NCBI GenBank assembly: GCA_017395935.1
Contig: JAFQNL010000019.1
Location: forward strand, 186,001 to 250,000
Length of the DNA: 64,000 nt
Direction: 5' to 3'
Source: Oscillospiraceae bacterium
GTDB lineage: Bacteria > Bacillota > Clostridia > Oscillospirales > Oscillospiraceae
Part shown: positions 1-64,000 of the stretch, one piece after another
How the letters are laid out: each line of letters begins with the position of its first letter
How positions within the stretch are numbered: the first letter of the stretch is position 1
Notes under the pieces: model-generated
Told to the model about the DNA's origin: nothing
Seen by the model: only the letters and a program-made list of their open reading frames with translations
The model's database searches: none
Made by a program: the position numbers and the translations under genes

Positions 1-2706
1 CTTGGCAAATACAAGCTGGATATCGTAGCCAACAAGTTAAGCCTGCCCGAATTTAACCATCACCGGGCATCTGACGATGCAGCTACGGTAGCCTATATGC
101 TTGTGCCGTTCCGAAAGACACTGGCGGATATGAACGTGACTGCCATTGCAGAGATCAACAATGCTATGCGCTCTATCCGGCACAGCAGCAAGCGCCGCCA
201 GAAGGCACAGCATCTGATCATTCTGGCCAAGAATCAGTCTGGTCTTCGAAATTTGTATAAGCTGATTTCTCTGGCCCATTTGGAACACTTTAAACGTCAC
301 CCCATTATGCCAAAAAGCTTGATTGAAGAGAACCGGGAAGGACTGATTATTGGCTCTGCCTGCGAAGCGGGTGAACTGTTTCAGGCCATTGTGGACCGGA
401 AGAGCTACGATGAACTTAAGCGGATTGCCTCATGGTATGATTTTCTCGAGATTCAGCCTATTTGCAACAATCGATTTTTGATCGAGCAGGGCAAAGCCCG
501 GGATGAAGAGGATCTTCGAAACTTCAACCGGACGGTTCTTCGTCTGGCCAAAGATTTGAATAAACCGTGCTGCGCCACCGGTGATGTTCATTTCCTTGAT
601 CCGGAAGACGAGACTTTCCGACACATTCTTCAGGCAGCCCAAGGCTTCAGTGACGCTGACAAGAATTTGCCCATATACTTCAAGACCACCGATGAAATGC
701 TGGAAGAGTTTGCATATCTGGGCCCGGAAGACTGTTATAAAGTAGTCATTGGAGATACCAACCGGATTGCCAAGTGGTGTGATAATATCCCGCCGCTGCC
801 CAAAGGACTCTTTGCTCCGAAACTTGAGAATTCTGCTCAGGAGCTGGAATATCTGGTCTATTCTAAAGCCCATGAGTTGTACGGCGATGAGCTTCCTCAG
901 GTTGTTCAGGACAGGATAGATCTGGAACTTCCGGGCATTATTCAGCGGAAGTACGACGTGATCTACATGTCTGCTCAGAAGCTGGTGGCCGATTCTCTGG
1001 CCCATGGCTATCTGGTGGGTTCGCGTGGTTCTGTTGGCTCCTCTCTGGTTGCTTTCCTCTCGGGTATTACCGAGGTTAACAGTCTTGCGCCTCACTACCG
1101 CTGCCCCAAATGTAAATTTTCCGACTTCGATGTGGATGTGGTCCGCTATGGCTGCGGCGCGGATCTGCCTGATCGGGACTGTCCGGTCTGTGGGACCAAG
1201 CTGAAGAAAGATGGCTTCAATATCCCCTTTGAAACCTTCCTGGGCTATGGCGGAACTAAGGTGCCTGATATCGACCTGAACTTCTCCGGTGAATATCAGG
1301 CCAATGCCCACCGCTATACGTTTGAGCTCTTTGGTCAAAGCCATGTTTTCCGTGCCGGTACCGTAGGCACTGTGGCCGAGAAGACAGCCTACGGCTATGT
1401 GCTCAAATATATGGAAGAGCGGGGTCTGCAGGCCAATAAGGCAGAGCTTTCCCGACTGGCCTCCGGCTGCGTTGGAATCAAGCGAACCACGGGCCAGCAC
1501 CCCGGCGGTATGGTTGTCATTCCCGGTGACAAGGAAATCTACGACTTCTGTCCCGTCCAGCATCCTGCCGATGACCCCAATACAGATATCATTACTACCC
1601 ACTTTGAATATCACTCCATGGAGGACAACCTGCTTAAGCTGGATATGCTGGGCCATGATGACCCGACTATGATCCGTATGCTGCAGGATATCTCGGGCAT
1701 CGATCCTATCACGATTCCTCTGGATGACAAGGATACTATGTCTATCTTCTGCTCGTCCAAGGTATTGGGCTTTGAGAATGATCCTGTTTTGGGCCCCACT
1801 GGTGCCGTGGCCATTCCTGAGTTCGGAACCGGCTTTACCCGTCAGATGCTCATCGACACTCAGCCTAAAGATTTTAATACGCTCCTTCGTCTCTCCGGAT
1901 TTTCCCATGGTACCGATGTCTGGCTGGGCAATGCAAAGGATCTGATCACTTCGGGCACTGCCACTGTTACCCAGGCGGTTGGCTGTCGTGACGACATTAT
2001 GATCTACCTTATTCAGCAGGGGATCGACCCGCTTAAGTCCTTCAAGTTTATGGAGGCTGTCCGAAAGGGTGTTATTCACAAGGGCAAGCCCTGGCCTGAG
2101 GGAATAGAGGAGGATATGCGCAGTCATGGTATCCCCGAGTGGTATATTGAGTCCTGCCGCAAGATTAAGTATCTCTTCCCCAAAGCCCATGCAGTAGCCT
2201 ACGTTATGATGGCCTTCCGGATTGCCTGGTTCAAGGTTCATGACCCGCTGGCTTTCTATGCGGCCTATTTTTCCGTGCGGGCCAAGGCGGTGGATGCTAC
2301 CTTCATGTTCCGGGGACTGGATGTATGTCTTGACAAGATGACAGAGCTGAAGGCAAAGGAAAAGCGTTCTGAAATTGAGGACAAAACGCTGATTACGCTG
2401 GAGGTTTGCTACGAGTTCTACATCCGTGGCTTTAAGTTTGAACCCATGGACCTCTATCGTTCTGAGGCTGTCAACTATGTTGTAGACAGGGAACAAAAAT
2501 CACTTCGGCCTCCCTTTACCTCCTGCCCCGGTCTGGGAGAGTCCGCTGCCCAGTCCATTGTGGAAGCCAGAAAGACAAAGAGATTCATTTCCATTGAGGA
2601 ACTCAATGCCTCCTGTCCTAAGCTCTCCAAATCCCATATTGATCTGCTGCGCCAGATGGGCGCATTGGATGATCTGCCGGATACCAGCCAGATCACCTTC
2701 TTCTAA
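1..2706 (+). CDS. polC: DNA polymerase III alpha subunit PolC, 5'-truncated by the window
   Basis: Gram-positive replicative DNA polymerase (C-family, with built-in 3'-5' exonuclease). The frame is open from base 1, so the start lies upstream; about 900 codons are present against roughly 1,430 in the B. subtilis protein. The first codons hold the end of the exonuclease domain (HHRASDDA at codons 20-27, the Exo III histidine/aspartate motif). PHP and palm regions follow, then a zinc-binding pair CPKC (1102-1113) and CPVC (1180-1191), and the catalytic PDIDLNFSGEYQ starting near 1264. The protein ends QITFF, a match to the C-terminal beta-clamp-binding motif of PolC. A long open frame on the opposite strand is a codon-bias shadow. 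Confidence 0.97.
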   Translation, partial: LGKYKLDIVANKLSLPEFNHHRASDDAATVAYMLVPFRKTLADMNVTAIAEINNAMRSIRHSSKRRQKAQHLIILAKNQSGLRNLYKLISLAHLEHFKRHPIMPKSLIEENREGLIIGSACEAGELFQAIVDRKSYDELKRIASWYDFLEIQPICNNRFLIEQGKARDEEDLRNFNRTVLRLAKDLNKPCCATGDVHFLDPEDETFRHILQAAQGFSDADKNLPIYFKTTDEMLEEFAYLGPEDCYKVVIGDTNRIAKWCDNIPPLPKGLFAPKLENSAQELEYLVYSKAHELYGDELPQVVQDRIDLELPGIIQRKYDVIYMSAQKLVADSLAHGYLVGSRGSVGSSLVAFLSGITEVNSLAPHYRCPKCKFSDFDVDVVRYGCGADLPDRDCPVCGTKLKKDGFNIPFETFLGYGGTKVPDIDLNFSGEYQANAHRYTFELFGQSHVFRAGTVGTVAEKTAYGYVLKYMEERGLQANKAELSRLASGCVGIKRTTGQHPGGMVVIPGDKEIYDFCPVQHPADDPNTDIITTHFEYHSMEDNLLKLDMLGHDDPTMIRMLQDISGIDPITIPLDDKDTMSIFCSSKVLGFENDPVLGPTGAVAIPEFGTGFTRQMLIDTQPKDFNTLLRLSGFSHGTDVWLGNAKDLITSGTATVTQAVGCRDDIMIYLIQQGIDPLKSFKFMEAVRKGVIHKGKPWPEGIEEDMRSHGIPEWYIESCRKIKYLFPKAHAVAYVMMAFRIAWFKVHDPLAFYAAYFSVRAKAVDATFMFRGLDVCLDKMTELKAKEKRSEIEDKTLITLEVCYEFYIRGFKFEPMDLYRSEAVNYVVDREQKSLRPPFTSCPGLGESAAQSIVEARKTKRFISIEELNASCPKLSKSHIDLLRQMGALDDLPDTSQITFF

Positions 2707-2722
2707 CCGGATATCAACTTTT

Positions 2723-2752
2723 GCGAGCCTGTCTATTGACAGGCTCGCATTT
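2723..2752 (+). terminator. Rho-independent-type terminator after polC
   Basis: A perfect 11-bp stem (GCGAGCCTGTC with GACAGGCTCGC) and a TATT loop begin 17 bases after the polC stop. The T-run that follows is short (ATTTGTGT). It separates polC from the his operon. A TTGACA lies inside the loop and right arm, but I see no convincing -10 at the right distance. Confidence 0.75.
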
Positions 2753-2805
2753 GTGTGGTAGTGTATTAGCGTACTAAAGTATTTGAGCTTTGTGGGAGGA
2801 TCGAC

Positions 2806-3981
2806 ATGAGATATATTCCCAATACACCGGAAGGAACCCGGGATCGTCTGTTTGCCGAGTGTCAGCAGCGAAGAGAGATTGAGACTGCGCTGACCGGTCT
2901 TTTTGCCAGACGGGGCTATAGTGAGATAATTACGCCGGAAGAAGAATTCTATGATCTCTTTACCGGTTCCGGCTCTGCGATGGAACAGGAAGAGATGGTC
3001 AAGCTGATTGACCGGTCGGGAAAGATCTGCGTACTTCGCCCTGACTGTACTACACCCATTGCCCGGGTGGCTGCTACCAGACTGAAGGATATGCCCTTTC
3101 CTCAGCGATTCTTCTATGACCAGACGGTTTACCGCTCAGGTCAGGAGCATATGGGTCAGCTTCGGGAGATTCCTCAGTGCGGTATCGAGTTGATCGGTGC
3201 CAAAGGGGAACGAGCCGATCTGGAAGTGATCGCTACCGCCGTTGACGCGCTCCGAGCCTGTGGACTGGAGCAGTTTCATATTGAACTGGGCCATGCGGAT
3301 ATTTTTCCTGCCCTTGCAAGTCAGCTGTCCATGACCAGAGAAGAGCTGGAGCGGATGCGCAGCCTGATTGAGGGCAAGAACTATGCGGCTCTTAATGACT
3401 TTCTCGGTCGGTTCGGGGAGCAGCCCGGCTGTCAGGCTCTTCAGCGGCTGGCCTATCTCTTCGGTGGTGCTGAGGTGCTGGACGAGGCAGAGGCACTGGC
3501 TGGCCCATTGCCTGCTATCAGCTATCTGCGTCGCCTCTATCAACTGCTGGATCAGTCCGGCTACGGACGCTATATCCGCTTTGATTTGGGTTTGGTCCAT
3601 CATTTGGACTATTATACAGGACCTGTATTTCGTGGCTATGCCGAGGGTGCCGGCGAAGCGGTGCTCAGCGGCGGACGCTATGATCAGCTCTGCGGCGTTT
3701 TTGGACGCTCTGCCGCGGCGGCTGGATTTGCTATTCATGTAGATGCCGTTGGGCGTTGCCTGCCAGAGCCTGTGCCGGCCAAAGTTTCCTCTATGGTCTG
3801 GCATCCTGATGAATTGTTTACAATGGCGCTGCGCTATGTAGAAAGCTGTACGCCCGGCAGCTGTGAACTGTCCACCTGCGCCACTCTGGAAGATACAATT
3901 CAATTGGCAAATGAGCGGGGAATCCGTAAGCTGGTGATTCTCTCGCCCGGAAAAGTTGAGGAGGTGGATATCGGTGAGTGA
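2806..3981 (+). CDS. hisZ: ATP phosphoribosyltransferase regulatory subunit HisZ
   Basis: HisZ is a catalytically inactive histidyl-tRNA-synthetase paralogue that forms a hetero-octamer with short-form HisG and gives it activity and histidine feedback control. The 391-residue protein has the class II synthetase core (PNTPEGTRD at the N-terminus, a FFYDQTVYR region, and RFDLGLVHHLDYYTG near residues 260-275) but stops where the tRNA anticodon-binding domain of HisS would begin. The start has GGGAGGA 6 bases upstream. It is the first gene of a tightly packed his operon and overlaps hisG by 8 bases. The adjacent short hisG supports HisZ over a second HisS. Confidence 0.93.
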   Translation: MRYIPNTPEGTRDRLFAECQQRREIETALTGLFARRGYSEIITPEEEFYDLFTGSGSAMEQEEMVKLIDRSGKICVLRPDCTTPIARVAATRLKDMPFPQRFFYDQTVYRSGQEHMGQLREIPQCGIELIGAKGERADLEVIATAVDALRACGLEQFHIELGHADIFPALASQLSMTREELERMRSLIEGKNYAALNDFLGRFGEQPGCQALQRLAYLFGGAEVLDEAEALAGPLPAISYLRRLYQLLDQSGYGRYIRFDLGLVHHLDYYTGPVFRGYAEGAGEAVLSGGRYDQLCGVFGRSAAAAGFAIHVDAVGRCLPEPVPAKVSSMVWHPDELFTMALRYVESCTPGSCELSTCATLEDTIQLANERGIRKLVILSPGKVEEVDIGE

Positions 3982-4615
3982 ACGTCTGCGAATTGCCCTG
4001 ACCAAGGGGCGCCTGCAGGAGCAGAGTGTAGCCCTCTTTGAACGCGCGGGTCTGGACTGTACTCCGATCCATCATCCGGGTCGGCGGCTGATACACGCCC
4101 TGCCCGATTATCCTCTGGATGTGGTGCTGGCAAAAGGCCCCGATGTAATTACCTATGTGGAGCATGGTGTCTGCGACCTGGGCATTGTGGGTAAGGACAC
4201 GATACTGGAAAAGGGCGGCTCCTTCTATGAAGTGCTGGATCTTGGCTTTGGCGCCTGCCGATTTGCTCTGGCCGTGCCGGAAGGGAGTGAGTTCTATTCC
4301 GGATACCGTACCAGAACGATTGCCTCCAAATACCCTGCGATTACGCAGAACTTTTTTCGCGCAAAAGGTATGGAGGTTGGCGTGATTAAAATCGAAGGAT
4401 CTGTGGAGCTGGCGCCTATTCTTGGCCTTGCCGACGGAATCGTTGATATCGTAGAGACTGGCGCTACACTCCGTGCCAACGGACTGATCCCTATTGAGAC
4501 GGTAGCAAATGTATCTGCCCGGCTAATTGTCAATACAGCCAGCATGAAACTGCATAAAGAGCAGATCCAGGACTTTATCCTTCGCTGTCAGCGGGAATTG
4601 AGGAAAGAAGTATGA
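3974..4615 (+). CDS. hisG: ATP phosphoribosyltransferase catalytic subunit HisG (short form)
   Basis: Catalyses the first committed step of histidine synthesis, joining ATP and PRPP. I chose the GTG at 3974 because GAGGAGG (3958-3964) sits at the right distance; a TTG at 3956 would put the ribosome site inside the gene. That gives 213 residues, the short form that lacks the C-terminal regulatory domain and depends on HisZ. The PRPP-binding signature of the family is present (GLADGIVDIVETGATLRANG, near residue 155), as is DLGIVGKDTI. It overlaps hisZ upstream and shares ATGA with hisD downstream, which points to translational coupling. Confidence 0.95.
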   Translation: MSERLRIALTKGRLQEQSVALFERAGLDCTPIHHPGRRLIHALPDYPLDVVLAKGPDVITYVEHGVCDLGIVGKDTILEKGGSFYEVLDLGFGACRFALAVPEGSEFYSGYRTRTIASKYPAITQNFFRAKGMEVGVIKIEGSVELAPILGLADGIVDIVETGATLRANGLIPIETVANVSARLIVNTASMKLHKEQIQDFILRCQRELRKEV

Positions 4616-5886
4616 TTAGAATCGTTAAGGCAGACGGCAGTACGGAGCAGCAATTGATCGCTGATCTGAAGGCTCGGGCTGCAGCTGTTAATCAGGACGT
4701 CGACCGGGCAGTGGCTGCCATTATGAACGATGTCCGCATCCGGGGCTATGAAGCAGTCCGGGATTACTCAATTAAATTTGACCGAAGTGAACCCTATGAG
4801 ATCACAAAGCAACAGCTGGAGCAGGCATATCTCGCCTGCGACCGCCAGCTGATCCACGCCATGGAACACGCCGCGGCTAACATTCGTGACTACAACGAGA
4901 AACTGGCCGCCAAGAGCGAGGAATGGCTCTCGCCTGACGGAGGTAGGGTTGGCCGGATCGTTCGTGGCCTTTCACGGGTGGGTATCTATGTTCCCGGCGG
5001 AACGGCGGCCTATCCCAGCAGTGTTCTGATGAATGCTGTACCGGCCAAAGTGGCCGGGGTGGGGGAGATCATTATGGTGACGCCTCCTACTGAGAATCTG
5101 AACACAGCAGTGCTTGCCGCAGCCAAAATCGCCGGCGTAGACAGAGTGATTGCTTTGGGTGGCGCTCAGGCAGTAGCTGCCCTTACCTATGGTGCCGACT
5201 GGATCCCTCAGGTAGATAAGCTGGTTGGTCCGGGCAATGCTTTCGTAGCCGCCGCCAAGCGCATGGCCTACGGAACACTGGATATTGATATGGTAGCCGG
5301 GCCTTCCGAAGTGCTGGTCATTGCCGACCGGACAGCCGACCCGCGGTTTGTGGCTGCTGATCTGCTCAGTCAGGCAGAGCATGACCGGTTGGCATCGGCA
5401 TGGCTTATGACTGACTCTATGGAATTGGCGCTGGCGGTGGATCAGGAGATGATTCGTCAGACTGGATATCTTTCCCGAAGCGATATCATGGAAGAATCAG
5501 TAGAGCGCTTTGGTGCCGCCATTGTCTGCGATGACCTCTCTGCCTGTGCGGCGATTGCCAATCAGGTGGCTCCTGAGCATCTGGAGATCGTCACGGAAGA
5601 TCCCAGAACGCTGCTTCCTGAGATCCGTAATGCCGGTGCGGTCTTTCTGGGTCCTTGGTCGCCTGAACCGCTGGGTGACTATCTGGCAGGCCCTGACCAT
5701 GTTCTTCCCACCAGCGGTACCGCCCGCTTCTTCTCCCCTCTGAGTGTGGAGGCGTTTCAGAAGAGCATGTCTGTTATCCAGTTTGACCGGGAAAGTCTGC
5801 TGTCCATTGGTCGGGAGATTATAACCTTCGCCCAGTCAGAGAAGCTGACTGCCCACGCAAATTCTATTCAAGTACGTTATCAGTGA
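4612..5886 (+). CDS. hisD: Histidinol dehydrogenase HisD
   Basis: Oxidises L-histidinol to L-histidine in two NAD-dependent steps, the last reactions of the pathway. The 424-residue protein has the usual length. It carries YVPGGTAAYPSSVLMN in the NAD-binding region, the zinc-ligand motif LLSQAEHDR, the catalytic VAPEHLEI Glu-His pair and the C-terminal GPDHVLPT. Its start overlaps the hisG stop (ATGA). Confidence 0.97.
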   Translation: MIRIVKADGSTEQQLIADLKARAAAVNQDVDRAVAAIMNDVRIRGYEAVRDYSIKFDRSEPYEITKQQLEQAYLACDRQLIHAMEHAAANIRDYNEKLAAKSEEWLSPDGGRVGRIVRGLSRVGIYVPGGTAAYPSSVLMNAVPAKVAGVGEIIMVTPPTENLNTAVLAAAKIAGVDRVIALGGAQAVAALTYGADWIPQVDKLVGPGNAFVAAAKRMAYGTLDIDMVAGPSEVLVIADRTADPRFVAADLLSQAEHDRLASAWLMTDSMELALAVDQEMIRQTGYLSRSDIMEESVERFGAAIVCDDLSACAAIANQVAPEHLEIVTEDPRTLLPEIRNAGAVFLGPWSPEPLGDYLAGPDHVLPTSGTARFFSPLSVEAFQKSMSVIQFDRESLLSIGREIITFAQSEKLTAHANSIQVRYQ

Positions 5887-5896
5887 GGTGTTTTCT

Positions 5897-6475
5897 ATGG
5901 CAAGAATTGCATCTATTCAGCGTGTGACCAAAGAAACCCAGATTGACCTCTCTCTTGATCTGGAGGGCGGTGAGGTGAGCATCTCTACCGGCATTGGCTT
6001 TTTTGACCATATGCTGACTGCCTTTGCGTTCTATGCCCGGATCGGCCTGAAGCTTCAGGTCAAAGGCGATCTCTACGTCGATGGCCACCATGCTGTGGAG
6101 GATACTGGCATTGTTTTGGGTCAGGCCATGAAAGAAGCGCTGGGTGATAAAAAGGGAATTCGCCGGTTTGGTTCCTGCTTTGTTCCAATGGACGAGGCAC
6201 TGACCTTCACCGCTCTGGATTTTTCCAATCGGCCCTATCTTGTCTTTGATGCCCCTATGCCGCAAGAGCGAATTGGCAGCTACGATAGCTGCCTGACGAT
6301 TGAGTTCATGCGTGCCTTTGCCTTTAATGCCGGAATCACCCTGCACCAGAAATGTCACTACGGGTCCAATGCCCATCATATTACCGAAGGACTCTTCAAG
6401 AGTCTGGGTATGGCAGTCCGTGACGCGGTGAAAGTGGAAGGGGAGGGCGTTACCTCCACCAAGGGAATGCTGTAA
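5897..6475 (+). CDS. hisB: Imidazoleglycerol-phosphate dehydratase HisB
   Basis: Manganese-dependent dehydratase converting imidazoleglycerol phosphate to imidazole acetol phosphate. ATG 5897 is chosen over GTG 5888 because GTGAGGTG lies just upstream of it. At 192 residues it is the stand-alone dehydratase, without the histidinol-phosphatase domain of the enterobacterial fusion, so another enzyme must supply the phosphatase. The two metal-binding motifs are present: DGHHAVED (near residue 62) and NAHHITE (near residue 160). Confidence 0.96.
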   Translation: MARIASIQRVTKETQIDLSLDLEGGEVSISTGIGFFDHMLTAFAFYARIGLKLQVKGDLYVDGHHAVEDTGIVLGQAMKEALGDKKGIRRFGSCFVPMDEALTFTALDFSNRPYLVFDAPMPQERIGSYDSCLTIEFMRAFAFNAGITLHQKCHYGSNAHHITEGLFKSLGMAVRDAVKVEGEGVTSTKGML

Positions 6476-6487
6476 GGAGAGAGAACA

Positions 6488-7096
6488 ATGGGGTATACTG
6501 CCATCGTTGATTATGGCGTAGGTAATTTGATGAGCGTGGAAAACGCCATGAATTATCTGGGCTTTGAAACCCGGATTACCAGCGACGCTGACGACTTTGA
6601 ACGGGCTGACGCTGTAATCCTGCCGGGTGTAGGCGCGTTTCCGGACGCCTGGGAGAAGCTATCCGGCCCCGGGCTTGATCGGATCCTGCGCCGTGAGGCG
6701 GAGCGAAAGCCCATTCTGGGTATCTGTCTGGGGATGCAGCTGCTCTTTCAGCGGGGGGAAGAAGTGAGACCCTCCCCGGGGCTTGGCTTTGTTCGTGGGC
6801 CGGTAGAGCGCATTCAGACTGATCTGAAGCTGCCTCATATTGGATGGAACAGTCTGCGCTTCCGAAACAATTCTCCGCTGTTCGAGGGGTTGGGAGATGA
6901 CTCCTATGTCTATTTCGTCCATACCTTCTGCGGACGGGCCGAAGATCCCCGTCAGGTCATCGCAGTGACTGATTATGGGACAGAGGTAGTGGCAGCCGTT
7001 CAACATGGCAATGTGTTTGGAACTCAGTTTCATCCCGAGAAATCGGGCGAAGTGGGACTGATCATGCTGCGCAATTTCGGGAGGCTGAACCGATGA
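6488..7096 (+). CDS. hisH: Imidazole glycerol phosphate synthase glutaminase subunit HisH
   Basis: Class I glutamine amidotransferase that releases ammonia from glutamine and channels it to HisF. The nucleophile elbow GICLGMQLLF (Cys near residue 80) and the His-Glu of QFHPEKSG (near residue 180) complete the Cys-His-Glu triad; YGVGNLMSVENA is the expected N-terminal signature. It has 202 residues, typical for the family, and overlaps hisA by an ATGA. Confidence 0.96.
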   Translation: MGYTAIVDYGVGNLMSVENAMNYLGFETRITSDADDFERADAVILPGVGAFPDAWEKLSGPGLDRILRREAERKPILGICLGMQLLFQRGEEVRPSPGLGFVRGPVERIQTDLKLPHIGWNSLRFRNNSPLFEGLGDDSYVYFVHTFCGRAEDPRQVIAVTDYGTEVVAAVQHGNVFGTQFHPEKSGEVGLIMLRNFGRLNR

Positions 7097-7812
7097 TCAT
7101 TTTACCTGCTATTGACTTAAAGGATCAGAAAGTGGTCCGACTCTATAAAGGCGACTTTGGCACCGTCCATCAGGTGGCGCAGGATGCCCTGGAGACCGCC
7201 CAAAGCTTCTATAATGCCGGAGCTCGCTTTCTCCATATGGTGGACCTGGACGGCGCTAAGAGCGGCCAGAGAGTGAATGCCGGTATTGTCTCGCTGGTTG
7301 CTCGGGAGTGCGGCATGAAGGTTGAGCTGGGCGGGGGAATCCGTTCTATGAAGGATCTGGAAGAAGTTGACGCTATGGGCGTTGCCCGCATGGTCATCGG
7401 CTCCGCTGCCGTCAGCGATCCCGATCTGGTGCGGGCTGCTGTAGCGCGTTATGGAGACAGAATTGCGGTTGGCATTGACACAAAAAACGGCCGGGTGCGC
7501 ACTGCCGGGTGGGTGGAAGATTCCGGGCTGGACTACCTTGTGTTTGCAAAGCAGATGGAGCAGCTGGGTGTCGGTACCATTATCTTTACCGACATCGACA
7601 CAGACGGAGCCCTTTCCGGGCCCTCCTATGCCCGGCTTTCTGCCCTGCAAAAAGCGGTCTCCTGCCGAATCATTGCGTCTGGAGGTGTCAGCTGCAATCA
7701 GGATATTGAGCAGCTGAACAGAATGGGGCTCTACGGCGCGATTATTGGAAAAGCCTATTACGCAGGAACAATAGATCTTGCTCAGGCTGTGAGAGAGGGA
7801 GGAGAGCAGTAA
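7093..7812 (+). CDS. hisA: ProFAR isomerase HisA
   Basis: Half-barrel-duplicated (beta-alpha)8 enzyme that isomerises ProFAR to PRFAR. The catalytic aspartates are in [17 protein letters not shown] (N-terminus) and [12 protein letters not shown] (middle), with phosphate-binding glycines in [11 protein letters not shown] and ASGGVSC. The 239-residue length is standard. It starts in the hisH stop (ATGA) and its TAA shares a base with the hisF start. In actinomycetes a similar enzyme (PriA) also serves tryptophan synthesis; nothing here suggests that role. Confidence 0.96.
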
Positions 7813-8567
7813 TGCTGGCAAAACGGATTATTCCCTGTCTGGATGTCCGGGATGGTCGAGTGGTCAAGGGCGTCAACTTTGTCAATATCCGGGATGCCGG
7901 AGACCCCGTAGAGCTTGCCCGCCATTACTCCCGACAGGGCGCCGATGAGATCGTCTTTCTGGACATTACCGCGACTCATGAGGAACGCAAAACGGTGGCT
8001 GATGTTGTTAGACGAACAGCTGCTCAGGTTTTTGTCCCTCTGACTGTGGGCGGCGGCATTCGCACTCTGGACGACTTCCAGCAGCTGCTTCGGGCCGGAG
8101 CGGATAAAATCTCTGTCAACTCCGCAGCGGTCAAGGATCCCAGTCTGATCTCCCGGGCAGCTGAGCGTTTTGGCAGCCAGTGCGTTGTGTTGGCTATTGA
8201 CGGAAGGCGCAATGCTGACGGGAAATTTGAGGTGGTCGTGGCCGGCGGACGAATTCCGACCGGTCTGGATGTGGTAGAATGGGCCAAAGAGGGTCAGCGG
8301 CTGGGAGCTGGAGAGATCCTGCTTACCTCCATGAGCGCTGACGGAACTAAGGCCGGCTTTGATCTTGAGATGACAAAAGCGGTGACCGACGCAGTTACAA
8401 TTCCGGTCATTGCCTCCGGCGGATGCGGTTCTCTGGAGCACTTTGCGGAGGTATTTGAAGAGACTGGCTGTGATGCGGCGCTTGCCGCCTCTCTGTTCCA
8501 TTTTGGAGAGCTTACCGTTCCTGAGGTGAAAGAGTATCTCCGCAGTCGGGATATTCCGGTGCGATAG
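7812..8567 (+). CDS. hisF: Imidazole glycerol phosphate synthase cyclase subunit HisF
   Basis: Uses ammonia from HisH to convert PRFAR to imidazoleglycerol phosphate and AICAR. The two catalytic aspartates lie in [14 protein letters not shown] at the N-terminus and [12 protein letters not shown] near residue 175. [11 protein letters not shown] and [11 protein letters not shown] form the phosphate sites. At 251 residues it is normal. It overlaps hisA by one base (TAATG), with GAGGGAGGAG as the ribosome site in the hisA tail. Confidence 0.97.
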
Positions 8568-8581
8568 GGGAGGAGTACACG

Positions 8582-8917
8582 ATGATTGACCTTGATCTGC
8601 TCTTTCAGAAATCCGACCTGATTCCGGTGATCATTCAGGATTGGAAGACCAGAGAGATTCTGATGCTGGGCTTTACCAACCGGGAGGCTGTAGATCTGAC
8701 TCTTAAGACAAAGACAGCCTGGTTCTGGTCACGGAGCCGAAACCAACTCTGGAATAAGGGAGAAAGCAGCGGAAATTACCTTCATGTAAAAAAGATGATT
8801 ACCGATTGCGATACGGATACGTTGCTTTACCTCTGCGACCCGGTGGGTCCCACCTGTCACACCGGGCGGCGCAGCTGTTTCTTCAATGATATTTGGGAGG
8901 CGGAATGCCATGAATAA
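8582..8917 (+). CDS. hisI: Phosphoribosyl-AMP cyclohydrolase HisI
   Basis: Hydrolyses the adenine ring of phosphoribosyl-AMP. The 111-residue protein is the stand-alone enzyme. The metal-site signature is complete: [20 protein letters not shown], followed within 6 residues by SCF, giving the Mg-binding CDxD and the zinc cysteines. GGGGAGGAG-like sequence precedes the start. It overlaps hisE by 8 bases, so cyclohydrolase and pyrophosphohydrolase are separate genes here rather than fused. Confidence 0.95.
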
Positions 8918-9245
8918 TACTACCGATACCCTGCGGCAGCTTTATGCCGTCGTTCAGGACAGAAAGCAAAATCCCAGCGAAAATTCCTACACCTGCTACC
9001 TGTTTTCCAAAGGGCTGGACAAGATCCTCAAGAAGCTGGGCGAGGAGTGCTCCGAGACCATTATCGCCGCCAAAAACGGGGATCAGCCGGAAACAGTTGG
9101 AGAGATTTCTGATCTGATCTATCATCTTCTCGTTATGATGGTAAATGAGGGGATCCCTCTGGAAGCGGTCACAGACGAGCTGGATCGCCGCAGCCAGAAG
9201 ATTGGTAATCTGAAGGTTTTCCACCAGACGGACCACAACAGCTGA
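8910..9245 (+). CDS. hisE: Phosphoribosyl-ATP pyrophosphohydrolase HisE
   Basis: All-alpha MazG-type enzyme that removes pyrophosphate from phosphoribosyl-ATP (second step of the pathway). ATG 8910 is preferred over an upstream in-frame codon because GGGAGGCGG lies 6-7 bases before it. The metal-binding E-x-x-E ... E-x-x-D pattern is visible (EECSETIIAAK, then GEISDLIYH). Last gene of the operon, ending 45 bases before a terminator. Confidence 0.94.
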   Translation: MNNTTDTLRQLYAVVQDRKQNPSENSYTCYLFSKGLDKILKKLGEECSETIIAAKNGDQPETVGEISDLIYHLLVMMVNEGIPLEAVTDELDRRSQKIGNLKVFHQTDHNS

Positions 9246-9289
9246 CTGAAGAGAATGCTAGGTCAGTATCTAATTAGAGAGATCAAGCA

Positions 9290-9338
9290 AGGACAACCGC
9301 CTGCAATAGCTTTACTGCTGTGGCGGTTGTCCTTACTG
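9290..9338 (+). terminator. Terminator of the his operon
   Basis: An 11-bp stem (AGGACAACCGC, 9290-9300, with GCGGTTGTCCT, 9323-9333) and a 22-base loop are followed by TACTGTTATATTT. Confidence 0.75.
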
Positions 9339-9500
9339 TTATATTTGGTTGTCTTTCAACGCTATCATATGGGCTCCGGATATTAAACCGCAGCAATCAG
9401 TTTTGTCACTTTCGAAAAAAGGATTACAAAATAGATAAGGTATGGATTTTTTAGACGAGCTGTGGTATTCTGTCAGCAGACAGAGAAAGGGGAGAGCGCT

Positions 9501-9851
9501 ATGGCCGGAGGACTGCGTGTCGTAAATCTGGAACAGGGGATGCCTCAGGTATCTCAGGCACTGCGTTATTTGGAAGGAGCTCTTTATACCAGCAAACGTA
9601 TGGGTGCGGCGGTGACCAAACTGATCCACGGCTATGGCTCCTCAGGAACCGGCGGAAAGATCCGTACCGCCGTGCGCCGGGATCTGACTGAGCGAAAACG
9701 AAAGGGCGAGATTGCCGATTTCATTATCGGTGAAGATTTCTCCATCTTTCATGAAGGCACCCGGAAAGCGCTGAATAAATGCCCCACCCTTCGGGAGGAC
9801 CGGGACTTGGACCGATATAACAACGGTGTGACCTTTGTGGTCATGAAATGA
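9501..9851 (+). CDS. Small Smr-domain protein
   Basis: A 116-residue protein whose middle part, TKLIHGYGSSGTGGKIR (residues 39-55), matches the Smr-domain core (IHG-x-G ... G-x-LR) known from MutS2 and stand-alone Smr nucleases. The DLHG motif often found at the start of Smr domains is absent, so nuclease activity is uncertain. ATG 9501 has AAAGGGGAG 6 bases upstream. The gene is followed 10 bases later by an MmcQ/YjbR gene and may be co-transcribed with it and the next two genes. No target can be named from sequence. Confidence 0.75.
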   Translation: MAGGLRVVNLEQGMPQVSQALRYLEGALYTSKRMGAAVTKLIHGYGSSGTGGKIRTAVRRDLTERKRKGEIADFIIGEDFSIFHEGTRKALNKCPTLREDRDLDRYNNGVTFVVMK

Positions 9852-9861
9852 GGTGGACCGA

Positions 9862-10245
9862 GTGAGCGATGAAAGATGGCTTTTCGACTACATCGCGCAA
9901 CAGCTGGACACCGATCCCGACTATCCCTTTGAGGGAGATGACAGTGCCGTGTTCCGCCATAAGAGCAGCGGAAAGTGGTTTGCTCTTGTAATGCGTATCA
10001 GCCGAAGTAAATTGGGGCTGGAACATGACGCTCCCTGCAGTGTAGTTAACCTGAAATGCGGCCCCATCATGTCCGCCATCTTTCGGGAACAGCCAGGGGT
10101 CTTTCGGGCCTATCATATGAATAAGGAACACTGGATCTCCGTTTTGCTGGACGGAACGGTTCCAAAACAGGAACTGATACAAATGATTCAACTCAGCTAC
10201 GACTTGACCAATATTCAGGGCAGAAAAAGGAGAGATAAACGATGA
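9862..10245 (+). CDS. MmcQ/YjbR family protein
   Basis: A 127-residue protein of the MmcQ/YjbR family, small alpha/beta proteins with a CyaY-like fold that are often annotated as DNA-binding without direct proof. Family traits: an N-terminal PFEGDDSAVFRHKSSGKWFA strand pair, VVNLKC, and the C-terminal NKEHWISVLLDG followed by a helix with SYDLT. GTG 9862 is preferred to GTG 9853 because GAGGTGG sits just before it. It overlaps the HAD gene by 4 bases. Confidence 0.85.
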   Translation: MSDERWLFDYIAQQLDTDPDYPFEGDDSAVFRHKSSGKWFALVMRISRSKLGLEHDAPCSVVNLKCGPIMSAIFREQPGVFRAYHMNKEHWISVLLDGTVPKQELIQMIQLSYDLTNIQGRKRRDKR

Positions 10246-11033
10246 AACAGAAGCTGGTTTTCCTCGACATTGACGGAACGATTCTGGATCAGGATGATGT
10301 GATCTATGATTCTACCCGAGAGGCGCTGGATTTGGCCCGGAAGAACGGTCACAGGCTTTTCCTCTGTACCGGTCGCGAGAAGTACGCCGTTTATTCCGGT
10401 GTCATGGATCTGGGCTTTAGTGACGGTGTCTTTGCCATTGGCGCTCATGTAATCTGCGACGGGAAGACGGTTCGACACACCCCGTTTACTAATGAAATGT
10501 ATCTCAAAGCAGTGGAGGTGCTCAAGCGCCATCATTATATGTATGATCTGGAGGCCAATGATAAGGTTTACGCCTACGAGGTCATGAGAGAGCCTTTGCC
10601 TTATTTCTGGGAGTGGCTGACCTCTGGCCCCTATGAAATCGTGGAGCGGGATCCGGAGCGGCTGGACAACCTGGATAAGATCAGCTTTCTTGGCGGCGAC
10701 TGCCCGCCCATGGAGCTGCTGAAGGAGCTGGGTCCTGAGTTTCATATCTCTCCCTTTGTCTACCGTAACGTATGGCAGGGAGGCGAGATCCAGCGGAAAG
10801 GGGTCAACAAGGCCTATGGTATTCAGGCGGCTTTGGACTATCTGGGCGCAGATATCGCCGATACGATTGCAGTTGGCGACAGTATGAATGACCTTGAAAT
10901 GCTCTCTTATTGTAAGAACAGCATTGCTATGGGCAACGCAACTGACTACGTCAAGAGCAAAGCTTCCTATGTTGCGCGGAATATCAAAGACGATGGCCTT
11001 TACTGGGCATTCAAAGACTTTGGACTGATCTGA
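10242..11033 (+). CDS. Cof-type HAD-IIB family phosphatase
   Basis: A 263-residue haloacid-dehalogenase-superfamily hydrolase of the Cof (IIB) class. Motif I is FLDIDGTI (nucleophile Asp9, acid/base Asp11), and motif IV is VGDSMNDLEML near residue 210; the Cof-type alpha/beta cap lies between them. Family members dephosphorylate sugar phosphates, FMN or other small phosphoesters, and the substrate cannot be read from sequence. AAAGGAGAGA precedes the start. It lies between an MmcQ/YjbR gene and a PHP phosphatase in the same orientation. Confidence 0.88.
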   Translation: MKQKLVFLDIDGTILDQDDVIYDSTREALDLARKNGHRLFLCTGREKYAVYSGVMDLGFSDGVFAIGAHVICDGKTVRHTPFTNEMYLKAVEVLKRHHYMYDLEANDKVYAYEVMREPLPYFWEWLTSGPYEIVERDPERLDNLDKISFLGGDCPPMELLKELGPEFHISPFVYRNVWQGGEIQRKGVNKAYGIQAALDYLGADIADTIAVGDSMNDLEMLSYCKNSIAMGNATDYVKSKASYVARNIKDDGLYWAFKDFGLI

Positions 11034-11050
11034 CAAAAGAAGGGTAATAC

Positions 11051-11782
11051 ATGAGAAGGATCGAACTGGATGTACATACCCATACACTGGCAAGCGGCCA
11101 TGGCTACGGCACCATTCAGGAGATGGCCGCTGCTGCCGGCGAGAAGGGACTTAAGCTGCTCGGCATTACAGAGCATGCTGCTGGAATTCCTGGCACCTGC
11201 TGTGATCTCTATTTTAAAAATCTGGCCGTAGTTCCCAGAGATCAGAAGGGGGTTGCTTTGCTGCTTGGCAGCGAAGTGAATATCCTCGACTATGAGGGGC
11301 GCTTGAGTATGGCTCCTGACCTGATGAAAGCAATGGACCTTCGGATCGCCGGTATCCATGCCGAGTGTTATACCCACGGAAGTAAGAGCCAGAATACAGA
11401 CGCTGTGATCTCTGCCATATCCAATCCGCTGGTAGACGTGATCAGTCATCCTGTAGACGGAAACTGCCCGCTGGACTATGAAGCGGTGGCGAAAGCGGCC
11501 CAAGCGCATCACGTTCTATTGGAAGTTAATAATCACGCGCTGCGCGGCCCCAGGCTAAAAGATCCGGGAAAAAATACGCTTGAAATGCTGAAATGCTGTC
11601 GGAAGCTGGATCTTCCTGTCATTATGGGCAGTGATGCCCATCATATGTGCGATATCGCAAATTTCGACCACGCGCTTGCCGCGTTGGCTGAGGCTGAATA
11701 CCCTGAGGAATTGGTCATGAACTATTCTGCAGATGCTTTTCTGACATTTCTGCGGGAAAACAGACAGCGGGAATCCGATTAA
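11051..11782 (+). CDS. PHP-domain phosphatase (YcdX-like)
   Basis: A 243-residue polymerase-and-histidinol-phosphatase-domain hydrolase. The metal-binding motifs are visible: DVHTHTLASGHG at the N-terminus (His9, His11), ITEHA, a middle HAEC, VISHPVDG and the C-terminal GSDAHHM. Spacing and length resemble the YcdX family more than HisK/HisJ histidinol phosphatases. Since the nearby his operon lacks a histidinol-phosphate phosphatase, a role there is possible but is inference only. Confidence 0.85.
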   Translation: MRRIELDVHTHTLASGHGYGTIQEMAAAAGEKGLKLLGITEHAAGIPGTCCDLYFKNLAVVPRDQKGVALLLGSEVNILDYEGRLSMAPDLMKAMDLRIAGIHAECYTHGSKSQNTDAVISAISNPLVDVISHPVDGNCPLDYEAVAKAAQAHHVLLEVNNHALRGPRLKDPGKNTLEMLKCCRKLDLPVIMGSDAHHMCDIANFDHALAALAEAEYPEELVMNYSADAFLTFLRENRQRESD

Positions 11783-11827
11783 ACAATAAGGCACGTTCTC
11801 TAACGACTGAGAACGTGCCTTATTGTT
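11782..11827. terminator. Bidirectional terminator between the PHP gene and trmD
   Basis: A perfect 19-bp inverted repeat (AACAATAAGGCACGTTCTC and its complement, 8-base loop) lies between convergent genes and ends in A/T-rich arms, so it can act in both directions. Confidence 0.9.
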
Positions 11828-12590
11828 ATGATTCAGTTTGGCCATTCAGCTCTTCATCCAACTCTTTGAGCAGCTTTCTATCCTGCTTGGAAGAGAGATC
11901 CAGCTTAGCATATAAATCAGGCCGACGCTCCCGAGTCCGGAGAATGGACTGCTTTCTGCGCCATTTGGCAATATTGGCATGATGACCAGACAGAAGGATA
12001 GGGGGGACCTGTCGTCCATGCCAGACCTCAGGACGGGAATACTGGGGGTGCTCCAGCATACCTGCCCAGTGGCTTTCGTTTTCGTAGCATTCCGGGTCAG
12101 ACAGTACGCCGGGAACCAGTCGGCAGACGGCGTCAGTAATGGCCATAGCGGGAATTTCACCGCCGGTGAGGACAAAGTCACCGATAGACATTTCTTCGTC
12201 CACACACTCGTCAATAAAACGCTGATCAATGCCCTCGTAGTGGCCGCAGACCAGAATCAGACGGTCATAATCTTTGACCAGACGGCGGGCATGAGACTGG
12301 TCAAAGGTAACCCCGCAGGGAGACATAAAGATCGTATGCACCCGGCATCCGGCTTCCTGACAGATATGCTCCCAGCAGCGGAAGAGCGGATCTGCCTGCA
12401 TGACAGCGCCCCGGCCGCCGCCGTAAGGATAGTCGTCCACCTGATTTTGCTTGTTAGTAGTGTAATCCCGGATCTGATGGGTATTGACCCGGATAATGCC
12501 CCGCTCTTGCGCTCTGCCCAGAATGGACTCGCAGAGAATATCGCCCACGGTATCGGGGAAGAGGGTCATAATGTCCACCTGATACTTCAT
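11826..12590 (-). CDS. trmD: tRNA (guanine37-N1)-methyltransferase TrmD
   Basis: SAM-dependent SPOUT methyltransferase that methylates G37 of tRNAs and prevents frameshifting. The trefoil-knot SAM-binding loops are intact: YPYGGGRGAVMQ near residue 55, CGHYEGIDQRF near residue 115, and SIGDFVLTGGE near residue 135. It has 254 residues, the normal length. It is the last gene of the ylxM-ffh-rpsP-khpA-rimM-trmD operon, starting 2 bases after rimM. No rplS follows, unlike the B. subtilis order. Confidence 0.97.
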   Translation of the reverse strand: MKYQVDIMTLFPDTVGDILCESILGRAQERGIIRVNTHQIRDYTTNKQNQVDDYPYGGGRGAVMQADPLFRCWEHICQEAGCRVHTIFMSPCGVTFDQSHARRLVKDYDRLILVCGHYEGIDQRFIDECVDEEMSIGDFVLTGGEIPAMAITDAVCRLVPGVLSDPECYENESHWAGMLEHPQYSRPEVWHGRQVPPILLSGHHANIAKWRRKQSILRTRERRPDLYAKLDLSSKQDRKLLKELDEELNGQTES

Positions 12591-12592
12591 GC

Positions 12593-13081
12593 TTACATAC
12601 CCTCCAGCAGGTTGAAGGCAATAAAGCCTTCCTCCTCGTTGATCTCGGCAACGAATTCATCCACGTCAGGGATCATGTATTCCCGTTCACCACGGATCAC
12701 ATAGATATCCTGGGCGGGATACTCCATGATCTCCACAACCTTGCCCAGTACAGCGCCGGTGGCTGCGTCGCGAGCCTCCAGACCGATAAGATCAACCACA
12801 AAATGGGCGTCCTCATCCAGATCAAATTGATCCCGGCTGGCCAGCATGACCTTGCTCTTCAGAGGAAGTGCGTCGTCGATCGAACCGATCCCGGACAGCG
12901 TCATCAGGACAAACTGACCGTGGATGCGGGCGTGGATCACATCGTACTCCTTGCCGGAAACAACGACCTGCTCCAGATCACAAAGATCCTCCAGGCTGTC
13001 ACACCAAGACTGGACCTTCACCTCGCCGCGGATGCCGTGGGTATTGACGATCTTGCCGACTTCCAGATAACCATCTTTCAT
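12593..13081 (-). CDS. rimM: Ribosome maturation factor RimM
   Basis: Assembly factor for the 30S head that binds ribosomal protein S19. The 162-residue protein starts MKDGYLEVGKIVNTHGIRGE, the typical N-terminal RimM barrel signature, and has a C-terminal PRC-barrel with LIGLEARD ... YMIPDVDEFV. ATG 13081 is preceded by AAGGAG at 10 bases; more upstream starts would run into the hairpin region. It lies directly upstream of trmD, its standard partner. Confidence 0.95.
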   Translation of the reverse strand: MKDGYLEVGKIVNTHGIRGEVKVQSWCDSLEDLCDLEQVVVSGKEYDVIHARIHGQFVLMTLSGIGSIDDALPLKSKVMLASRDQFDLDEDAHFVVDLIGLEARDAATGAVLGKVVEIMEYPAQDIYVIRGEREYMIPDVDEFVAEINEEEGFIAFNLLEGM

Positions 13082-13134
13082 TACAGTCAGTCTCCTTTTC
13101 ATTCGGTGGGATAGTGAAAAACTGGGAAAAAGAT

Positions 13135-13158
13135 ACGGAGTGCCGTCGGGCACTCCGT
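13135..13158 (-). terminator. Intra-operon hairpin, possible partial terminator between khpA and rimM
   Basis: A perfect 10-bp stem (ACGGAGTGCC with GGCACTCCGT, 4-base loop) is followed on the minus strand by ATCTTTTTCCC. It fits a leaky terminator or RNA-processing site that would lower rimM-trmD expression relative to rpsP and ffh. That function is inference. Confidence 0.6.
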
Positions 13159-13184
13159 CTTATCTGTCGAATTGATGACAGAGA

Positions 13185-13415
13185 TCAATCCATAATCTCT
13201 ACAGAGACTCTGGTGTTTCTCCGCTGAGCCAGGGAGCGCACAATGGTACGGATTTCTTTAGCGATCCGGCCCTGACGACCGATTACCTTACCCATGTCCT
13301 CCGGCGCAACCCGTAACTCAAGGATCACTTCTCCGTCACAGTCGATTTCCTTGACCTGAACAGCCTCGGGCTGATCCACAAGGTTCTTTGCGACGTAGGC
13401 CAAGAGTTCTTTCAT
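13185..13415 (-). CDS. khpA: KH-domain RNA-binding protein KhpA (YlqC)
   Basis: A 76-residue single KH-domain RNA-binding protein. In streptococci and other Firmicutes KhpA pairs with KhpB/Jag and affects cell division and cell-wall synthesis. The RNA-binding GxxG loop is present in GKVIGRQGRIAKEIR (GRQG). It sits between rpsP and rimM, the usual ylqC position, with GAGAGGAG before the start. Confidence 0.95.
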   Translation of the reverse strand: MKELLAYVAKNLVDQPEAVQVKEIDCDGEVILELRVAPEDMGKVIGRQGRIAKEIRTIVRSLAQRRNTRVSVEIMD

Positions 13416-13438
13416 GAATGATTACTCCTCTCGGGGAA

Positions 13439-13678
13439 TCACAGCACGCCGGCAGTCTTGAACAGACGCTTGACAGTGTCAGTGGGCTGAGCGCCGGTCT
13501 TGATCCAAGCCTGAGCGCGCTCGGCGTCGATCTTGATCTCAGCGGGCTCCTGCAGGGGGTTATAAGTGCCCAGCTGCTCAATGAAACGGCCATCACGGGG
13601 ATAACGGGAGTCAGCCACCACGATACGATAGAAAGGAGCCTTCTTAGCACCCATGCGGCGCAGTCTGATTTTAACCAT
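13439..13678 (-). CDS. rpsP: Small ribosomal subunit protein bS16
   Basis: A 79-residue bS16 with the family N-terminus [20 protein letters not shown], then [27 protein letters not shown] precedes the start. It follows ffh by 57 bases, and that gap contains a perfect 16-bp palindrome. Longer frames on either strand here are shadows. Confidence 0.97.
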
Positions 13679-13717
13679 TTATCATTCACCTCCAAAAGTA
13701 TTTGTAAATCTATGAAA

Positions 13718-13733
13718 TACGTTAATTAACGTA
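13718..13733. repeat. 16-bp perfect palindrome between ffh and rpsP
   Basis: TACGTTAATTAACGTA reads the same on both strands and begins 2 bases past the ffh stop. There is no T-run, so a terminator is unlikely. It could be a protein-binding site or an RNA hairpin end; no function is proven. Confidence 0.6.
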
Positions 13734-13735
13734 GA

Positions 13736-15184
13736 TCAGCGCTTTTTCTTTTTCTTCTTATTTTTGCTGTGATGATGGACACGGGGACCGGAGCCGGACT
13801 GCATCTGGTTGAGGGCACGCATCATTTCTGGATCATTCATGCCGGGCATGCCCTTCATCTGGCCCATCAGCTTACGGATGCCCTTGGGCATTTTTCCGCC
13901 GGACATCTGCCGCGTCAGCTTCTGCATCATCTCGAACTGCTGGATCAGCTTGTTCACGTCAGAGACCTGAGTACCGGAACCGGCAGCGATACGCTTTCTG
14001 CGGCTGGCGTTGAGGATGGAGGGGTTTTCCCGCTCCTTGGGCGTCATGGACAGGATGATAGCCTGAATTCGATCCAGCATTCGCTCGTCGATATCTGCCT
14101 CATCCAGCTTGGCAGAGTTGATACCGGGCATCATGCCCAGAATGTCCTTCATGGAACCCATCTTCCGGACCTGAACCATCTGGTCGTAGTAATCCTGAAG
14201 TGTGTACTGGTTCTTCCGGATCTTACTTTCCAGCTCCAGAGCTTTCTTCTCGTCCAGCGTGTTCTGAGCCTTCTCAATGAGAGAGAGCACATCACCCATG
14301 CCCAGAATTCGGCTGGCCATCCGATCAGGGTAAAAGATCTCGATGGCATCCAGCTTTTCGCCCACGCCGATGAACTTAATGGGCTTGCCAGTGGTAGCCT
14401 TGACCGAAAGAGCGGCACCGCCTCGGGCATCGCCGTCCAGCTTGGTCAGCATGACACCGGTGAGATCCAGTGCCTGGTCAAAGGAAACAGCGGCGTTCAC
14501 GGCGTCCTGACCGATCATGGCATCCACGACCAGAAGGATCTCATGGGGATTGACAGCGGCCTTGACGTTTCGAAGCTCATCCATCAGTGCTTCGTCCACG
14601 TGGAGACGTCCGGCGGTATCCAGGAACACCACGTCATTGGCGTGCTTTTTGGCATGTTCGATGGCCTCGCAGGCAATGGTCACCGGATCGATCTGCCCCA
14701 TCTGGAAAACAGGTACGTCCAGCTGAGCGCCAACTACTTCCAACTGCTTGATAGCTGCCGGACGATAGACGTCACAGGCGACCAGCAGAGGACGGCGGCC
14801 CTTTCGCTTGAACATACCGGCCAGCTTGGCAGCGTTGGTTGTTTTACCTGCACCCTGCAGACCAACCATCATAATAATCGTCGGTCCGTCCTTGGCCATG
14901 TTCAGGCCGGAAGCCTCACCGCCCATAAGAGAGACCAGCTCTTCGTGGACGATCTTGACTACCATCTGACCGGGAGTGAGAGACTCCATTACGTCGGCAC
15001 CAATGGCGCGATCGGTGACAGTCTTTACGAAGTCCTTGACGACCTTATAGCTGACGTCAGCCTCAAGCAGAGCCAGCCGAATCTCACGCATGGCCTCCTT
15101 AACGTCGGCCTCGGTCAGAGCGCCCTTGCCCCGGAGCTTTGCGAATACGCCATTGAGTTTTTCAGTTAAACCTTCAAATGCCAT
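13736..15184 (-). CDS. ffh: Signal recognition particle GTPase Ffh
   Basis: SRP54-type GTPase that binds the SRP RNA and nascent signal sequences and delivers ribosomes to FtsY. The 482-residue protein has the N domain (1-90), then the G domain with the P-loop [15 protein letters not shown] near residue 107, DTAGR near 190 and [14 protein letters not shown] near 248. A methionine-rich M domain follows from about 300 ([29 protein letters not shown]) with a lysine-rich tail. It starts 4 bases after ylxM, so coupling is likely. Confidence 0.98.
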
Positions 15185-15187
15185 TCG

Positions 15188-15553
15188 TTAATCCTCCAGA
15201 CCGGCAAGCAGGGAAGTGATTTCACTGTGGATCTCGGTCAGCCGACTGTCCCGGCTGCGGCTCATGTTTCTCTCTTCTGCAGCTTCCACCAGAGACTGAA
15301 CTTCCTCCAGCGTTGTGCGTACTTTCAGAAAACGAGCTACGATCCCGGTCTTTTCCTCGAAATCATTCAGGATTGCCTCCGCCCGGATGATCACGTCACG
15401 GACACCCTGACGGGTAATTCCGTAGTTCTCCGCAATTTCAGCGAGAGACAGATCCTCATTGTGGTAGAGGTCGTAGAACTCTCGCTGCCGTTCGGTGAGC
15501 AGATCGCCATAGAAATCGTAGAGCATTGTCATATGCAAAGCCTGATCCTTCAT
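15188..15553 (-). CDS. ylxM: YlxM family putative DNA-binding protein (UPF0122)
   Basis: A 121-residue protein with a sigma-70 region-4-like helix-turn-helix (LSLAEIAENYGITRQGVRDV, residues 34-53) and a C-terminal helical tail. YlxM is conserved just upstream of ffh in Firmicutes and is implicated in SRP function; in streptococci it affects SRP GTPase activity. GGAGG precedes the start. First gene of the operon, downstream of a very good promoter and a perfect inverted repeat. Confidence 0.92.
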   Translation of the reverse strand: MKDQALHMTMLYDFYGDLLTERQREFYDLYHNEDLSLAEIAENYGITRQGVRDVIIRAEAILNDFEEKTGIVARFLKVRTTLEEVQSLVEAAEERNMSRSRDSRLTEIHSEITSLLAGLED

Positions 15554-15573
15554 GTGCGACCTCCTGATTTGAT

Positions 15574-15597
15574 TTGTAAAGTAGCAACGCTTTACAA
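15574..15597. repeat. Inverted repeat at the ylxM transcription start
   Basis: TTGTAAAG and CTTTACAA (8 bp each, 8-base spacer) lie about 7 bases downstream of the -10 box, so they cover or directly follow the expected start site. This fits an operator or a 5' leader hairpin. The binding factor is unknown. Confidence 0.6.
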
Positions 15598-15603
15598 TGC
15601 GAT

Positions 15604-15632
15604 ACTATACTACAAGACCAGATCTTTGTCAA
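15604..15632 (-). promoter_or_regulatory. SigA-type promoter of the ylxM-ffh-rpsP-khpA-rimM-trmD operon
   Basis: TTGACA (15632-15627), 17-base spacer, TATAGT (15609-15604) on the minus strand, 51 bases upstream of the ylxM start codon. Confidence 0.88.
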
Positions 15633-15822
15633 GGGGTGATCTCCTAAATTCTTTTTGATTTTCCTCCTTTTTTCGTCATTTCTGACGCTGCTGACGCTGT
15701 CAATGGGCCTCTTGGATTGAAATCTGGAAAAGAACCGGGCAGAGGCTGAAAAAAGGGTGGTGAAAGAGAATATTTCGATGTATAATATCTTAAATTGACC
15801 TCATACAGAGAGGAGCCTGACC

Positions 15823-17118
15823 ATGAATACACCCATCCGAATGCAGCTGATGCCTGGCGTCTGGCTGACTGCCATCCAGACCAGAAAATTTAAGAGCAGC
15901 TTCTGGTCTCTTCAGCTTTTGACTCCGCTGGAGAAAAAGACCGCTTCCATGGCGGCTGTTTTGCCGCGGGTGCTCCGACGGGGAACTGCTGCCTGCCCTG
16001 ACCAGGAGCAGTTGGGCGCCGCTCTGGATGACTTGTACGGCGGCGTGATTGAGCCCGCCGTCTCCAAGCTGGGAGAGGTTCAGATGACCGGCTTTATGGC
16101 TACTTTCCTTGACGACAGTCTGACTCTGGATGGCAGACCGATCTATCCCAGAGCAGCGGAACTGATGGGGGACCTTCTTCTCCGTCCGGCTACTAAAAAT
16201 GGCCGGCTGCGTTCAGATTATGTTCTCAGCGAGCGCCAAAACCTCCTCTCAGATATCAAGAGCCTTTTCAATGATAAACGGACGTATTCTGCCGTCCGGC
16301 TGACTCAGGAGATGTGCCGGAAGGAGGCTTACGGTGTCCATCGTCTGGGCACTCAGGATGAGGCGGAGAAAATAACTGTAACCCGGCTGGACAAGTATTA
16401 CCGTCAGTTGCTCCGGGAGAGCAGAGTGGAGCTCTATTACTGTGGCTCAGCTAAGCCGGAACAGATCCGTCAGGCTTGGGTAGAAGCGTTGATGGGCCTG
16501 CCCAGAGGTCAGGAGCGGGAACTTCCTGAAACTGTGACCCGGATCCAGCCGGAGGAGGTTCGGCTGGTTTGCGATCAGATGACAGTTACGCAGGCAAAGC
16601 TGGCTATGGGCTTCCGTGCTGGTACCTGTATTCAGGACGGGGACTATCCTGCCCTTCTGATGATGAATGCCGTCTTTGGAGGCGGTCCCAATTCCAAGCT
16701 CTTTCTCAACGTCCGTGAGAAGCTCTCTCTTTGCTATTACGCCGCTTCCGGTGTAGATAAGCATAAGAGTCTGATTCTGGTCCAGTCCGGTATTGATCTG
16801 GACAAAACAGAAGAGACGCAGCAGGAGATTCTTCGCCAGCTTCAGGCCGTACGAGACGGAGAATTTACCGACGAGGATCTGGAAGGCGCCCGTCGCCTGA
16901 TGCTCAACCAGCTTACCTCCTGTCAGGACAGTCAGGGAGCCCTTGCTGCCTTTTATCAGGACTATGTCCTGTCGGAACATATGCTCTCGCCGGAGGAACT
17001 GGCTCGTCAGGTACGGGAAGTCAAGCGGGAGGATGTGATCTCCTCTGCCCAGAAAGTTGTTCTGGACACCGTCTATCTGCTTACTGCCTCTCTTGCTGAG
17101 GCGAAACAGGAGAATTGA
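15823..17118 (+). CDS. ymfF: Inactive M16-family peptidase homologue YmfF
   Basis: A 431-residue M16 (insulinase-like) protein without the HxxEH zinc motif: the corresponding segment reads LPRVLRRG. That is typical of the YmfF partner, which pairs with the active YmfH. In B. subtilis ymfF and ymfH are among the genes needed for 5-aminopentanol modification of elongation factor EF-P. AGAGAGGAG precedes ATG 15823, and a TATAAT at 15781-15786 may be its -10, without a clear -35. ymfH starts one base after the stop. Confidence 0.88.
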   Translation: MNTPIRMQLMPGVWLTAIQTRKFKSSFWSLQLLTPLEKKTASMAAVLPRVLRRGTAACPDQEQLGAALDDLYGGVIEPAVSKLGEVQMTGFMATFLDDSLTLDGRPIYPRAAELMGDLLLRPATKNGRLRSDYVLSERQNLLSDIKSLFNDKRTYSAVRLTQEMCRKEAYGVHRLGTQDEAEKITVTRLDKYYRQLLRESRVELYYCGSAKPEQIRQAWVEALMGLPRGQERELPETVTRIQPEEVRLVCDQMTVTQAKLAMGFRAGTCIQDGDYPALLMMNAVFGGGPNSKLFLNVREKLSLCYYAASGVDKHKSLILVQSGIDLDKTEETQQEILRQLQAVRDGEFTDEDLEGARRLMLNQLTSCQDSQGALAAFYQDYVLSEHMLSPEELARQVREVKREDVISSAQKVVLDTVYLLTASLAEAKQEN

Positions 17119-17119
17119 T

Positions 17120-18388
17120 ATGGAACTGCGTAAATTCAATACCATCGGTGAGAATTGTTATTTTGAGCAGCTGCAGAATGGGCTGCCTGTCTTTGTGGTG
17201 CCTAAGCCCGGCTATTCCAAGGCCTTTGCTGCCTTTGTTACTTCGTATGGAGGAATGCATCAGCGCTTTACCACGGACTGTTTTCATGATACACCTGCCG
17301 GCATCGCCCACTATCTGGAGCATAAGATGTTCGACATGAAGTGGGGCAACGCTCTTCAGGCCCTCTCTTCGGCCGGTGCCTCTCCCAATGCCTTTACTGC
17401 TTCGGATATTACCGCCTACTATTTCACCTGTACAGAACATTTCACCGAGAATCTCCGCACCTTGCTCCAGTTTGTTTCCACCCCCTATTTTACTCCCGAG
17501 AGTGTCCAGAAGGAGCAGGGCATTATTGGACAGGAGATTGGTATGGTGGAAGATAATCCTGACTGGTGTATGTACCAGAATCTCCTTCAGGGCCTTTACT
17601 GCCATCATCCCTTGAGAAACTCGATCATTGGCACTAAGGACTCTATCGCTCAGATTGACGCGGATACTCTTTATGCCTGCCATAAGGCCTTCTATCACCC
17701 GGGGAATATGGTCCTCTGTGTAGCCGGTGATGTGGATCCCCGCCAGGTGATCTCTCTTGCACGCATGACACTGACGCAGGATAAGCAGGCTGTTGCCCAG
17801 AAGGACTATGGCGAGCCTGAGCCCGCTCAGTCGAATCGGCAGGAGATCTCCTGCCAGATGGAGGTCTCTGCCCCTAACTTTATCCTTGCCTTTAAAGCCA
17901 AGCCGTTCAGCGCCGGGAAAGAGGGCCTCCGTCAGAGCATTCTGGCCGACACGGCGGCGGAACTCCTGTGCGGTCGGAGCAGCCCCCTTTACACACGTCT
18001 CTATCAGGAGGGGCTGATTAATAAAAGCTTCTCGGTGGGCACCAGCGACTATCCTCAGGCGGCATTTCTGGACTTCGGAGGGGAGAGCTCTGATCCCGGG
18101 AAAGTCCGTCAGGCCATTCTGGACGAGGCAGAACGTCTGGCTCTGAAGATAGACGAGGAACGCTTCCGCCGCACGCTCCGAGCTGAGTATGGCGCTCAGG
18201 TGAGAAATCTTAATAGTTTTGACGACATCTGTATCCAGTTGGCTCGAGGCTGGTTCAAGGGCTATCACTATTTCGACTTTGCCGAGTGCTATGAATCCAT
18301 CACTGCAAAGGATGTCTCCGATTTCCTTGCGCAGACCGTTCGCCAGGAGACCAGCTGTCTCTCTGTCGTCTATCCAAAAGGAGCGTGA
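17120..18388 (+). CDS. ymfH: M16-family zinc peptidase YmfH
   Basis: A 422-residue M16 peptidase with the inverted zinc motif HYLEH (His64, Glu67, His68) and a downstream EIGMVEDNP glutamate region. ATG 17120 has AGGAG 6 bases upstream and follows ymfF directly. The pair presumably forms one catalytic complex, like other M16B heterodimers. A frame open further upstream into ymfF is not used. lgt follows within 5 bases. Confidence 0.9.
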   Translation: MELRKFNTIGENCYFEQLQNGLPVFVVPKPGYSKAFAAFVTSYGGMHQRFTTDCFHDTPAGIAHYLEHKMFDMKWGNALQALSSAGASPNAFTASDITAYYFTCTEHFTENLRTLLQFVSTPYFTPESVQKEQGIIGQEIGMVEDNPDWCMYQNLLQGLYCHHPLRNSIIGTKDSIAQIDADTLYACHKAFYHPGNMVLCVAGDVDPRQVISLARMTLTQDKQAVAQKDYGEPEPAQSNRQEISCQMEVSAPNFILAFKAKPFSAGKEGLRQSILADTAAELLCGRSSPLYTRLYQEGLINKSFSVGTSDYPQAAFLDFGGESSDPGKVRQAILDEAERLALKIDEERFRRTLRAEYGAQVRNLNSFDDICIQLARGWFKGYHYFDFAECYESITAKDVSDFLAQTVRQETSCLSVVYPKGA

Positions 18389-18393
18389 CAGAT

Positions 18394-19236
18394 ATGGCAC
18401 CGATCGTATTTCCTGGTCTCGGTATTGAGATTGACATTCAGCCTGTAGCCTTTAACTTGTTTGGAAAAGATATCTACTGGTACGGAATTATTATTGCCGC
18501 CGGCTTTCTGCTGGGTGTTTTTGTGGCTTCCCGACAGGCTCCCAGCCTTGGCACCTCCGCTGATGAGCTGCTGGATCTGCTGCTGGTCGCTGTGCCCTGC
18601 GGCCTGATCGGCGCCCGTGCCTACTATGTTCTCTTTTATCAGGAGCTTTATATCGACCCGGACGGCACCTTCAACTGGGCACGTGCGATTGCTATTTGGG
18701 ACGGAGGTCTTGCTATCTACGGCGGCATTATTGCCGGTGTGCTGGCCGGATTTATCTTCTGCCGGATCAAGAAGATCTCCTTCTGGCCGCTGGCAGATGC
18801 AGCCAGCTATGCCCTTCTGATTGGTCAGCTTATGGGACGCTGGGGTAACTTTGTCAATCGGGAAGCCTTTGGCGGCCCCTGCAACGCCCTTTGGCGTATG
18901 GGTATTACCGTCCGGGGCGAATATCTGGAGGTACATCCCACCTTTCTGTATGAGTCGATCTGGAACCTGATCGGCCTCTGCCTGCTGTATTTTCTGGTCC
19001 GGCCCAGACGGAAGTTCTCTGGCCAGCTCTTCTTGAGCTATGTGATCTGGTATGGTCTCGGCCGTTTTTGGATCGAAGGTATGCGGACGGACAGTCTCTA
19101 CCTCTTTGGAACCGGCATCCGGGTTTCTCAGGCGCTTGCGTTGGCTTCTGCCATGGTTGGCATTCTGCTGATGATTGTCTTGATCCGGAAAGCAAATATG
19201 AAATCAATCAGCACGTCAGTGGCTGAGGAGGAATAA
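18394..19236 (+). CDS. lgt: Prolipoprotein diacylglyceryl transferase Lgt
   Basis: Integral membrane enzyme that transfers diacylglycerol from phosphatidylglycerol to the lipobox cysteine of prelipoproteins. The 280-residue protein has about seven hydrophobic segments and the Lgt signature [15 protein letters not shown] (near residue 150), plus [11 protein letters not shown] at the N-terminus and [14 protein letters not shown] [14 protein letters not shown] 18394 is 9 bases after AAAGGAG; GTG 18385 would sit on the ribosome site. At least two lipoproteins encoded here (31910 and 39106) would be substrates. Confidence 0.96.
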
Positions 19237-19241
19237 TTACA

Positions 19242-20090
19242 ATGGCTATTATCATTGATGGTAAAGCACTTGCCGCCAAGTGCAAGGAGGAGATCCGTCA
19301 GCAGGTCGCTTCCCTTAAGCGTCGACCGGGTCTGGCTGTCATTCTGGTGGGCAACAATCCTGCCTCCCGCGTCTATGTGACCAGCAAGGAGAAGGATTGT
19401 GCCGAATGCGGCATCTATAGCGAAGAATACGCCCTTCCTGCTGAATTTGGCCAGGAGGCGCTGCTGGAATTGATTGATACACTCAATCACAATGCTGAAA
19501 TTGACGGCATTCTTGTTCAGCTTCCTCTGCCCAAGGGATATGACTACGATGAACAGGAGGTTCTGCTCTCCATTGATCCCAGAAAGGACGTTGACGCCTT
19601 TCATCCCTATAATGTAGGCAGAATTATGATTGGTGACTATACCTTCCTGCCATGTACCCCTGCCGGTGTAATGGAAATGCTGGATGCCTATGGCATTGAC
19701 CCCGCGGGGAAAAAGTGTGTGGTTGTGGGCAGATCCAATATTGTTGGTAAGCCTCAGGCAATGCTTCTGCTTCATCGGCACGGCACGGTAACTATTTGCC
19801 ATTCCCGCACGCCCGAACTTGCCGCTGTGACCAGAGAGGCAGATATCCTTGTTTCCGCTGTAGGAAAGACGGGTCTAATCACCGCTGACATGGTGAAAGA
19901 GGGAGCGGCTGTTATTGACGTGGCAATGAACCGGGATGAAAATGGCAAGCTCTGCGGCGATGTGGACTTCCAGGCTGTCAAGGAAAAGGCCGGCTGGATC
20001 ACTCCCGTTCCCGGTGGCTGCGGCCCTATGACCCGGGTCATGTTGCTGCGAAATACGCTCTCTGCTGCGCTGGCCAACGGTAAAGGCTGA
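19242..20090 (+). CDS. folD: Methylenetetrahydrofolate dehydrogenase/cyclohydrolase FolD
   Basis: Bifunctional enzyme interconverting 5,10-methylene-, methenyl- and 10-formyl-tetrahydrofolate. The 282-residue protein has the catalytic lysine in [11 protein letters not shown] (near residue 50), [12 protein letters not shown] (near 120), the dinucleotide-binding GRSNIVGKP (near 165) and the C-terminal [19 protein letters not shown]. It begins 5 bases after lgt and ends 83 bases before an ATP-grasp gene that has its own promoter. Confidence 0.97.
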
Positions 20091-20105
20091 GCGAAGGAAA
20101 ACAGG

Positions 20106-20134
20106 TTGCGGAGTGCTGCGATCTGTGCTACAAT
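20106..20134 (+). promoter_or_regulatory. SigA-type promoter upstream of the ATP-grasp gene
   Basis: TTGCGG, 17-base spacer, TACAAT, 39 bases upstream of the start codon at 20174. Confidence 0.6.
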
Positions 20135-20173
20135 GACCGCTGATTGACTGCCCCTGCAAGGAGGAAAAGGAAG

Positions 20174-21313
20174 ATGAAGAAGCTTGCGATCATGGGCGCT
20201 TCTTATTTACAGGTACCGCTGATCAAAAAAGCGCAGGCTATGGGCATTGAGACCCATGTGTTTGCCTGGGCTGCCGGCGATGTAGGAGAGACTGTCGCTG
20301 ACTATTTCCATCCGATCAGCATTGTAGAAAAAGATGAGATTTTGAATAAGTGCCGGGAGATCGGTGTGGACGGTGTCTGCAGCATCGCTTCCGACCTTGC
20401 CGCCGTCACCGTTAACTATGTGGCCCATCATTTGGGATTGACTGGTAACTCGCTGGAATGCGCTTTCCAGTCTACCAATAAAAATGCTATGCGCCGACGC
20501 TTTGCTCAGTGTGGAGATCCTTCTCCCAAGAGTATTTTGGTCCATAACGCAGATGAAGCGATGGCACTGGAGCTTGACTATCCGGTGATTGTTAAACCGG
20601 TAGATCGCTCCGGCAGCCGGGGTATTACCAAGCTCTTTCAGTCCTGTGGACTGGCTCAGGCAGTGGATCACGCTATCGAGCAGGGATTTGCTGACGGCGC
20701 ACTGGTAGAGGAGTTTGCCGAGGGCAAGGAATACAGCGTGGAATGTATTTCCTGGCAGGGAAAACATACCTTCCTGGCCGCTACGCTGAAATACACGACG
20801 GGAGCTCCCAATTTTATTGAGACCGGCCATCTGGAACCTGCTCCGCTCGAAGAGAAAAAATTGGAGGAGGTCAAGCAGGTTGTATTCCATGCGCTGGACA
20901 GCCTGGGTATCACCAATGGAGCTTCTCACTCTGAACTGAAGATCTCCGATGAAGGCAAGATCGCCATTATCGAGATCGGCGGTAGAATGGGAGGAGACTG
21001 TATTGGCAGTGATCTGGTCTATTTGTCCACTGGCATTGATTTCGTTAAAGCGGTTATTCAGGTTGCTCTGGGGCAGGAACCCGATCTTACTCCCTGCCAT
21101 GAGCCTGGGGCGGCAGCCATTCGCTTTGTATTTAACGATGAGGACCGGGCGGTATTTGCCCGCCTTCAGAAGAACTCGCCCCAGAAGCTGGTTGAGTGGA
21201 AGATGTTCGATCTGGACAATACAGAGGTCACAGACAGCTCTAACCGCTTCGGTTATTTCATTATGACCGGAAAGCAAGGCGAAGAGCTGATCCCTTATCT
21301 ACCCGCTGAATAA
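20174..21313 (+). CDS. ATP-grasp domain protein of unknown substrate
   Basis: A 379-residue protein. The N-terminal pre-ATP-grasp Rossmann-like domain starts MKKLAIMGASYLQVPLIKKA. The ATP-grasp domain spans about residues 105-300, with PVIVKPVDRSGSRGI (nucleotide-binding lysine and flexible loop) and VEFAEGKEYSVE-like LVEEFAEGKEYSVE. The metal-binding acidic pair is in HSELKI ... IAIIEIGGRMGGD. This layout matches carboxylate-amine/thiol ligases related to PurK/PurT and carbamoyl-phosphate synthase. ATG 20174 is supported by AAGGAGG. No partner gene reveals the substrate. Confidence 0.85.
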   Translation: MKKLAIMGASYLQVPLIKKAQAMGIETHVFAWAAGDVGETVADYFHPISIVEKDEILNKCREIGVDGVCSIASDLAAVTVNYVAHHLGLTGNSLECAFQSTNKNAMRRRFAQCGDPSPKSILVHNADEAMALELDYPVIVKPVDRSGSRGITKLFQSCGLAQAVDHAIEQGFADGALVEEFAEGKEYSVECISWQGKHTFLAATLKYTTGAPNFIETGHLEPAPLEEKKLEEVKQVVFHALDSLGITNGASHSELKISDEGKIAIIEIGGRMGGDCIGSDLVYLSTGIDFVKAVIQVALGQEPDLTPCHEPGAAAIRFVFNDEDRAVFARLQKNSPQKLVEWKMFDLDNTEVTDSSNRFGYFIMTGKQGEELIPYLPAE

Positions 21314-21319
21314 AATGAT

Positions 21320-21357
21320 AATTCCCTGAAGAAGGATTCTTCTTCAGGGAATTTTTA
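21320..21357 (+). terminator. Terminator after the ATP-grasp gene, near-symmetric
   Basis: A 14-bp stem (AATTCCCTGAAGAA and its complement, short loop) is followed by TTTTTATCTCTTT. It sits between convergent genes and may also serve the minus strand. Confidence 0.88.
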
Positions 21358-21370
21358 TCTCTTTCAATCC

Positions 21371-21859
21371 TCAGAGGGTGTTTTCCTGCCAACCTTTGCA
21401 TACGTCTACCCACCCAGCCATATTGCTGGCACAGCGTTCCAGCTCCTCACAACTGAGGACAACTGCCGAGCTGGCACTGCCGGCGGCGGGGAAGATAGTG
21501 TCAAAGCGCTTCATAGATACATCCAGATAACTCCGGATTCTCTCTTTGGGCAGAGCGAAAGGGCAAACGCCGCCCACAGCGTGCCCGGTAAAGGCGATGG
21601 CCTGCTCAGGTGTAAGCATCCGCGCCTTGGTACCATAGAGGGCTTTGAACTTCTTGTTGTCCACCTTGGCATCTCCGGCGCAGACAATCAGGATTGCCTC
21701 TTCACCGAGATGGAAGGAGAGCGTCTTTGCTATCCTGGCAGGAATGACACCGACAGCTTCGGCGGCCAATTCTACCGTGGCGCTCGAAACGTCAAACTCA
21801 CGAATCCGCTCCTCCATACCGAAGTCTTTAAGATATTCTCTGACTTTCACAACAGACAT
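21371..21859 (-). CDS. YbaK/EbsC-type aminoacyl-tRNA deacylase
   Basis: A 162-residue single-domain protein of the YbaK/ProX superfamily, which hydrolyses mischarged aminoacyl-tRNAs. Family features: RIAKTLSFHLGEEAILIVCAGD, with the conserved lysine of the K-(S/T)-L motif, then GDAKVDNKKFKALYG, and the glycine-rich GHAVGGVCPF. Which mischarged tRNA it edits (Cys-tRNA-Pro or Ala-tRNA-Pro) cannot be told. GGAGG-like sequence precedes the start. It is the last gene of a four-gene minus-strand run, 3 bases after the hotdog gene. Confidence 0.88.
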   Translation of the reverse strand: MSVVKVREYLKDFGMEERIREFDVSSATVELAAEAVGVIPARIAKTLSFHLGEEAILIVCAGDAKVDNKKFKALYGTKARMLTPEQAIAFTGHAVGGVCPFALPKERIRSYLDVSMKRFDTIFPAAGSASSAVVLSCEELERCASNMAGWVDVCKGWQENTL

Positions 21860-21862
21860 TTC

Positions 21863-22261
21863 TCAGTCCTCCAGCTTTTCATAACATCTGCGGACAAACT
21901 TTTCCTCATCTACCAGAGCACGGACATGGCTGCCCTCGCCAATAAGACCCCTTTGATCCCAGGCTTTCAGCGAGAAGGTGACCGTCTTTCCTTCGACGGC
22001 AGTGACTTCAGCCTGGGCGCTAACTTCCATTCCTACCGGAGTGGCAGAAAGATGCTTCAGATTCAGGCTGATACCTACACTGCTCACGCCATCCTCCAAC
22101 TCCTGCTCAATAGCAGTCCACGCAGCCTCTTCCATAAGGGCGGCCATTCTAGGCGTAGCCAGTACCGGAGCTGTACCGGAACCAAGTGCGGTGGCGGTGT
22201 CGTTGTGACCGACCAACATGGTTACCTCGCTGGTAAGGCCAATGATCTGACTCAGATCCAT
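21863..22261 (-). CDS. Hotdog-fold thioesterase, FlK-like
   Basis: A 132-residue hotdog-fold protein resembling the fluoroacetyl-CoA-specific thioesterase (FlK) family. ATPRMAALMEEAAWTAI (residues 34-50) is the helix that carries the catalytic Thr/Glu in FlK, and VGISLNLKHLSATPVG with VTAVEGKTVTFSLKAWDQ forms the sheet. In gut Firmicutes this family is common and probably acts on general acyl-CoAs; no fluoroacetate chemistry is implied. It starts 16 bases after the solute-binding protein. Confidence 0.82.
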   Translation of the reverse strand: MDLSQIIGLTSEVTMLVGHNDTATALGSGTAPVLATPRMAALMEEAAWTAIEQELEDGVSSVGISLNLKHLSATPVGMEVSAQAEVTAVEGKTVTFSLKAWDQRGLIGEGSHVRALVDEEKFVRRCYEKLED

Positions 22262-22277
22262 TCTGTATCATCCTTTC

Positions 22278-23339
22278 TTATCGGTATGTGCTGACCCACT
22301 CCTGCCGGAGCAGAAGCCATTGAACGCGCCGCTCACCTTGAATTGAGCTGGGCTGGCTGTCCAGCAGAGGATCCGCCTCCCAGTCCTCTCCGTGGGGATA
22401 GGCCAGCGGATTGGCCTTCCAGCTGTGATCCAGCAGATCATAGGCTTCCCGGCTCACAGGAGCCATGCCGCTGTAAGCCGCGTTCTTTGCCATTGCCAGG
22501 GGGGTGGTAAGATGGTCAATCAACGCCTGAGACAGCGTCTCATCCTCAGCGCCGGCAGGAACCGCGTATGAAAGAAGCATCTGCCAACTACCCTCAGAGG
22601 CCATAACAAAACTGAGGCCGGGGATATTGGACATAAGAGCGATAGCATCTGAAGCGTAGCAGCAGGCAACGGCGTCCGGGTAAAGCTGGAAGGTTTCTTC
22701 CAGATCTGCGGTTGACCGGTATTCCAGAACCTGAGGACGCTGCTGCTGTAAATATTCCAGTGCAGAGGCAAGCTCAGACTCGTCTTGCGTGTTGACGCTG
22801 TGACCCAGTGCTGACAGAGCGACAGCGTAAGCCTCCCGACTGGTTTGGGGCATCACGACCCGACCGGTAAACTCGCCGGAGAAGAGGTCCGACCATCCGG
22901 TCAGGCGAACTTCTGTAGTGCTGGGATCATAGATGAGTCCCATCGTTGTCCAGAGCGCGGGACAGGCGCAGCCGTCCAGCTGGATAAACGAGACGCTTTG
23001 GAAGTGCTCGTCCGCTCCCGGATCTATGATATCTTCGCTCAAAGGAAAGAGAAAGCCCTGATCCTTGAGCAGACTGAGCAGCTCAGTGTCGGCAAGCAGC
23101 AGGTCACACTGAGCGTACAGATCCACATCATCAGTCACCGTCTCCCGATGTACAACGGTATATTCTACCTGAATACCCGTTTCCTCAGAAAAGGACTTCA
23201 AAAGAGCCGGATGGATACAGTCATATTGGCTGAAGACTCTCAATGTGCTCTGAGGAGAAAAGACGCAGTGCTCCAGAGCGGCACTGAGAATAATCATTGC
23301 AACGGCCAGAACGATGGCCAGCCATTTCTTGCGATTCAA
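22278..23339 (-). CDS. Orphan extracytoplasmic solute-binding protein (PotD-like)
   Basis: A 353-residue protein with an N-terminal hydrophobic segment (residues 5-25) and then a periplasmic-binding-protein fold similar to spermidine/putrescine or iron binding proteins: LRVFSQYDCIHPALLKSFSE, then TTMGLIYDPSTT and WSDLFSGEFTGRVVMPQ. There is no clear lipobox (LEHC), so it may stay membrane-anchored or be secreted. I chose TTG 23339, preceded by GGGAGGT; the GTG at 23354 would coincide with the ribosome site. No ABC permease or ATPase gene is nearby, so the ligand and even a transport role are open. Confidence 0.72.
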   Translation of the reverse strand: MNRKKWLAIVLAVAMIILSAALEHCVFSPQSTLRVFSQYDCIHPALLKSFSEETGIQVEYTVVHRETVTDDVDLYAQCDLLLADTELLSLLKDQGFLFPLSEDIIDPGADEHFQSVSFIQLDGCACPALWTTMGLIYDPSTTEVRLTGWSDLFSGEFTGRVVMPQTSREAYAVALSALGHSVNTQDESELASALEYLQQQRPQVLEYRSTADLEETFQLYPDAVACCYASDAIALMSNIPGLSFVMASEGSWQMLLSYAVPAGAEDETLSQALIDHLTTPLAMAKNAAYSGMAPVSREAYDLLDHSWKANPLAYPHGEDWEADPLLDSQPSSIQGERRVQWLLLRQEWVSTYR

Positions 23340-23360
23340 TGCGTTACCTCCCACGATTCA

Positions 23361-24341
23361 TCAGCGAATCTCGTTCAGGCGGATATCTGGAAAATACTGA
23401 GCAAGAAAATCAACGCTGGGTACACGCCAGGTCCTGCCGTTAAGATATTCCAGCTCTCCCGCGTCGGTGGTAAACGAGAAGGTGAGCGACCAGGAGCAAA
23501 GAGCCTGATGATGCCTTTTCAGCTGGCGGTTCTTCTTCTCGCTGCCATACTTGCCGTCACCCAGCAGCGGACAGCCGGCTGCTGCCATCTGCGCACGGAT
23601 TTGATGCGTTCTGCCGGTGATCAGCTCACATTCTACCAGAGACAGTCCGTTCTTCACCGCCAGAGTCCGATAGTTGGTAATGGCAGTTCGACCGCCGGGG
23701 ACAGGCTTGTGATAGACTGAAACCTGCTTTTTTGCTTCATCTTTCAACAAAAAGCACTCCAGTGTTCCAGATCTGGGTTCCAGCGTACCGACCCCCACGC
23801 AGAGATATCTCTTCTCCAGCTCACGGGTACGGATTTTCTGGTTCATAACACGAAGCGCTTCTGCGGTTTTCGCGGCAATAACGATTCCGCAGGTATTTCG
23901 GTCGATTCGGTTACAAAGAGCGGGCGTAAAGCTATTCTCCCACTTTGGATTCCATTCCTTTTTCTGATAGAGATAGGCCTGAATATGATTGATGAGGGTG
24001 TTAACTTTCTCTGTCTCGTCTGCGTGAACAACCATACCGGCCGGTTTGTTGACCAGAATGAGATGCTCATCTTCATAAATAATGTCGAGATGAGGCTTAA
24101 ACAGAGAGAGAAACGCGTTTTCCTCGCTGGGCTTCTCAAAGAACTCATCATTAATATACAGCTGCAGTACATCACCCGTCTGAAGCCGGGTGTCCCGCTC
24201 GGCCCGCTTACCGTTGAGCTTTACCCGCTTGATTCGAATATATTTCTGAAGCAGGGGAGAGGGGAGCAGCGGCATGGTCTTGCTCATCCAGCGGTCCAGC
24301 CGCTGCCCTGCGTCGTTCTTGCCGATAATAAATTCTTTCAT
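23361..24341 (-). CDS. RluA-family RNA pseudouridine synthase
   Basis: A 326-residue pseudouridine synthase. An S4-like RNA-binding domain (DAGQRLDRWMSKTM, residues 10-23) precedes the catalytic domain. The catalytic aspartate is Asp147 in NRIDRNTCGIV; the usual motif is HRLDxxTSG, so the flanking residues deviate while the Arg-x-Asp core is kept. LITGRTHQIRAQMA and a GDGKYG segment follow. The target (23S rRNA or tRNA) cannot be decided between RluC/RluD-like groups. ATG 24341 with GGAGGAAA is the supported start; a longer frame upstream is not coding. It begins a minus-strand run of four genes. Confidence 0.88.
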   Translation of the reverse strand: MKEFIIGKNDAGQRLDRWMSKTMPLLPSPLLQKYIRIKRVKLNGKRAERDTRLQTGDVLQLYINDEFFEKPSEENAFLSLFKPHLDIIYEDEHLILVNKPAGMVVHADETEKVNTLINHIQAYLYQKKEWNPKWENSFTPALCNRIDRNTCGIVIAAKTAEALRVMNQKIRTRELEKRYLCVGVGTLEPRSGTLECFLLKDEAKKQVSVYHKPVPGGRTAITNYRTLAVKNGLSLVECELITGRTHQIRAQMAAAGCPLLGDGKYGSEKKNRQLKRHHQALCSWSLTFSFTTDAGELEYLNGRTWRVPSVDFLAQYFPDIRLNEIR

Positions 24342-24384
24342 GGGATTTCCTCCAACTGTTGCCTGGGGACAATAATACATTCTC

Positions 24385-24413
24385 ATTATATCAGGGAAGA
24401 GGGATTGTGACAA
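24385..24413 (-). promoter_or_regulatory. SigA-type promoter of the pseudouridine-synthase gene cluster
   Basis: TTGTCA (24413-24408), 17-base spacer, TATAAT (24390-24385) on the minus strand, 44 bases upstream of the start at 24341. Confidence 0.82.
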
Positions 24414-24492
24414 ATGGAGAATGAGATAAAATCCACAGAAACAGATGCCTGACTTGGTCAGAACGCAACCAGCCAAAAAGCAGGAAATGTAT

Positions 24493-24521
24493 TTGACCAT
24501 ACAATGCAGGCTTGCTATACT
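24493..24521 (+). promoter_or_regulatory. SigA-type promoter with no gene behind it
   Basis: TTGACC, 17-base spacer, TATACT. The next convincing start codon is nearly 390 bases downstream and has its own consensus promoter, so this promoter probably drives a non-coding transcript starting near 24528. Confidence 0.65.
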
Positions 24522-24527
24522 GATATT

Positions 24528-24721
24528 TAAGGAACATTTTGGATTTCATTTGCCAATTTGTAAATTGTTAATAGAGAGACTGGAAGAGCCTAACCATATC
24601 GCCTCTTCTTTGGGAGCGAAGCAGAGCAATTGGCAAGAAAAAAGCAACCGTTCACGCAAAGAACGAAGTGGATGCTGCCGCAAATGTCTGCTGACGAGCA
24701 TGCTGAGTAAAATGCTTTTTC
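24528..24721 (+). ncRNA. Candidate structured small RNA, family not recognised
   Basis: The gene-free stretch 24342-24907 holds this candidate. Downstream of the orphan promoter I see a 9-bp long-range pairing TTGCCAATT (24550-24558) with AATTGGCAA (24628-24636). It encloses a hairpin GAAGAG (24583-24588) with CTCTTC (24603-24608). A further hairpin CGTTC/GAACG (24649-24665) follows, and a short terminator-like AGCAT/ATGCT stem with TTTTTC ends at 24721. I do not recognise 6S, SRP, tmRNA, RNase P or a riboswitch. A 110-codon open frame over the same bases has no family resemblance and no good ribosome site. The assignment rests on promoter plus pairing only. Confidence 0.4.
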
Positions 24722-24848
24722 TCGGTCGGAATCTCAGTTGCAAAAGAAATGAAAGAGCAAGTTCACCTTTACTGTAGAGTTCTGACGGTCATAAGTAATC
24801 CACACCAGCTGGAAAGTAAAAAAACTTTACAAGACCGGTAAAAAATGC

Positions 24849-24877
24849 TTGACAGAGGGAAGTAAGTCGTTTATAAT
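24849..24877 (+). promoter_or_regulatory. Consensus SigA promoter of the DUF177-rpmF operon
   Basis: TTGACA, exactly 17 bases, TATAAT: a perfect match at both boxes, 30 bases upstream of the start at 24908. Confidence 0.92.
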
Positions 24878-24907
24878 GCCAATTGTGTCGTTATGCGAGG
24901 TGTAACT

Positions 24908-25399
24908 ATGCGTCTTGATCTGCGTGGCATCATCCATTTGCCGGGTGGTGTAAAAACATTTGAGTTTGATTTAGACCTGTCCGATCTGGATTTCTATGGC
25001 CGCAAGCCTATCTGCGAGCCTGTCCATGTGAAGGGTAAGGTGGAGAATCGAGCCGATATGCTGATTCTGGAGGCCACCGCAAGCAGTGAACTTGATCTGC
25101 TCTGCGATGCCTGCGGCAAGCCTTTCCGCCGGGTAAAGACCATTGAAGTCCAGCGTATGCTGGCCACCGAGCTGCAGGACGAGGAAGATGATGATATCAT
25201 TCTTCTGGACGGCTCCATCTTAGATGCCGGAGAGGTTTTTACCACCGAGTTTGTTCTGGAGATGGACACCATTAATCTGTGTCGGGAGGACTGCAAAGGC
25301 CTTTGCCTTGGATGTGGTGCCGACCTGAATACGGAACCCTGTCAGTGTAAGCCCGACATGGACCCTCGCCTGTCCGCTTTATCAGCTCTGCTGGAGTGA
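24908..25399 (+). CDS. yceD: YceD/DUF177 family protein
   Basis: A 163-residue DUF177 protein, conserved directly upstream of rpmF in most bacteria and linked to 23S rRNA/large-subunit assembly. It has the family core LDLLCDACGKPFRR (CxxC) and a C-terminal cysteine cluster (LCREDCKGLCLGCGADLN, then PCQC) that probably binds zinc. ATG 24908 is supported by GAGGTG 6 bases upstream; ATG 24893 lies too close to the predicted transcript start. rpmF follows after 54 bases. Confidence 0.9.
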   Translation: MRLDLRGIIHLPGGVKTFEFDLDLSDLDFYGRKPICEPVHVKGKVENRADMLILEATASSELDLLCDACGKPFRRVKTIEVQRMLATELQDEEDDDIILLDGSILDAGEVFTTEFVLEMDTINLCREDCKGLCLGCGADLNTEPCQCKPDMDPRLSALSALLE

Positions 25400-25453
25400 C
25401 AGACGAAACGTAACCCTGTAAATTTCCGAAAGGTGAATGAGGAGGTGTCATAG

Positions 25454-25645
25454 ATGGCAGTCCCTAAGAGTAAAGTCTCCAAGGCTAGACGTGACAAGCG
25501 CCGTGCCAACTGGAAGCTGGAGGTTCCCGGCCTGACCAAGTGCGAGTGTGGCGCATATCGCCTGCCCCACCGTATCTGCCCTGCTTGCGGTAAGTACAAT
25601 GGCCGCAGCTATGCAAAGGCTGAGACCGCTGAGAGCGCAAAGTAA
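25454..25645 (+). CDS. rpmF: Large ribosomal subunit protein bL32, zinc-ribbon form
   Basis: A 63-residue bL32. The N-terminus [20 protein letters not shown] is typical, and the four-cysteine ribbon CECG ... CPACG marks the zinc-containing (C+) form rather than the zinc-free paralogue made under zinc starvation. GGAGGTG precedes the start. Co-transcribed with the DUF177 gene and followed by a terminator. Confidence 0.98.
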
Positions 25646-25657
25646 TCTATGCTTTGA

Positions 25658-25696
25658 AAGTAGAGAGCCTGTCGTCGACGCAGGCTCTTTACTTTT
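25658..25696 (+). terminator. Terminator after rpmF
   Basis: A 15-bp stem with one G-U pair (25658-25672 with 25681-25695) and an 8-base loop sit directly after rpmF. Confidence 0.82.
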
Positions 25697-25778
25697 GCCC
25701 TTTTCCTGCCTGTTTGATTGATTTGTAGGGATCCGAGTGTCCCGACGACACAGAGGGCTCTCTTTTGCCTTGCTGGTC

Positions 25779-25807
25779 TTTACATTTTCCCTGATTTTGG
25801 CTATACT
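25779..25807 (+). promoter_or_regulatory. SigA-type promoter of der-plsY-gpsA
   Basis: TTTACA, 17-base spacer, TATACT, about 72 bases upstream of the der start. Confidence 0.82.
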
Positions 25808-25879
25808 TAATCTGTATGGATATGTACTGAGACAGATTTTTCCTTACCGGCGCTTTGCGCCGCAGAAAGGTGTGAAAGA

Positions 25880-27205
25880 ATGAAACCCATCGTTGCCATC
25901 GTGGGCCGCCCCAATGTGGGCAAGTCCATGCTCTTTAACAAGCTGGCCGGTCAGCGGCTGTCTATTGTGGAGGATACCCCGGGCGTCACCCGTGACCGTC
26001 TTTATGCCGACTGTGAATGGCTGGGCCGTCAGTTTACTATTGTTGATACCGGCGGTATTGAGCCCCGGACAGACAATGAGATCCTCCGCTTTATGCGCAC
26101 CCAGGCTGAGATCGCCATCAATAATGCCACTGTTATCGTTTTGGTCTGCGATATCCAGACCGGTATGACAGCTGCTGACATGGATGTGGCCGCCATGCTT
26201 CAGCGCTGCGGAAAGCCTGTGGTTCTGGCTGTTAATAAGTCCGACAAGCCCGGTCTTCCTGACCCTGAGCTCTATGAATTCTACAATCTGGGTCTGGGAG
26301 ATCCCATTGGCATCTCTGCCATCCATGGTCTGGGTATTGACGATATGCTCGATGCCTGTCTGGCTCACTTCCCCGAAGCTGACGAGGAAGAGGAGGAAGA
26401 TGATGTCATTAAGGTCGCTATTATCGGCAAGCCTAATGTGGGTAAGTCCTCTCTGGTCAATCGCATTCTGGGCGAAGAGCGGGTTATCGTAAGCAATGTG
26501 GCAGGCACTACCCGGGACGCTGTAGACTCCTACTTTGAAAACGAGCACGGAAAATACTGTTTTATTGATACCGCCGGTATGCGCAAGAAGAGCAAGGTGT
26601 ATGACCGCGTGGAGCAGTTCTCCGTCCTGCGGGCTACGATGGCCATTGACCGGGCCGATGTCTGCCTGATTCTGATTGATGCTCAGGAGGGTGTCACTGA
26701 ACAGGATACCAAGGTGGCAGGCATGGCCCACGAAGCCGGTAAAGCCTCCATTATCGTGGTTAACAAATGGGATGCCATTGAGAAGGATGATAAGACCATG
26801 GACCGGATGCGTAAGGAAGTCCAGGAGGGCTTTGCATTCATGCCCTATGCGCCGGTGCTCTTTATCTCTGCCCTTACCGGTCAGCGGGTTCACAAGCTGT
26901 ATGAGAAGATCAACGCTGTCCGCGAGATGTCTATGCTCCGTGTCCGCACCGGCACTCTGAACAGTGTTCTGGCCGATGCTACCAACCGTGTTCAGCCTCC
27001 CACTGATAAGGGACGCCGTCTGAAGATCTACTATATGACTCAGGTAGATATCAAACCGCCTCACTTTGTGATCTTCTGCAACGACGCCCGACTCTTCCAC
27101 TTCTCTTATCAGCGCTATCTGGAGAACCAGATCCGTAACACCTTTGGCCTGGAAGGTACGCCTATTAAACTGACCATTCGTCAAAAGGGAGACAAGGAGG
27201 AATAA
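25880..27205 (+). CDS. der: Ribosome biogenesis GTPase Der (EngA)
   Basis: Double-GTPase essential for maturation of the 50S subunit. The 441-residue protein has G domain 1 with GRPNVGKS (residues 8-15), DTGG and NKSD, then an acidic linker (EADEEEEEDD, near residue 168). G domain 2 follows with GKPNVGKS (near 184), DTAG and NKWD, and then a C-terminal KH-like domain. AGAAAGG precedes the start. plsY follows 5 bases after the stop. Confidence 0.98.
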   Translation: MKPIVAIVGRPNVGKSMLFNKLAGQRLSIVEDTPGVTRDRLYADCEWLGRQFTIVDTGGIEPRTDNEILRFMRTQAEIAINNATVIVLVCDIQTGMTAADMDVAAMLQRCGKPVVLAVNKSDKPGLPDPELYEFYNLGLGDPIGISAIHGLGIDDMLDACLAHFPEADEEEEEDDVIKVAIIGKPNVGKSSLVNRILGEERVIVSNVAGTTRDAVDSYFENEHGKYCFIDTAGMRKKSKVYDRVEQFSVLRATMAIDRADVCLILIDAQEGVTEQDTKVAGMAHEAGKASIIVVNKWDAIEKDDKTMDRMRKEVQEGFAFMPYAPVLFISALTGQRVHKLYEKINAVREMSMLRVRTGTLNSVLADATNRVQPPTDKGRRLKIYYMTQVDIKPPHFVIFCNDARLFHFSYQRYLENQIRNTFGLEGTPIKLTIRQKGDKEE

Positions 27206-27210
27206 GGATT

Positions 27211-27837
27211 ATGACTGTTGTTCTTTCCACTGTTCTGCTGCTGGCTCTCGTTGCGGGCTTCACCTATCTGCTGGGATGCTGTAACTCGGCGCTGATCATT
27301 TCCAAGTATATCCTTCATGATGACGTACGAAACCACGGCAGCGGCAACGCCGGCCTGACCAATTTCTACCGGGTCTTTGGTAAGGGCAAGGTCGTATGGG
27401 TCATTCTGGTAGATCTGGCCAAGGCTATGATCTCTACCTGGCTGGGCGGCTTTGTACTGGGCCATTTTCTGGGCTGGCCGGTGGCCGGCAAGCTGATCGG
27501 TGGCATCTTCTGTATTTTGGGCCATTCTTTTCCGGCTATGTTTGGGTTCCGGGGCGGCAAGGGCGTTCTCTGCGGCGCCGGAGTCATTCTGATGATGGAT
27601 TGGCGGATTGCTGTAACCTGTCTGGGTGTTTTTGTGGTACTGGTTGCCGCTACCCGTATGGTCTCTCTGGGCTCTATGGTAGCTGCAGTTCTCTTTCCCA
27701 TTACCTGCTGGCTGGTCTATCGAGATCTGTTTGTGGTAGTGCTGGCCTGTATTGCAGGCGTTCTTATCGTATGGCGTCACAAGGAAAATGCCAAGCGGAT
27801 CGCCAAGGGCGAGGAGAACAAACTGGAATTCAAGTGA
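27211..27837 (+). CDS. plsY: Acyl-phosphate:glycerol-3-phosphate acyltransferase PlsY
   Basis: Integral membrane enzyme that makes lysophosphatidic acid from acyl-phosphate and glycerol-3-phosphate, the first step of phospholipid synthesis in Gram-positives. The 208-residue protein has the three PlsY motifs: GSGNAGLTNFYR, GHSFPAMFGFRGGKGV and the third-loop MVSLGSM. GACAAGGAGGA precedes the start. Directly followed by gpsA, which makes its glycerol-3-phosphate substrate. Confidence 0.96.
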   Translation: MTVVLSTVLLLALVAGFTYLLGCCNSALIISKYILHDDVRNHGSGNAGLTNFYRVFGKGKVVWVILVDLAKAMISTWLGGFVLGHFLGWPVAGKLIGGIFCILGHSFPAMFGFRGGKGVLCGAGVILMMDWRIAVTCLGVFVVLVAATRMVSLGSMVAAVLFPITCWLVYRDLFVVVLACIAGVLIVWRHKENAKRIAKGEENKLEFK

Positions 27838-27859
27838 TCTCTCTGGAGGTAAATGAGCG

Positions 27860-28864
27860 ATGAATGTGACCGTATTGGGCAGCGGTGCCTGGGGTACTGC
27901 TCTGGCGCTGGTACTGATAGAAAATGGCAATCAGGTGACTCTCTGGTCCTATTTCAAAGAGGAGTCTGATCGCCTTAAGCAGCTGGGTGAAAATCCCATG
28001 CTTGAGGGTGTCAAGCTCCCCGAGACTCTGATGCTCACCTATGATATAAATTGTGTAGCAGGCAGCGATGTGGTTGTTATGGCTACGCCCTCCTTTGCCG
28101 TTCGCTCCACTGCCCGGAAACTGGCTCCTCTTGTCAAGAGCGGTACCATTCTGGTCAATGTTGCAAAAGGCATTGAGAAGGAAACCTCGCTCCGTCTGAG
28201 CCAGGTGATCACTGAGGAAGTAGGGGAGAAGTGCCCTGTTGTGGTTCTCTGTGGCCCTACTCACGCTGAAGAAGTGGGCAGGGGGATTCCCTCCGCCATT
28301 GTGGCCGCCTCTGAAAGCCGCATGGCCGCCCATGTTGTTCAGGAGCTGTTCATGAATGAGCGGTTCCGTGTCTATGCCTCTCCTGATGTGATCGGCGTTG
28401 AGATCGGCGCGGCAATGAAAAATGTGATCGCCCTCTGTGCCGGTGTCATCGATGGTATGGGTTTTGGTGACAATACCCGTGCCATGCTGGTGACTCGAGG
28501 CCTGACCGAGATTGCCCGTTTGGGCACCGCTTTGGGAGGAAAGCAGTCTTCCTTTGCCGGTCTTGCCGGCGTAGGAGATCTGATTGTCACCTGTACCTCC
28601 ATGAACTCACGTAATCATCGGGCCGGAATCCTCCTTGGTCAGGGCAAGACCATTGAAGAGGCCATTGAGGAAATGGGCGGCGCCGTTGTGGAAGGCTATT
28701 ATGCGGCTGCATCTGCTCGGGGTCTTGCGCAGAAGGCAGGAGTCGAGATGCCTATCTCGGAAGCTGCCTATCAGGTTCTCTACGAAGGTCTGGATATCCG
28801 TGAGGCATTTCTCGGCCTGATGACACGCAGTAAAAAAGACGAAATTGAAGATACCTGGCTTTGA
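27860..28864 (+). CDS. gpsA: Glycerol-3-phosphate dehydrogenase [NAD(P)+] GpsA
   Basis: Reduces dihydroxyacetone phosphate to sn-glycerol-3-phosphate for lipid synthesis. The 334-residue protein has the Rossmann motif VLGSGAWGTALA (residues 4-15), CGPTHAEEV near 135, a catalytic lysine region AAMKNVIALCAG near 190 and the substrate motif GDNTRAMLVTRGLTE near 207. CTGGAGGTAA precedes the start. It ends in a shared terminator with the convergent SLOG gene. Confidence 0.97.
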   Translation: MNVTVLGSGAWGTALALVLIENGNQVTLWSYFKEESDRLKQLGENPMLEGVKLPETLMLTYDINCVAGSDVVVMATPSFAVRSTARKLAPLVKSGTILVNVAKGIEKETSLRLSQVITEEVGEKCPVVVLCGPTHAEEVGRGIPSAIVAASESRMAAHVVQELFMNERFRVYASPDVIGVEIGAAMKNVIALCAGVIDGMGFGDNTRAMLVTRGLTEIARLGTALGGKQSSFAGLAGVGDLIVTCTSMNSRNHRAGILLGQGKTIEEAIEEMGGAVVEGYYAAASARGLAQKAGVEMPISEAAYQVLYEGLDIREAFLGLMTRSKKDEIEDTWL

Positions 28865-28873
28865 TCCATAAGA

Positions 28874-28908
28874 AAATACCCGGAGAAGCAGTTAACTTCT
28901 CCGGGTAT
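28874..28908. terminator. Bidirectional terminator between gpsA and the SLOG gene
   Basis: A perfect 14-bp stem (AATACCCGGAGAAG and complement) with a 7-base loop lies between the two convergent genes. Confidence 0.85.
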
Positions 28909-28915
28909 TCTGTCG

Positions 28916-29425
28916 TTATTCCGGGCAAATCAGTGCCAGCTCCAGCCCGCATTCTCTGGCATAGCGTAAAGTCTGATAAGTACCGCCCTGGGAGATGCCG
29001 TCAAATACACCGATCACTCGGTTGCTGTGGTCAATCATATACCGGTTTCTCACCATAAAGCACCCTTTATAGTAGTCCGGGGAGAGCAAAACTGCATTTC
29101 TTCCGCACAGCTTCAGGATCTTTCGGTAATTACTGCGATCTACCTCACTCCAATTTTCTGCCTGCTCCCGAAAGGGGATTACCGGAATTAGCTTTACCGT
29201 AGGGTCCTCTGCCACAAGCTGCAGAACCAGACGGGCACAAAGCAGATCCACCCCCACTGCCATCCCGCAGAGGTAATGCCGATAACCGTCGTCGTAGCTC
29301 TGAAGAATCAGACGCCAGAGCTCGTCAACCAGAAACTGAGTCCGCGGATCTGCTTCATTCTTTAACCACGGCAGCCGTTCGAACCGGTGCCCGGTGAAAC
29401 AGCAGCTGATCCCTCTGTCCGGCAT
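28916..29425 (-). CDS. SLOG-domain protein of the DUF1273/YpsA type
   Basis: A 169-residue Rossmann-like protein. The N-terminal CFTGHRFERLP and the middle GMAVGVDLLCARLVLQL match the DUF1273/YpsA branch of the SLOG superfamily, thought to bind nucleotides or nucleotide-derived ligands. YpsA in B. subtilis has been connected to division and stress phenotypes; no reaction is known. GGAGGGGAAG precedes the start. The promoter carries a LexA-like box at the transcription start, so induction by DNA damage is plausible. Confidence 0.8.
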   Translation of the reverse strand: MPDRGISCCFTGHRFERLPWLKNEADPRTQFLVDELWRLILQSYDDGYRHYLCGMAVGVDLLCARLVLQLVAEDPTVKLIPVIPFREQAENWSEVDRSNYRKILKLCGRNAVLLSPDYYKGCFMVRNRYMIDHSNRVIGVFDGISQGGTYQTLRYARECGLELALICPE

Positions 29426-29442
29426 AGACTTCCCCTCCTAAT

Positions 29443-29456
29443 CGAACAAATGTTTT
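29443..29456. promoter_or_regulatory. LexA-type SOS box in the SLOG gene promoter
   Basis: CGAACAAATGTTTT fits the Gram-positive LexA pattern CGAAC-N4-GTTyg. It begins 6 bases downstream of the -10 box, covering the expected start site. The same CGAACAAATGTTT 13-mer occurs at the dinB promoter 1.1 kb away. Confidence 0.6.
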
Positions 29457-29461
29457 ATTTG

Positions 29462-29490
29462 ATTATAGCCCATTTCTGCTCTTGAGGCAA
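29462..29490 (-). promoter_or_regulatory. SigA-type promoter of the SLOG gene
   Basis: TTGCCT (29490-29485), 17-base spacer, TATAAT (29467-29462) on the minus strand, 37 bases upstream of the start codon. Confidence 0.8.
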
Positions 29491-29522
29491 GAGGCAGAAC
29501 AGATAATTTCCATTTCCTGCGG

Positions 29523-29550
29523 TTGCATTTTTCTCCGAAGGCAGTATAAT
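29523..29550 (+). promoter_or_regulatory. SigA-type promoter of the FMN riboswitch-ribU unit
   Basis: TTGCAT, 16-base spacer, TATAAT, about 20 bases before the riboswitch begins. Confidence 0.7.
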
Positions 29551-29569
29551 AGAGGAGAACAAGTGGATA

Positions 29570-29696
29570 TCGTCTTCAGGGCAGGGTGAAATTCCTGACC
29601 GGCGGTGATGCGGCTTATGCCGACGAGTCCGCGAGCGTTTGAGCCGAATGGGTGCGATTCCCATACCGACAGTAAAGTCTGGATGAAAGAAGATGA
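29570..29696 (+). promoter_or_regulatory. FMN riboswitch (RFN element)
   Basis: The conserved RFN core is easy to read: CTTCAGGGCAGGGTGAAATT with CCTGACCGGCGGTGATG at the 5' side, the ACCGACAGTAAAGTCTGGAT block and the closing GAAAGAAGATG, whose GAAGA pairs with TCTTC at the 5' end (P1). It binds FMN and, with the terminator that follows, would shut off ribU when flavin is plentiful. Confidence 0.96.
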
Positions 29697-29732
29697 CAGC
29701 AGACCGGATGGCGGAGAAATTTCTCTGTCGGA

Positions 29733-29791
29733 CCGACAGTTTGTACGTCTGAAGACAAGAATTCAGGCGTTCAATTCTGTCGGACTTTTTT
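29733..29791 (+). terminator. Riboswitch expression platform: terminator with competing pairing
   Basis: CTGTCGG occurs twice, just before 29733 and at 29777-29783; both copies can pair with CCGACAG (29733-29739). The second pairing is followed by ACTTTTTTA and makes the terminator, so the first copy can act as the alternative partner. This is the expected layout for transcriptional attenuation by FMN. Confidence 0.78.
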
Positions 29792-29822
29792 ATGTCCGCA
29801 TATAGAAAGGCAGTGTCAGCTT

Positions 29823-30485
29823 ATGTCCAATATCAGCAGAAAGACCCATGAAACAGTTGTTCTTGCCATGCTCTGCGCTCTCTCCTTTATCGCTGTGCTT
29901 CTGGGGCGTCTCATCCCGAATGTTGCCGGCTTTCTCAGCTACGATCCAAAGGACGCAGTAATTGCGATCACCGGCTTTATCTTCGGGCCCATGAGCTCGG
30001 TGGCCGTGACAGTGGCAGTTGCGCTGATTGAATTCTTTTCCATCAGCGGGACTGGTATCTATGGTCTGATCATGAACATTCTTTCCACCTGCGCCTTTGC
30101 CTGTCCTGCAGCTCTGATCTATCAGCGCTACCGGCGTATGGGCGGCGCGATTCTTGGCCTGACCGCCGGTATGTTTTCTATCACATTGGTCATGGTTCTC
30201 TGGAACTACATTATTACTCCCTTCTATATGGGGGTCAGTCGTGCCGAAGTAGCGGCCATGATTCCCACGGTTTTTCTTCCTTTTAACCTGCTCAAAGGCG
30301 GAATCAATGCCGGTCTGACCATGGTTCTCTACAAGCCGGTTGTCAATACACTGCGCCTTGCCCATTTACTTCCTCAGAGCGAGGAGAGTAAGCGGGGCCG
30401 CTTCAATCTTGGCTTTACCCTCTTTGCTCTTTTGGTTTTAATTACTTTCGTCCTGCTCTTTATGGTCTTTTTCGGTCTGATCTGA
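29823..30485 (+). CDS. ribU: Riboflavin ECF transporter S component RibU
   Basis: A 220-residue membrane protein with about six hydrophobic segments, the substrate-capture subunit of an energy-coupling-factor transporter. The call rests on the FMN riboswitch directly upstream and on family-like sequence (KTHETVVLAMLCALSFIAVL; FLSYDPKDAVIAITGFIFGP; a middle GTGIYGLIMN). The ATPase and T subunits are not in the window, as usual for group II ECF systems, which share one module. Confidence 0.92.
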   Translation: MSNISRKTHETVVLAMLCALSFIAVLLGRLIPNVAGFLSYDPKDAVIAITGFIFGPMSSVAVTVAVALIEFFSISGTGIYGLIMNILSTCAFACPAALIYQRYRRMGGAILGLTAGMFSITLVMVLWNYIITPFYMGVSRAEVAAMIPTVFLPFNLLKGGINAGLTMVLYKPVVNTLRLAHLLPQSEESKRGRFNLGFTLFALLVLITFVLLFMVFFGLI

Positions 30486-30493
30486 CCGGCCGC

Positions 30494-30525
30494 TCCCTCT
30501 CTGCTGCAGGCAGAGAGGGATCTTT
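30494..30525 (+). terminator. Terminator after ribU
   Basis: A 10-bp stem TCCCTCTCTG/CAGAGAGGGA with a 7-base loop is followed by TCTTTTATG. Confidence 0.82.
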
Positions 30526-30571
30526 TATGTGAGTTGCCTGCGACCTATGAGAGAATGCTCATATGTGGATT

Positions 30572-30585
30572 CGAACAAATGTTTG
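30572..30585. promoter_or_regulatory. LexA-type SOS box at the dinB promoter
   Basis: CGAACAAATGTTTG is a near-symmetric match to the Gram-positive LexA box. It overlaps the -35 element (30583-30588), an ideal repressor position. dinB is a classic SOS gene, which supports the call. Confidence 0.78.
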
Positions 30586-30611
30586 ACTTGCCTTTTTGAA
30601 TGTGCTAAAGT
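30583..30611 (+). promoter_or_regulatory. SigA-type promoter of dinB(-znuACB)
   Basis: TTGACT, 17-base spacer, TAAAGT, 55 bases upstream of the dinB start and partly covered by the LexA-like box. Confidence 0.72.
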
Positions 30612-30665
30612 ATCCTGAGTGTCAGTCCAGAATCAGACTATTAATGCAAGGAGGCTGTGATTATT

Positions 30666-31907
30666 ATGGACAGAACCATACTTCACTGCGATCTGAACAG
30701 CTTCTTTGCCTCAGTAGAGCTTTTGGACCGGCCGGATTTGTGGGATAAGCCGGTCGCTGTCGCCGGCGATCCCGAAGCCCGCCACGGTATTATTTTGGCT
30801 AAGAATGAGGCAGCCAAAGCCTACCAGATCAAGACGGCAGAAACTGTCTGGCAGGCCCGCCGCAAGTGCCCCGACCTGGTCCTGCTGCCGCCCCACCATG
30901 AAAAGTACAGAGAGTATTCCAAAAAAGTCAATCTAATCTACAGCCAGTATACCGATCTGGTAGAGCCCTTTAGTATCGACGAGAGCTGGCTGGATGTGAC
31001 CGGCTCTATGCATCTCTTTGGGACAGATGGTAAGGGAATTGCTGATCAGCTGCGACAGCGGTTGAAGGATGAGCTTGGTCTGTCTATTTCGGTGGGTGTC
31101 TCCTTCAACAAGGTATTCGCAAAGCTTGGCAGCGACTATAAGAAACCGGATGCCACAACAGTGATCAGCCGTGAAAACTATCAGCAGATTGTCTGGCCTC
31201 TTCCGGTGACGGAACTGCTCTTTGTGGGCCGCACCGCTGCCCGAATGTTGGAAAAGTATGGCATTAATACCATTGGAGATCTAGCTGCACTGCCGGAGCA
31301 CCAGCTCGTCAAACTGCTGGGAAAACAGGGGAGCAAACTTTCTGCCTACGCCCGCGGTCTGGATAATTCTCCTGTTATACCAGCGGATCAGATGCCGCCT
31401 CCCAAGTCGGTTGGAAACGGTATGACCTTTCGGGAAAATTTGATCGAACTGGAGCGGGTTCGAAGCGGGTTAGAACTGCTGACCGACGCAGTCGCTGCGC
31501 GCCTGCGTCAGGAGGAACTGCTCTGTACGGTTGTTCAGGTCACCATTCGGGACACCAACTTTAAAACCATTACCCGGCAAAAGCCCATCGCTCCAGCTAC
31601 CAATCTGGCCCGGGAAATTACCGGTACTGCTCTGGAGCTGGTTAAGTCATCCTGGAACCTGAACACGCCGATTCGAATGCTTACTGTTACAGCCCAGAAT
31701 CTGATCCCGGAAGGAGAGGGATCGGAGCAGTTGGATATTTTCGGTGAAAGCGAAAAGGGCGACCGGGCCCGGGTAGAAAAACTGGAACGAACCATGGACG
31801 CTATTCGGGCACGCTATGGACAAAAATCCATTAACATTGGAACATTGTCCAACGACGGTCAATTTATCGAGCCCATTCGGGACCATATTTCATTTAAGGA
31901 CCACTGA
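30666..31907 (+). CDS. dinB: DNA polymerase IV (Y-family) DinB
   Basis: Error-prone translesion polymerase. The 413-residue protein has the Y-family catalytic motifs CDLNSFFASVE (Asp9) and FSIDESWLDVTG near residue 105, helix-hairpin-helix sequence around residues 195-225, and a little-finger domain. Near the C-terminus EQLDIFG is a likely beta-clamp-binding motif. I prefer ATG 30666, with AAGGAGG 11 bases upstream, over GTG 30657, only 2 bases from it. The stop lies 2 bases before znuA, so a zinc importer appears to be in the same transcript. Confidence 0.95.
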   Translation: MDRTILHCDLNSFFASVELLDRPDLWDKPVAVAGDPEARHGIILAKNEAAKAYQIKTAETVWQARRKCPDLVLLPPHHEKYREYSKKVNLIYSQYTDLVEPFSIDESWLDVTGSMHLFGTDGKGIADQLRQRLKDELGLSISVGVSFNKVFAKLGSDYKKPDATTVISRENYQQIVWPLPVTELLFVGRTAARMLEKYGINTIGDLAALPEHQLVKLLGKQGSKLSAYARGLDNSPVIPADQMPPPKSVGNGMTFRENLIELERVRSGLELLTDAVAARLRQEELLCTVVQVTIRDTNFKTITRQKPIAPATNLAREITGTALELVKSSWNLNTPIRMLTVTAQNLIPEGEGSEQLDIFGESEKGDRARVEKLERTMDAIRARYGQKSINIGTLSNDGQFIEPIRDHISFKDH

Positions 31908-31909
31908 GT

Positions 31910-32845
31910 ATGAAAAAACGACTTTTAGCAGGGCTTCTTGCGTTGCTGCTTGTAATCTGTTCCGGCTGCGCCCGGCATAAGGAAGACGCGGATACGGACG
32001 CACGTTTTCAAATCGCCTGCACTACCTATCCGGTCTACCTGCTGGCCAATACCATAGCCGGAGAACTGGATGGGGTAGAGGTGACACTGATCATAGATCA
32101 GCAGGTGTCCTGCCTGCACGACTATTCCCTTACAATGAACGATATGAAGGCTGTGGAGCAGGCGGATGTAATTGCCATCAGCGGTGCCGGGCTGGAGACA
32201 TTTCTTTCTGATGTGCTCACTGGCAGGACAGTCATTGACTGCTCCGGAGGGATCGAGCTGCTCTGTACCCACACGCATGACCATGATCAGAGCGACGATC
32301 ACCATCATGACCACGATCACGGCGACTATGATCCGCACCTCTGGATGTCCCCGCTCCACTATGCTCAGATGGCCCGCAACCTCGCTCAGGGCCTGGCGCT
32401 GCTGGATAGCGCCAGAGAGGAAGCCTATCTGACAGGCGGAGAAAATTGTGCCCGGACATTGGAGTTGTTTTACGATGAGCTTTTGAAAAGTGAGCCATGT
32501 CAGCATCTGGCAGGTCAGTCGATTGTCACGTTCCATGACGGCTTTGCCTACTTTGCCCATGCCTTTGATCTGACGATCGCCGCAGCCATAGAAGAAGAGG
32601 AGGGGGCTGAAGCTTCGGCTCAGGACCTCCGGGAAACCATTGAGATCCTGAGAGAGCTATCTCTTCCTGCTGTCTTTACAGAAATGGACGGGTCAGACAA
32701 AGCGGCTTTTACCATCAGCCGGGAGTGTCATGTCTCTGTTCACCCGCTGAGCATGCTCATGAGCGGCAAAGCAGGGGAGACCATTGATGTATATCAGGAA
32801 ACTCTCCAGACAAACCTTGTGACCATATGGGAGGCCTATCAATGA
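31910..32845 (+). CDS. znuA: Zinc ABC transporter substrate-binding lipoprotein ZnuA
   Basis: Cluster A-I metal-binding protein of 311 residues. The signal peptide ends in a lipobox with Cys20 (ICSGC). Probable zinc ligands are His70, His143 (DPHLWMSP), the histidine in TFHDGFAYFAHAF and the C-terminal acidic site. A histidine/aspartate-rich loop at residues 121-138 (HTHDHDQSDDHHHDHDH) is the hallmark that separates zinc from manganese binders. AAGGA sits 9 bases upstream. It begins 2 bases after dinB and overlaps znuC. Confidence 0.95.
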   Translation: MKKRLLAGLLALLLVICSGCARHKEDADTDARFQIACTTYPVYLLANTIAGELDGVEVTLIIDQQVSCLHDYSLTMNDMKAVEQADVIAISGAGLETFLSDVLTGRTVIDCSGGIELLCTHTHDHDQSDDHHHDHDHGDYDPHLWMSPLHYAQMARNLAQGLALLDSAREEAYLTGGENCARTLELFYDELLKSEPCQHLAGQSIVTFHDGFAYFAHAFDLTIAAAIEEEEGAEASAQDLRETIEILRELSLPAVFTEMDGSDKAAFTISRECHVSVHPLSMLMSGKAGETIDVYQETLQTNLVTIWEAYQ

Positions 32846-33606
32846 TTCTGCGAAAACCGAAGCATACTTGTGGCGGCTGCCATGGAAAATGCTGCCTGAA
32901 GGTAGAGCATCTGTCTGTCCGTATGGGAGAGGACCAGATTCTGGAGGATGTCAGCTTTCATCTCCACTGCGGTGAGCTGATTGCCCTGATCGGACCCAAT
33001 GGAGCCGGAAAGAGCTCTCTCTTCAAGTCAATACTGGGCGAGATGCCCTATCATGGGACGATCTCCTTTCAGTCTGCTGAACTGGGTCTTCAGAAAGCCC
33101 GAATCGGCTATGTTCCCCAGTCTCCTGGCTTTGATCCTGGAGATCCTATGAGTGTTCTGGATCTTTTTGTATCAGCTACCACCGATTATCCTGTTTTTCT
33201 CCCTATTCCCAAAGCCATCCGAAGGAAGGTAATCGACTGCCTCAGCCGGGTCAACGGGGAAGGGCTGATCGACAAGCGTCTGGGTACCCTTTCCGGCGGC
33301 GAGATCCAGCGTGTCCTTCTGGCCATGGCTCTGGAACCGATCCCTAATCTGCTTATTCTGGATGAGCCTATGAGCGGCGTAGATATCGAAGGTGAGCGAC
33401 AGCTGCTTGATCTGCTGGATCAGATCCGAGAAAAGTATGACCTGTCCGTTCTCCTCTCTACCCATGACTTTCAGACACTGGGCCGGGTGGACAAGGTTAT
33501 CCTGCTGCAGAAAAAGATCCTTGCTGCCGGTCCCACCGGCGAGGTTCTGTGCTCGGACGCTTTTCGCCGCCTGTTTGGCAGCCAGCAGGAAGGGGGTGTC
33601 CGATAA
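32842..33606 (+). CDS. znuC: Zinc ABC transporter ATPase ZnuC with cysteine-rich N-terminus
   Basis: A 254-residue ABC ATPase: Walker A GPNGAGKSS (residues 51-59), a Q-loop at VPQSPGF, signature LSGGEIQRVLLAMAL, and Walker B LLILDEPMSGVD. Unusually, the protein starts with a cysteine/histidine cluster before the ABC fold (HTCGGCHGKCC, residues 8-18), which could bind metal. ATG 32842 overlaps the znuA stop (ATGA), with GGGAGG upstream. It shares one base with znuB. Confidence 0.95.
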   Translation: MILRKPKHTCGGCHGKCCLKVEHLSVRMGEDQILEDVSFHLHCGELIALIGPNGAGKSSLFKSILGEMPYHGTISFQSAELGLQKARIGYVPQSPGFDPGDPMSVLDLFVSATTDYPVFLPIPKAIRRKVIDCLSRVNGEGLIDKRLGTLSGGEIQRVLLAMALEPIPNLLILDEPMSGVDIEGERQLLDLLDQIREKYDLSVLLSTHDFQTLGRVDKVILLQKKILAAGPTGEVLCSDAFRRLFGSQQEGGVR

Positions 33607-34454
33607 TGGACCTCTGGTATCAGCTCGTCGATCTGCTCCCCTTTGAATGGGCCGAGCCAGGCAGAATGCTCTTCATGAAAAATGCGCTTCTGGCCATTTT
33701 AGTTATCTCGCCTCTGTTCGGACTGCTGTCCACCATGGTGGTAGAAAAGAAGATGTCTTTTTTCTCCGACGCATTGGGCCATTCTGCCTTTACCGGCATA
33801 GCTGCCGGAACCTTGGCCGGCTTTACTGACCCAAGCTGGTGCGCCGTTTTGCTGGCGGTCTGCTTCGCGCTGCTCTTTACCTGGGTCAGAAATCGGACCA
33901 ATTTGGCCAGTGACACGGTAATTGGTGTCTTTTCTTCCACCGCAGTGGCGTTGGGCATTTTCCTTTCCACGCTTGGTGGACGCAGCTTCACCAAATTCAA
34001 CAGCCTGCTGGTGGGAGATATTCTCTCTGTTACACCGGAAAAGATCGCTCTTCTGGCACTGATCCTGCTGCTGGTTGCGCTTCTCTGGCTCACATCCCTG
34101 AATCAGATTGCACTCTCCGCGATCCATCCGGCCCTTGCCCGGAGTCGCGGCGTCCAATTAATCCGGCAGGAAGCGCTTTTCAACTGTGCTGTTGCCGTGG
34201 TCGTCACCCTCTCAATGACCTGGGTCGGTCTGCTGGTCATTAACTCTCTTCTGGTTTTACCCGGCGCCGCGGCCCGGAATCTGGCCAGAAATATGCGCCA
34301 GTATACCTGGATTTCCCTTGCTCTGGCCCTTATTTCCGGATTTACCGGACTGATGATGAGTTACTATATCGGCGCTTCCACCGGCGCATCCATCACGCTG
34401 GTGCTGGCTCTCTGCTTTGCGCTTACCTTCTGCTTCCGCAAGCGCTGTCTCTGA
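33606..34454 (+). CDS. znuB: Zinc ABC transporter permease ZnuB
   Basis: A 282-residue permease of the metal ABC-3 family with about eight hydrophobic segments. Typical sequence: FFSDALGHSAFTGIAAGTLAG in the first third, FSSTAVALGIFL, and the coupling region around HPALARSRGVQL. GAAGGGGGTG lies upstream. A frame open further upstream into znuC is not used. It ends the znuACB unit at a strong terminator. Confidence 0.95.
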   Translation: MDLWYQLVDLLPFEWAEPGRMLFMKNALLAILVISPLFGLLSTMVVEKKMSFFSDALGHSAFTGIAAGTLAGFTDPSWCAVLLAVCFALLFTWVRNRTNLASDTVIGVFSSTAVALGIFLSTLGGRSFTKFNSLLVGDILSVTPEKIALLALILLLVALLWLTSLNQIALSAIHPALARSRGVQLIRQEALFNCAVAVVVTLSMTWVGLLVINSLLVLPGAAARNLARNMRQYTWISLALALISGFTGLMMSYYIGASTGASITLVLALCFALTFCFRKRCL

Positions 34455-34460
34455 GATGAA

Positions 34461-34505
34461 AAAAGAGTCTCTGTCATTATGAGTGACAGAGACTCTTTTC
34501 TTATT
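34461..34505 (+). terminator. Terminator after znuB
   Basis: A perfect 16-bp stem (AAAAGAGTCTCTGTCA and complement, 7-base loop) is followed by CTTATTTTCTTTTT. Confidence 0.93.
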
Positions 34506-34594
34506 TTCTTTTTAATGGTATAAACGGTTCCGTGCTGTTCGAAGTTCGATAACCAGCGCCTGTCCGCTCTGCGGACAGATGTCCCTATTTCTTC

Positions 34595-34622
34595 ACCACC
34601 GGAAAGCGCTCCGCATAGTATA
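34595..34622 (+). promoter_or_regulatory. Candidate SigK promoter of dpaAB
   Basis: AC (34595-34596), 17-base spacer, CATAGTATA (34614-34622) fits the SigK pattern AC-N17-CATAnnnTA. In B. subtilis the spoVF operon is SigK-dependent, which supports the match. The -35 is only a dinucleotide, so chance is not excluded. Confidence 0.5.
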
Positions 34623-34658
34623 TCCCATCCCACCAGAAAGGACGGTGAAGCTACTAAA

Positions 34659-35531
34659 ATGCCTCGTACATTACATTTCTGGGTGCTGGGAGGCGATCTG
34701 CGTCAGGTAAAGCTTGCCCGGCTTCTTCAGGAGGACGGACACAGCGTCCAGACCTATGCCATGGAGCACCGCCCGGATCCGGGCAGCCTTCCGGGCTCAG
34801 ACACCATAAGAGGAATCGAGCAGGCGGACTGCGTAATCCTGCCTCTGCCTATGACGGGCGAACGGGGTCTGCTCAACTGCGCCCTTTCAGATCTTCATGT
34901 ATCCGCTGACGAGATCTTTGCCCATTTGATCCCCGGTCAGCTGGTTTGTGCCGGCAAAGTGCCTCCCAAATTCCGTGTACTGGCAGAGAGAAAAGGACTG
35001 ATCCTTCGAGACTATTTTGAGCGGGAGGAGCTTGCAGTTGCAAACGCAGTCCCAACAGCAGAGGGAGCGATCCAGATCGCCATGGAAGAGCTTCCGACCA
35101 CCCTCTTCGGTCTGGATGTGCTGATTATCGGCTATGGCAGACTGGGTAAGATTCTGGCCCATCGACTCAAGGGGCTCGGCGCACAGGTGACAGTGTCCGC
35201 CCGTAAATACAGCGACCTTGCATGGATCGAGGCCTATGGGTATCGCCCGGAGCGAACCGATCAGCTAACAGGCTGGCTGGGTGTATATGATCTGATTATC
35301 AACACTGTCCCGACCCGGATAATCGGCGAAGCGCAGCTGGCCGATCTGAAAGAGAACAGTCTGGTCATAGATCTTGCCTCCAGTCCCGGAGGAGTAGACC
35401 GCACGGCCGCCGCCCAACAGGGCGTCAAGGTGATCTGGGCGCTGTCGCTGCCGGGCAAGGCAGCACCGGACAGCTCAGGCCGGATCATACGTGACACTAT
35501 TTATCATATTATGCAGGAGCTGGAACTATGA
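34659..35531 (+). CDS. dpaA: Dipicolinate synthase subunit A (SpoVFA)
   Basis: With DpaB it oxidises dihydrodipicolinate to dipicolinic acid in the mother cell; dipicolinate gives spores heat resistance. The 290-residue protein has an N-terminal domain (MPRTLHFWVLGGDLRQVKLA) and a Rossmann NADP-binding domain starting LIIGYGRLGKILAHRLKGLG near residue 150, with VIDLASSPGGVD near 235. The ribosome site is weak (AAAGGACGGTGAAG further upstream). The stop overlaps the dpaB start (ATGA). Confidence 0.95.
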   Translation: MPRTLHFWVLGGDLRQVKLARLLQEDGHSVQTYAMEHRPDPGSLPGSDTIRGIEQADCVILPLPMTGERGLLNCALSDLHVSADEIFAHLIPGQLVCAGKVPPKFRVLAERKGLILRDYFEREELAVANAVPTAEGAIQIAMEELPTTLFGLDVLIIGYGRLGKILAHRLKGLGAQVTVSARKYSDLAWIEAYGYRPERTDQLTGWLGVYDLIINTVPTRIIGEAQLADLKENSLVIDLASSPGGVDRTAAAQQGVKVIWALSLPGKAAPDSSGRIIRDTIYHIMQELEL

Positions 35532-36124
35532 AACTCTGTGACGCTGCCGTTGGCTTTGCCCTTTGCGGTTCTTACTGTACCCATCAGACAGTGCTTGAGG
35601 CGCTGAAGACCTTTGCGGGAGAGACCGGTCAGCTGATCCCGATCCTTGCCGAGGAGAGCGGAAACAGAGACAGCCGGTTTGGCAGCAACGCACAGCTGCG
35701 CCATGAGCTTGAATCGCTCTGCGGCCACCCCATCTGGGACAGCATTGAAAAGGTAGAGCCAATTGGACCCAAAAGACTGCTGGATCTGCTCATTATTGCC
35801 CCCTGCACCGGAAACACATTGGGAAAGCTGGCCGCCGGTATCACTGACAGTGCTATTACTATGGCCGCCAAAGCGCATCTAAGAAACGGTAGACCTATTT
35901 TGCTGGCGCCTTCTACCAATGACGGACTGTCTGTCTCGCTTCGTAATCTGGGTGATCTGCTTATGAGGAAGCAGTATTATTGTGTTCCGTTTTCTCAGGA
36001 CGACCCTGCTGGTAAGCCAAACTCCATTGTCTCGCATATGGATCTGATTCTTCCCGCGGCTCAGGCCGCTTTGGAGGGCAGGCAGTACCAGCCGTTACTT
36101 ATGGAGCGGGCGAAACGTGAATAA
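35528..36124 (+). CDS. dpaB: Dipicolinate synthase subunit B (SpoVFB)
   Basis: A 198-residue flavoprotein-fold protein related to the decarboxylase family of PpcDC/Dfp. LCDAAVGFALCGSYCT begins the sequence, PCTGNTLGKLAAGITDSAIT (near residue 97) is the FMN/substrate loop, and LLAPSTNDG follows. It pairs with DpaA. Having dpaAB separates this organism from clostridia that rely on EtfA for dipicolinate synthesis. No clear terminator follows. Confidence 0.95.
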   Translation: MKLCDAAVGFALCGSYCTHQTVLEALKTFAGETGQLIPILAEESGNRDSRFGSNAQLRHELESLCGHPIWDSIEKVEPIGPKRLLDLLIIAPCTGNTLGKLAAGITDSAITMAAKAHLRNGRPILLAPSTNDGLSVSLRNLGDLLMRKQYYCVPFSQDDPAGKPNSIVSHMDLILPAAQAALEGRQYQPLLMERAKRE

Positions 36125-36172
36125 TAACGAATTATTCAGCCAGATATTTCGGATTTCTTTAGAATTCTTCAC

Positions 36173-36201
36173 TTAACAGCAGGGCCATTTTGTGCTATAC
36201 T
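36173..36201 (+). promoter_or_regulatory. SigA-type promoter of the glycosyltransferase gene
   Basis: TTAACA, 17-base spacer, TATACT, about 55 bases upstream of the start codon. Confidence 0.72.
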
Positions 36202-36255
36202 TATTTTGTATTTAAATGAAAGTTACTTCTACTTAAGGTAAAGGAGCGAATTGTT

Positions 36256-37278
36256 TTGAAGCTGATCACATTTGCAGTGCCTTGCTACAACTCTGCAGCA
36301 TATATGTCTCACTGCATTGACACTCTGCTCACCGGCGGTGACGAGGTGGAGATCATTCTGGTTGATGACGGATCCAAGGACGATACCGGCGCCATTGCCG
36401 ATCGCTATGCTGAGCAGTATCCTGATATTGTTCGGGTCATTCATCAGCCCAACGGCGGCCACGGCGAAGGCGTAAATCAGGGTATGCGCAATGCCACCGG
36501 TGTCTACTATAAGGTAGTGGACTCTGATGACTGGGTGGATACCGATGCGCTGAAGAAGATTCTGGACACCATCCGGGGCTGGGTAAATTCCAACAATCTG
36601 GTAGATCTGCTCATCTGCAACTATGTCTATGAGCATGTGGAGGACAATACCAGCCATACCATTCGCTATAACAGCGTATTCCCTGAAGATACCGTCTTCG
36701 GCTGGCCCGAAGTGGGGCACTGGAGCCCCTCTCAGTACCTGCTGATGCACTCTGTGTTCTATCGTACTCAGCTGGTTCGTGACTGTAAGCTTGAGCTGCC
36801 CAAGCACACGTTCTATGTGGACAATATCTTTGTTTACCAGCCCCTGCCCTGGGTCAAGACCATGTACTATATGGATCTGGACTTCTATCGCTACTTCATC
36901 GGCCGTCAGGATCAGAGCGTTAATGAAGCAGTCATGGTCAAGCGGGTTGACCAGCAGCTCCGTGTAACTCGGATTATGCTCGACTGCTTCGATGTGCTGA
37001 GCATTCGTAAAACCAACCGGAAGCTCTACCGCTATATGTGCCGCTATCTGTCCATGATGATGACCATTTCTTCCATGTTCCTCATGATCTCCGGCACAGA
37101 GGAGAATCTGAAGAAGAAGGACGAACTCTGGGACTATCTGAAGAACAAAAATACCTACCTCTATCAGAAGATGAAGTACCGCTCTCTCTCTGCTGTTTCC
37201 GATTTGCCCGGCAAGGTAGGACGGAAACTGGGTGTCAGTGGCTATCGTCTGGCAAGAAAGATCTATAAGTTCAACTAA
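36256..37278 (+). CDS. Family 2 glycosyltransferase
   Basis: A 340-residue GT-A-fold enzyme. VPCYNSAAYMSHCIDTLL (residues 8-25) starts the nucleotide-sugar-binding domain, ILVDDGSKDDTG (near 35) and VDSDDWVDTDAL (near 92, the DxD metal motif) complete it. The C-terminal half has no transmembrane segment. TTG 36256 is the only in-frame start near the ribosome site AAGGAG (9 bases upstream). Donor and acceptor are unknown. It stands alone between two terminated units, next to sporulation genes but with a vegetative promoter. Confidence 0.88.
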   Translation: MKLITFAVPCYNSAAYMSHCIDTLLTGGDEVEIILVDDGSKDDTGAIADRYAEQYPDIVRVIHQPNGGHGEGVNQGMRNATGVYYKVVDSDDWVDTDALKKILDTIRGWVNSNNLVDLLICNYVYEHVEDNTSHTIRYNSVFPEDTVFGWPEVGHWSPSQYLLMHSVFYRTQLVRDCKLELPKHTFYVDNIFVYQPLPWVKTMYYMDLDFYRYFIGRQDQSVNEAVMVKRVDQQLRVTRIMLDCFDVLSIRKTNRKLYRYMCRYLSMMMTISSMFLMISGTEENLKKKDELWDYLKNKNTYLYQKMKYRSLSAVSDLPGKVGRKLGVSGYRLARKIYKFN

Positions 37279-37299
37279 GCCTTATATTCTGCCATATTG

Positions 37300-37331
37300 G
37301 GGCGGTACCTGTCAAAGGGTGCCGCCCTTTT
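37300..37331 (+). terminator. Terminator 1 after the glycosyltransferase gene
   Basis: GGGCGGTACC pairs with GGTGCCGCCC (10 bp, one G-U pair, 8-base loop) and is followed by TTTTC. Confidence 0.75.
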
Positions 37332-37346
37332 CATTTGCTGCACACC

Positions 37347-37371
37347 GCCGTCTTAGACGGCTTTTTTATTT
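37347..37371 (+). terminator. Terminator 2 before spoIIGA
   Basis: GCCGTC-TTA-GACGGC with TTTTTTATTT directly after. Two terminators in tandem insulate the spoIIGA operon from upstream transcription. Confidence 0.85.
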
Positions 37372-37411
37372 GACCGGCTGTATACTGATTTTCCGGAAGG
37401 GGTGATGAGGG

Positions 37412-38272
37412 ATGACTGTGATCTATGTCGATACCGTACTGGTGCTCAACAGTATTTTGGACTATCTGCTGCTTCTTTCGACGGCAAAGCTGACTGCCCA
37501 ACCCTTTTCAAGGCTGCGCCTTCTGGCCGGAAGCCTTCTGGGCGGCGGATACGCAGTGCTGTTGTTTCTTCCGGACGCTCACTGGCTTTCAAATCCGCTG
37601 ATTAAGCTGCTGTGGGCTGTTCTGATCGTGCTGGTCGCGTTTGGCTTAGGCGGAGATCTGCTTCGGCTGACTTTGGTCTTTTTGGCTCTGTCATGTTCAC
37701 TGGCTGGGATACTGGTGCTAGTCTCTTTGTTCTCCGCTGCAAACCTGACCTATCCACAGGGGATCCCGGTCACATCAATGGACTGGAAAGCGCTGATTCT
37801 GGCGGCATCTCTATGCTATCTGCTCTCTGCCACTTTCCTGCGCAGAATAGCGGACCGGAGAGAGACCAGACTGCTGCCCGTCAAACTTCGATGGGACTGC
37901 CGTCAGACTGCCTTCACAGCGCTGGAGGATACAGGAGATCTGCTTACAGACCCTGCCGGCAACGGACCGGTTCTGGTGGTCTATTGGAAGACTGCGGCAG
38001 CCGTTCTTCCTCAGCTGCCCCGTCTTCAGGAATCAGATATTCGAGACCCGGTCGAAGGAATCGGCCGGTTAGCGGACAGTTGGGGGAGAGGACGGCTGAA
38101 CTTGCTGCCCTATCGTGGCATCGGAAGCGGACAGCGATTTCTTCTTGCCGTCCGGGTGGACAGCGCTGTAATCAACGGCGAAGTGCTTCACGGTCAACTG
38201 GTCGCTCTGGCACCGGATCAGCTCTCAGAAGGAAGTTATCAGGCCGTAATCGGCCCGCGGAAAGGAGTTTAA
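37412..38272 (+). CDS. spoIIGA: Sigma-E processing aspartic protease SpoIIGA
   Basis: Membrane protease that removes the pro-sequence of SigE after signalling from SpoIIR. The 286-residue protein has about five hydrophobic segments in the first 145 residues and then a cytoplasmic domain with the aspartic-protease motif [12 protein letters not shown] (Asp173, D-T-G), followed by PVLVVYW. GAAGGGGTGATGAG precedes the start. A TATACT lies at 37381-37386 and a TTTGACC just before it, possibly part of a Spo0A box, but I cannot define the promoter. It is followed by sigE after one base. Confidence 0.93.
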
Positions 38273-38273
38273 A

Positions 38274-38990
38274 ATGGATCTGAGACTTTTGCTGCACTGT
38301 CTGATTGCCCGATTGAAGGCGTTCTGCGGCTTGTCAGAGGGCGTTGGTTACATTGGCGGCAGCGACACTCTGCCTCCACCGATCTCCCGGGAGCAGGAAA
38401 AACAGCTGCTGCAGGAAAGCAGAGAAGGGAACCAGCAGGCAAGGAATGTTTTGATCGAGCACAATCTGCGTCTGGTCGTCTATCTGGCCAGACGGTTTGA
38501 GAATACAGGCATTAATCTGGAAGATCTGATCTCTATCGGCACCATCGGGCTGGTCAAAGGGGTCAACACCTTCGACCCTGATAAGAATATCAAGTTGGCT
38601 ACCTATGCCTCCAGATGTATTGAAAACGAGATCCTGATGCATTTGCGAAAGACTGCCAACCAAAGGGGAGAGATATCCTTTGATGAGCCGCTGAACACCG
38701 ATTGGGATGGAAACGAGCTGCTGCTGTCAGATATTCTCGGTACAGACGAAGACGTTGTCAGCAGACCACTGGAAGAAGCCGCCGAGCGTCAACTTCTTCA
38801 CGCAGCGCTGGAGACACTCAACGAGCGTGAACTGCATATTATTGCCAGCCGGTTTGGTTTGGGCGGCCGGCGCAGCTGCACGCAGAAGGAAGTCGCCGAT
38901 ACAATGGGTATCTCTCAGTCCTATATTTCCCGTCTGGAGAAAAGGATTATCACCCGGCTGCGCTCAGAAATCCTTCGGATGAGCGGCTGA
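38274..38990 (+). CDS. sigE: Sporulation sigma factor SigE (mother cell)
   Basis: A 238-residue sigma-70-family factor. The N-terminal stretch before residue 27 is the expected pro-sequence, with processing by SpoIIGA. Region 2 includes [20 protein letters not shown] and [19 protein letters not shown]; region 4 has the helix-turn-helix [27 protein letters not shown] lies 6 bases upstream. It is adjacent to spoIIGA as in all spore formers. No terminator is visible after it, so read-through into the next two genes is expected. Confidence 0.95.
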
Positions 38991-39041
38991 CAGCGTTTTC
39001 TGAAATATTATTAATCTTCCAAGCGTATCATGTCTATATAG

Positions 39042-39071
39042 TAGACGATACGAAAAAGAATATGGTATAAT
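39042..39071 (+). promoter_or_regulatory. Possible promoter of the lipoprotein gene
   Basis: TATAAT at 39066-39071 with a weak TAGACG 18 bases upstream. It would give the lipoprotein gene expression independent of the spoIIGA operon. Confidence 0.45.
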
Positions 39072-39105
39072 CATTCTGCCAACTTCATTGATTGGAGGAA
39101 TGAAA

Positions 39106-40614
39106 ATGAAAAGAATTAAGAATCTTCCGGCAATCGTGCTGGCTGTTGCGCTGCTGATAAGTCTGCTGAGCGGCTGCGGTGCCAAGTCTCCCGTTGATGG
39201 ATACTATGGTCTGCTTGAGGAGATGCAGGCCACAATGAAAGCGGGAGCCAAGTCCGACATGAGTCTTGACTTTGAGATGGATGGAATGCCGATCGCTGTC
39301 GATCTTGAACTGCTCACCAAAGGTGAGGAGGACGGCCGAATCAACGGCTCTGTCGAAGTTTCCGGCATCTCTGTTAAGATCCCTGAGATTCTCTTTAACG
39401 ACGGTACAGTTATCTATCTGGATGGCTCCGGCTTTGCTGATCTGCTGACGCTGGCGGATTTGGTAGACGCCGAGGTTCTGGATCAGATTCGAGGTAAGCA
39501 TCTGATGATGACGGTTGAGCAGGCTATCGCCACCGAGATGGATGCGGAGGCTATCGCTCTGCTGGAGTCCACCAGCCGTAAGTGCGCTGACGAGCTCAAG
39601 GCCCGGGCGGAGCTCTACTCTGAGGACCCCGACCAGAAGGGTACCTATGTTCTTGAAGTGAGCGGCAATATACTCTATGATCTGTTTTTGGTTGCAATCA
39701 ACGATATGATCGAGCATCAGGATGCCTATATTGACTTCATTTACGACTCTGTCGGTGCAAATAAGTACATGACCAGAGAAGATCTGGAAACTGCCTTTGC
39801 CGAGATCAAGACCTCTCTTGAGTCCGATGACAGCACCTTGCCTGCAGAGGTAGTTGAAAAGCTCAACGGAATCCACTTGACCAGCGCCATCAGCAAGGGT
39901 AAGGATAATAGCTATCAGATTGAAAGCGTTCTGACGATTGAAATCGAGGGCGAAGCGATCGCACTCAACATTTCCGAGACAGTTATTGCCGTGAAGGAAG
40001 AGCTGGACTTCACCATTTCCGGCGAAACGATCGACTTTGAAGAGTTTGCCGAGTCGTTGGTCAACTCTCTCTATGGTTATAGCTATGAAGACGATTACTA
40101 TTTCGAAGACGTGGAAGACGTTTACGCGACCGGCACGCTCGATCAGCTTGATTTGACCACTGCCACCGATCGCGTGGACACCATTACCATTGTCTCTGCC
40201 TCCGGTACCAGATGCTCGGTTGCTGTCCCCAATGACATGAACTGGAACGAAGCCTATATTGATTCCGCACTTAACAGTGTTACCGGCAGTGACAAGGACA
40301 TCTCCTATTTTTACTCTGCCTACACCACTCCCATCGACGATCTGGATTTGGATGCCTTTATTGACGATGCCGTTGCATCCTTTAATGATCCGGAAATCGG
40401 AGGCGATGTGACACGGACTGAGAAAGTAGTTGGCAATGATGTATATGCCATGGCTTTGGAGGGCAATTACAGCGGCCTTGATCTCTACGAACTCTTTATT
40501 GTGGAAAACATTTCTGCAGATGAGTGCGCAGTGATCACGGTTCTCCTCTATGGAAGTGATCTGACACCGGTCCAGAGCTTGGTAGACTACTACGACCTGA
40601 CTCTTCCTCGCTAA
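39106..40614 (+). CDS. Acidic lipoprotein of unknown function, between sigE and sigG
   Basis: A 502-residue secreted lipoprotein: basic N-terminus, hydrophobic core and lipobox LSGC with Cys24. The mature part is strongly acidic, with no domain I can name. It has repeated beta-strand-like stretches (SMDVDLE-like patterns: DMSLDFEMDGMPIAVDLELL, then NSYQIESVLTIEIEGEAIAL), a short tyrosine/acidic run near residue 325 (GYSYEDDYYFEDVED) and a C-terminal domain from about residue 345. I prefer ATG 39106, with GGAGG 7 bases upstream. Its position between sigE and sigG is unusual, as these genes are adjacent in most spore formers. Confidence 0.85.
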   Translation: MKRIKNLPAIVLAVALLISLLSGCGAKSPVDGYYGLLEEMQATMKAGAKSDMSLDFEMDGMPIAVDLELLTKGEEDGRINGSVEVSGISVKIPEILFNDGTVIYLDGSGFADLLTLADLVDAEVLDQIRGKHLMMTVEQAIATEMDAEAIALLESTSRKCADELKARAELYSEDPDQKGTYVLEVSGNILYDLFLVAINDMIEHQDAYIDFIYDSVGANKYMTREDLETAFAEIKTSLESDDSTLPAEVVEKLNGIHLTSAISKGKDNSYQIESVLTIEIEGEAIALNISETVIAVKEELDFTISGETIDFEEFAESLVNSLYGYSYEDDYYFEDVEDVYATGTLDQLDLTTATDRVDTITIVSASGTRCSVAVPNDMNWNEAYIDSALNSVTGSDKDISYFYSAYTTPIDDLDLDAFIDDAVASFNDPEIGGDVTRTEKVVGNDVYAMALEGNYSGLDLYELFIVENISADECAVITVLLYGSDLTPVQSLVDYYDLTLPR

Positions 40615-40648
40615 CCAACAAAGCCTCCTATCCGGCAAAACTCCCCCT

Positions 40649-40678
40649 GCATAGCAAAAACCTCCTGTGGAGATACTG
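40649..40678 (+). promoter_or_regulatory. Candidate SigF-type promoter of sigG
   Basis: GCATA (40649-40653), 15-base spacer, GGAGATACTG (40669-40678) matches GYWTA-N15-GGnnAnAHTR at every fixed position. In B. subtilis sigG is a SigF target. The start would fall near 40685, inside the hairpin described at 40661-40697. Confidence 0.7.
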
Positions 40679-40697
40679 TTAACAGTACCACAGGAGG
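40661..40697 (+). promoter_or_regulatory. Hairpin that masks the sigG ribosome-binding site
   Basis: CCTCCTGTGG (40661-40670) is perfectly complementary to CCACAGGAGG (40688-40697). Between them TACTGTTAACAGTA (40674-40687) is itself a perfect palindrome, leaving only AGA bulged. The 17-bp stem-loop buries AGGAGG (40692-40697), the sigG Shine-Dalgarno sequence. A comparable leader hairpin damps sigG translation in B. subtilis. Confidence 0.85.
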
Positions 40698-40705
40698 TTT
40701 CGCTC

Positions 40706-41479
40706 ATGTATGGGAAGGTAGAGATCTGCGGTGTGAATACCGCCAAGCTGAAAGTGCTTAAAAGCGAGGAAATGACCGCCCTCCTCCGGCGGGTAAAGGA
40801 AGGAGATCAGGAGGCCAGAAAAGAGATGATCGAAGGTAATCTCAGACTTGTACTGTCGGTGATCCAACGTTTTGCCGGAAGAGGGGAAAATATGGACGAC
40901 CTGTTTCAAGTAGGCTGTATTGGGCTGGTCAAGGCAGTGGATCGGTTTGACTGTGATCAGTACGAGGTCAAATTCAGCACCTACGGAGTTCCCCTGATTT
41001 TAGGTGAAGTCCGCCGTTTTCTGCGTGACTCCTCTTCTGTGCGGGTCAGTCGATCCACCCGGGATCTCGCTTACAAGATCCTTCAAGCAAAGGAAGCGTA
41101 TTTGAAAGACCACCAGCAGGAGCCCACCTTGGAGCAGCTGGCCAAACAGCTCCATGTAAAGCGGGAGGAGGTCGTATTTGCTCTGGACGCCATATCCGAT
41201 CCGGTCAGTCTCTACGAGCCAGTCTATTCCGATGGCGGAGACACCGTTTGTGTGATGGATCAGGTCAAAGACGAGAAAAATACCGATGAGCGCTGGCTGG
41301 AACATCTGGCCCTTTCAGAGGCAATGCAGCAGCTGACCGAGCGGGAAAGGCATATTCTGGAGTTGCGCTTCTATCAGGGAAAAACTCAGATGGAAGTCTC
41401 CGCCGAGGTGGGTATCTCTCAGGCACAAGTATCCCGGCTGGAAAAGGGGGCACTTCAGCAAATCAGAAAAAGCCTATAA
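40706..41479 (+). CDS. sigG: Sporulation sigma factor SigG (forespore)
   Basis: A 257-residue late forespore sigma factor. The N-terminus MYGKVEICGVNTAKLKVL is characteristic of SigG and fixes the start at 40706 (AGGAGG 8 bases upstream). Region 2 is NLRLVLSVIQRFAGRGENMD, with FDCDQYEVKFSTYGVPLILG; region 4 ends EVSAEVGISQAQVSRLEKGA. A longer frame reaching 40667 would put the ribosome site inside the gene. Regulation appears both transcriptional (SigF-type promoter) and translational (masking hairpin). A terminator follows. Confidence 0.96.
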   Translation: MYGKVEICGVNTAKLKVLKSEEMTALLRRVKEGDQEARKEMIEGNLRLVLSVIQRFAGRGENMDDLFQVGCIGLVKAVDRFDCDQYEVKFSTYGVPLILGEVRRFLRDSSSVRVSRSTRDLAYKILQAKEAYLKDHQQEPTLEQLAKQLHVKREEVVFALDAISDPVSLYEPVYSDGGDTVCVMDQVKDEKNTDERWLEHLALSEAMQQLTERERHILELRFYQGKTQMEVSAEVGISQAQVSRLEKGALQQIRKSL

Positions 41480-41484
41480 GTTCA

Positions 41485-41508
41485 GGCCGGCACAGCCGGC
41501 CACTTTTT
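41485..41508 (+). terminator. Terminator after sigG
   Basis: GGCCGGC-ACA-GCCGGCC is followed by ACTTTTTA, 5 bases after the sigG stop. Confidence 0.8.
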
Positions 41509-41566
41509 ATGAAGGAAATTAGTTATGAATGGAATGTAAATTTTGCCGTTTGCCCCTCTTTGGTCA

Positions 41567-41595
41567 TTGCTATGGGTTCAAATGTGTGATATAGT
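41567..41595 (+). promoter_or_regulatory. SigA-type promoter of cls
   Basis: TTGCTA, 17-base spacer, TATAGT, 51 bases upstream of the start codon. Confidence 0.72.
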
Positions 41596-41646
41596 GCATT
41601 TTGTTCTAAATTGAACTATTAAGGAATATAGAAGGAGGAAGCAAGC

Positions 41647-43242
41647 ATGAAGAGTATTAAGCAGGCGCTCTTTGACGAAGATGAGCTTTTGGAGCGGCTG
41701 ATCACAAAAGGCAAGCAAGGGCTGATCAGAACTATCTTTGGCAGAACAGCTATCGTCACGGCTTTGCTTCTCGTTCAGATCTTCCTTACCTTCGGTTTCT
41801 ACCGCTATCTGGAACGGATCTTCCCGCTCTATTTTGGCAGTATGACGCTGGTCGTGCTGGGCATGATGATCCACCTGATCAATGCGCGTGGCAATCCTGC
41901 TGTCAAGCTGACCTGGGCCGCGCTTATCGCGGTAGCTCCGGTAGCCGGAACGCTCTTTTATTTCTATATCAGGACGGATCTTGGCTACCTTCGTCAGGAG
42001 AAAAATTTGCGCTCTATTGAAGAGGCTGCTCGAAGGTTTGTCCTCCCTCAAACCGATCTCATGAACAGGCTGGCAGAGGAAGACAAGCCGTTATATCGTC
42101 TGGCCAGTTATCTGACCAAGACCAGCGGCGCGCCCGTTTTTGAACATACTGAAGTAACCTATTATTCTCTTGGAGACCATATGTTTCGAGGGATGATTGA
42201 GCAGATCAAGCAGGCAGAGCGATTTGTCTTCTTAGAATACTTTGCCATTGCCAAAGGTGAGCTCTGGACAGAGCTGCTCACGCTGCTGACAAAGAAAGCA
42301 AAGGAAGGCGTTGAAGTTCGTCTGCTCTATGACGGGACCTGCGCCTTTGTCGCCCTGCCATATCGCTATCCGCAGGCACTGGAAGCCCTTGGAATTCGCT
42401 GCAAAGTCTTCTCTCCAATCCATCCGGTAGTTACGACCCGATACAACAACCGGGATCATAGGAAAATCTGTGTTATTGACGGGCATACCGCCTTTACCGG
42501 GGGCCTTAATCTGGAGGATCCATATATTAACCGCGAGATGCGCTATGGACACTGGAAGGATGCGGGCATCATGCTCCATGGAGATGGAGCGCGAACCTTT
42601 ACCCAGCTGTTTCTTCAGATGTGGAATTCTGAGGATCCAGAACAGATCTACGAGCCCTATTTGCTGGAGCCGGGCAGCTGCGGTCTTTCCGTGCCCGGGT
42701 ATGTGATCGGCTATGGAGACAGCCCGCTGGACGAAGAACTGGTAGGGGAGATGGTCTATCTGGATATCATCAACCGTGCCAATGACTACGTCTACATTAT
42801 GACCCCCTATCTCATTCTGGATCATGAAATGATCACCGCCCTCACTTACGCCGCAAAACGGGGAGTAGATGTCCGCCTGATCCTGCCTCATATCCCAGAT
42901 AAGGAATACGCGTTCGCTTTGGCAAAAACCCACTACCGTGAGCTGATGGAGGCTGGGATTACTATCTATGAGTACACCCCCGGATTCATCCATAGCAAAG
43001 TATTTCTCTCTGACGATCATAGGGCAGTGGTTGGCACGATCAATCTCGATTACCGCAGTCTCTATCTGCATTTTGAGTGCGCAGCATATCTTCAGGATGT
43101 ACCGGCCCTGAGTGATATACGGAAAGACTTCGATGAGACCTTTCTCCAGTCACAGATCATCTCTCCCGAAGACCTGAAGCGGGATAAACTCTCCCGGCGA
43201 CTATTGGGCCGGCTTCTGAAGGTGCTGGCTCCGCTTATGTAA
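41647..43242 (+). CDS. cls: Cardiolipin synthase (phospholipase D type)
   Basis: Makes cardiolipin from two phosphatidylglycerol molecules at the membrane. The 531-residue protein has two N-terminal membrane segments (about residues 35-55 and 60-80), and two HKD motifs of the PLD superfamily: HRKICVIDGHTAFTGGLNLE near residue 275 and HSKVFLSDDHRAVVGTINLD near residue 455. GAAGGAGGA lies upstream of ATG 41647. It is a single-gene unit with its own promoter and terminator. Confidence 0.95.
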   Translation: MKSIKQALFDEDELLERLITKGKQGLIRTIFGRTAIVTALLLVQIFLTFGFYRYLERIFPLYFGSMTLVVLGMMIHLINARGNPAVKLTWAALIAVAPVAGTLFYFYIRTDLGYLRQEKNLRSIEEAARRFVLPQTDLMNRLAEEDKPLYRLASYLTKTSGAPVFEHTEVTYYSLGDHMFRGMIEQIKQAERFVFLEYFAIAKGELWTELLTLLTKKAKEGVEVRLLYDGTCAFVALPYRYPQALEALGIRCKVFSPIHPVVTTRYNNRDHRKICVIDGHTAFTGGLNLEDPYINREMRYGHWKDAGIMLHGDGARTFTQLFLQMWNSEDPEQIYEPYLLEPGSCGLSVPGYVIGYGDSPLDEELVGEMVYLDIINRANDYVYIMTPYLILDHEMITALTYAAKRGVDVRLILPHIPDKEYAFALAKTHYRELMEAGITIYEYTPGFIHSKVFLSDDHRAVVGTINLDYRSLYLHFECAAYLQDVPALSDIRKDFDETFLQSQIISPEDLKRDKLSRRLLGRLLKVLAPLM

Positions 43243-43254
43243 AAGGAAAAACTG

Positions 43255-43293
43255 GCACGGCAGAATGCTTTGGTCATTTTGCCGTGCTTTTTT
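43255..43293 (+). terminator. Terminator after cls
   Basis: GCACGGCA pairs with TGCCGTGC across a 17-base loop and is followed by six T. Confidence 0.88.
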
Positions 43294-43328
43294 CCGTTTT
43301 TTTCACCTATTTCTGATAGCTTCTAAAA

Positions 43329-43357
43329 TTGACAGACAGACAAGTTGGGCATATAAT
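43329..43357 (+). promoter_or_regulatory. Consensus SigA promoter of serC
   Basis: TTGACA, exactly 17 bases, TATAAT: perfect boxes, 77 bases upstream of the start codon. Confidence 0.92.
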
Positions 43358-43433
43358 AGGCACGACAGAACTTTTCACAGTAGTGCGGTAAATTATCTTA
43401 ACCTGTTCAGTGGAAAGCAAGGAGGAAACAGTG

Positions 43434-44522
43434 ATGAATTACGATCGTACTTATAACTTTTCTGCAGGCCCTGCTATGATGCCCGAGGCCGTTCTGGAGG
43501 AGATCGCCGCCGAAGTGCTCAACTATCGCGGCAGCGGTATGTCTGTTATGGAGATGAGTCATCGCTCCAAGGAGTTTCAACAGATCCGGGACGAAGCTGA
43601 AGCCGATCTGCGCAAGCTGATGAACATTCCGGACAACTATAAGGTACTCTTCGTTCAGGGCGGCGGCACGGTCCAGTTTGCTATGGTAGCCATGAATCTG
43701 ATGAAAAATGGTCTTGGCTGCTACGTAGAGACCGGCGCATGGAGTAAGAAGGCAATTGCGGAGGCCAAGAAGTTCGGCGAGGTCAAGATCGTCGCCTCCT
43801 CCAAGGATAAGAATTTCTCCTATGTTCCTGACTGCTCCGATCTGGATATTCCGGAGAACGCCGACTATGTCTATATCTGTGAGAACGAGACCATTAACGG
43901 AACCACCTATTTTAAGCTGCCCAACACCAAGGGCAAGCCGCTGGTCACCGATCAATCCTCCATGTTCCTCTCCCGTCCCTGCAATGTGGCCGACTACGGC
44001 CTGATCTGGGCCGGTGTGCAGAAGAATGTGGGTCCCGCAGGTATGGCTGTTGTCATTATCCGTGAAGATCTGATTCGGGATGATCTGCCCTCCAGCGTTC
44101 CTACCTACATGAGTTATAAGACTCATGCCGATGCTGACTCTCTCTACAATACGCCTAACTGCTGGGCAATCTATTGCTGCGGTAAGGTCTTTAAGTATCT
44201 GCTGGCTCAGGGCGGTCTGGAAGCTATGAATCGACGCAACGAGGAAAAAGCAGCGATTCTCTATGACTTCCTGGATCAGAGCAAGTTCTTCACTGGTGCT
44301 GTCCGTAAGCAGGACCGCTCTCTCATGAATGTACCCTTTGTAACGCCTTCCAAGGAGCAGGACGCCGCTGTGGTGGCCGCCTCCAAGGCAGCCGGCTTTG
44401 ACAATCTGAAAGGCCATAAGAGCGTAGGCGGACTCCGTGCATCCATCTATAACGCCATGCCCCGAGAGGGTGTGGAGGCTCTGGTAGACTTCCTGAAGAA
44501 GTACGAATCTGAGCAGAACTAA
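43434..44522 (+). CDS. serC: Phosphoserine aminotransferase SerC
   Basis: PLP enzyme that transaminates 3-phosphohydroxypyruvate to phosphoserine; also needed for PLP synthesis in some bacteria. The 362-residue protein begins NYDRTYNFSAGPAMMPEAVL, has SGMSVMEMSHRSKEF, a GGGTVQFAMVAMNL cofactor loop, the PLP lysine Lys197 in WAGVQKNVGPAGM, and GLRASIYNAMP near the end. ATG 43434 has AAGGAGGA 7 bases upstream. serA and serB are not nearby. Confidence 0.97.
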   Translation: MNYDRTYNFSAGPAMMPEAVLEEIAAEVLNYRGSGMSVMEMSHRSKEFQQIRDEAEADLRKLMNIPDNYKVLFVQGGGTVQFAMVAMNLMKNGLGCYVETGAWSKKAIAEAKKFGEVKIVASSKDKNFSYVPDCSDLDIPENADYVYICENETINGTTYFKLPNTKGKPLVTDQSSMFLSRPCNVADYGLIWAGVQKNVGPAGMAVVIIREDLIRDDLPSSVPTYMSYKTHADADSLYNTPNCWAIYCCGKVFKYLLAQGGLEAMNRRNEEKAAILYDFLDQSKFFTGAVRKQDRSLMNVPFVTPSKEQDAAVVAASKAAGFDNLKGHKSVGGLRASIYNAMPREGVEALVDFLKKYESEQN

Positions 44523-44538
44523 ATATATTTCTCCTTGC

Positions 44539-44570
44539 CCGGAAGAGTTTGACTGCTCTTCCGGTTTTTT
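44539..44570 (+). terminator. Terminator after serC
   Basis: CCGGAAGAG/CTCTTCCGG (9 bp, 8-base loop) is followed by six T. Confidence 0.92.
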
Positions 44571-44644
44571 CATCCTTTAGAATGATGACAGGTGAATCGA
44601 GCTGTGTTATGATAAGAAAAATGAAAATGAGGAGGAAATGAGAT

Positions 44645-45403
44645 ATGAAGATGGTCCTCTTAACTGCTCTTGGTGTGGGCGGTGCCACCGTGGTCGGCGC
44701 CATTCTGGGCTTTGCTTTTAAGAAAATATCACACACCTTTAGCGATATTGTCCTTTCCTTTGCTGCAGGTGTTATGCTGGCCGCGGCTGTGATCGGTCTG
44801 ATCCTTCCTTCACTGGAGTATGGCGGCTCATCCGGACTTCCTGTGACCGTGGTTGGTATCTTTTGCGGGGCTCTCTGCCTGAACCTTTTGGATCGTCTGG
44901 TGCCTCATCTTCACCGGCTCTCTGGTGTCGATCAGGAGTCTCACCCAGCGGATACAGAGAAACTAAACAAAGTACTTCTGTTTGTTATGGCGATTGCCAT
45001 TCACAATCTGCCGGAAGGCATTGCCGCAGGTGTAGGCTTTGGTACAGGTAACGACGGTGAAGCGTTGACCATTGCTGCCGGTATTGCCCTGCAGAATATT
45101 CCGGAAGGCATGGTCATTATCGCTCCCATGCTGGCAGCGGGAATGAGTCGAAGCCGCACCTTTGTCGCCGCTCTTATGACCGGCGTTGTCGAGGTGTTTG
45201 GCACTTTGATTGGCTATCTGGCTGTTACCGTCTCTACTGCCATACTGCCCTTTGCACTGGCTTTCGCAGGCGGGACCATGCTCTACGTGATCAGTGACGA
45301 GATGATTCCGGAAACCCATGCCCATGGGGCAGAGCGTGGAGCTACATATTCTCTTTTGGGCGGTTTTTGCCTGATGCTGGCCATGAGCCACTATTTAGGA
45401 TAA
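44645..45403 (+). CDS. ZIP-family metal transporter (GufA-like)
   Basis: A 252-residue membrane protein with about eight hydrophobic segments, probably importing zinc or another divalent metal. The binuclear metal site of bacterial ZIPs is visible: IHNLPEGIAAGVGFG in segment 4 and LQNIPEGMVIIAPML in segment 5. A histidine/acid-containing C-terminal HAHGAE segment follows. GAGGAGG precedes the start. With znuACB it is the second likely zinc uptake system in the window. Confidence 0.92.
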   Translation: MKMVLLTALGVGGATVVGAILGFAFKKISHTFSDIVLSFAAGVMLAAAVIGLILPSLEYGGSSGLPVTVVGIFCGALCLNLLDRLVPHLHRLSGVDQESHPADTEKLNKVLLFVMAIAIHNLPEGIAAGVGFGTGNDGEALTIAAGIALQNIPEGMVIIAPMLAAGMSRSRTFVAALMTGVVEVFGTLIGYLAVTVSTAILPFALAFAGGTMLYVISDEMIPETHAHGAERGATYSLLGGFCLMLAMSHYLG

Positions 45404-45433
45404 TGGCTTTTCTGAAATTGCAGCCGACTCCCG

Positions 45434-45471
45434 ATCCTGACCACTGTCTATTCAGTGGTCAGGATTTTTTA
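45434..45471 (+). terminator. Terminator after the ZIP gene
   Basis: ATCCTGACCACTG pairs with its complement across a 6-base loop and is followed by TTTTTTAAC. Confidence 0.9.
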
Positions 45472-45510
45472 ACAAAAAAACAGGGAGAGGCTGCTTGCCT
45501 CTCCCTGTTT
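45471..45510 (-). terminator. Terminator after the nitroreductase gene (minus strand)
   Basis: A 14-bp stem AAACAGGGAGAGGC/GCCTCTCCCTGTTT with a 5-base loop reads into TTTTGTT on the minus strand. It abuts the ZIP-gene terminator. Confidence 0.88.
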
Positions 45511-45552
45511 AGCGTAGTGCCAAACGGTCTATCAGATCGTCACTTTGAAGAA

Positions 45553-46074
45553 TCAGTCGATATAGTAGATATAGTTCTCCTTGCGGGGAGCGGCTTTGGG
45601 CAGCTCACAGTCGGGATAGCCCAGTACACAATGGCCAACACCGACATACTCTCCCTCGATGCCAAGAGAGCGAAGGATCTCTTTGCCTTCCTCGGATTCA
45701 AACTCCTCCTTGGCCCGGTGGATCCAGCAGCTGCCCAGACCCAACTCATGAGCGGCAAGCATGAGATTTCCCATGACCAAACTTCCGTCGTGGATATTTA
45801 CAGTAGGCTTGGACTTGTCGGCCAGAACCACAATTACAACAGGGGCGCCATAGAAAGGATCAGAATCGGTGCCCATAATTGCAGCGTTCATCCGAGAGAG
45901 CTTATCTCGCATCTGTCTGTTCGTAACGGCAATCATAATAGGGGACTGAGCGCCACGGCCGGTAGCAGCATAGGTGCCTGCTTCCAGAATCCGGTCCAGC
46001 AGTTCTCTGGGAACCATAATATCCTTGTATTTACGAATACTTCTGCGGCTGAGCATAGCTTCCATTGCGTTCAT
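45553..46074 (-). CDS. Nitroreductase-family flavoprotein
   Basis: A 173-residue FMN-dependent oxidoreductase of the nitroreductase fold. SRRSIRKYKD near residue 9 is the FMN-phosphate-binding signature; GTYAATGRGAQSP (near 33) and HDGSLVMGNLMLAAHELGLG (near 95, contributing to the dimer active site) follow, and the C-terminal segment is VGHCVLGYPD. Substrate is unknown. GAGGTC-like sequence (AAAGGAGGTCTC) lies just upstream. Single-gene unit on the minus strand. Confidence 0.92.
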   Translation of the reverse strand: MNAMEAMLSRRSIRKYKDIMVPRELLDRILEAGTYAATGRGAQSPIMIAVTNRQMRDKLSRMNAAIMGTDSDPFYGAPVVIVVLADKSKPTVNIHDGSLVMGNLMLAAHELGLGSCWIHRAKEEFESEEGKEILRSLGIEGEYVGVGHCVLGYPDCELPKAAPRKENYIYYID

Positions 46075-46151
46075 AACAGAGACCTCCTTTGGGGACAGGT
46101 GTAAAGTTTCCTACCCATATAGTATAACAATTCAGAGCAGAATACAATAGA

Positions 46152-47321
46152 TCATTCCGCACAGCGCCTGTCTTTACGGAGTACCCGCTCGTACATGGCA
46201 ACCATAACGATCAACGAAAACAGCAGAAAGGCAGGGAACAGGGCAATATTTATATGGTTGGCGATCAATCCAAAGAGCGGCGGCATAACCAACGTACCCA
46301 CATAGGCGCTGGCCATCTGAACACCAATTATGGCCTGAGAGCGATCAGAGCCAAAATGTTCAGGTGTTGCGTGAATAACACTGGGGAAGATGGGCGCGCA
46401 GCCAATGCCCACCAGAATCAGCCCGGTTAAAGAGCCGGCTATTCCAACTGGCAGAATCAGAACCAGAATTCCCATCGCCACAATAATCTCGCCCAAATGG
46501 ATCATCTGCGTATCATTTAGCTTCATGGTAATAAAACCACTGACGGCACGACCGATGGTAATTCCGATAAAGAAGAACGAGCCCCAACGGGCAGCCGTAA
46601 TAGTATCCATGCCTTTGGAAAGATTCAAATAGCTGCTGGCCCAAAGTCCGGCAGTCTGCTCCACGGCGCAGTAAAAGAAGAATGTCAGCATAGTCGCCTT
46701 GGCGCCGGGAATCGCAATGATCTGAGGCAAGGACAAAGCCTGGTGCCGCTGACTGCCAGCCTCGTCCGAGATCTCCCGTCCTTTCCAAAGAGGGAGCGAC
46801 AGCAGGAGAATCACCGTCAGCCCCACCTGAAGCAACCCGATATACCGATAGCCAGCCTCCCATCCTTGCCCTCTGGTTAGTGCCATACTGATTACATAGG
46901 GACCTGTAGCGGTTCCTACACCCCACATACAGTGCAGCCAGCTCATATGCCGGCTGGCATAGTGCAGGGCCACATAGTTGTTCAGCGCGGCGTCAACGCT
47001 TCCGGCGCCTAAGCCATATGGAAGCGCCCAGATACAAAGAGCGAGAAAACTCTTACTGCAGGAGAACCCTATCAGAGCCGCGGCAGTAGTCAGTACGCTA
47101 AGCGCGGTGATTTTACCAGCCCCCAGCTTTGCTGTAAGCCGGTCACTGTTAAGGCTGGAAATGATAGTGCCTACAGAAATAAGGCCGGATAAGATACCGG
47201 CAAAGGAGACGGGGACATTCAGTGTCTGATGCATAACCGGCCAGGCAGAACCCAGCATTCCGTCAGGAAGTCCCAGACTAATAAAAGAAAGATAGATCAC
47301 CGCTAAAAGCATATGGATCAT
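46152..47321 (-). CDS. Major facilitator superfamily transporter
   Basis: A 389-residue permease with about twelve hydrophobic segments. The start is MIHMLLAVIYLSFISLGLPD; NSDRLTAKLGAGKI forms the loop 2-3 conserved region, and segments around LPYGLGAGSVDAALNNYVAL recall the fucose/sugar:H+ symporter branch. The duplicated motif appears near residue 260 (GITIGRAVSGFITMKL). Substrate cannot be inferred. A GGAGGAA ribosome site precedes the start. Confidence 0.9.
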   Translation of the reverse strand: MIHMLLAVIYLSFISLGLPDGMLGSAWPVMHQTLNVPVSFAGILSGLISVGTIISSLNSDRLTAKLGAGKITALSVLTTAAALIGFSCSKSFLALCIWALPYGLGAGSVDAALNNYVALHYASRHMSWLHCMWGVGTATGPYVISMALTRGQGWEAGYRYIGLLQVGLTVILLLSLPLWKGREISDEAGSQRHQALSLPQIIAIPGAKATMLTFFFYCAVEQTAGLWASSYLNLSKGMDTITAARWGSFFFIGITIGRAVSGFITMKLNDTQMIHLGEIIVAMGILVLILPVGIAGSLTGLILVGIGCAPIFPSVIHATPEHFGSDRSQAIIGVQMASAYVGTLVMPPLFGLIANHINIALFPAFLLFSLIVMVAMYERVLRKDRRCAE

Positions 47322-47453
47322 ATTAAATTCCTCCCAGAGTAGATACTATACATATTATCAGCAGTCAGCTTTCTTTACCAGCGTTATTTTTATTGTCTCA
47401 GCCGAAAGGAGGAGAGAGGAACGCTGCCAATTTTAGCTCTGAGTCAATTAAAT

Positions 47454-47477
47454 AGGCGCCTGTGTTCACCGGCGCCT
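47454..47477 (-). terminator. Hairpin after the Mrr-like gene (minus strand)
   Basis: AGGCGCC/GGCGCCT with a 10-base loop is followed on the minus strand by ATTTAATTG. It is short on T, so a weak terminator at best. Confidence 0.5.
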
Positions 47478-47483
47478 TAATTC

Positions 47484-48023
47484 TTAAATTATTAACCGGA
47501 GTAGCTGCTTTACAGCCCAGATCAGAAAATAGGGAAGAGGGAAAACGAGCAGAACACTCAAGATCAGCGACTGTCCACCCAGTGAGCCCTGGAGGCTCAT
47601 CTGATAGACCAGAAAACCAAATATCACCCACTCAAGAGCAAAGAGCACAAGTTGCCACGGCTTTCTCTTTTCCAGAAAAGTGCGCGCCTCCGGGTCAGCA
47701 TACTCGATTACATCTACACCATTGACCTTTGCCAGTGCGTGAGCATTCCGGGTCAGATAGCTATTGGTCACTACCATGGCTTTTTCGCAGCCGTAATAGG
47801 CCATTCCAGCTACCGCTTCCTGTACTGCAAAGCCACCCACGCCGCCGGAATAGTATTTGCACTGCACCGCGTACCTGTGTCGGCCATGTCTGGCCAGCAG
47901 ATCCACGCCGTAGTCTCCTGTGGCGGCGGTAGACTGAATATCGAAAAAGCCCTGCTCTTTCAGAAACTCTGCCACATATGCCTCGTACTCCGCACCCGTC
48001 ATTGGTCTTTTTTGAAAGAGCAT
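47484..48023 (-). CDS. Mrr-like restriction-endonuclease-fold membrane protein
   Basis: A 179-residue protein. The first 110 residues have the Mrr/DUF2034 nuclease fold: TGAEYEAYVAEFLKEQGF, then GDYGVDLLA (catalytic Asp) and YAVQCKYY (Q-x-K), with VQEAVAGMAYYGCEKAMVVTN downstream. Two hydrophobic segments follow at about residues 125-145 and 150-172. ATG 48023 has GGAGGG 7 bases upstream. Such membrane-tethered Mrr-like proteins are found alone in many Firmicutes; no methyltransferase is nearby, so it is not a classical restriction system. Its promoter carries a LexA-like half match. Confidence 0.82.
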   Translation of the reverse strand: MLFQKRPMTGAEYEAYVAEFLKEQGFFDIQSTAATGDYGVDLLARHGRHRYAVQCKYYSGGVGGFAVQEAVAGMAYYGCEKAMVVTNSYLTRNAHALAKVNGVDVIEYADPEARTFLEKRKPWQLVLFALEWVIFGFLVYQMSLQGSLGGQSLILSVLLVFPLPYFLIWAVKQLLRLII

Positions 48024-48039
48024 GCTTCTCCCTCCAATC

Positions 48040-48081
48040 ATACATTTGTTCTATTATATCAAAATCTATTCATCCTGACAA
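48040..48081 (-). promoter_or_regulatory. Promoter of the Mrr-like gene with a LexA-like site
   Basis: TTGTCA (48081-48076), 17-base spacer, TATAAT (48058-48053) on the minus strand. GAACAAATGTAT follows immediately, sharing GAACAAATGT with the two stronger LexA-like boxes, but its second half (GTAT) deviates. Confidence 0.65.
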
Positions 48082-48088
48082 GAGCATG

Positions 48089-48121
48089 AAAAGACCGGGA
48101 AGGATCTCTTCCCGGTCTTTT
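48089..48121 (-). terminator. Terminator after glnS (minus strand)
   Basis: A 14-bp stem AAAAGACCGGGAAG/CTTCCCGGTCTTTT with a 5-base loop; the A-rich end gives the T-run on the minus strand. Confidence 0.88.
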
Positions 48122-48139
48122 ATTCAGGTATAGCGCTAT

Positions 48140-49798
48140 TTACTTCTTAAAGCTGTCCTTCAGGCTGACGGAGCGGTTAAATACCATAGCGCCGGGCTTG
48201 GAGTCCTTATTATCCACACAGAAATAGCCCAGACGCATGAACTGGAAGGAGGCAGGAGCCACAGCCTCTGCCAGAGAGGCTTCCAGTTTACAGTCCTTCA
48301 GCACTTCCAGAGAGTTGGGATTCAGGCACTCCAGGAAGTCCTTGCCGGCAGCATCCGGAGCAGCATCGCTGAACAGATTATCATACAGCCGGACCTCTGC
48401 GTTGATAGCCGTGGCGGAATCAACCCACTGGATCGCAGCGCCCTTGATCTTCCGTCCATCAGCAGGATCGCCGCCCTTGGACTCGGGGTCATACTCAGCC
48501 AGAACCTCAATCACATTGCCGGCCTCATCTTTGACACAACCGGTGCACTTGATCACATAAGCGCCCTTCAGACGGCATTCCAGACCGTTAGGGGAGAGAC
48601 GCTTGTACTTCTTCACAGGCTCCTCCATAAAGTCATCAGCTTCAATAAAGAGGTGACGGGAGAAAGTGACAGTACGAACGCCCATTTCGGGGTTCTTGGG
48701 ATGGTTCTCAACCTGGAAGGTTTCGCTCTGGCCTTCCGGATAGTTGGTGATAGTCAGAGGAATCGGATGAAGAACGGCCATAACACGACTGGCAGTGTTG
48801 TCCAGATCCGTTCTCAGACAGTGCTCCAGGAAGCTGTATTCCACGGTGGAGGCAGCCTTGGAAACACCGTTTGCCTCGGAGAAGTTCCGGATAGAAGCAG
48901 GAGTGTAACCACGGCGGCGGAGACCGCAAATGGTAGGCATACGGGGATCATCCCAACCGGAGACATAGCCGCCCTCTACCAGCGCGCGGAGTTTCCGCTT
49001 GCTCATAACCGTATGGTCAATGCCGAGACGGGCAAATTCGATCTGACGAGGCTTGGCAGGACAGGAAATATTGTCAATGACCCAGTCATACAGAGGCCGA
49101 TGGTCCTCAAACTCCAGCGTACACAGCGAGTGGGTAATGCCTTCCAGAGCATCCTCGATAGGATGGGCATAGTCGTACATGGGGTAGATGCACCAATCGC
49201 TGCCGGTCCGGTGATGGGGCAGATGATTGATTCGGTAGATGGCCGGGTCACGCATATTGAAGTTACCGGACGCCAGATCAATCTTAGCTCGGAGCGTCAT
49301 GGCACCGTTGGGGAACTCGCCGGCTCTCATCCGGCGGAACAGGTCCAGAGACTCCTCAATAGGGCGATCACGGTAAGGAGAAGTAGCAGGAGTTCCCACA
49401 TCGCCACGCATCTCCTTAAACTGCTCGGGAGTAAGCTGGCAGACATAGGCCTTTCCAGCCAGGATCAGCTCCTCTGCGAACTGATACATCTGTTCAAAGT
49501 AATCAGAAGCATAGTAGAACCGATCCTCCCAGTCATAACCCAGCCACTTGATATCCTCCTGAATGGCGTCAACAAACTCCACATCTTCCTTCGTGGGGTT
49601 GGTATCGTCCATACGGAGGTTGCACAGACCGTGATACTTCTGGGCAGTACCGAAGTCTACGTAGATGGCCTTTGCATGGCCGATGTGGAGATAGCCGTTG
49701 GGTTCAGGAGGGAAACGGGTATGGACCCGCTGACCGGCATAACGACCGCCCTCGGCAATATCCTCGTCGATAAAATCGTGAATGAAATTCTGAGTCAT
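48140..49798 (-). CDS. glnS: Glutaminyl-tRNA synthetase GlnRS
   Basis: Class I synthetase charging tRNA-Gln directly. The 552-residue protein has RFPPEPNGYLHIGHAKAI (the HIGH motif), LRMDDTNPTKEDVEFV, and the KMSKS-like VMSKRKLRALVEGGY, followed by the GlnRS-type anticodon-binding beta-barrels. Most Firmicutes make Gln-tRNA by GatCAB transamidation, so a GlnRS gene beside gltX indicates direct charging. The start is uncertain: ATG 49798 gives MTQNFIHDFID, but TTG 49822 lies 9 bases after AAAAGGAG and would add eight residues. Confidence 0.95.
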   Translation of the reverse strand: MTQNFIHDFIDEDIAEGGRYAGQRVHTRFPPEPNGYLHIGHAKAIYVDFGTAQKYHGLCNLRMDDTNPTKEDVEFVDAIQEDIKWLGYDWEDRFYYASDYFEQMYQFAEELILAGKAYVCQLTPEQFKEMRGDVGTPATSPYRDRPIEESLDLFRRMRAGEFPNGAMTLRAKIDLASGNFNMRDPAIYRINHLPHHRTGSDWCIYPMYDYAHPIEDALEGITHSLCTLEFEDHRPLYDWVIDNISCPAKPRQIEFARLGIDHTVMSKRKLRALVEGGYVSGWDDPRMPTICGLRRRGYTPASIRNFSEANGVSKAASTVEYSFLEHCLRTDLDNTASRVMAVLHPIPLTITNYPEGQSETFQVENHPKNPEMGVRTVTFSRHLFIEADDFMEEPVKKYKRLSPNGLECRLKGAYVIKCTGCVKDEAGNVIEVLAEYDPESKGGDPADGRKIKGAAIQWVDSATAINAEVRLYDNLFSDAAPDAAGKDFLECLNPNSLEVLKDCKLEASLAEAVAPASFQFMRLGYFCVDNKDSKPGAMVFNRSVSLKDSFKK

Positions 49799-49855
49799 AA
49801 TGGTGTTATCTTTCTCAACCAAAGGAAACACTCCTTTTCATGTTCAATCGTCTGT

Positions 49856-49884
49856 ATTATATACGAAAAAAATTGGTTTGAAAA
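49856..49884 (-). promoter_or_regulatory. Probable promoter of glnS
   Basis: TTTTCA (49884-49879), 17-base spacer, TATAAT (49861-49856) on the minus strand. The -10 is perfect, the -35 weak. The remaining intergenic DNA to 50105 shows nothing I can name. Confidence 0.6.
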
Positions 49885-50105
49885 GAGGGGAGTCCAAAAG
49901 AAACCGGCCATAATCAAAAAGATATCCTGTTATCGCTGCATTCCAGAAAGGGCGCTGTGCGTAGCGGCTGCCAAAAAGGAGCAGGGCGGTCAATTTCACG
50001 TTCTTTTTCATTTTTTCCTAAGAAATCCTTCATCCTTCGCCAAAGCAAACTTCAGACAGCCGGAGTATCCTTACAATATCGCTATCCTGAAAGGATCTGA
50101 TTCAT

Positions 50106-50924
50106 ATGACCTCCCATCAACCAGTTAGAAACCCTACTCGCCGATCTCCGCTCTTTATCTTGCTGTTCCTGCTGTCTATTCTACTGGCTGCTGACCTGCT
50201 GCTGGTATTTCTCCTTCTCCGCTCCAGTCCGGACCCGGTGAGCGACGAGCTGAAGAGTAAACTGTCCGTTCTGAGGAGAGAAGACTCCGACTATGAGCCG
50301 CTGGCAGAGCATCCGGAGAATTATCCTGCGGAGCTCATAGAGCTGGCCGCCAATAATCCGGAAGCGCTTGAATTTGTTCTGAACTATCCGGAGCTTCATG
50401 ACGCTCCGCCCGCCGACAGCATTGAAGAACTGGAAGCAGGGAAAATCCCCTATCTGCTCCAATGGGACAAGCGCTGGGGCTATGCCAAGTACGGAGACCA
50501 TTGCATCGCTGTCAGCGGCTGCGGACCTACCTGCCTGTCCATGGTCTTGACTTATCTGTCCGGTGACAATACATTAACTCCAGCAGTATTGGCCCAATTC
50601 TCCCAAAAGAACGGTCACTATGTCTCCGGAAGCGGCAGCAGCTGGAGCCTGATGACAGACGCAGCAGATGAGTACGGTGTGACGTGTGAAGAGCTTCCGC
50701 TGGACGAGCACGTGATAAAGAGCCGTCTGGATGAAAGCCAACCTGTGATCTGCGTCCTTGGTCCCGGTGACTTTACTGACTCCGGTCATTTTATTGTCCT
50801 GTCCGGCTATGAAGAGGATGGATTTCAGGTCCTGGACCCTAACAGCCGCTCACTCAGCGAGCAACTCTGGAGCTATGAGAAACTATCCCCTCAGATCCGC
50901 AATCTCTGGGCCTTTTTCATTTGA
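50106..50924 (+). CDS. Membrane-anchored C39-like cysteine peptidase-fold protein
   Basis: A 272-residue protein: one membrane segment (about residues 15-38), a short acidic stalk, then a papain-like domain of the C39-like family. The catalytic cysteine is in SGCGPTCLSMVL (near residue 139), the histidine in DSGHFIVLSGY (near 222), and an aspartate in QVLDPNS, the expected Cys-His-Asp order. YLLQWDKRWGYAKYGDH precedes the cysteine, as usual for this family. Its target, probably a wall or surface peptide, is unknown. The ribosome site AAAGGAT is modest. Confidence 0.85.
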   Translation: MTSHQPVRNPTRRSPLFILLFLLSILLAADLLLVFLLLRSSPDPVSDELKSKLSVLRREDSDYEPLAEHPENYPAELIELAANNPEALEFVLNYPELHDAPPADSIEELEAGKIPYLLQWDKRWGYAKYGDHCIAVSGCGPTCLSMVLTYLSGDNTLTPAVLAQFSQKNGHYVSGSGSSWSLMTDAADEYGVTCEELPLDEHVIKSRLDESQPVICVLGPGDFTDSGHFIVLSGYEEDGFQVLDPNSRSLSEQLWSYEKLSPQIRNLWAFFI

Positions 50925-50931
50925 ATACTTC

Positions 50932-50966
50932 AGCCCCGTTCTGATCAGATCAGCACGGGGCTTTTT
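50932..50966 (+). terminator. Terminator after the C39-like gene
   Basis: AGCCCCGT/ACGGGGCT with a 14-base loop (itself containing CTGATCAGATCAG) is followed by TTTTTC. Confidence 0.85.
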
Positions 50967-50982
50967 CATCGCTTATCGCTTA

Positions 50983-52674
50983 TTACTCAAGAAACAGAGG
51001 AACGATCTGCTGACGAGTGACATCGGCCAGACCTCGGGTAGTCATCTTTAGGGCCGGAATAACCGGCAAGCTGATGAAAGCCATCGTCATAAAAGGCTCA
51101 ATTGTCTCCGGAGCCCCCAGCTGCCGGACAGCCTCTCGTACAGCACGGTTTTCCAGCGCTGCCTCCCGGGCACTCAAATCTGTCATAAGACCACCCACCG
51201 GCAGCGCCATCTCTGCCAGCACTTTGCCGCCGGCGACCACTGCGTTTCCGCCGCCCAGCTGGATAATCCGGTTGGCAGCCAGCGCCATATCCGCCTCATT
51301 GGTTCCGATCACGATCAGATTATGGGCGTCATGGGCCACCGAAGAGGCAATCGCGCCCTTTTTCAATCCGATGCCCTTAATATAGCCGACCCCTCTGTGA
51401 CCGGTATTTTTATGCCGTTCAATAACTGCCAGCTTCAGGATATCATCCTGCACAGAGATACCGTTAGAAACCGAAAAGTCCAGCGAAAGATGGAGCTCCT
51501 GTGTCAAGAGCTGATCCGGAATGACGCTGATCACACGAGCAGGAGCCGCCTGGGGCGGAATATAGAAGTCTTGGCAAGTGAGCTCATCCAAATGGAAGGA
51601 GTGATATACAGAGGAGAGAATCTTTTCCTCTGCCTGAGGCAGGGTGAAGGGGAGTGCCTTTCCGTGTTCCGCCGCCAGCTGACCCCGCTTATAGACCGCG
51701 CTAACCTTCATAGACTCCAGATCTTCCACCAAAACAAGATCTGCCTGATATCCCGGCGCAACAGCGCCCAGCCAGCGCAGTCCAAAATGTTCCGCAGCCT
51801 GAATGGTTGCCATTCGAATGGCTGTCAGCGGACTCTTGCCCAACAGCCCAACCTGACGAATGATAGTGTCGATATGTCCATCATAGAGCAGATCAGCCGG
51901 ATGCCGATCATCTGTGACAAGCAGGCAGCGTCTGTTATAGGGCTCATCAAAAAGAGACAGCAACCCCTCCAAATTACGGGCCGCCGTACCTTGACGGATC
52001 ATCACCCGCTGCCCCTTCCGAATTCGTTCCTTTGCCTCCTCTGGTTCTGAGCATTCATGATCGTCCGAAATGCCCGCTGACAGGTACCGGTCCAGATCAC
52101 GCCCGGTCACCAGCGGCGCATGGCCGTTGACCAGCTTTCCGCTTGCCCTGGCATAATCCAGTTTAGCCATTACCTCCGGATCCCGATCCAGAACGCCCGG
52201 ATAGTTCATCATCTCACCCAGCCCAATCACTCCCGGTCGCTCATAAATCGGCGCCAGATCTGCTGCAGTCAGAGTCGCTCCTGTTTCATCCAGCGGCGTA
52301 GCCGGCACGCAAGAGGGAAGAACATAGTAAATATCCACCGGAAGTCCCTGGCTGGACTGTAGCATAAATTCAATTCCCGCTGTTCCGGCAACGTTGGCAA
52401 TCTCGTGCGGGTCAGCGATGACGGTCGTCGTACCATGAGGCAGACAGACGTCTGCAAATTGTCCCGGTGTCAGCATCGTGCTTTCAATATGAATATGACC
52501 ATCAATGAAGCCGGGGGTGAGGATTTTTCCTTCTGCGTCCACCACCAGATCGGCCTCAGCTTCGCGATAGTCTCCCGTACCAACGATCATTCCATCTGAA
52601 ATCAGTACATCCCATCGCTCCAGAGAATCGGTAAACACGTTAACAACCATGGCTCCTTTGATCAATGTTTTCAT
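50983..52674 (-). CDS. ade: Adenine deaminase Ade
   Basis: Metal-dependent amidohydrolase that deaminates adenine to hypoxanthine in purine salvage. The 563-residue protein has the metal motif GFIDGHIHIESTML near residue 70 and PHGTTTVIADPHEIANVAG near 100. The middle LVNGHAPL and SDDHECSEPEEA segments, and the family C-terminal domain with GTNEADMALAANRIIQLGGG, complete it. ATG 52674 is supported by AAGGAGG 7 bases upstream; a longer frame is not needed. It has its own promoter and converges on the C39-like gene. Confidence 0.96.
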   Translation of the reverse strand: MKTLIKGAMVVNVFTDSLERWDVLISDGMIVGTGDYREAEADLVVDAEGKILTPGFIDGHIHIESTMLTPGQFADVCLPHGTTTVIADPHEIANVAGTAGIEFMLQSSQGLPVDIYYVLPSCVPATPLDETGATLTAADLAPIYERPGVIGLGEMMNYPGVLDRDPEVMAKLDYARASGKLVNGHAPLVTGRDLDRYLSAGISDDHECSEPEEAKERIRKGQRVMIRQGTAARNLEGLLSLFDEPYNRRCLLVTDDRHPADLLYDGHIDTIIRQVGLLGKSPLTAIRMATIQAAEHFGLRWLGAVAPGYQADLVLVEDLESMKVSAVYKRGQLAAEHGKALPFTLPQAEEKILSSVYHSFHLDELTCQDFYIPPQAAPARVISVIPDQLLTQELHLSLDFSVSNGISVQDDILKLAVIERHKNTGHRGVGYIKGIGLKKGAIASSVAHDAHNLIVIGTNEADMALAANRIIQLGGGNAVVAGGKVLAEMALPVGGLMTDLSAREAALENRAVREAVRQLGAPETIEPFMTMAFISLPVIPALKMTTRGLADVTRQQIVPLFLE

Positions 52675-52734
52675 TTCCGTTCCCTCCTTCTGTGTCCTGG
52701 TAAACTCAGCGCTCCTCATATGTATATTGGGTCT

Positions 52735-52763
52735 ATTATACAGGCAGGAGAATCATTTGTCAC
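52735..52763 (-). promoter_or_regulatory. SigA-type promoter of ade
   Basis: GTGACA (52763-52758), 17-base spacer, TATAAT (52740-52735) on the minus strand, 60 bases upstream of the start codon. Confidence 0.72.
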
Positions 52764-52925
52764 GCGAAAAGTAATTAACATTTTAAAAAGTATTATCGTT
52801 AATAAACCAAAATCATCCTTCCGCAGAATGAAAAACACCGCTGTCACAGGGACTGGACAACCGAGCTGAGCTTTTTCTGTATCTGTTGCCCTATAAGGCT
52901 GGTCAGGGGCATCCGAGAACCCTGT

Positions 52926-52941
52926 TCCTCCGCGCGGAGGA
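52926..52941. repeat. 16-bp perfect palindrome in gene-free DNA
   Basis: TCCTCCGCGCGGAGGA is self-complementary and lies in the gene-free stretch 52764-52986. That stretch is unusually GC-rich for an intergenic region in its middle part and has no promoter or gene I can name. Confidence 0.55.
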
Positions 52942-52986
52942 GCGGGCTGCAAGATACCATTCTGTAGATCAAATATCAGAGACGAT

Positions 52987-53025
52987 AAGAAAAACACCCC
53001 GGAATTAAATAACTCCAGGGTGTTT
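52987..53025 (-). terminator. Terminator after tRNA-Thr (minus strand)
   Basis: AAACACCC/GGGTGTTT with an inner GGA/TCC extension lies 5 bases downstream of the tRNA 3' end, followed by TTTTCTTA on the minus strand. Confidence 0.8.
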
Positions 53026-53029
53026 AACA

Positions 53030-53101
53030 AGCTGATGGTGGGAATCGAACCCACAACCTTTTCATTACGAGTGAAATGCTCTGCCATTGAGCCACATCAG
53101 C
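53030..53101 (-). tRNA. tRNA-Thr (anticodon CGU)
   Basis: A full cloverleaf can be folded: acceptor GCTGATG/CATCAGC with discriminator T, D-arm GCTC/GAGC, anticodon stem TTTCA/TGAAA around the loop CTCGTAA (anticodon CGT, reading ACG), and T-arm GTGGG-TTCGATT-CCCAC. CCA is not encoded. It is a single tRNA gene, isolated from rRNA, with a terminator directly downstream. Confidence 0.96.
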
Positions 53102-53187
53102 ACCTCTAAAGGCCAAAACAGTATAGCATGATTTCTAATATCCGTCAATCCTTTGAGAAAAATTCTCCGCGGAATCCCTTGCTGCGC

Positions 53188-53216
53188 TTGTCAATGATGT
53201 ATAAATAGGATATACT
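53188..53216 (+). promoter_or_regulatory. SigA-type promoter of gltX
   Basis: TTGTCA, 17-base spacer, TATACT, 64 bases upstream of the start codon. Confidence 0.8.
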
Positions 53217-53280
53217 GATAATAATTGTGGCCCTGAATAACAGGGAACGAATATCAGTTTATGCTAAGGAGGCCTATATT

Positions 53281-54771
53281 ATGGCTCTTGATTATCAGTG
53301 GTTCCAGAGCATGGAAGATCGGATCCCCAAGGGCGAGGTTCGTACCCGCTTTGCTCCTTCTCCCACCGGTTATATGCACGTGGGCAATCTGCGTACCGCT
53401 CTCTATACCTGGCTGATCGCCCGTCACGCCGAGGGAAAGTTTCTGCTTCGGATCGAGGATACCGATCAGGCCCGTCTGGTAGAAGATGCCGTTGATGTAA
53501 TCAACCGTACTTTGACTGAGACTGGTCTGGACCATGACGAGGGTCCCGATGTTGGCGGTCCTGTTGGCCCCTATATTCAGTCTGAGCGCCGTTCTCTGTA
53601 TGCAAAGTACGCTGATCTTCTGATTGAAAAGGGTGGCGCTTATCGCTGCTTCTGCCAGAAGAATGATGGTGAGTCTCTTCATGGCGCCGCGCTCGGCAAG
53701 GCAGCTACCAAGCACGAGTGCCCCTACCGTGACCTCTCCAAGGCCGAGTCCGACGCTCTGGTGGCAGAAGGTAAGCCCTATGTTGTCCGTCAGAAGATTC
53801 AGCCCGGCACAACCAGCTTTGACGACGTTATCTTTGGAAAGATCAGCGTTGATAACGCCGATCTGGATGAAGGCGTTCTGCTCAAGGGCGATGGACTGCC
53901 CACATACAACTTCGCCAATGTCATTGATGACCATCTTATGGGCATCACTCATGTGGTCCGGGGCAACGAATACCTGTCCTCCGCTCCCAAGTACAATCTG
54001 CTCTATGAAGCATTTGGCTGGGATGTGCCCACCTATGTTCACTGCTCTCCTGTCATGCGTGATGCTCAGCATAAGATGAGTAAGCGCCATGGAGACCCCT
54101 CCTATGAGGATCTGATCAAGATGGGCTATCTGACGCCCGCAGTTGTCAACTATGTTGCGCTGCTTGGCTGGTCTCCCGAGGGCGAGGAGGAGGTCTTCTC
54201 CCTGGAAGATATGGTTAAGATCTTTGATATCAAGCGGATTTCCAAGTCTCCTGCCATCTTCAATATGGCTAAGCTGACTTACTTCAATACCGTCTACATC
54301 AAGGCCATGTCTCCCGAAGCCTTTGCTGCTACTGCTGAGCCCTATATCCGCCAGACTGTGACCAACCCTGCTATTGACCCGGCAAAGATCGCCACCACTC
54401 TCCAGCAGCGCTGCGAGAGACTGACCGACATCCCTGCTCAGGTTGACTTCTATGACGCTCTGCCCGAATATGACGTGGAGCTCTACACCAACAAGAAGTC
54501 CAAGAGCACGCCTGAATCTTCTCTGGAGATTCTGAAGATGGTCAGTGAGCGTTTTGCCGCGCTGGAAGCATGGGAGCCCGAAGCAATCAAGACCATTATG
54601 ACCGATCTCGCTCTTGAGATGGGCGTTAAGAACGCCAAGGTTATGTGGCCGGTTCGCATCGCAATGGCCGGCAAGACCGTCACTCCGGGCGGTGCTGTGG
54701 AGATTGCATGGATTCTGGGCCGGGAAGAGACCGTTGCCCGTCTGAATAAGGGCATTGCGCTGCTCTCCTGA
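53281..54771 (+). CDS. gltX: Glutamyl-tRNA synthetase GltX
   Basis: Class I synthetase for tRNA-Glu. The 496-residue protein has RFAPSPTGYMHVGNLRTALY (the HIGH-like motif, HVGN), LLRIEDTDQAR, RCFCQ, and HKMSKRHGDPSYEDL (KMSKS, MSKRH), then an all-helical C-terminal anticodon-binding domain, which marks the bacterial GluRS form and separates it from GlnRS. ATG 53281 is supported by AAGGAGG 8 bases upstream. Confidence 0.97.
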   Translation: MALDYQWFQSMEDRIPKGEVRTRFAPSPTGYMHVGNLRTALYTWLIARHAEGKFLLRIEDTDQARLVEDAVDVINRTLTETGLDHDEGPDVGGPVGPYIQSERRSLYAKYADLLIEKGGAYRCFCQKNDGESLHGAALGKAATKHECPYRDLSKAESDALVAEGKPYVVRQKIQPGTTSFDDVIFGKISVDNADLDEGVLLKGDGLPTYNFANVIDDHLMGITHVVRGNEYLSSAPKYNLLYEAFGWDVPTYVHCSPVMRDAQHKMSKRHGDPSYEDLIKMGYLTPAVVNYVALLGWSPEGEEEVFSLEDMVKIFDIKRISKSPAIFNMAKLTYFNTVYIKAMSPEAFAATAEPYIRQTVTNPAIDPAKIATTLQQRCERLTDIPAQVDFYDALPEYDVELYTNKKSKSTPESSLEILKMVSERFAALEAWEPEAIKTIMTDLALEMGVKNAKVMWPVRIAMAGKTVTPGGAVEIAWILGREETVARLNKGIALLS

Positions 54772-54779
54772 TCTGTAAG

Positions 54780-54809
54780 GAATATCCCCTCCCCAAGGAA
54801 ACATATCCT
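54780..54809 (+). promoter_or_regulatory. Candidate SigE-type promoter of the SpoIVFA/FB-like pair
   Basis: GAATATC (54780-54786), 15-base spacer, CATATCCT (54802-54809) resembles the SigE pattern KMATATT-N14-CATACAHT at most fixed positions. In B. subtilis the spoIVF operon is SigE-dependent. The start would fall near 54816, within the hairpin below. Confidence 0.45.
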
Positions 54810-54823
54810 TTAGGGGAGGGGAT
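54784..54823 (+). terminator. gltX terminator-like hairpin that also masks the next ribosome site
   Basis: ATCCCCTCCCC (54784-54794) pairs perfectly with GGGGAGGGGAT (54813-54823); inside, AAGGA pairs with TCCTT. The helix is followed by TTT and then the ATG at 54827. The only Shine-Dalgarno-like sequence of that gene (GGGGAGGGG) is fully inside the 3' arm. As a terminator its T-run is short. Confidence 0.8.
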
Positions 54824-54826
54824 TTT

Positions 54827-55150
54827 ATGTCTGAACACTTTCATTCCAATGAGCCTAACAACCGCAAGCCGTCCGGAGCCGGAAAGACCATTCTTGGCAC
54901 CATTCTGACGGTTCTCGTTACCCTTTTCCTCTGGACGGCGCTGTCTGCCTGGCGTCCGGAATTGGCCAGCTATCTGACCCATCAGATCAGTTCAGCGCTT
55001 CCTGGAAGATTTGAACTGACCTCAGCCTTTACTCAACTTGGGGAGGCAATGCAGGAACTGAAGGATCCAGCCAAAGCGGTAGGGGACTGGTGCGTTTCCG
55101 TATTCCTTCCGCAGGACCTGACGCAGTCCACAGAGGAGCATGAGAAGTAG
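54827..55150 (+). CDS. Small single-pass membrane protein, possible SpoIVFA counterpart
   Basis: A 107-residue protein with a basic N-terminus, one membrane segment (about residues 21-41) and a 65-residue extracytoplasmic part. I recognise no domain; there is no LytM/M23 domain as in full SpoIVFA. The case for SpoIVFA rests on context: it overlaps by 11 bases a gene for an SpoIVFB-like M50 protease and has a candidate SigE promoter. A small regulator or anchor of that protease is therefore a reasonable guess. Its ribosome site lies in a hairpin. Confidence 0.7.
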   Translation: MSEHFHSNEPNNRKPSGAGKTILGTILTVLVTLFLWTALSAWRPELASYLTHQISSALPGRFELTSAFTQLGEAMQELKDPAKAVGDWCVSVFLPQDLTQSTEEHEK

Positions 55151-55715
55151 CCGCCGCTTTCCGGTCACTGTCCATCCCAGCTTTTTTGTACTGACCACAT
55201 TCTTACTCTATTCCAGCGAGGATAGCACGAGTTTATTCGCGCTTATTTTCGCCTGTCTGATCCATGAATCGGGCCATCTTATGGCTGCCCGTAGTCTCGG
55301 CCTCAAGATTGACTCCCTTCATCTTGGTCTTGCTGGGCTGGAACTGAAAATTAGAAGAAACTGCAATTATCTGGGAGACCTGCTTTTGGCATTGAGCGGA
55401 CCGGCGGCCAGCTTGCTGCTGACGGCTCTTTTATGCGCTGTGCCCGTCCCTGCCGCAGCGCTGCTTTCTGGCATTAGTCTCATACTGGGTCTGTTCAATC
55501 TTCTTCCTATCCGGCCGCTGGATGGGGGGGAGGCACTCAACGCCCTGCTCATGCAGCTTTGCTCCGAAGAACAGGCATGGAGATACAGCAGAATGATCGG
55601 AGTGATTTTGGTTGCTCTGTGCCTTCAGGCCGGCGCTGTGCTTGCCGCGGCAGGCAATCCAGCCCTACTGATCCTCGGGCTCTGGCTGCTGGCCTGCCAT
55701 CTTCGCTCTTCCTAG
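55140..55715 (+). CDS. M50 site-2-type membrane protease, SpoIVFB-like
   Basis: A 191-residue polytopic zinc protease. The zinc motif HESGH (His42-His46) lies in the first membrane helix pair (ACLIHESGHLMAA), and the second motif LFNLLPIRPLDGG (Asp near residue 128) supplies the third ligand. The N-terminal FPVTVHPSFFVL is typical of SpoIVFB-type proteases, which cleave pro-SigK. It is shorter than B. subtilis SpoIVFB (288 residues) and has no CBS domain. It overlaps the small membrane protein gene upstream. Cleavage of pro-SigK is inference. Confidence 0.82.
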   Translation: MRSSRRFPVTVHPSFFVLTTFLLYSSEDSTSLFALIFACLIHESGHLMAARSLGLKIDSLHLGLAGLELKIRRNCNYLGDLLLALSGPAASLLLTALLCAVPVPAAALLSGISLILGLFNLLPIRPLDGGEALNALLMQLCSEEQAWRYSRMIGVILVALCLQAGAVLAAAGNPALLILGLWLLACHLRSS

Positions 55716-55727
55716 ACAGGAAAAGAA

Positions 55728-55773
55728 TTGCCACACCTGTCCAAACGTGCTATAATCGTATGTATGTACGATT
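55728..55773 (+). promoter_or_regulatory. Promoter of ruvCAB with an overlapping inverted repeat
   Basis: TTGCCA (55728-55733), 17-base spacer, TATAAT (55751-55756). AATCGTA-TGTATG-TACGATT (55754-55773) is a perfect 7-bp inverted repeat covering the end of the -10 box and the likely start site, a typical repressor position. It does not fit the LexA pattern. Confidence 0.78.
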
Positions 55774-55788
55774 GAGGGAGGGAAAACT

Positions 55789-56310
55789 GTGCGAATTCTG
55801 GGAATTGACCCCGGTGTAGCCACCATTGGCTTTGGTATTATTGATGCTGATCGGCAGAAAAACACCCTCATCCGTTATGGTGTGATCTCTACACCCGCCG
55901 GATTACCTCTTTCTCACCGACTGAGACAGATCTACGCCGATATGCAGGAGCTGATCGAGACCTTCCGCCCCGACGAAGTGGCAGTGGAGGAACTCTTTTT
56001 TACCAACAATGTCACAACCGGTATCTCTGTCGCTCACGGCAGAGGCGTTATCTTGCTGGCCGCCGAGCAGCTGGGTATCCCAATTTTTGAATACACCCCC
56101 ATGCAGGTTAAGCAGGCGGTAGCCGGATACGGAAAGGCTGAGAAGAAGCAAGTTATGCTCATGACTCAGCGGCTGCTCAATATGACGCAGATCCCACGGC
56201 CTGACGACGCGGCAGATGCATTGGCTATCGCCATCTGTCATGCCCGGGCAGCTACCAGCCTGCTCAACCGCGAGCGGATCTTCGATCCAAAACGTTATGA
56301 TACACGCTAA
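55789..56310 (+). CDS. ruvC: Holliday-junction resolvase RuvC
   Basis: Cleaves Holliday junctions during recombinational repair. The 173-residue protein has the RNase H-like catalytic acids in RILGIDPGVATIGFG (Asp7), VAVEELFFTNN (Glu near 66) and RPDDAADALAIAICH (Asp pair near 140). GTG 55789 is the start, with GAGGGAGGG upstream. First gene of ruvC-ruvA-ruvB. Confidence 0.96.
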   Translation: MRILGIDPGVATIGFGIIDADRQKNTLIRYGVISTPAGLPLSHRLRQIYADMQELIETFRPDEVAVEELFFTNNVTTGISVAHGRGVILLAAEQLGIPIFEYTPMQVKQAVAGYGKAEKKQVMLMTQRLLNMTQIPRPDDAADALAIAICHARAATSLLNRERIFDPKRYDTR

Positions 56311-56328
56311 GACATCAGAGGTGAGACC

Positions 56329-56931
56329 ATGTTCTACTATATCTCCGGTCCCGTCGCCCATATCGACACCAGAATGGCTGTAATCGACTGCGGCGGCGTA
56401 GGTTACGCCTGCAATACGACGGCTTATACGCTCTCCGCGCTGACCAAGGGCAAACAGGCCACACTTTTCACCCATCTCTCCGTCAAGGAAGACGATATGA
56501 CCCTCTATGGCTTTGCCAGTAAGGAGGAATTGAATCTGTTCAGACAGTTAATCTCTGTCTCCGGTGTAGGACCCAAAGCAGCGCTTTCCATCCTCTCCGT
56601 CTCCACCCCTTCGCAGCTGGCTCTTTCGATTATTACAGGAGATACAAAAGCTCTGGTAGCCGCTCCTGGTATTGGCAAAAAGATCGCACAGCGTGTCGTC
56701 CTTGAGCTGAAGGATAAACTGGCTAAGGAGCAGGGAAGTGTCATGGAGCATTATACACCTCCGCAGAGCGGATTTGCCATTGCCGAAGACAAGATGGGCG
56801 AGTCCACCGCCGCTCTTGCCGTGCTCGGTTACAGCCAGAGCGAGATCAATCACGCGCTGAAAGGCATTGACATGGAACACCTCACCCTTGAGCAGATCAT
56901 CAAGGAAGCACTCAAGAAAATGATGAAGTAA
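56329..56931 (+). CDS. ruvA: Holliday-junction branch-migration protein RuvA
   Basis: Tetrameric junction-binding protein that positions RuvB. The 200-residue protein has the N-terminal OB fold ([30 protein letters not shown]), two helix-hairpin-helix motifs ([33 protein letters not shown]) and a C-terminal RuvB-contacting domain ([16 protein letters not shown]). AGAGGTGA precedes the start. It lies 18 bases after ruvC. Confidence 0.96.
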
Positions 56932-56941
56932 GGAGATCCCT

Positions 56942-57985
56942 ATGAGCATCGACTATGCAGATACTGAATATCGTCCGGAGCCTCTTGTGACCTCCTCTCT
57001 TACCGCCGCCGATGAGGGAGAGTTTACTCTTCGTCCGCAGCGGCTGCATGAGTACATTGGTCAGACAAAAGCTAAGAGCAATCTGGAGATCTTCATTCAG
57101 GCAGCCAAGCTGCGCAACGAGCCACTGGATCACGTTCTGCTCCACGGCCCTCCCGGCCTTGGCAAGACAACTTTGGCCGGCATTATTGCCAATGAAATGG
57201 GTGTACAGATCCGGATCACCTCTGGTCCCGCTATCGAAAAGCCCGGCGATCTGGCAGCCCTTCTGACCAATCTGGGCGAGAACGATATTCTGTTCGTAGA
57301 TGAAATTCATCGGATGAACCGGGCAGTAGAGGAGATTCTCTATCCTGCCATGGAAGACTACGCCATTGATATTATAATCGGCAAAGGCCCTTCGGCAAAC
57401 TCTATCCGTCTGGATCTGCCCAAGTTCACGCTAATCGGAGCTACCACCCGGGCCGGCTCTCTCTCCGCCCCCCTGCGTGATCGCTTTGGTGTCAACCTTC
57501 GGCTGGAACTTTATTCCAACGAAGAGCTGGCACTGATCGTCAAGCGCTCGGCAGAGCTTCTCTGTGTCCCTATTGAAGAAGAGGGCGCTATGGAGATTGC
57601 GCAACGCTCCCGTGGAACTCCCCGAATCGCAAACCGTATGCTTCGCCGTGTACGGGACTTTGCTCAGGTTATGGCCGGCGGCGTAATTACCAGAGAAGTC
57701 GCCGATCGGGCGCTGACTGCCTTGGAAGTTGACCATTTGGGTATGGATCAAATTGACCGCCGTATGCTGCAAGCCATTATTGAACAGTATAACGGCGGCC
57801 CGGTGGGCCTTGAAACTCTGGCTGCCACCATCAATGAAGATACAGTGACGCTGGAGGATATGTACGAGCCTTACCTCATGCAGCAGGGTTTTTTGACCCG
57901 GACGCCCAGAGGCCGCTGCGTAACTGCCGCAGCCTACGAGCATCTCCATATCAGTTATCCCAACCAGCAGCAGGTATTGTTTTAA
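56942..57985 (+). CDS. ruvB: Holliday-junction branch-migration helicase RuvB
   Basis: AAA+ motor that drives branch migration with RuvA. The 347-residue protein has [19 protein letters not shown], Walker [16 protein letters not shown] (near residue 72), Walker [13 protein letters not shown] (near 116), sensor 1 [20 protein letters not shown] (near 165) and a winged-helix C-terminus ending near [28 protein letters not shown] precedes the start. Last gene of ruvCAB. Confidence 0.97.
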
Positions 57986-58051
57986 TTGAATATTTATAAC
58001 CATACTTTATAAATGTCAAACCACTTTCCGTCATTGTGTCGTAAATTGTCC

Positions 58052-58078
58052 TTGACAAGTGGTATAATTTGCTATAAT
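58052..58078 (+). promoter_or_regulatory. Promoter region of sigH with tandem -10 boxes
   Basis: TTGACA (58052-58057) is followed by two TATAAT boxes (58063-58068 and 58073-58078). The second is 15 bases from the TTGACA, slightly short; the first would need another -35. Confidence 0.6.
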
Positions 58079-58097
58079 ATGCAAGGAGACTGTTCCG

Positions 58098-58685
58098 ATG
58101 ACGAAATTTCTTCCCCAGTCCGACGCAACGGCGACTGATGAACAGCTCTGTAGTCAGGCAAGTGCAGGAGATCGCCGGAGCGAAGAAGTACTGATTATGC
58201 GATATAATCAGCTGGTACGGAGTATTAGCCGTCCATTCTTTCTCCTTGGCTCCGATCAGGAGGATCTGATTCAGGAGGGAATGTTTGGTCTGCTGCGTGC
58301 CATTCATAAATTTGACCCGGAGCGTGGCGTCAGCTTTAAGACTTTCGCCGGTCAATGCATTCGAAACTGCGTGCTCAACGCGGTCCGTGACGCTTCCGCC
58401 GTTCGTCATCAGCCTCTGAACAGCGCCCTGTCTCTGGATCAGGAGTCTCAGGATCAGGTCACTTATTTCGGTGACCCGGAGTACCGGATTATGGACAGCG
58501 ACGCTTTCGACGAGCGTCTGCTCCACTATAAGAGCCTGCTGTCCCCGTTTGAGAATCAGGTATTAGATCTCTACCTGAAAGGATATACCAGACAGGAGAT
58601 GGCACAACGCCTTGAGAGCAGCGTAAAATCTGTCGACAACGCTCTCCAGCGCCTGCGCAGCAAGTTGCGCGCCCAATCAAGTTAG
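58098..58685 (+). CDS. sigH: RNA polymerase sigma factor SigH (Spo0H)
   Basis: Early stationary-phase and sporulation sigma factor. The 195-residue protein has region 2 DQEDLIQEGMFGLLRAIHKF, then FKTFAGQCIRNCVLNAVRDA, and region 4 with LDLYLKGYTRQEMAQRLESS followed by VKSVDNALQRLRSKL. The family assignment is clear at the level of SigH-type short sigma-70 factors. AAGGAGAC precedes the start. Its usual neighbours (rlmB, rae1/yacP) are not upstream here. Confidence 0.9.
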   Translation: MTKFLPQSDATATDEQLCSQASAGDRRSEEVLIMRYNQLVRSISRPFFLLGSDQEDLIQEGMFGLLRAIHKFDPERGVSFKTFAGQCIRNCVLNAVRDASAVRHQPLNSALSLDQESQDQVTYFGDPEYRIMDSDAFDERLLHYKSLLSPFENQVLDLYLKGYTRQEMAQRLESSVKSVDNALQRLRSKLRAQSS

Positions 58686-58758
58686 AATCGGCCCCTTGGA
58701 GCTGTTTCTATATAATAGCCCTAATGGCAATTTCATGTGAGAAGAGAGGATCACAACT

Positions 58759-59034
58759 ATGTACGAAGATAAGATTCTGGTCTGTAAGGACTGCGGCAAC
58801 GAGTTTACTTTCTCTGCCGGCGAGCAGGCATTCTACGCTGAGCGTGGCTTCCAGAACGAGCCCCAGCGCTGCAAGAGCTGCCGTGACGCCCGCAAGAACG
58901 CCACTCGTGCTCCCCGTCAGTATTTCACCGCTACTTGCGCCTCCTGCGGCAAGGAAGCCCGTGTTCCCTTCGAGCCCAGAAGCGACAAGCCCGTTTACTG
59001 CAGCGAGTGCTTCGCCCAGCGTTCTGCCCGCTAA
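58759..59034 (+). CDS. Small four-CxxC zinc-ribbon protein
   Basis: A 91-residue protein with four CxxC pairs (Cys9/12, Cys38/41, Cys60/63, Cys81/84) that fit two zinc ribbons. The first half (ILVCKDCGNEFTFSAGEQAF, with FQNEPQRCKSC) matches the probable zinc-ribbon domain family common in Clostridia, and the second half resembles the CxxC-x-DKPVYCSEC type. Codon use is highly biased and the ribosome site good (AGAGAGGA), which suggests strong expression. Function is unknown; nucleic-acid binding is likely. Confidence 0.85.
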   Translation: MYEDKILVCKDCGNEFTFSAGEQAFYAERGFQNEPQRCKSCRDARKNATRAPRQYFTATCASCGKEARVPFEPRSDKPVYCSECFAQRSAR

Positions 59035-59054
59035 TTAACTGCATACGGCATATT

Positions 59055-59086
59055 AAAGAGCTGCCTGACGGCAGCTCTTTATATTG
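59055..59086 (+). terminator. Terminator after the zinc-ribbon gene
   Basis: An 11-bp stem AAAGAGCTGCC/GGCAGCTCTTT with a TGAC loop is followed by ATATTG. Confidence 0.8.
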
Positions 59087-59090
59087 CTCC

Positions 59091-59141
59091 GAAAAAGCTC
59101 AGCTCCCCATCTCCGGTCAAAACCGGCAGGGGAGCTGAGCT
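59091..59141 (-). terminator. Terminator after the RND exporter gene (minus strand)
   Basis: A 13-bp stem (AGCTCAGCTCCCC, 59096-59108, with GGGGAGCTGAGCT, 59129-59141), with an inner CCGGT/ACCGG pair, reads into TTTTTC on the minus strand. Confidence 0.88.
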
Positions 59142-59155
59142 GCTTTATATGAGGA

Positions 59156-62100
59156 TTATTCCTCGATGATAGTATCGTCGATCTCTTCTTCCACCAGAGT
59201 CTTGTTGGAAGTGAGCAGATCATAGATACAGGGGACGACCAGCAGAGTCATAAGCGTACCGTAAGCAAGGCCGCCGACTTCTACCAGCGCCATGGGACGC
59301 AGAAGGGTAGCATCCAGAGAGTTGCCCATTGCAAGGAAAGTCTGAGCAAAAATGGTGGTCAGTGTAGTCATAAGGACAGGACGCAGACGGGTATATCCGG
59401 CTTCCAGAATAGCCTCCGTCTTGTTCTTTCCGCGCTGACGGAGCTTATTGATATAGTCGATCAGGACGATACCGTTATTAACGATGACGCCAGCCAGCAT
59501 GGTAAAGCCGATCATGGACAGGACACTGATTTCCGAGCCTGCAATGATCAGAGCGATAAAGCCGCCAGAGAAAGCCAGAGGAATGGTGAACATGATAATA
59601 AAGGGATAGACCAGATTCTGGAACTGAGCCACCATAACCAGATAGATGCAGATTACAGCAAGTAGCAGAAGCAGACCCATCTGCTCCATAGCCTCCATAA
59701 TCGTCTCGCTCTCGCCGCTGAAGTGAATGCTGTAGCCATCAGGCAGATCAAACTCCTTGGCTGCCAGCTTCAGCTCGTCACTAACCTTAGTGACATTGTG
59801 GTTCTCGTCCACGAAAGCGGTAATAGAGAGGTAGCGCTGCTGATTATAGCGGTTAATTGTATCCAGACCCAGGGTAGAGGTGATCTCGGCGATGTCAGTC
59901 AGCAGGATCACTTCTTCCTCCTGATCACTATTAGTGACAGTAAAGGTAATCTCTTCCAGATCCTCACGAGTCATCTCTTCGTCAGTATCCTTCTTTACGT
60001 ACAGATCATAGCTGCCCTCTTCCAGCTCCAGCGTGGTAATGGCAGTGGGGGTAGCGATCTTGGTGTAGATCTCCTGGAAAACCTGAGCGACCGTCAGCGA
60101 GTACTTGCCAGCCTTTTCCTTATCAACTGTGACCTTCAGCTGCTCACTGGCCTCCTGAAGGCCGGCATCCACACTGCTGACTCCTTCGACCTGAGCAAAG
60201 TGATCAGCCAGGTCGCTGGCCACCTGAGGAATCTCCTGGGCATCCTTACCGTAGAGACGGATCGTGATACCGGTACCCATGAGCATGGAGATATCCATGG
60301 AAGCGGAGGAGACGGTCAGTTCACAATTGAGGTCTTTGCAGTGTTCCAGAACGTAATTCTCGAATTCCTCCGCAGTAATAGTACGGTCATCGGCAAACAC
60401 GATGGAGAAGGAGGCGGAGTTGGGATCAACCTCCACACTGCCGCCGAATACAGATCCCACCATGGTAGACATCATGCCGGAAGAACCACCCTGAACGCCT
60501 ACTGTCTCAACGTCAGGCAATTCCATCATAACCTCAGCCACATCATCTGCAATTGCCATCGTTTCAGAGAAGGTGAGCTCCTCGGGCGTAGTCATACTGA
60601 CACTGACCTGAGTACTCTCCATTTCAGGCATAAAGATGAAGCCCTGGCTGAAGATGTAAATAGAGGATGCAGCCAGAATACCAACCGCCAGCAGGATAAC
60701 AGCCAGACGATGCTTCAGACAGACGCCCAGCAGCTTCTTGTAGCCGCCTGCAAAAGAGTCAAACCAGGGATGCTTGATCTCACGCTGCTTGCCCATGATC
60801 AAAGAACTCATCATGGGAACGAAAGTCATAGCAATGATCAGACTGCCCGTCAATGCAAAGGTGAAAGTCATAGCCAGAGCCATCAGCAGGTCAGCTACCA
60901 TACCAGTAGTAAAGAACAGGCCCACAAAAACGCAGATCGTCGTCAGGGTAGAGGCGACAATAGCGCCGGCGACTTCCTTGGTACCGGCAACGGCGGCCGA
61001 GCGCTTGTCATAGCCCAGACCACGGTAACGATAGATATTCTCCAGCACGACGACCGAGTTATCCACCAACATACCGATACCCAAACTCAAACCGCCAAGG
61101 CTCATTACGTTCATCGTCACGCCGCCGGCATACATGAAGATAACGGCCAGAACGACAGACACAGGGATAGAGCAGGCAATGACCATAGTAGGCCGTAGAT
61201 CCTTCAGGAAGAGGAAGAGGATAATAACAGCCAAAATGGCACCATAGATCATAGAGGTCATAACAGAATGAACCACCATGTCAATAAAAATGCCCTGATC
61301 AGAGAGAACGGTAAAGTGAATACCGGGAATCTCTTCCTCCAGATCGTCAAATTCCTGCAGAATGAGATCGGACACGTCGCCGGTGCTGTAGCCGTCCTGC
61401 TTCATAATGGAGAGGATGAGAGAGCCGTTGCCGTTGACCTTGGCATAGACCTCTTCAGAGTTGTCAGTGACCAGCACGTCGGCCACATCGGAAAGCCGGA
61501 TTGTATCCAGACCATCCAGAGTCAGATTGATAAGGGGGAGGTTCTTCAGCTCGTCCAGCGTCTGAATATCGTTGCCCACACGAACCAGCAGGGAATCCTC
61601 GCCGTCGATGATATAGCCGGCGGGCATATCAAAATTCTGAGCGGTGAGCAGGGAAGTGACAGTGCTCGAGCTGAGGATGGTGTCCACATTCAGTGAATCA
61701 TAAGCAGTTTCCATGGAGCTGTCCAGCTGTGTCTGGGCACTCTCGATGGCAGATTCGGCAGCAGCCAGCTGCGCGGAAGCGGAACCCATCTGAATGGAGG
61801 CAAGAATACCAGACTGATTGATCATTGTCAGAGCGTCAGACAGAGAAGTCTGGCCGTCCTCGATCTGGCTAATCGCATCTTCCAGCTGCTCGATGGCGGA
61901 AACGAGTTGCTTCCGGTTTGCAAGCAGCATTTCTTTCTGCGCGATCGCTTCATTCAGAGGAGCCATCTGGCCCTTGAGCTCGTCGATCAGGCTCTTAATG
62001 CCGGCTGCCAACCCATCAGAGGTATCCAGCTGCAGACCCTGCTGCAGGAGAGACTGTTCAATAGCATCCAATGCCTGCTGGCAGCCGGCAATGGTGCTCT

Positions 62101-63241
62101 GGAGAATAGCAATCTGATTAGACAGATCGGAGCCGGAAGTAGGGCTGCTGGTCTCTCCGGATTCTTCGCTGCTCTGATCCCCAGAACCGGCGTCAGGGTT
62201 CTCGCCGTCACCGGAATCAGGCGTCTGATCGCCCTCTTCGGGTACCTCAGGGGTTTCGCCGCTTCCGGACTGCTGAAGCTGCTTGAGCTGTTCCTCAGCG
62301 GCCAGCTTGGTAGCGGAAATTTCCAGCACCTGACTATAGACAGACTCCAGAGAGTCAATAGTAGACTGGAGCATCTGCTTGGCACTCTCAGCCTGCTCCA
62401 CCTTGGAGATACCGTCATCCAGCGTTGCCAGATTCACCTTCAGCTCACTCAGCTGAGCCTTAAGTTCAGCCTTGGTGGAGAAAACTTCGATTTTGCTATC
62501 AATGATGGTATTATTGCCCTGAGCTAGCTGCTGACTGACCTTCTTGGACTGACTCTCCAGAGTCTTCTGGCCATCTTCCAGTTCTTCGGCGCCGTCATCC
62601 AGCTCTTCCTGAGCCTCGGCAAACTTATCGTCCAACAGGGCAACGATCTTCTCGTTCATCGCATCGATCTTGTCCTGACGGATAACCACCTGAATCTCAG
62701 CCTCGATCTGACCGGCAGCGGAGACAGAAGCCACACCGGCCATACTTTCCAGATGAGGATCCAGTTCCTCGTTGACATAGTCGGTCAGCTGCTTCTGATC
62801 CATACCGTCCATGTCTACCGAAGCCATGACAATAGGAGCCATGTTGGGGTTGATCTTTATGATCATGGGAGAACTGATCTCCTCCGGCCAATATGACTCC
62901 AGCTGGTCCAACTTTTCCCGCATTTCCAGAGAAGCAGAATCCATGTTGGTCTCCTCAGTAAAAGAGAGAATAACGAGAGAATAGTTCTCAGCTGACATAG
63001 AGGAGATCGTATCAATGCCGCTGACAGTAGCCATAGAAGACTCTACAGGGGCAGTGACGGCCATTTCTACAGCATCAGGGCTGGCACCGGGATATGTAGT
63101 CATGACCACGGCATAGGGCATATTCATTTCAGGCAGCAGGTCGGTAGACAGTTTGGTAAACGATACCACACCAAGGACCAGCACAAGGATAATGCCCACG
63201 ATTACCGTAAATGGTTTTCTTACGCTAAATTTTGCAATCAT
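59156..63241 (-). CDS. RND-family efflux permease with a large coiled-coil insertion
   Basis: A 1,361-residue RND transporter of the AcrB/HAE1 type, about 300 residues longer than usual. It starts IAKFSVRKPFTVIVGIILVL (first membrane helix). Conserved core segments include TTYPGASPDAVE (near 50), GMLVDNSVVVLENIYRYRG (helix 4; the first proton-relay Asp kept, the second replaced by Asn as in many Firmicutes), and GVIVNNGIVLIDYINKL near the end. Residues about 205-535 form an extra helical, glutamine-rich domain split by an acidic low-complexity linker (residues 325-372). No adaptor gene is adjacent. ATG 63241 has GGAGG upstream. Confidence 0.92.
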   Translation of the reverse strand: MIAKFSVRKPFTVIVGIILVLVLGVVSFTKLSTDLLPEMNMPYAVVMTTYPGASPDAVEMAVTAPVESSMATVSGIDTISSMSAENYSLVILSFTEETNMDSASLEMREKLDQLESYWPEEISSPMIIKINPNMAPIVMASVDMDGMDQKQLTDYVNEELDPHLESMAGVASVSAAGQIEAEIQVVIRQDKIDAMNEKIVALLDDKFAEAQEELDDGAEELEDGQKTLESQSKKVSQQLAQGNNTIIDSKIEVFSTKAELKAQLSELKVNLATLDDGISKVEQAESAKQMLQSTIDSLESVYSQVLEISATKLAAEEQLKQLQQSGSGETPEVPEEGDQTPDSGDGENPDAGSGDQSSEESGETSSPTSGSDLSNQIAILQSTIAGCQQALDAIEQSLLQQGLQLDTSDGLAAGIKSLIDELKGQMAPLNEAIAQKEMLLANRKQLVSAIEQLEDAISQIEDGQTSLSDALTMINQSGILASIQMGSASAQLAAAESAIESAQTQLDSSMETAYDSLNVDTILSSSTVTSLLTAQNFDMPAGYIIDGEDSLLVRVGNDIQTLDELKNLPLINLTLDGLDTIRLSDVADVLVTDNSEEVYAKVNGNGSLILSIMKQDGYSTGDVSDLILQEFDDLEEEIPGIHFTVLSDQGIFIDMVVHSVMTSMIYGAILAVIILFLFLKDLRPTMVIACSIPVSVVLAVIFMYAGGVTMNVMSLGGLSLGIGMLVDNSVVVLENIYRYRGLGYDKRSAAVAGTKEVAGAIVASTLTTICVFVGLFFTTGMVADLLMALAMTFTFALTGSLIIAMTFVPMMSSLIMGKQREIKHPWFDSFAGGYKKLLGVCLKHRLAVILLAVGILAASSIYIFSQGFIFMPEMESTQVSVSMTTPEELTFSETMAIADDVAEVMMELPDVETVGVQGGSSGMMSTMVGSVFGGSVEVDPNSASFSIVFADDRTITAEEFENYVLEHCKDLNCELTVSSASMDISMLMGTGITIRLYGKDAQEIPQVASDLADHFAQVEGVSSVDAGLQEASEQLKVTVDKEKAGKYSLTVAQVFQEIYTKIATPTAITTLELEEGSYDLYVKKDTDEEMTREDLEEITFTVTNSDQEEEVILLTDIAEITSTLGLDTINRYNQQRYLSITAFVDENHNVTKVSDELKLAAKEFDLPDGYSIHFSGESETIMEAMEQMGLLLLLAVICIYLVMVAQFQNLVYPFIIMFTIPLAFSGGFIALIIAGSEISVLSMIGFTMLAGVIVNNGIVLIDYINKLRQRGKNKTEAILEAGYTRLRPVLMTTLTTIFAQTFLAMGNSLDATLLRPMALVEVGGLAYGTLMTLLVVPCIYDLLTSNKTLVEEEIDDTIIEE

Positions 63242-63301
63242 GGTTTGCCTCCGGATTGAATGATTTGCCGCTAAAAGCTTCGGCACAAATGTTCATCATA
63301 A

Positions 63302-63330
63302 AATATAATCAACATCTTCAATTCAGTCAA
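63302..63330 (-). promoter_or_regulatory. SigA-type promoter of the RND exporter gene
   Basis: TTGACT (63330-63325), 17-base spacer, TATATT (63307-63302) on the minus strand, 60 bases upstream of the start codon. Confidence 0.78.
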
Positions 63331-63358
63331 CCAACAAAAACAGGCCATCTGTTGGTTG
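63328..63358. promoter_or_regulatory. Inverted repeat between RND and TetR genes, candidate operator
   Basis: CAACCAACA (63328-63336) and TGTTGGTTG (63350-63358) are perfect 9-bp arms 13 bases apart. The left arm overlaps the -35 of the RND promoter. This suits a repressor such as the divergently encoded TetR protein. Confidence 0.6.
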
Positions 63359-63430
63359 TTTCAAAATTATTCACACAATCAGACACCGTGTTGTGTTATG
63401 ATTCTTTCAGACCGCTTCGGAGGATTTAAA

Positions 63431-64000
63431 ATGAAAAAGAACCCAGCCATTACAGAAGCAACCCAAAGGGCTCTGAAGGAAGCCTTTTGGACACTCTATC
63501 TGCAAAAGCCTGCCGAGCAGATTACCGTCAGAGAGATCTGCGATCTGGCCGGATATAACCGCTCCACTTTTTACCAGTACTTTAGAGATGTGTATGACGT
63601 GCTCGAGCAGATCGAGGCTTTTATTCTGGAAAAAGTAGGGGAACTGGGAAAGCTCCTCGCCCACGCCGGACAGCATCAGTCTCTTGCCCAGATCCTGTCG
63701 GCTGTCTTTGGCAACCGAAATCAGGAGGCAAAACTGCTGCGCTCTTTCCTGATGTTGGAATGGAACCACACCTTTGAGCGTCGCCTGATCGAACAGCTGA
63801 AGGCGCTTCTGATCAGCATCTTCCCTTGGCCGGAAGATCTTCTGGATGCCGAGTATCTCTTTCTGGAATACCATATTAACGGCATTCTGTCGCTGGTCAA
63901 ATACCATATTCCTATTGATGACGTGCCTCTGTCCGAGCAGCTGATCAGCTGTCTTGCCATGATCAGTGGCGTACCTGTATCCGCCTTTTCCGAGCAGTCT
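63431..64000 (+). CDS. TetR-family transcriptional regulator, 3'-truncated by the window
   Basis: The frame from ATG 63431 stays open to the window end (190 codons). ALKEAFWTLYLQKPAEQITV is followed by the TetR helix-turn-helix REICDLAGYNRSTFYQYF and RDVYDVLEQIEAFIL. The rest is the variable helical ligand-binding domain. GGAGGA lies 7 bases upstream, and TGTTATGAT is a possible extended -10. It is divergent from the RND exporter, with an inverted repeat in between, so it most likely represses that exporter. The effector is unknown. Confidence 0.9.
   Translation, partial: MKKNPAITEATQRALKEAFWTLYLQKPAEQITVREICDLAGYNRSTFYQYFRDVYDVLEQIEAFILEKVGELGKLLAHAGQHQSLAQILSAVFGNRNQEAKLLRSFLMLEWNHTFERRLIEQLKALLISIFPWPEDLLDAEYLFLEYHINGILSLVKYHIPIDDVPLSEQLISCLAMISGVPVSAFSEQS

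Follow-up and report, generated by a model that had tools for sequence, protein, structure and literature searches.

A sigG promoter in an Oscillospiraceae genome whose spacer encodes a probable silencer of read-through RNA

The sigG promoter analysed here is probably a built-in insulator against read-through: RNA arriving from upstream genes would be silenced by a stem that buries the sigG Shine-Dalgarno sequence (SD), and RNA made in the forespore would be translated. SigG must be inactive until engulfment and everywhere except in the forespore. The promoter lies in a 64-kb stretch of DNA ("the window") drawn from a 2.07-Mb assembly, and its pairing is conserved among relatives in step with the exposure of sigG to read-through. 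Comparison of hundreds of relatives extends an idea from B. subtilis and suggests a widespread safety device. The mechanism is not new; new are the comparative test and an either/or pattern of hairpin, terminator or divergent neighbour.

Genes, promoter and hairpin in the window

All features of the locus are on the + strand, where spoIIGA, sigE, a lipoprotein-like ORF and sigG are consecutive. spoIIGA (37412–38272, sigma-E processing peptidase) matched NCBIfam TIGR02854 with E 1.5e-42 and 145.9 bits, below the curated cut-off of 209.55, and sigE (38274–38990) matched NF006158 and TIGR02835, both above cut-off. sigG (40706–41479, ATG at 40706) scored 417.8 bits against NF006071 (cut-off 372) and 405.1 bits against a second SigG model, TIGR02850, below its cut-off of 457. 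Read-through had been ascribed in the initial annotation to spoIIGA-sigE; both genes are indeed upstream, but a 1.5-kb ORF (39106–40614), not sigE, adjoins sigG, and spoIIGA-sigE is therefore not necessarily the only source of a threatening transcript. A signal peptide and lipobox were read from the sequence of this ORF, and searches of NCBIfam and Pfam with it returned zero matches. No intrinsic terminator was found by scanning from the ORF to the sigG promoter. The nearest named relatives among the contigs compared were uncultured Clostridiales and Oscillospiraceae.

A SigF-type promoter was present at 40649–40678 as first described: a -35 element GCATA (40649–40653), recognised by sequence and by a promoter matrix, a 15-nt spacer (40654–40668) and a -10 element GGAGATACTG (40669–40678). 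From the position of the -10 element, a spacing rule places the predicted forespore start at 40684 (± ~2 nt), upstream of the SD AGGAGG (40692–40697). RNA entering from further upstream was predicted to fold so that the 5′ arm (40658–40670) and the 3′ arm containing the SD (40688–40700) form an outer 13-bp stem, followed by a 3-nt AGA bulge (40671–40673) and an inner palindrome, TACTG-TTAA-CAGTA (40674–40687), with a 5-bp stem and a TTAA loop. CCTCCT at 40661–40666 pairs with the SD, which is fully paired. Thus a hairpin burying the sigG AGGAGG exists as had been claimed, but it is an 18-bp stem (13 + 5) with a bulge and not a perfect 17-bp one. Its 5′ half contains most of the promoter spacer, the source of the anti-SD segment of the arm, and 7 of the 10 bases of the -10 element are paired. 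Since the promoter lies within the 5′ half of the hairpin, RNA from the predicted start would be without the 5′ arm. An Rfam search of 40400–40900 gave 0 matches up to E 1.

We propose that RNA polymerase coming from the upstream genes of this organism would make RNA carrying both arms, in which the spacer-encoded anti-SD arm would pair with the SD and block ribosomes in the cell. In the forespore, polymerase with SigF (later SigG) would initiate downstream of the 5′ arm; the resulting mRNA could not form the stem and would be translated.

The fold was compared with chance. RNA with both arms had a predicted energy of -55.5 kcal/mol (z -4.83), and 0 of 200 shuffles were equally stable; for RNA from 40685 onward z was +0.74. 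The cost of freeing the SD ("occlusion") was 18.9 kcal/mol with the 5′ arm and 4.7 without it, part of the SD pairing weakly with downstream bases in the short RNA. When the upstream part was shuffled, mean occlusion was 5.2 kcal/mol and none of 60 shuffles reached 18.9. Against a matrix trained with loci from relatives, the promoter scored highest in the window (15.3; runner-up 8.1), the window itself being one of the training loci.

By occlusion, sigG ranked second among the 66 window genes scored by our own gene caller. Rank 1 went to a stronger hairpin at 54784–54829 (21.8 kcal/mol) that sequesters the SD belonging to a small ORF (ATG 54827, to 55150) and is followed by TTTT. The matrix detected no SigF-type promoter at this ATG (best score -4.2), and the hairpin may be the terminator of the preceding gene.

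Hairpins and exposure to read-through among relatives

sigG upstream regions were gathered from the genus, family, order, class and phylum, together with 80 named contigs (the best 80 of 562); the collection is a sample and not all genomes. The 368 sequences collected were reduced to 352 unique loci by removing 10 in which no sigG start was recognised (mostly split or cut sigG loci), 5 duplicates and 1 with too little or ambiguous upstream sequence. The promoter matrix fitted 313 of these, against 3 of 352 shuffled regions, and the 39 loci scoring below 8 were left out. The spacer was 15 nt in 209 of the 313 promoters, 14 nt in 91 and 16 nt in 13. A 15-nt majority agrees with PMC5942855, where a shorter 14-nt spacing is given for 3 of 13 Clostridia.

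Two cultured relatives, Flintibacter muris (L204) and Pseudoflavonifractor phocaeensis (L193), have strong stems, with an occlusion of 18.7 and 18.2 kcal/mol, respectively. Across loci, pairing strength was expressed as excess occlusion, the real value minus the average obtained after shuffling the upstream part 40 times. In the 102 loci with strong hairpins (excess >5), the SD bases had 573 partners: the -35/-10 spacer supplied 510, the -10 element 33 and the stretch from there to the start 30. The folded RNA began 5 nt before the -35 element, so that partners further up are invisible in these counts. Every SD partner lay within the spacer in 84 of the 102, and five or six SD bases were paired in 93; a terminator-like U tract followed the helix in 10. 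With SD partners mostly in the spacer and U tracts rare, the common element is a promoter with a spacer-encoded anti-SD arm, an arm that RNA from the predicted start of such a promoter does not include.

If the stem silences read-through RNA, it is expected to be kept only at those loci whose sigG lies within reach of read-through. Loci were called exposed when a co-directional gene lay within 450 bp with no intrinsic terminator. Because antisense shadow ORFs in GC-rich DNA can pass for divergent genes, upstream genes were assigned by our own codon-scored caller, in which errors are still possible; for the same reason 38 of the 313 loci, with an upstream gene more than 450 bp away or none found, were excluded from the final exposure test.

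Exposed loci (n = 132) had a median excess of 5.24 kcal/mol, and 85 of them exceeded 3 (47 did not). The medians were 0.39 for loci with an intrinsic terminator (n = 54; 15 above 3) and 0.51 for those with a divergent gene (n = 89; 22 above 3). Orientation, the first hypothesis, separated exposed from divergent loci with a Mann-Whitney P of 4e-11, and the terminator hypothesis, formed after looking at the structures and not fixed beforehand, separated exposed from terminator loci with P 5e-8. Within the order the terminator contrast was smaller (median 3.6, n = 22, versus 6.2 for exposed loci, n = 78) than outside it (-0.1, n = 32, versus 3.0, n = 54), where exposed loci had lower excess than within the order, 27 of the 54 being above 3.

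Where sigE was directly upstream, excess exceeded 3 in 2 of 27 loci with a terminator versus 53 of 87 without one; the SD hairpin and the intrinsic terminator thus seem to substitute for each other. Outside the order, a terminator was present in 25 of 75 sigE-adjacent loci. Extending the RNA to 160 nt upstream raised the number above 3 from 26 to 29 of these 75, so most of them were not rescued. Examples of relatives with sigE directly upstream and no SD hairpin are L258–L261, L282, L298, L300 and L366 in the class and phylum set; in such relatives the interval from sigE to the sigG promoter often holds a stem like that of an intrinsic terminator, with a T run.

Within the genus, the five loci that have the window's stem and a neighbour other than sigE immediately upstream (the window, L004, L008, L013 and L016) had the strongest stems, with an excess of 13.6–16.4, and eight sigE-adjacent loci with the same stem (L005–L007, L009–L011, L019 and L020) had 6.9–9.4, groups that are not phylogenetically independent; a ninth, L022, had 5.0. 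Homology among the inserted genes was weak: the lipoprotein-like ORF of the window had only matches of 24–31%, beside sigG in L008, L013 and L171 (a duplicate of L004), and none was seen in L016.

Relatedness was taken into account by generalised least squares on a FastTree phylogeny of 159 loci that had an unambiguous context and encoded full-length SigG (best lambda 0.90). Relative to exposed loci, the effect was -4.98 for divergent loci (se 0.89, P 1e-7) and -1.79 for terminator loci (se 0.79, P 0.024); at lambda 0.95 the P values were 2e-6 and 0.09. The orientation effect is thus robust to tree correction and the terminator effect weak. Keeping the distant-gene loci in (173 loci) gave a weaker difference in the same direction between exposed loci and the rest (2.65, se 0.69, P 2e-4). 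The exposed member was higher in 14 of 21 independent pairs (Wilcoxon 0.006; sign test P 0.19, not significant), and in 16 of 25 when terminator or distant-gene loci were retained (Wilcoxon 0.03).

The initial annotation had staked its proposal on conservation of the pairing among relatives, and pairing was in fact kept through sequence change and tracked exposure. It had also called for compensatory changes in aligned relatives. Among the 11 nearest, 2 of the 18 pairs had changed on both sides, but this covariation is modest: 96.0% of cells were paired versus 95.0% in shuffles, and 4 of the 11 sequences had a mismatch at one pair. Because close relatives vary too little, chimeras were used, in which the upstream part was swapped for that of another genome of similar GC. 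In exposed loci, median occlusion was 9.3 kcal/mol with the cognate and 4.2 with the non-cognate part (P 1e-18). Terminator loci showed no lowering on swapping (median difference -0.13, P 0.13), divergent loci a small one (0.32, P 0.006). Since swaps clearly lowered pairing only in exposed loci, the arms have co-changed where read-through can arrive. Arm sequences differ widely among relatives, and pairing is retained. Conservation of this kind supports the idea of promoter and silencer in one element, with the start and the silencing as predictions from sequence.

An insulating hairpin could also work by ending transcription. If it were mainly the intrinsic terminator of the upstream transcript, with the SD in its stem by chance, ordinary terminators would be expected to replace it, as they seem to do in the sigE-adjacent loci. 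Hairpin loci also have more T after the SD (3.21 of 6 positions versus 1.75 in loci without a hairpin), and TTTTT follows the stem in some sister loci (L005, L008). We nevertheless regard termination as unlikely to be the main role, given the scarcity of U tracts after strong hairpins and their nearly complete pairing of the SD. The window stem itself does not have the form of an intrinsic terminator (a G+C-rich stem directly followed by a U tract): the letters after it are CGCTCATG, or TTTCGCTC when the A-U pairs are excluded, and fall short of the criterion of 5 T in 8. That an invariant SD pairs by chance with a C-rich spacer in the promoter, without selection, is very unlikely. SD and promoter are fixed motifs and 22 of the 89 divergent loci still exceed 3, but neither shuffled nor GC-matched foreign upstream parts recreate the pairing in exposed loci, and the pairing varies with the direction in which the upstream gene points.

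The wide differences between arm sequences, with pairing kept, make it very improbable that the palindrome is a regulator site in DNA over the promoter and not an RNA structure, although TACTGTTAACAGTA is a perfect palindrome across the -10 element; most strong hairpins, moreover, are centred on the SD and spacer, not on a common motif. Least of all do we expect the stem to dampen translation of the forespore mRNA itself, in the manner of a small RBS hairpin of B. subtilis. The modest occlusion left in window RNA from the predicted start would fit such dampening, but that start excludes the 5′ arm, and mean occlusion from the predicted start was 2.7 over the 313 loci.

Returning to the insulator, it seems moderately likely that in Clostridia the spacer of the sigG forespore promoter is under double selection, for promoter spacing and as the anti-SD arm of a silencer present only in read-through RNA. 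This silencer would be gained or lost with exposure, exchanged for intrinsic terminators or a divergent neighbour, and strengthened where a gene other than sigE adjoins sigG, as in the window. The pattern would make selection against sigG read-through visible in sequence, and predicts which species make silent sigE-sigG RNA. It bears on the early silence of sigG in Clostridia with adjacent sigE and sigG, a question left open in the accounts of PMC2530871 and PMC3789822.

Split sigG genes

In genus g31 of the same family, sigG was cut at about codon 97 in five loci, L396–L400 (genomes G109, G205, G264, G083 and G153, respectively). The halves were ~6.4 kb apart and in the same orientation in four of the five genomes; in G264 the 5′ half was inverted. 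Both junctions have a TGCCGATGAT-like core in common. ORFs of the split loci were listed for three genomes (G109, G205 and G264). By Pfam, a large serine recombinase adjoins the 3′ half in G109 and in G264, and ThiF, ThiS, aldehyde:ferredoxin oxidoreductase, 4Fe-4S and iron alcohol dehydrogenase genes lie between the halves in G109, which the G205 locus resembles by eye.

The same break, with the 3′ half starting at residue 91–95, was seen in other genera and in two other families (L055–L060, L371–L377). The halves were on separate contigs in six genomes (G014, G034, G035, G036, G321 and G369), and in G026 and G428 the 3′ half was found and the 5′ half was not. Pfam identified a serine recombinase as the neighbour of the 3′ half in G026, G034 and G035. 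In G032 the break was at contig ends, possibly an assembly gap. The forespore, in which sigG acts, goes on to become the spore, so a cut in the gene would be inherited. Skin elements are mother-cell rearrangements, unlike such a heritable cut in a forespore gene.

Comparison with known sigG insulators

Read-through spoIIGA-sigE-sigG RNA is known in B. subtilis and C. acetobutylicum, and a SigF-like start has been mapped before sigG in C. difficile (PMC2530871, PMC3789822); in B. subtilis the read-through sigG RNA is described as untranslated (PMC2530871). According to PMC5942855, which credits Masuda 1988, a large read-through hairpin at B. subtilis sigG (spoIIIG) joins upstream sequence to the sigG RBS by "20+" pairs and is impossible in RNA from the sigG promoter. 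On this account the mechanism put forward in the initial annotation was already published for B. subtilis. No cross-genome test of the 1988 translational insulator was found in the open-licence literature searched.

PMC5942855 also describes a separate, small RBS hairpin of 5 bp, lying wholly inside the forespore mRNA and dampening translation 2–4-fold at all times. The leader hairpin that had been cited as known to reduce translation does exist in B. subtilis, but it is this small one, which had been merged with the large one. The sigG RBS is occluded in the window as in the small hairpin, but the five-pair leader stem is not found there, and it is not possible because the ~8 nt between the predicted start and the SD are too few.

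An intrinsic terminator between sigE and sigG resembles the window element in insulating sigG from read-through, but it acts on transcription, requires a U tract and works independently of the SD. The closest resemblance is to the large hairpin of Masuda. In both, a long stem ties up the sigG RBS through pairing with sequence that precedes the sigG start. The predicted start in the window comes after the 5′ arm, so that by prediction the stem cannot form in promoter RNA. Gene order and strand (spoIIGA, sigE, sigG) are the same, but the window has the 1.5-kb ORF in between, and its read-through RNA is putative. It differs in belonging to another class, in the lipoprotein-like gene directly upstream and in having 18 bp against "20+" pairs. 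Agreeing with the Masuda type in those sequence features that could be compared, the window element would work in the same way.
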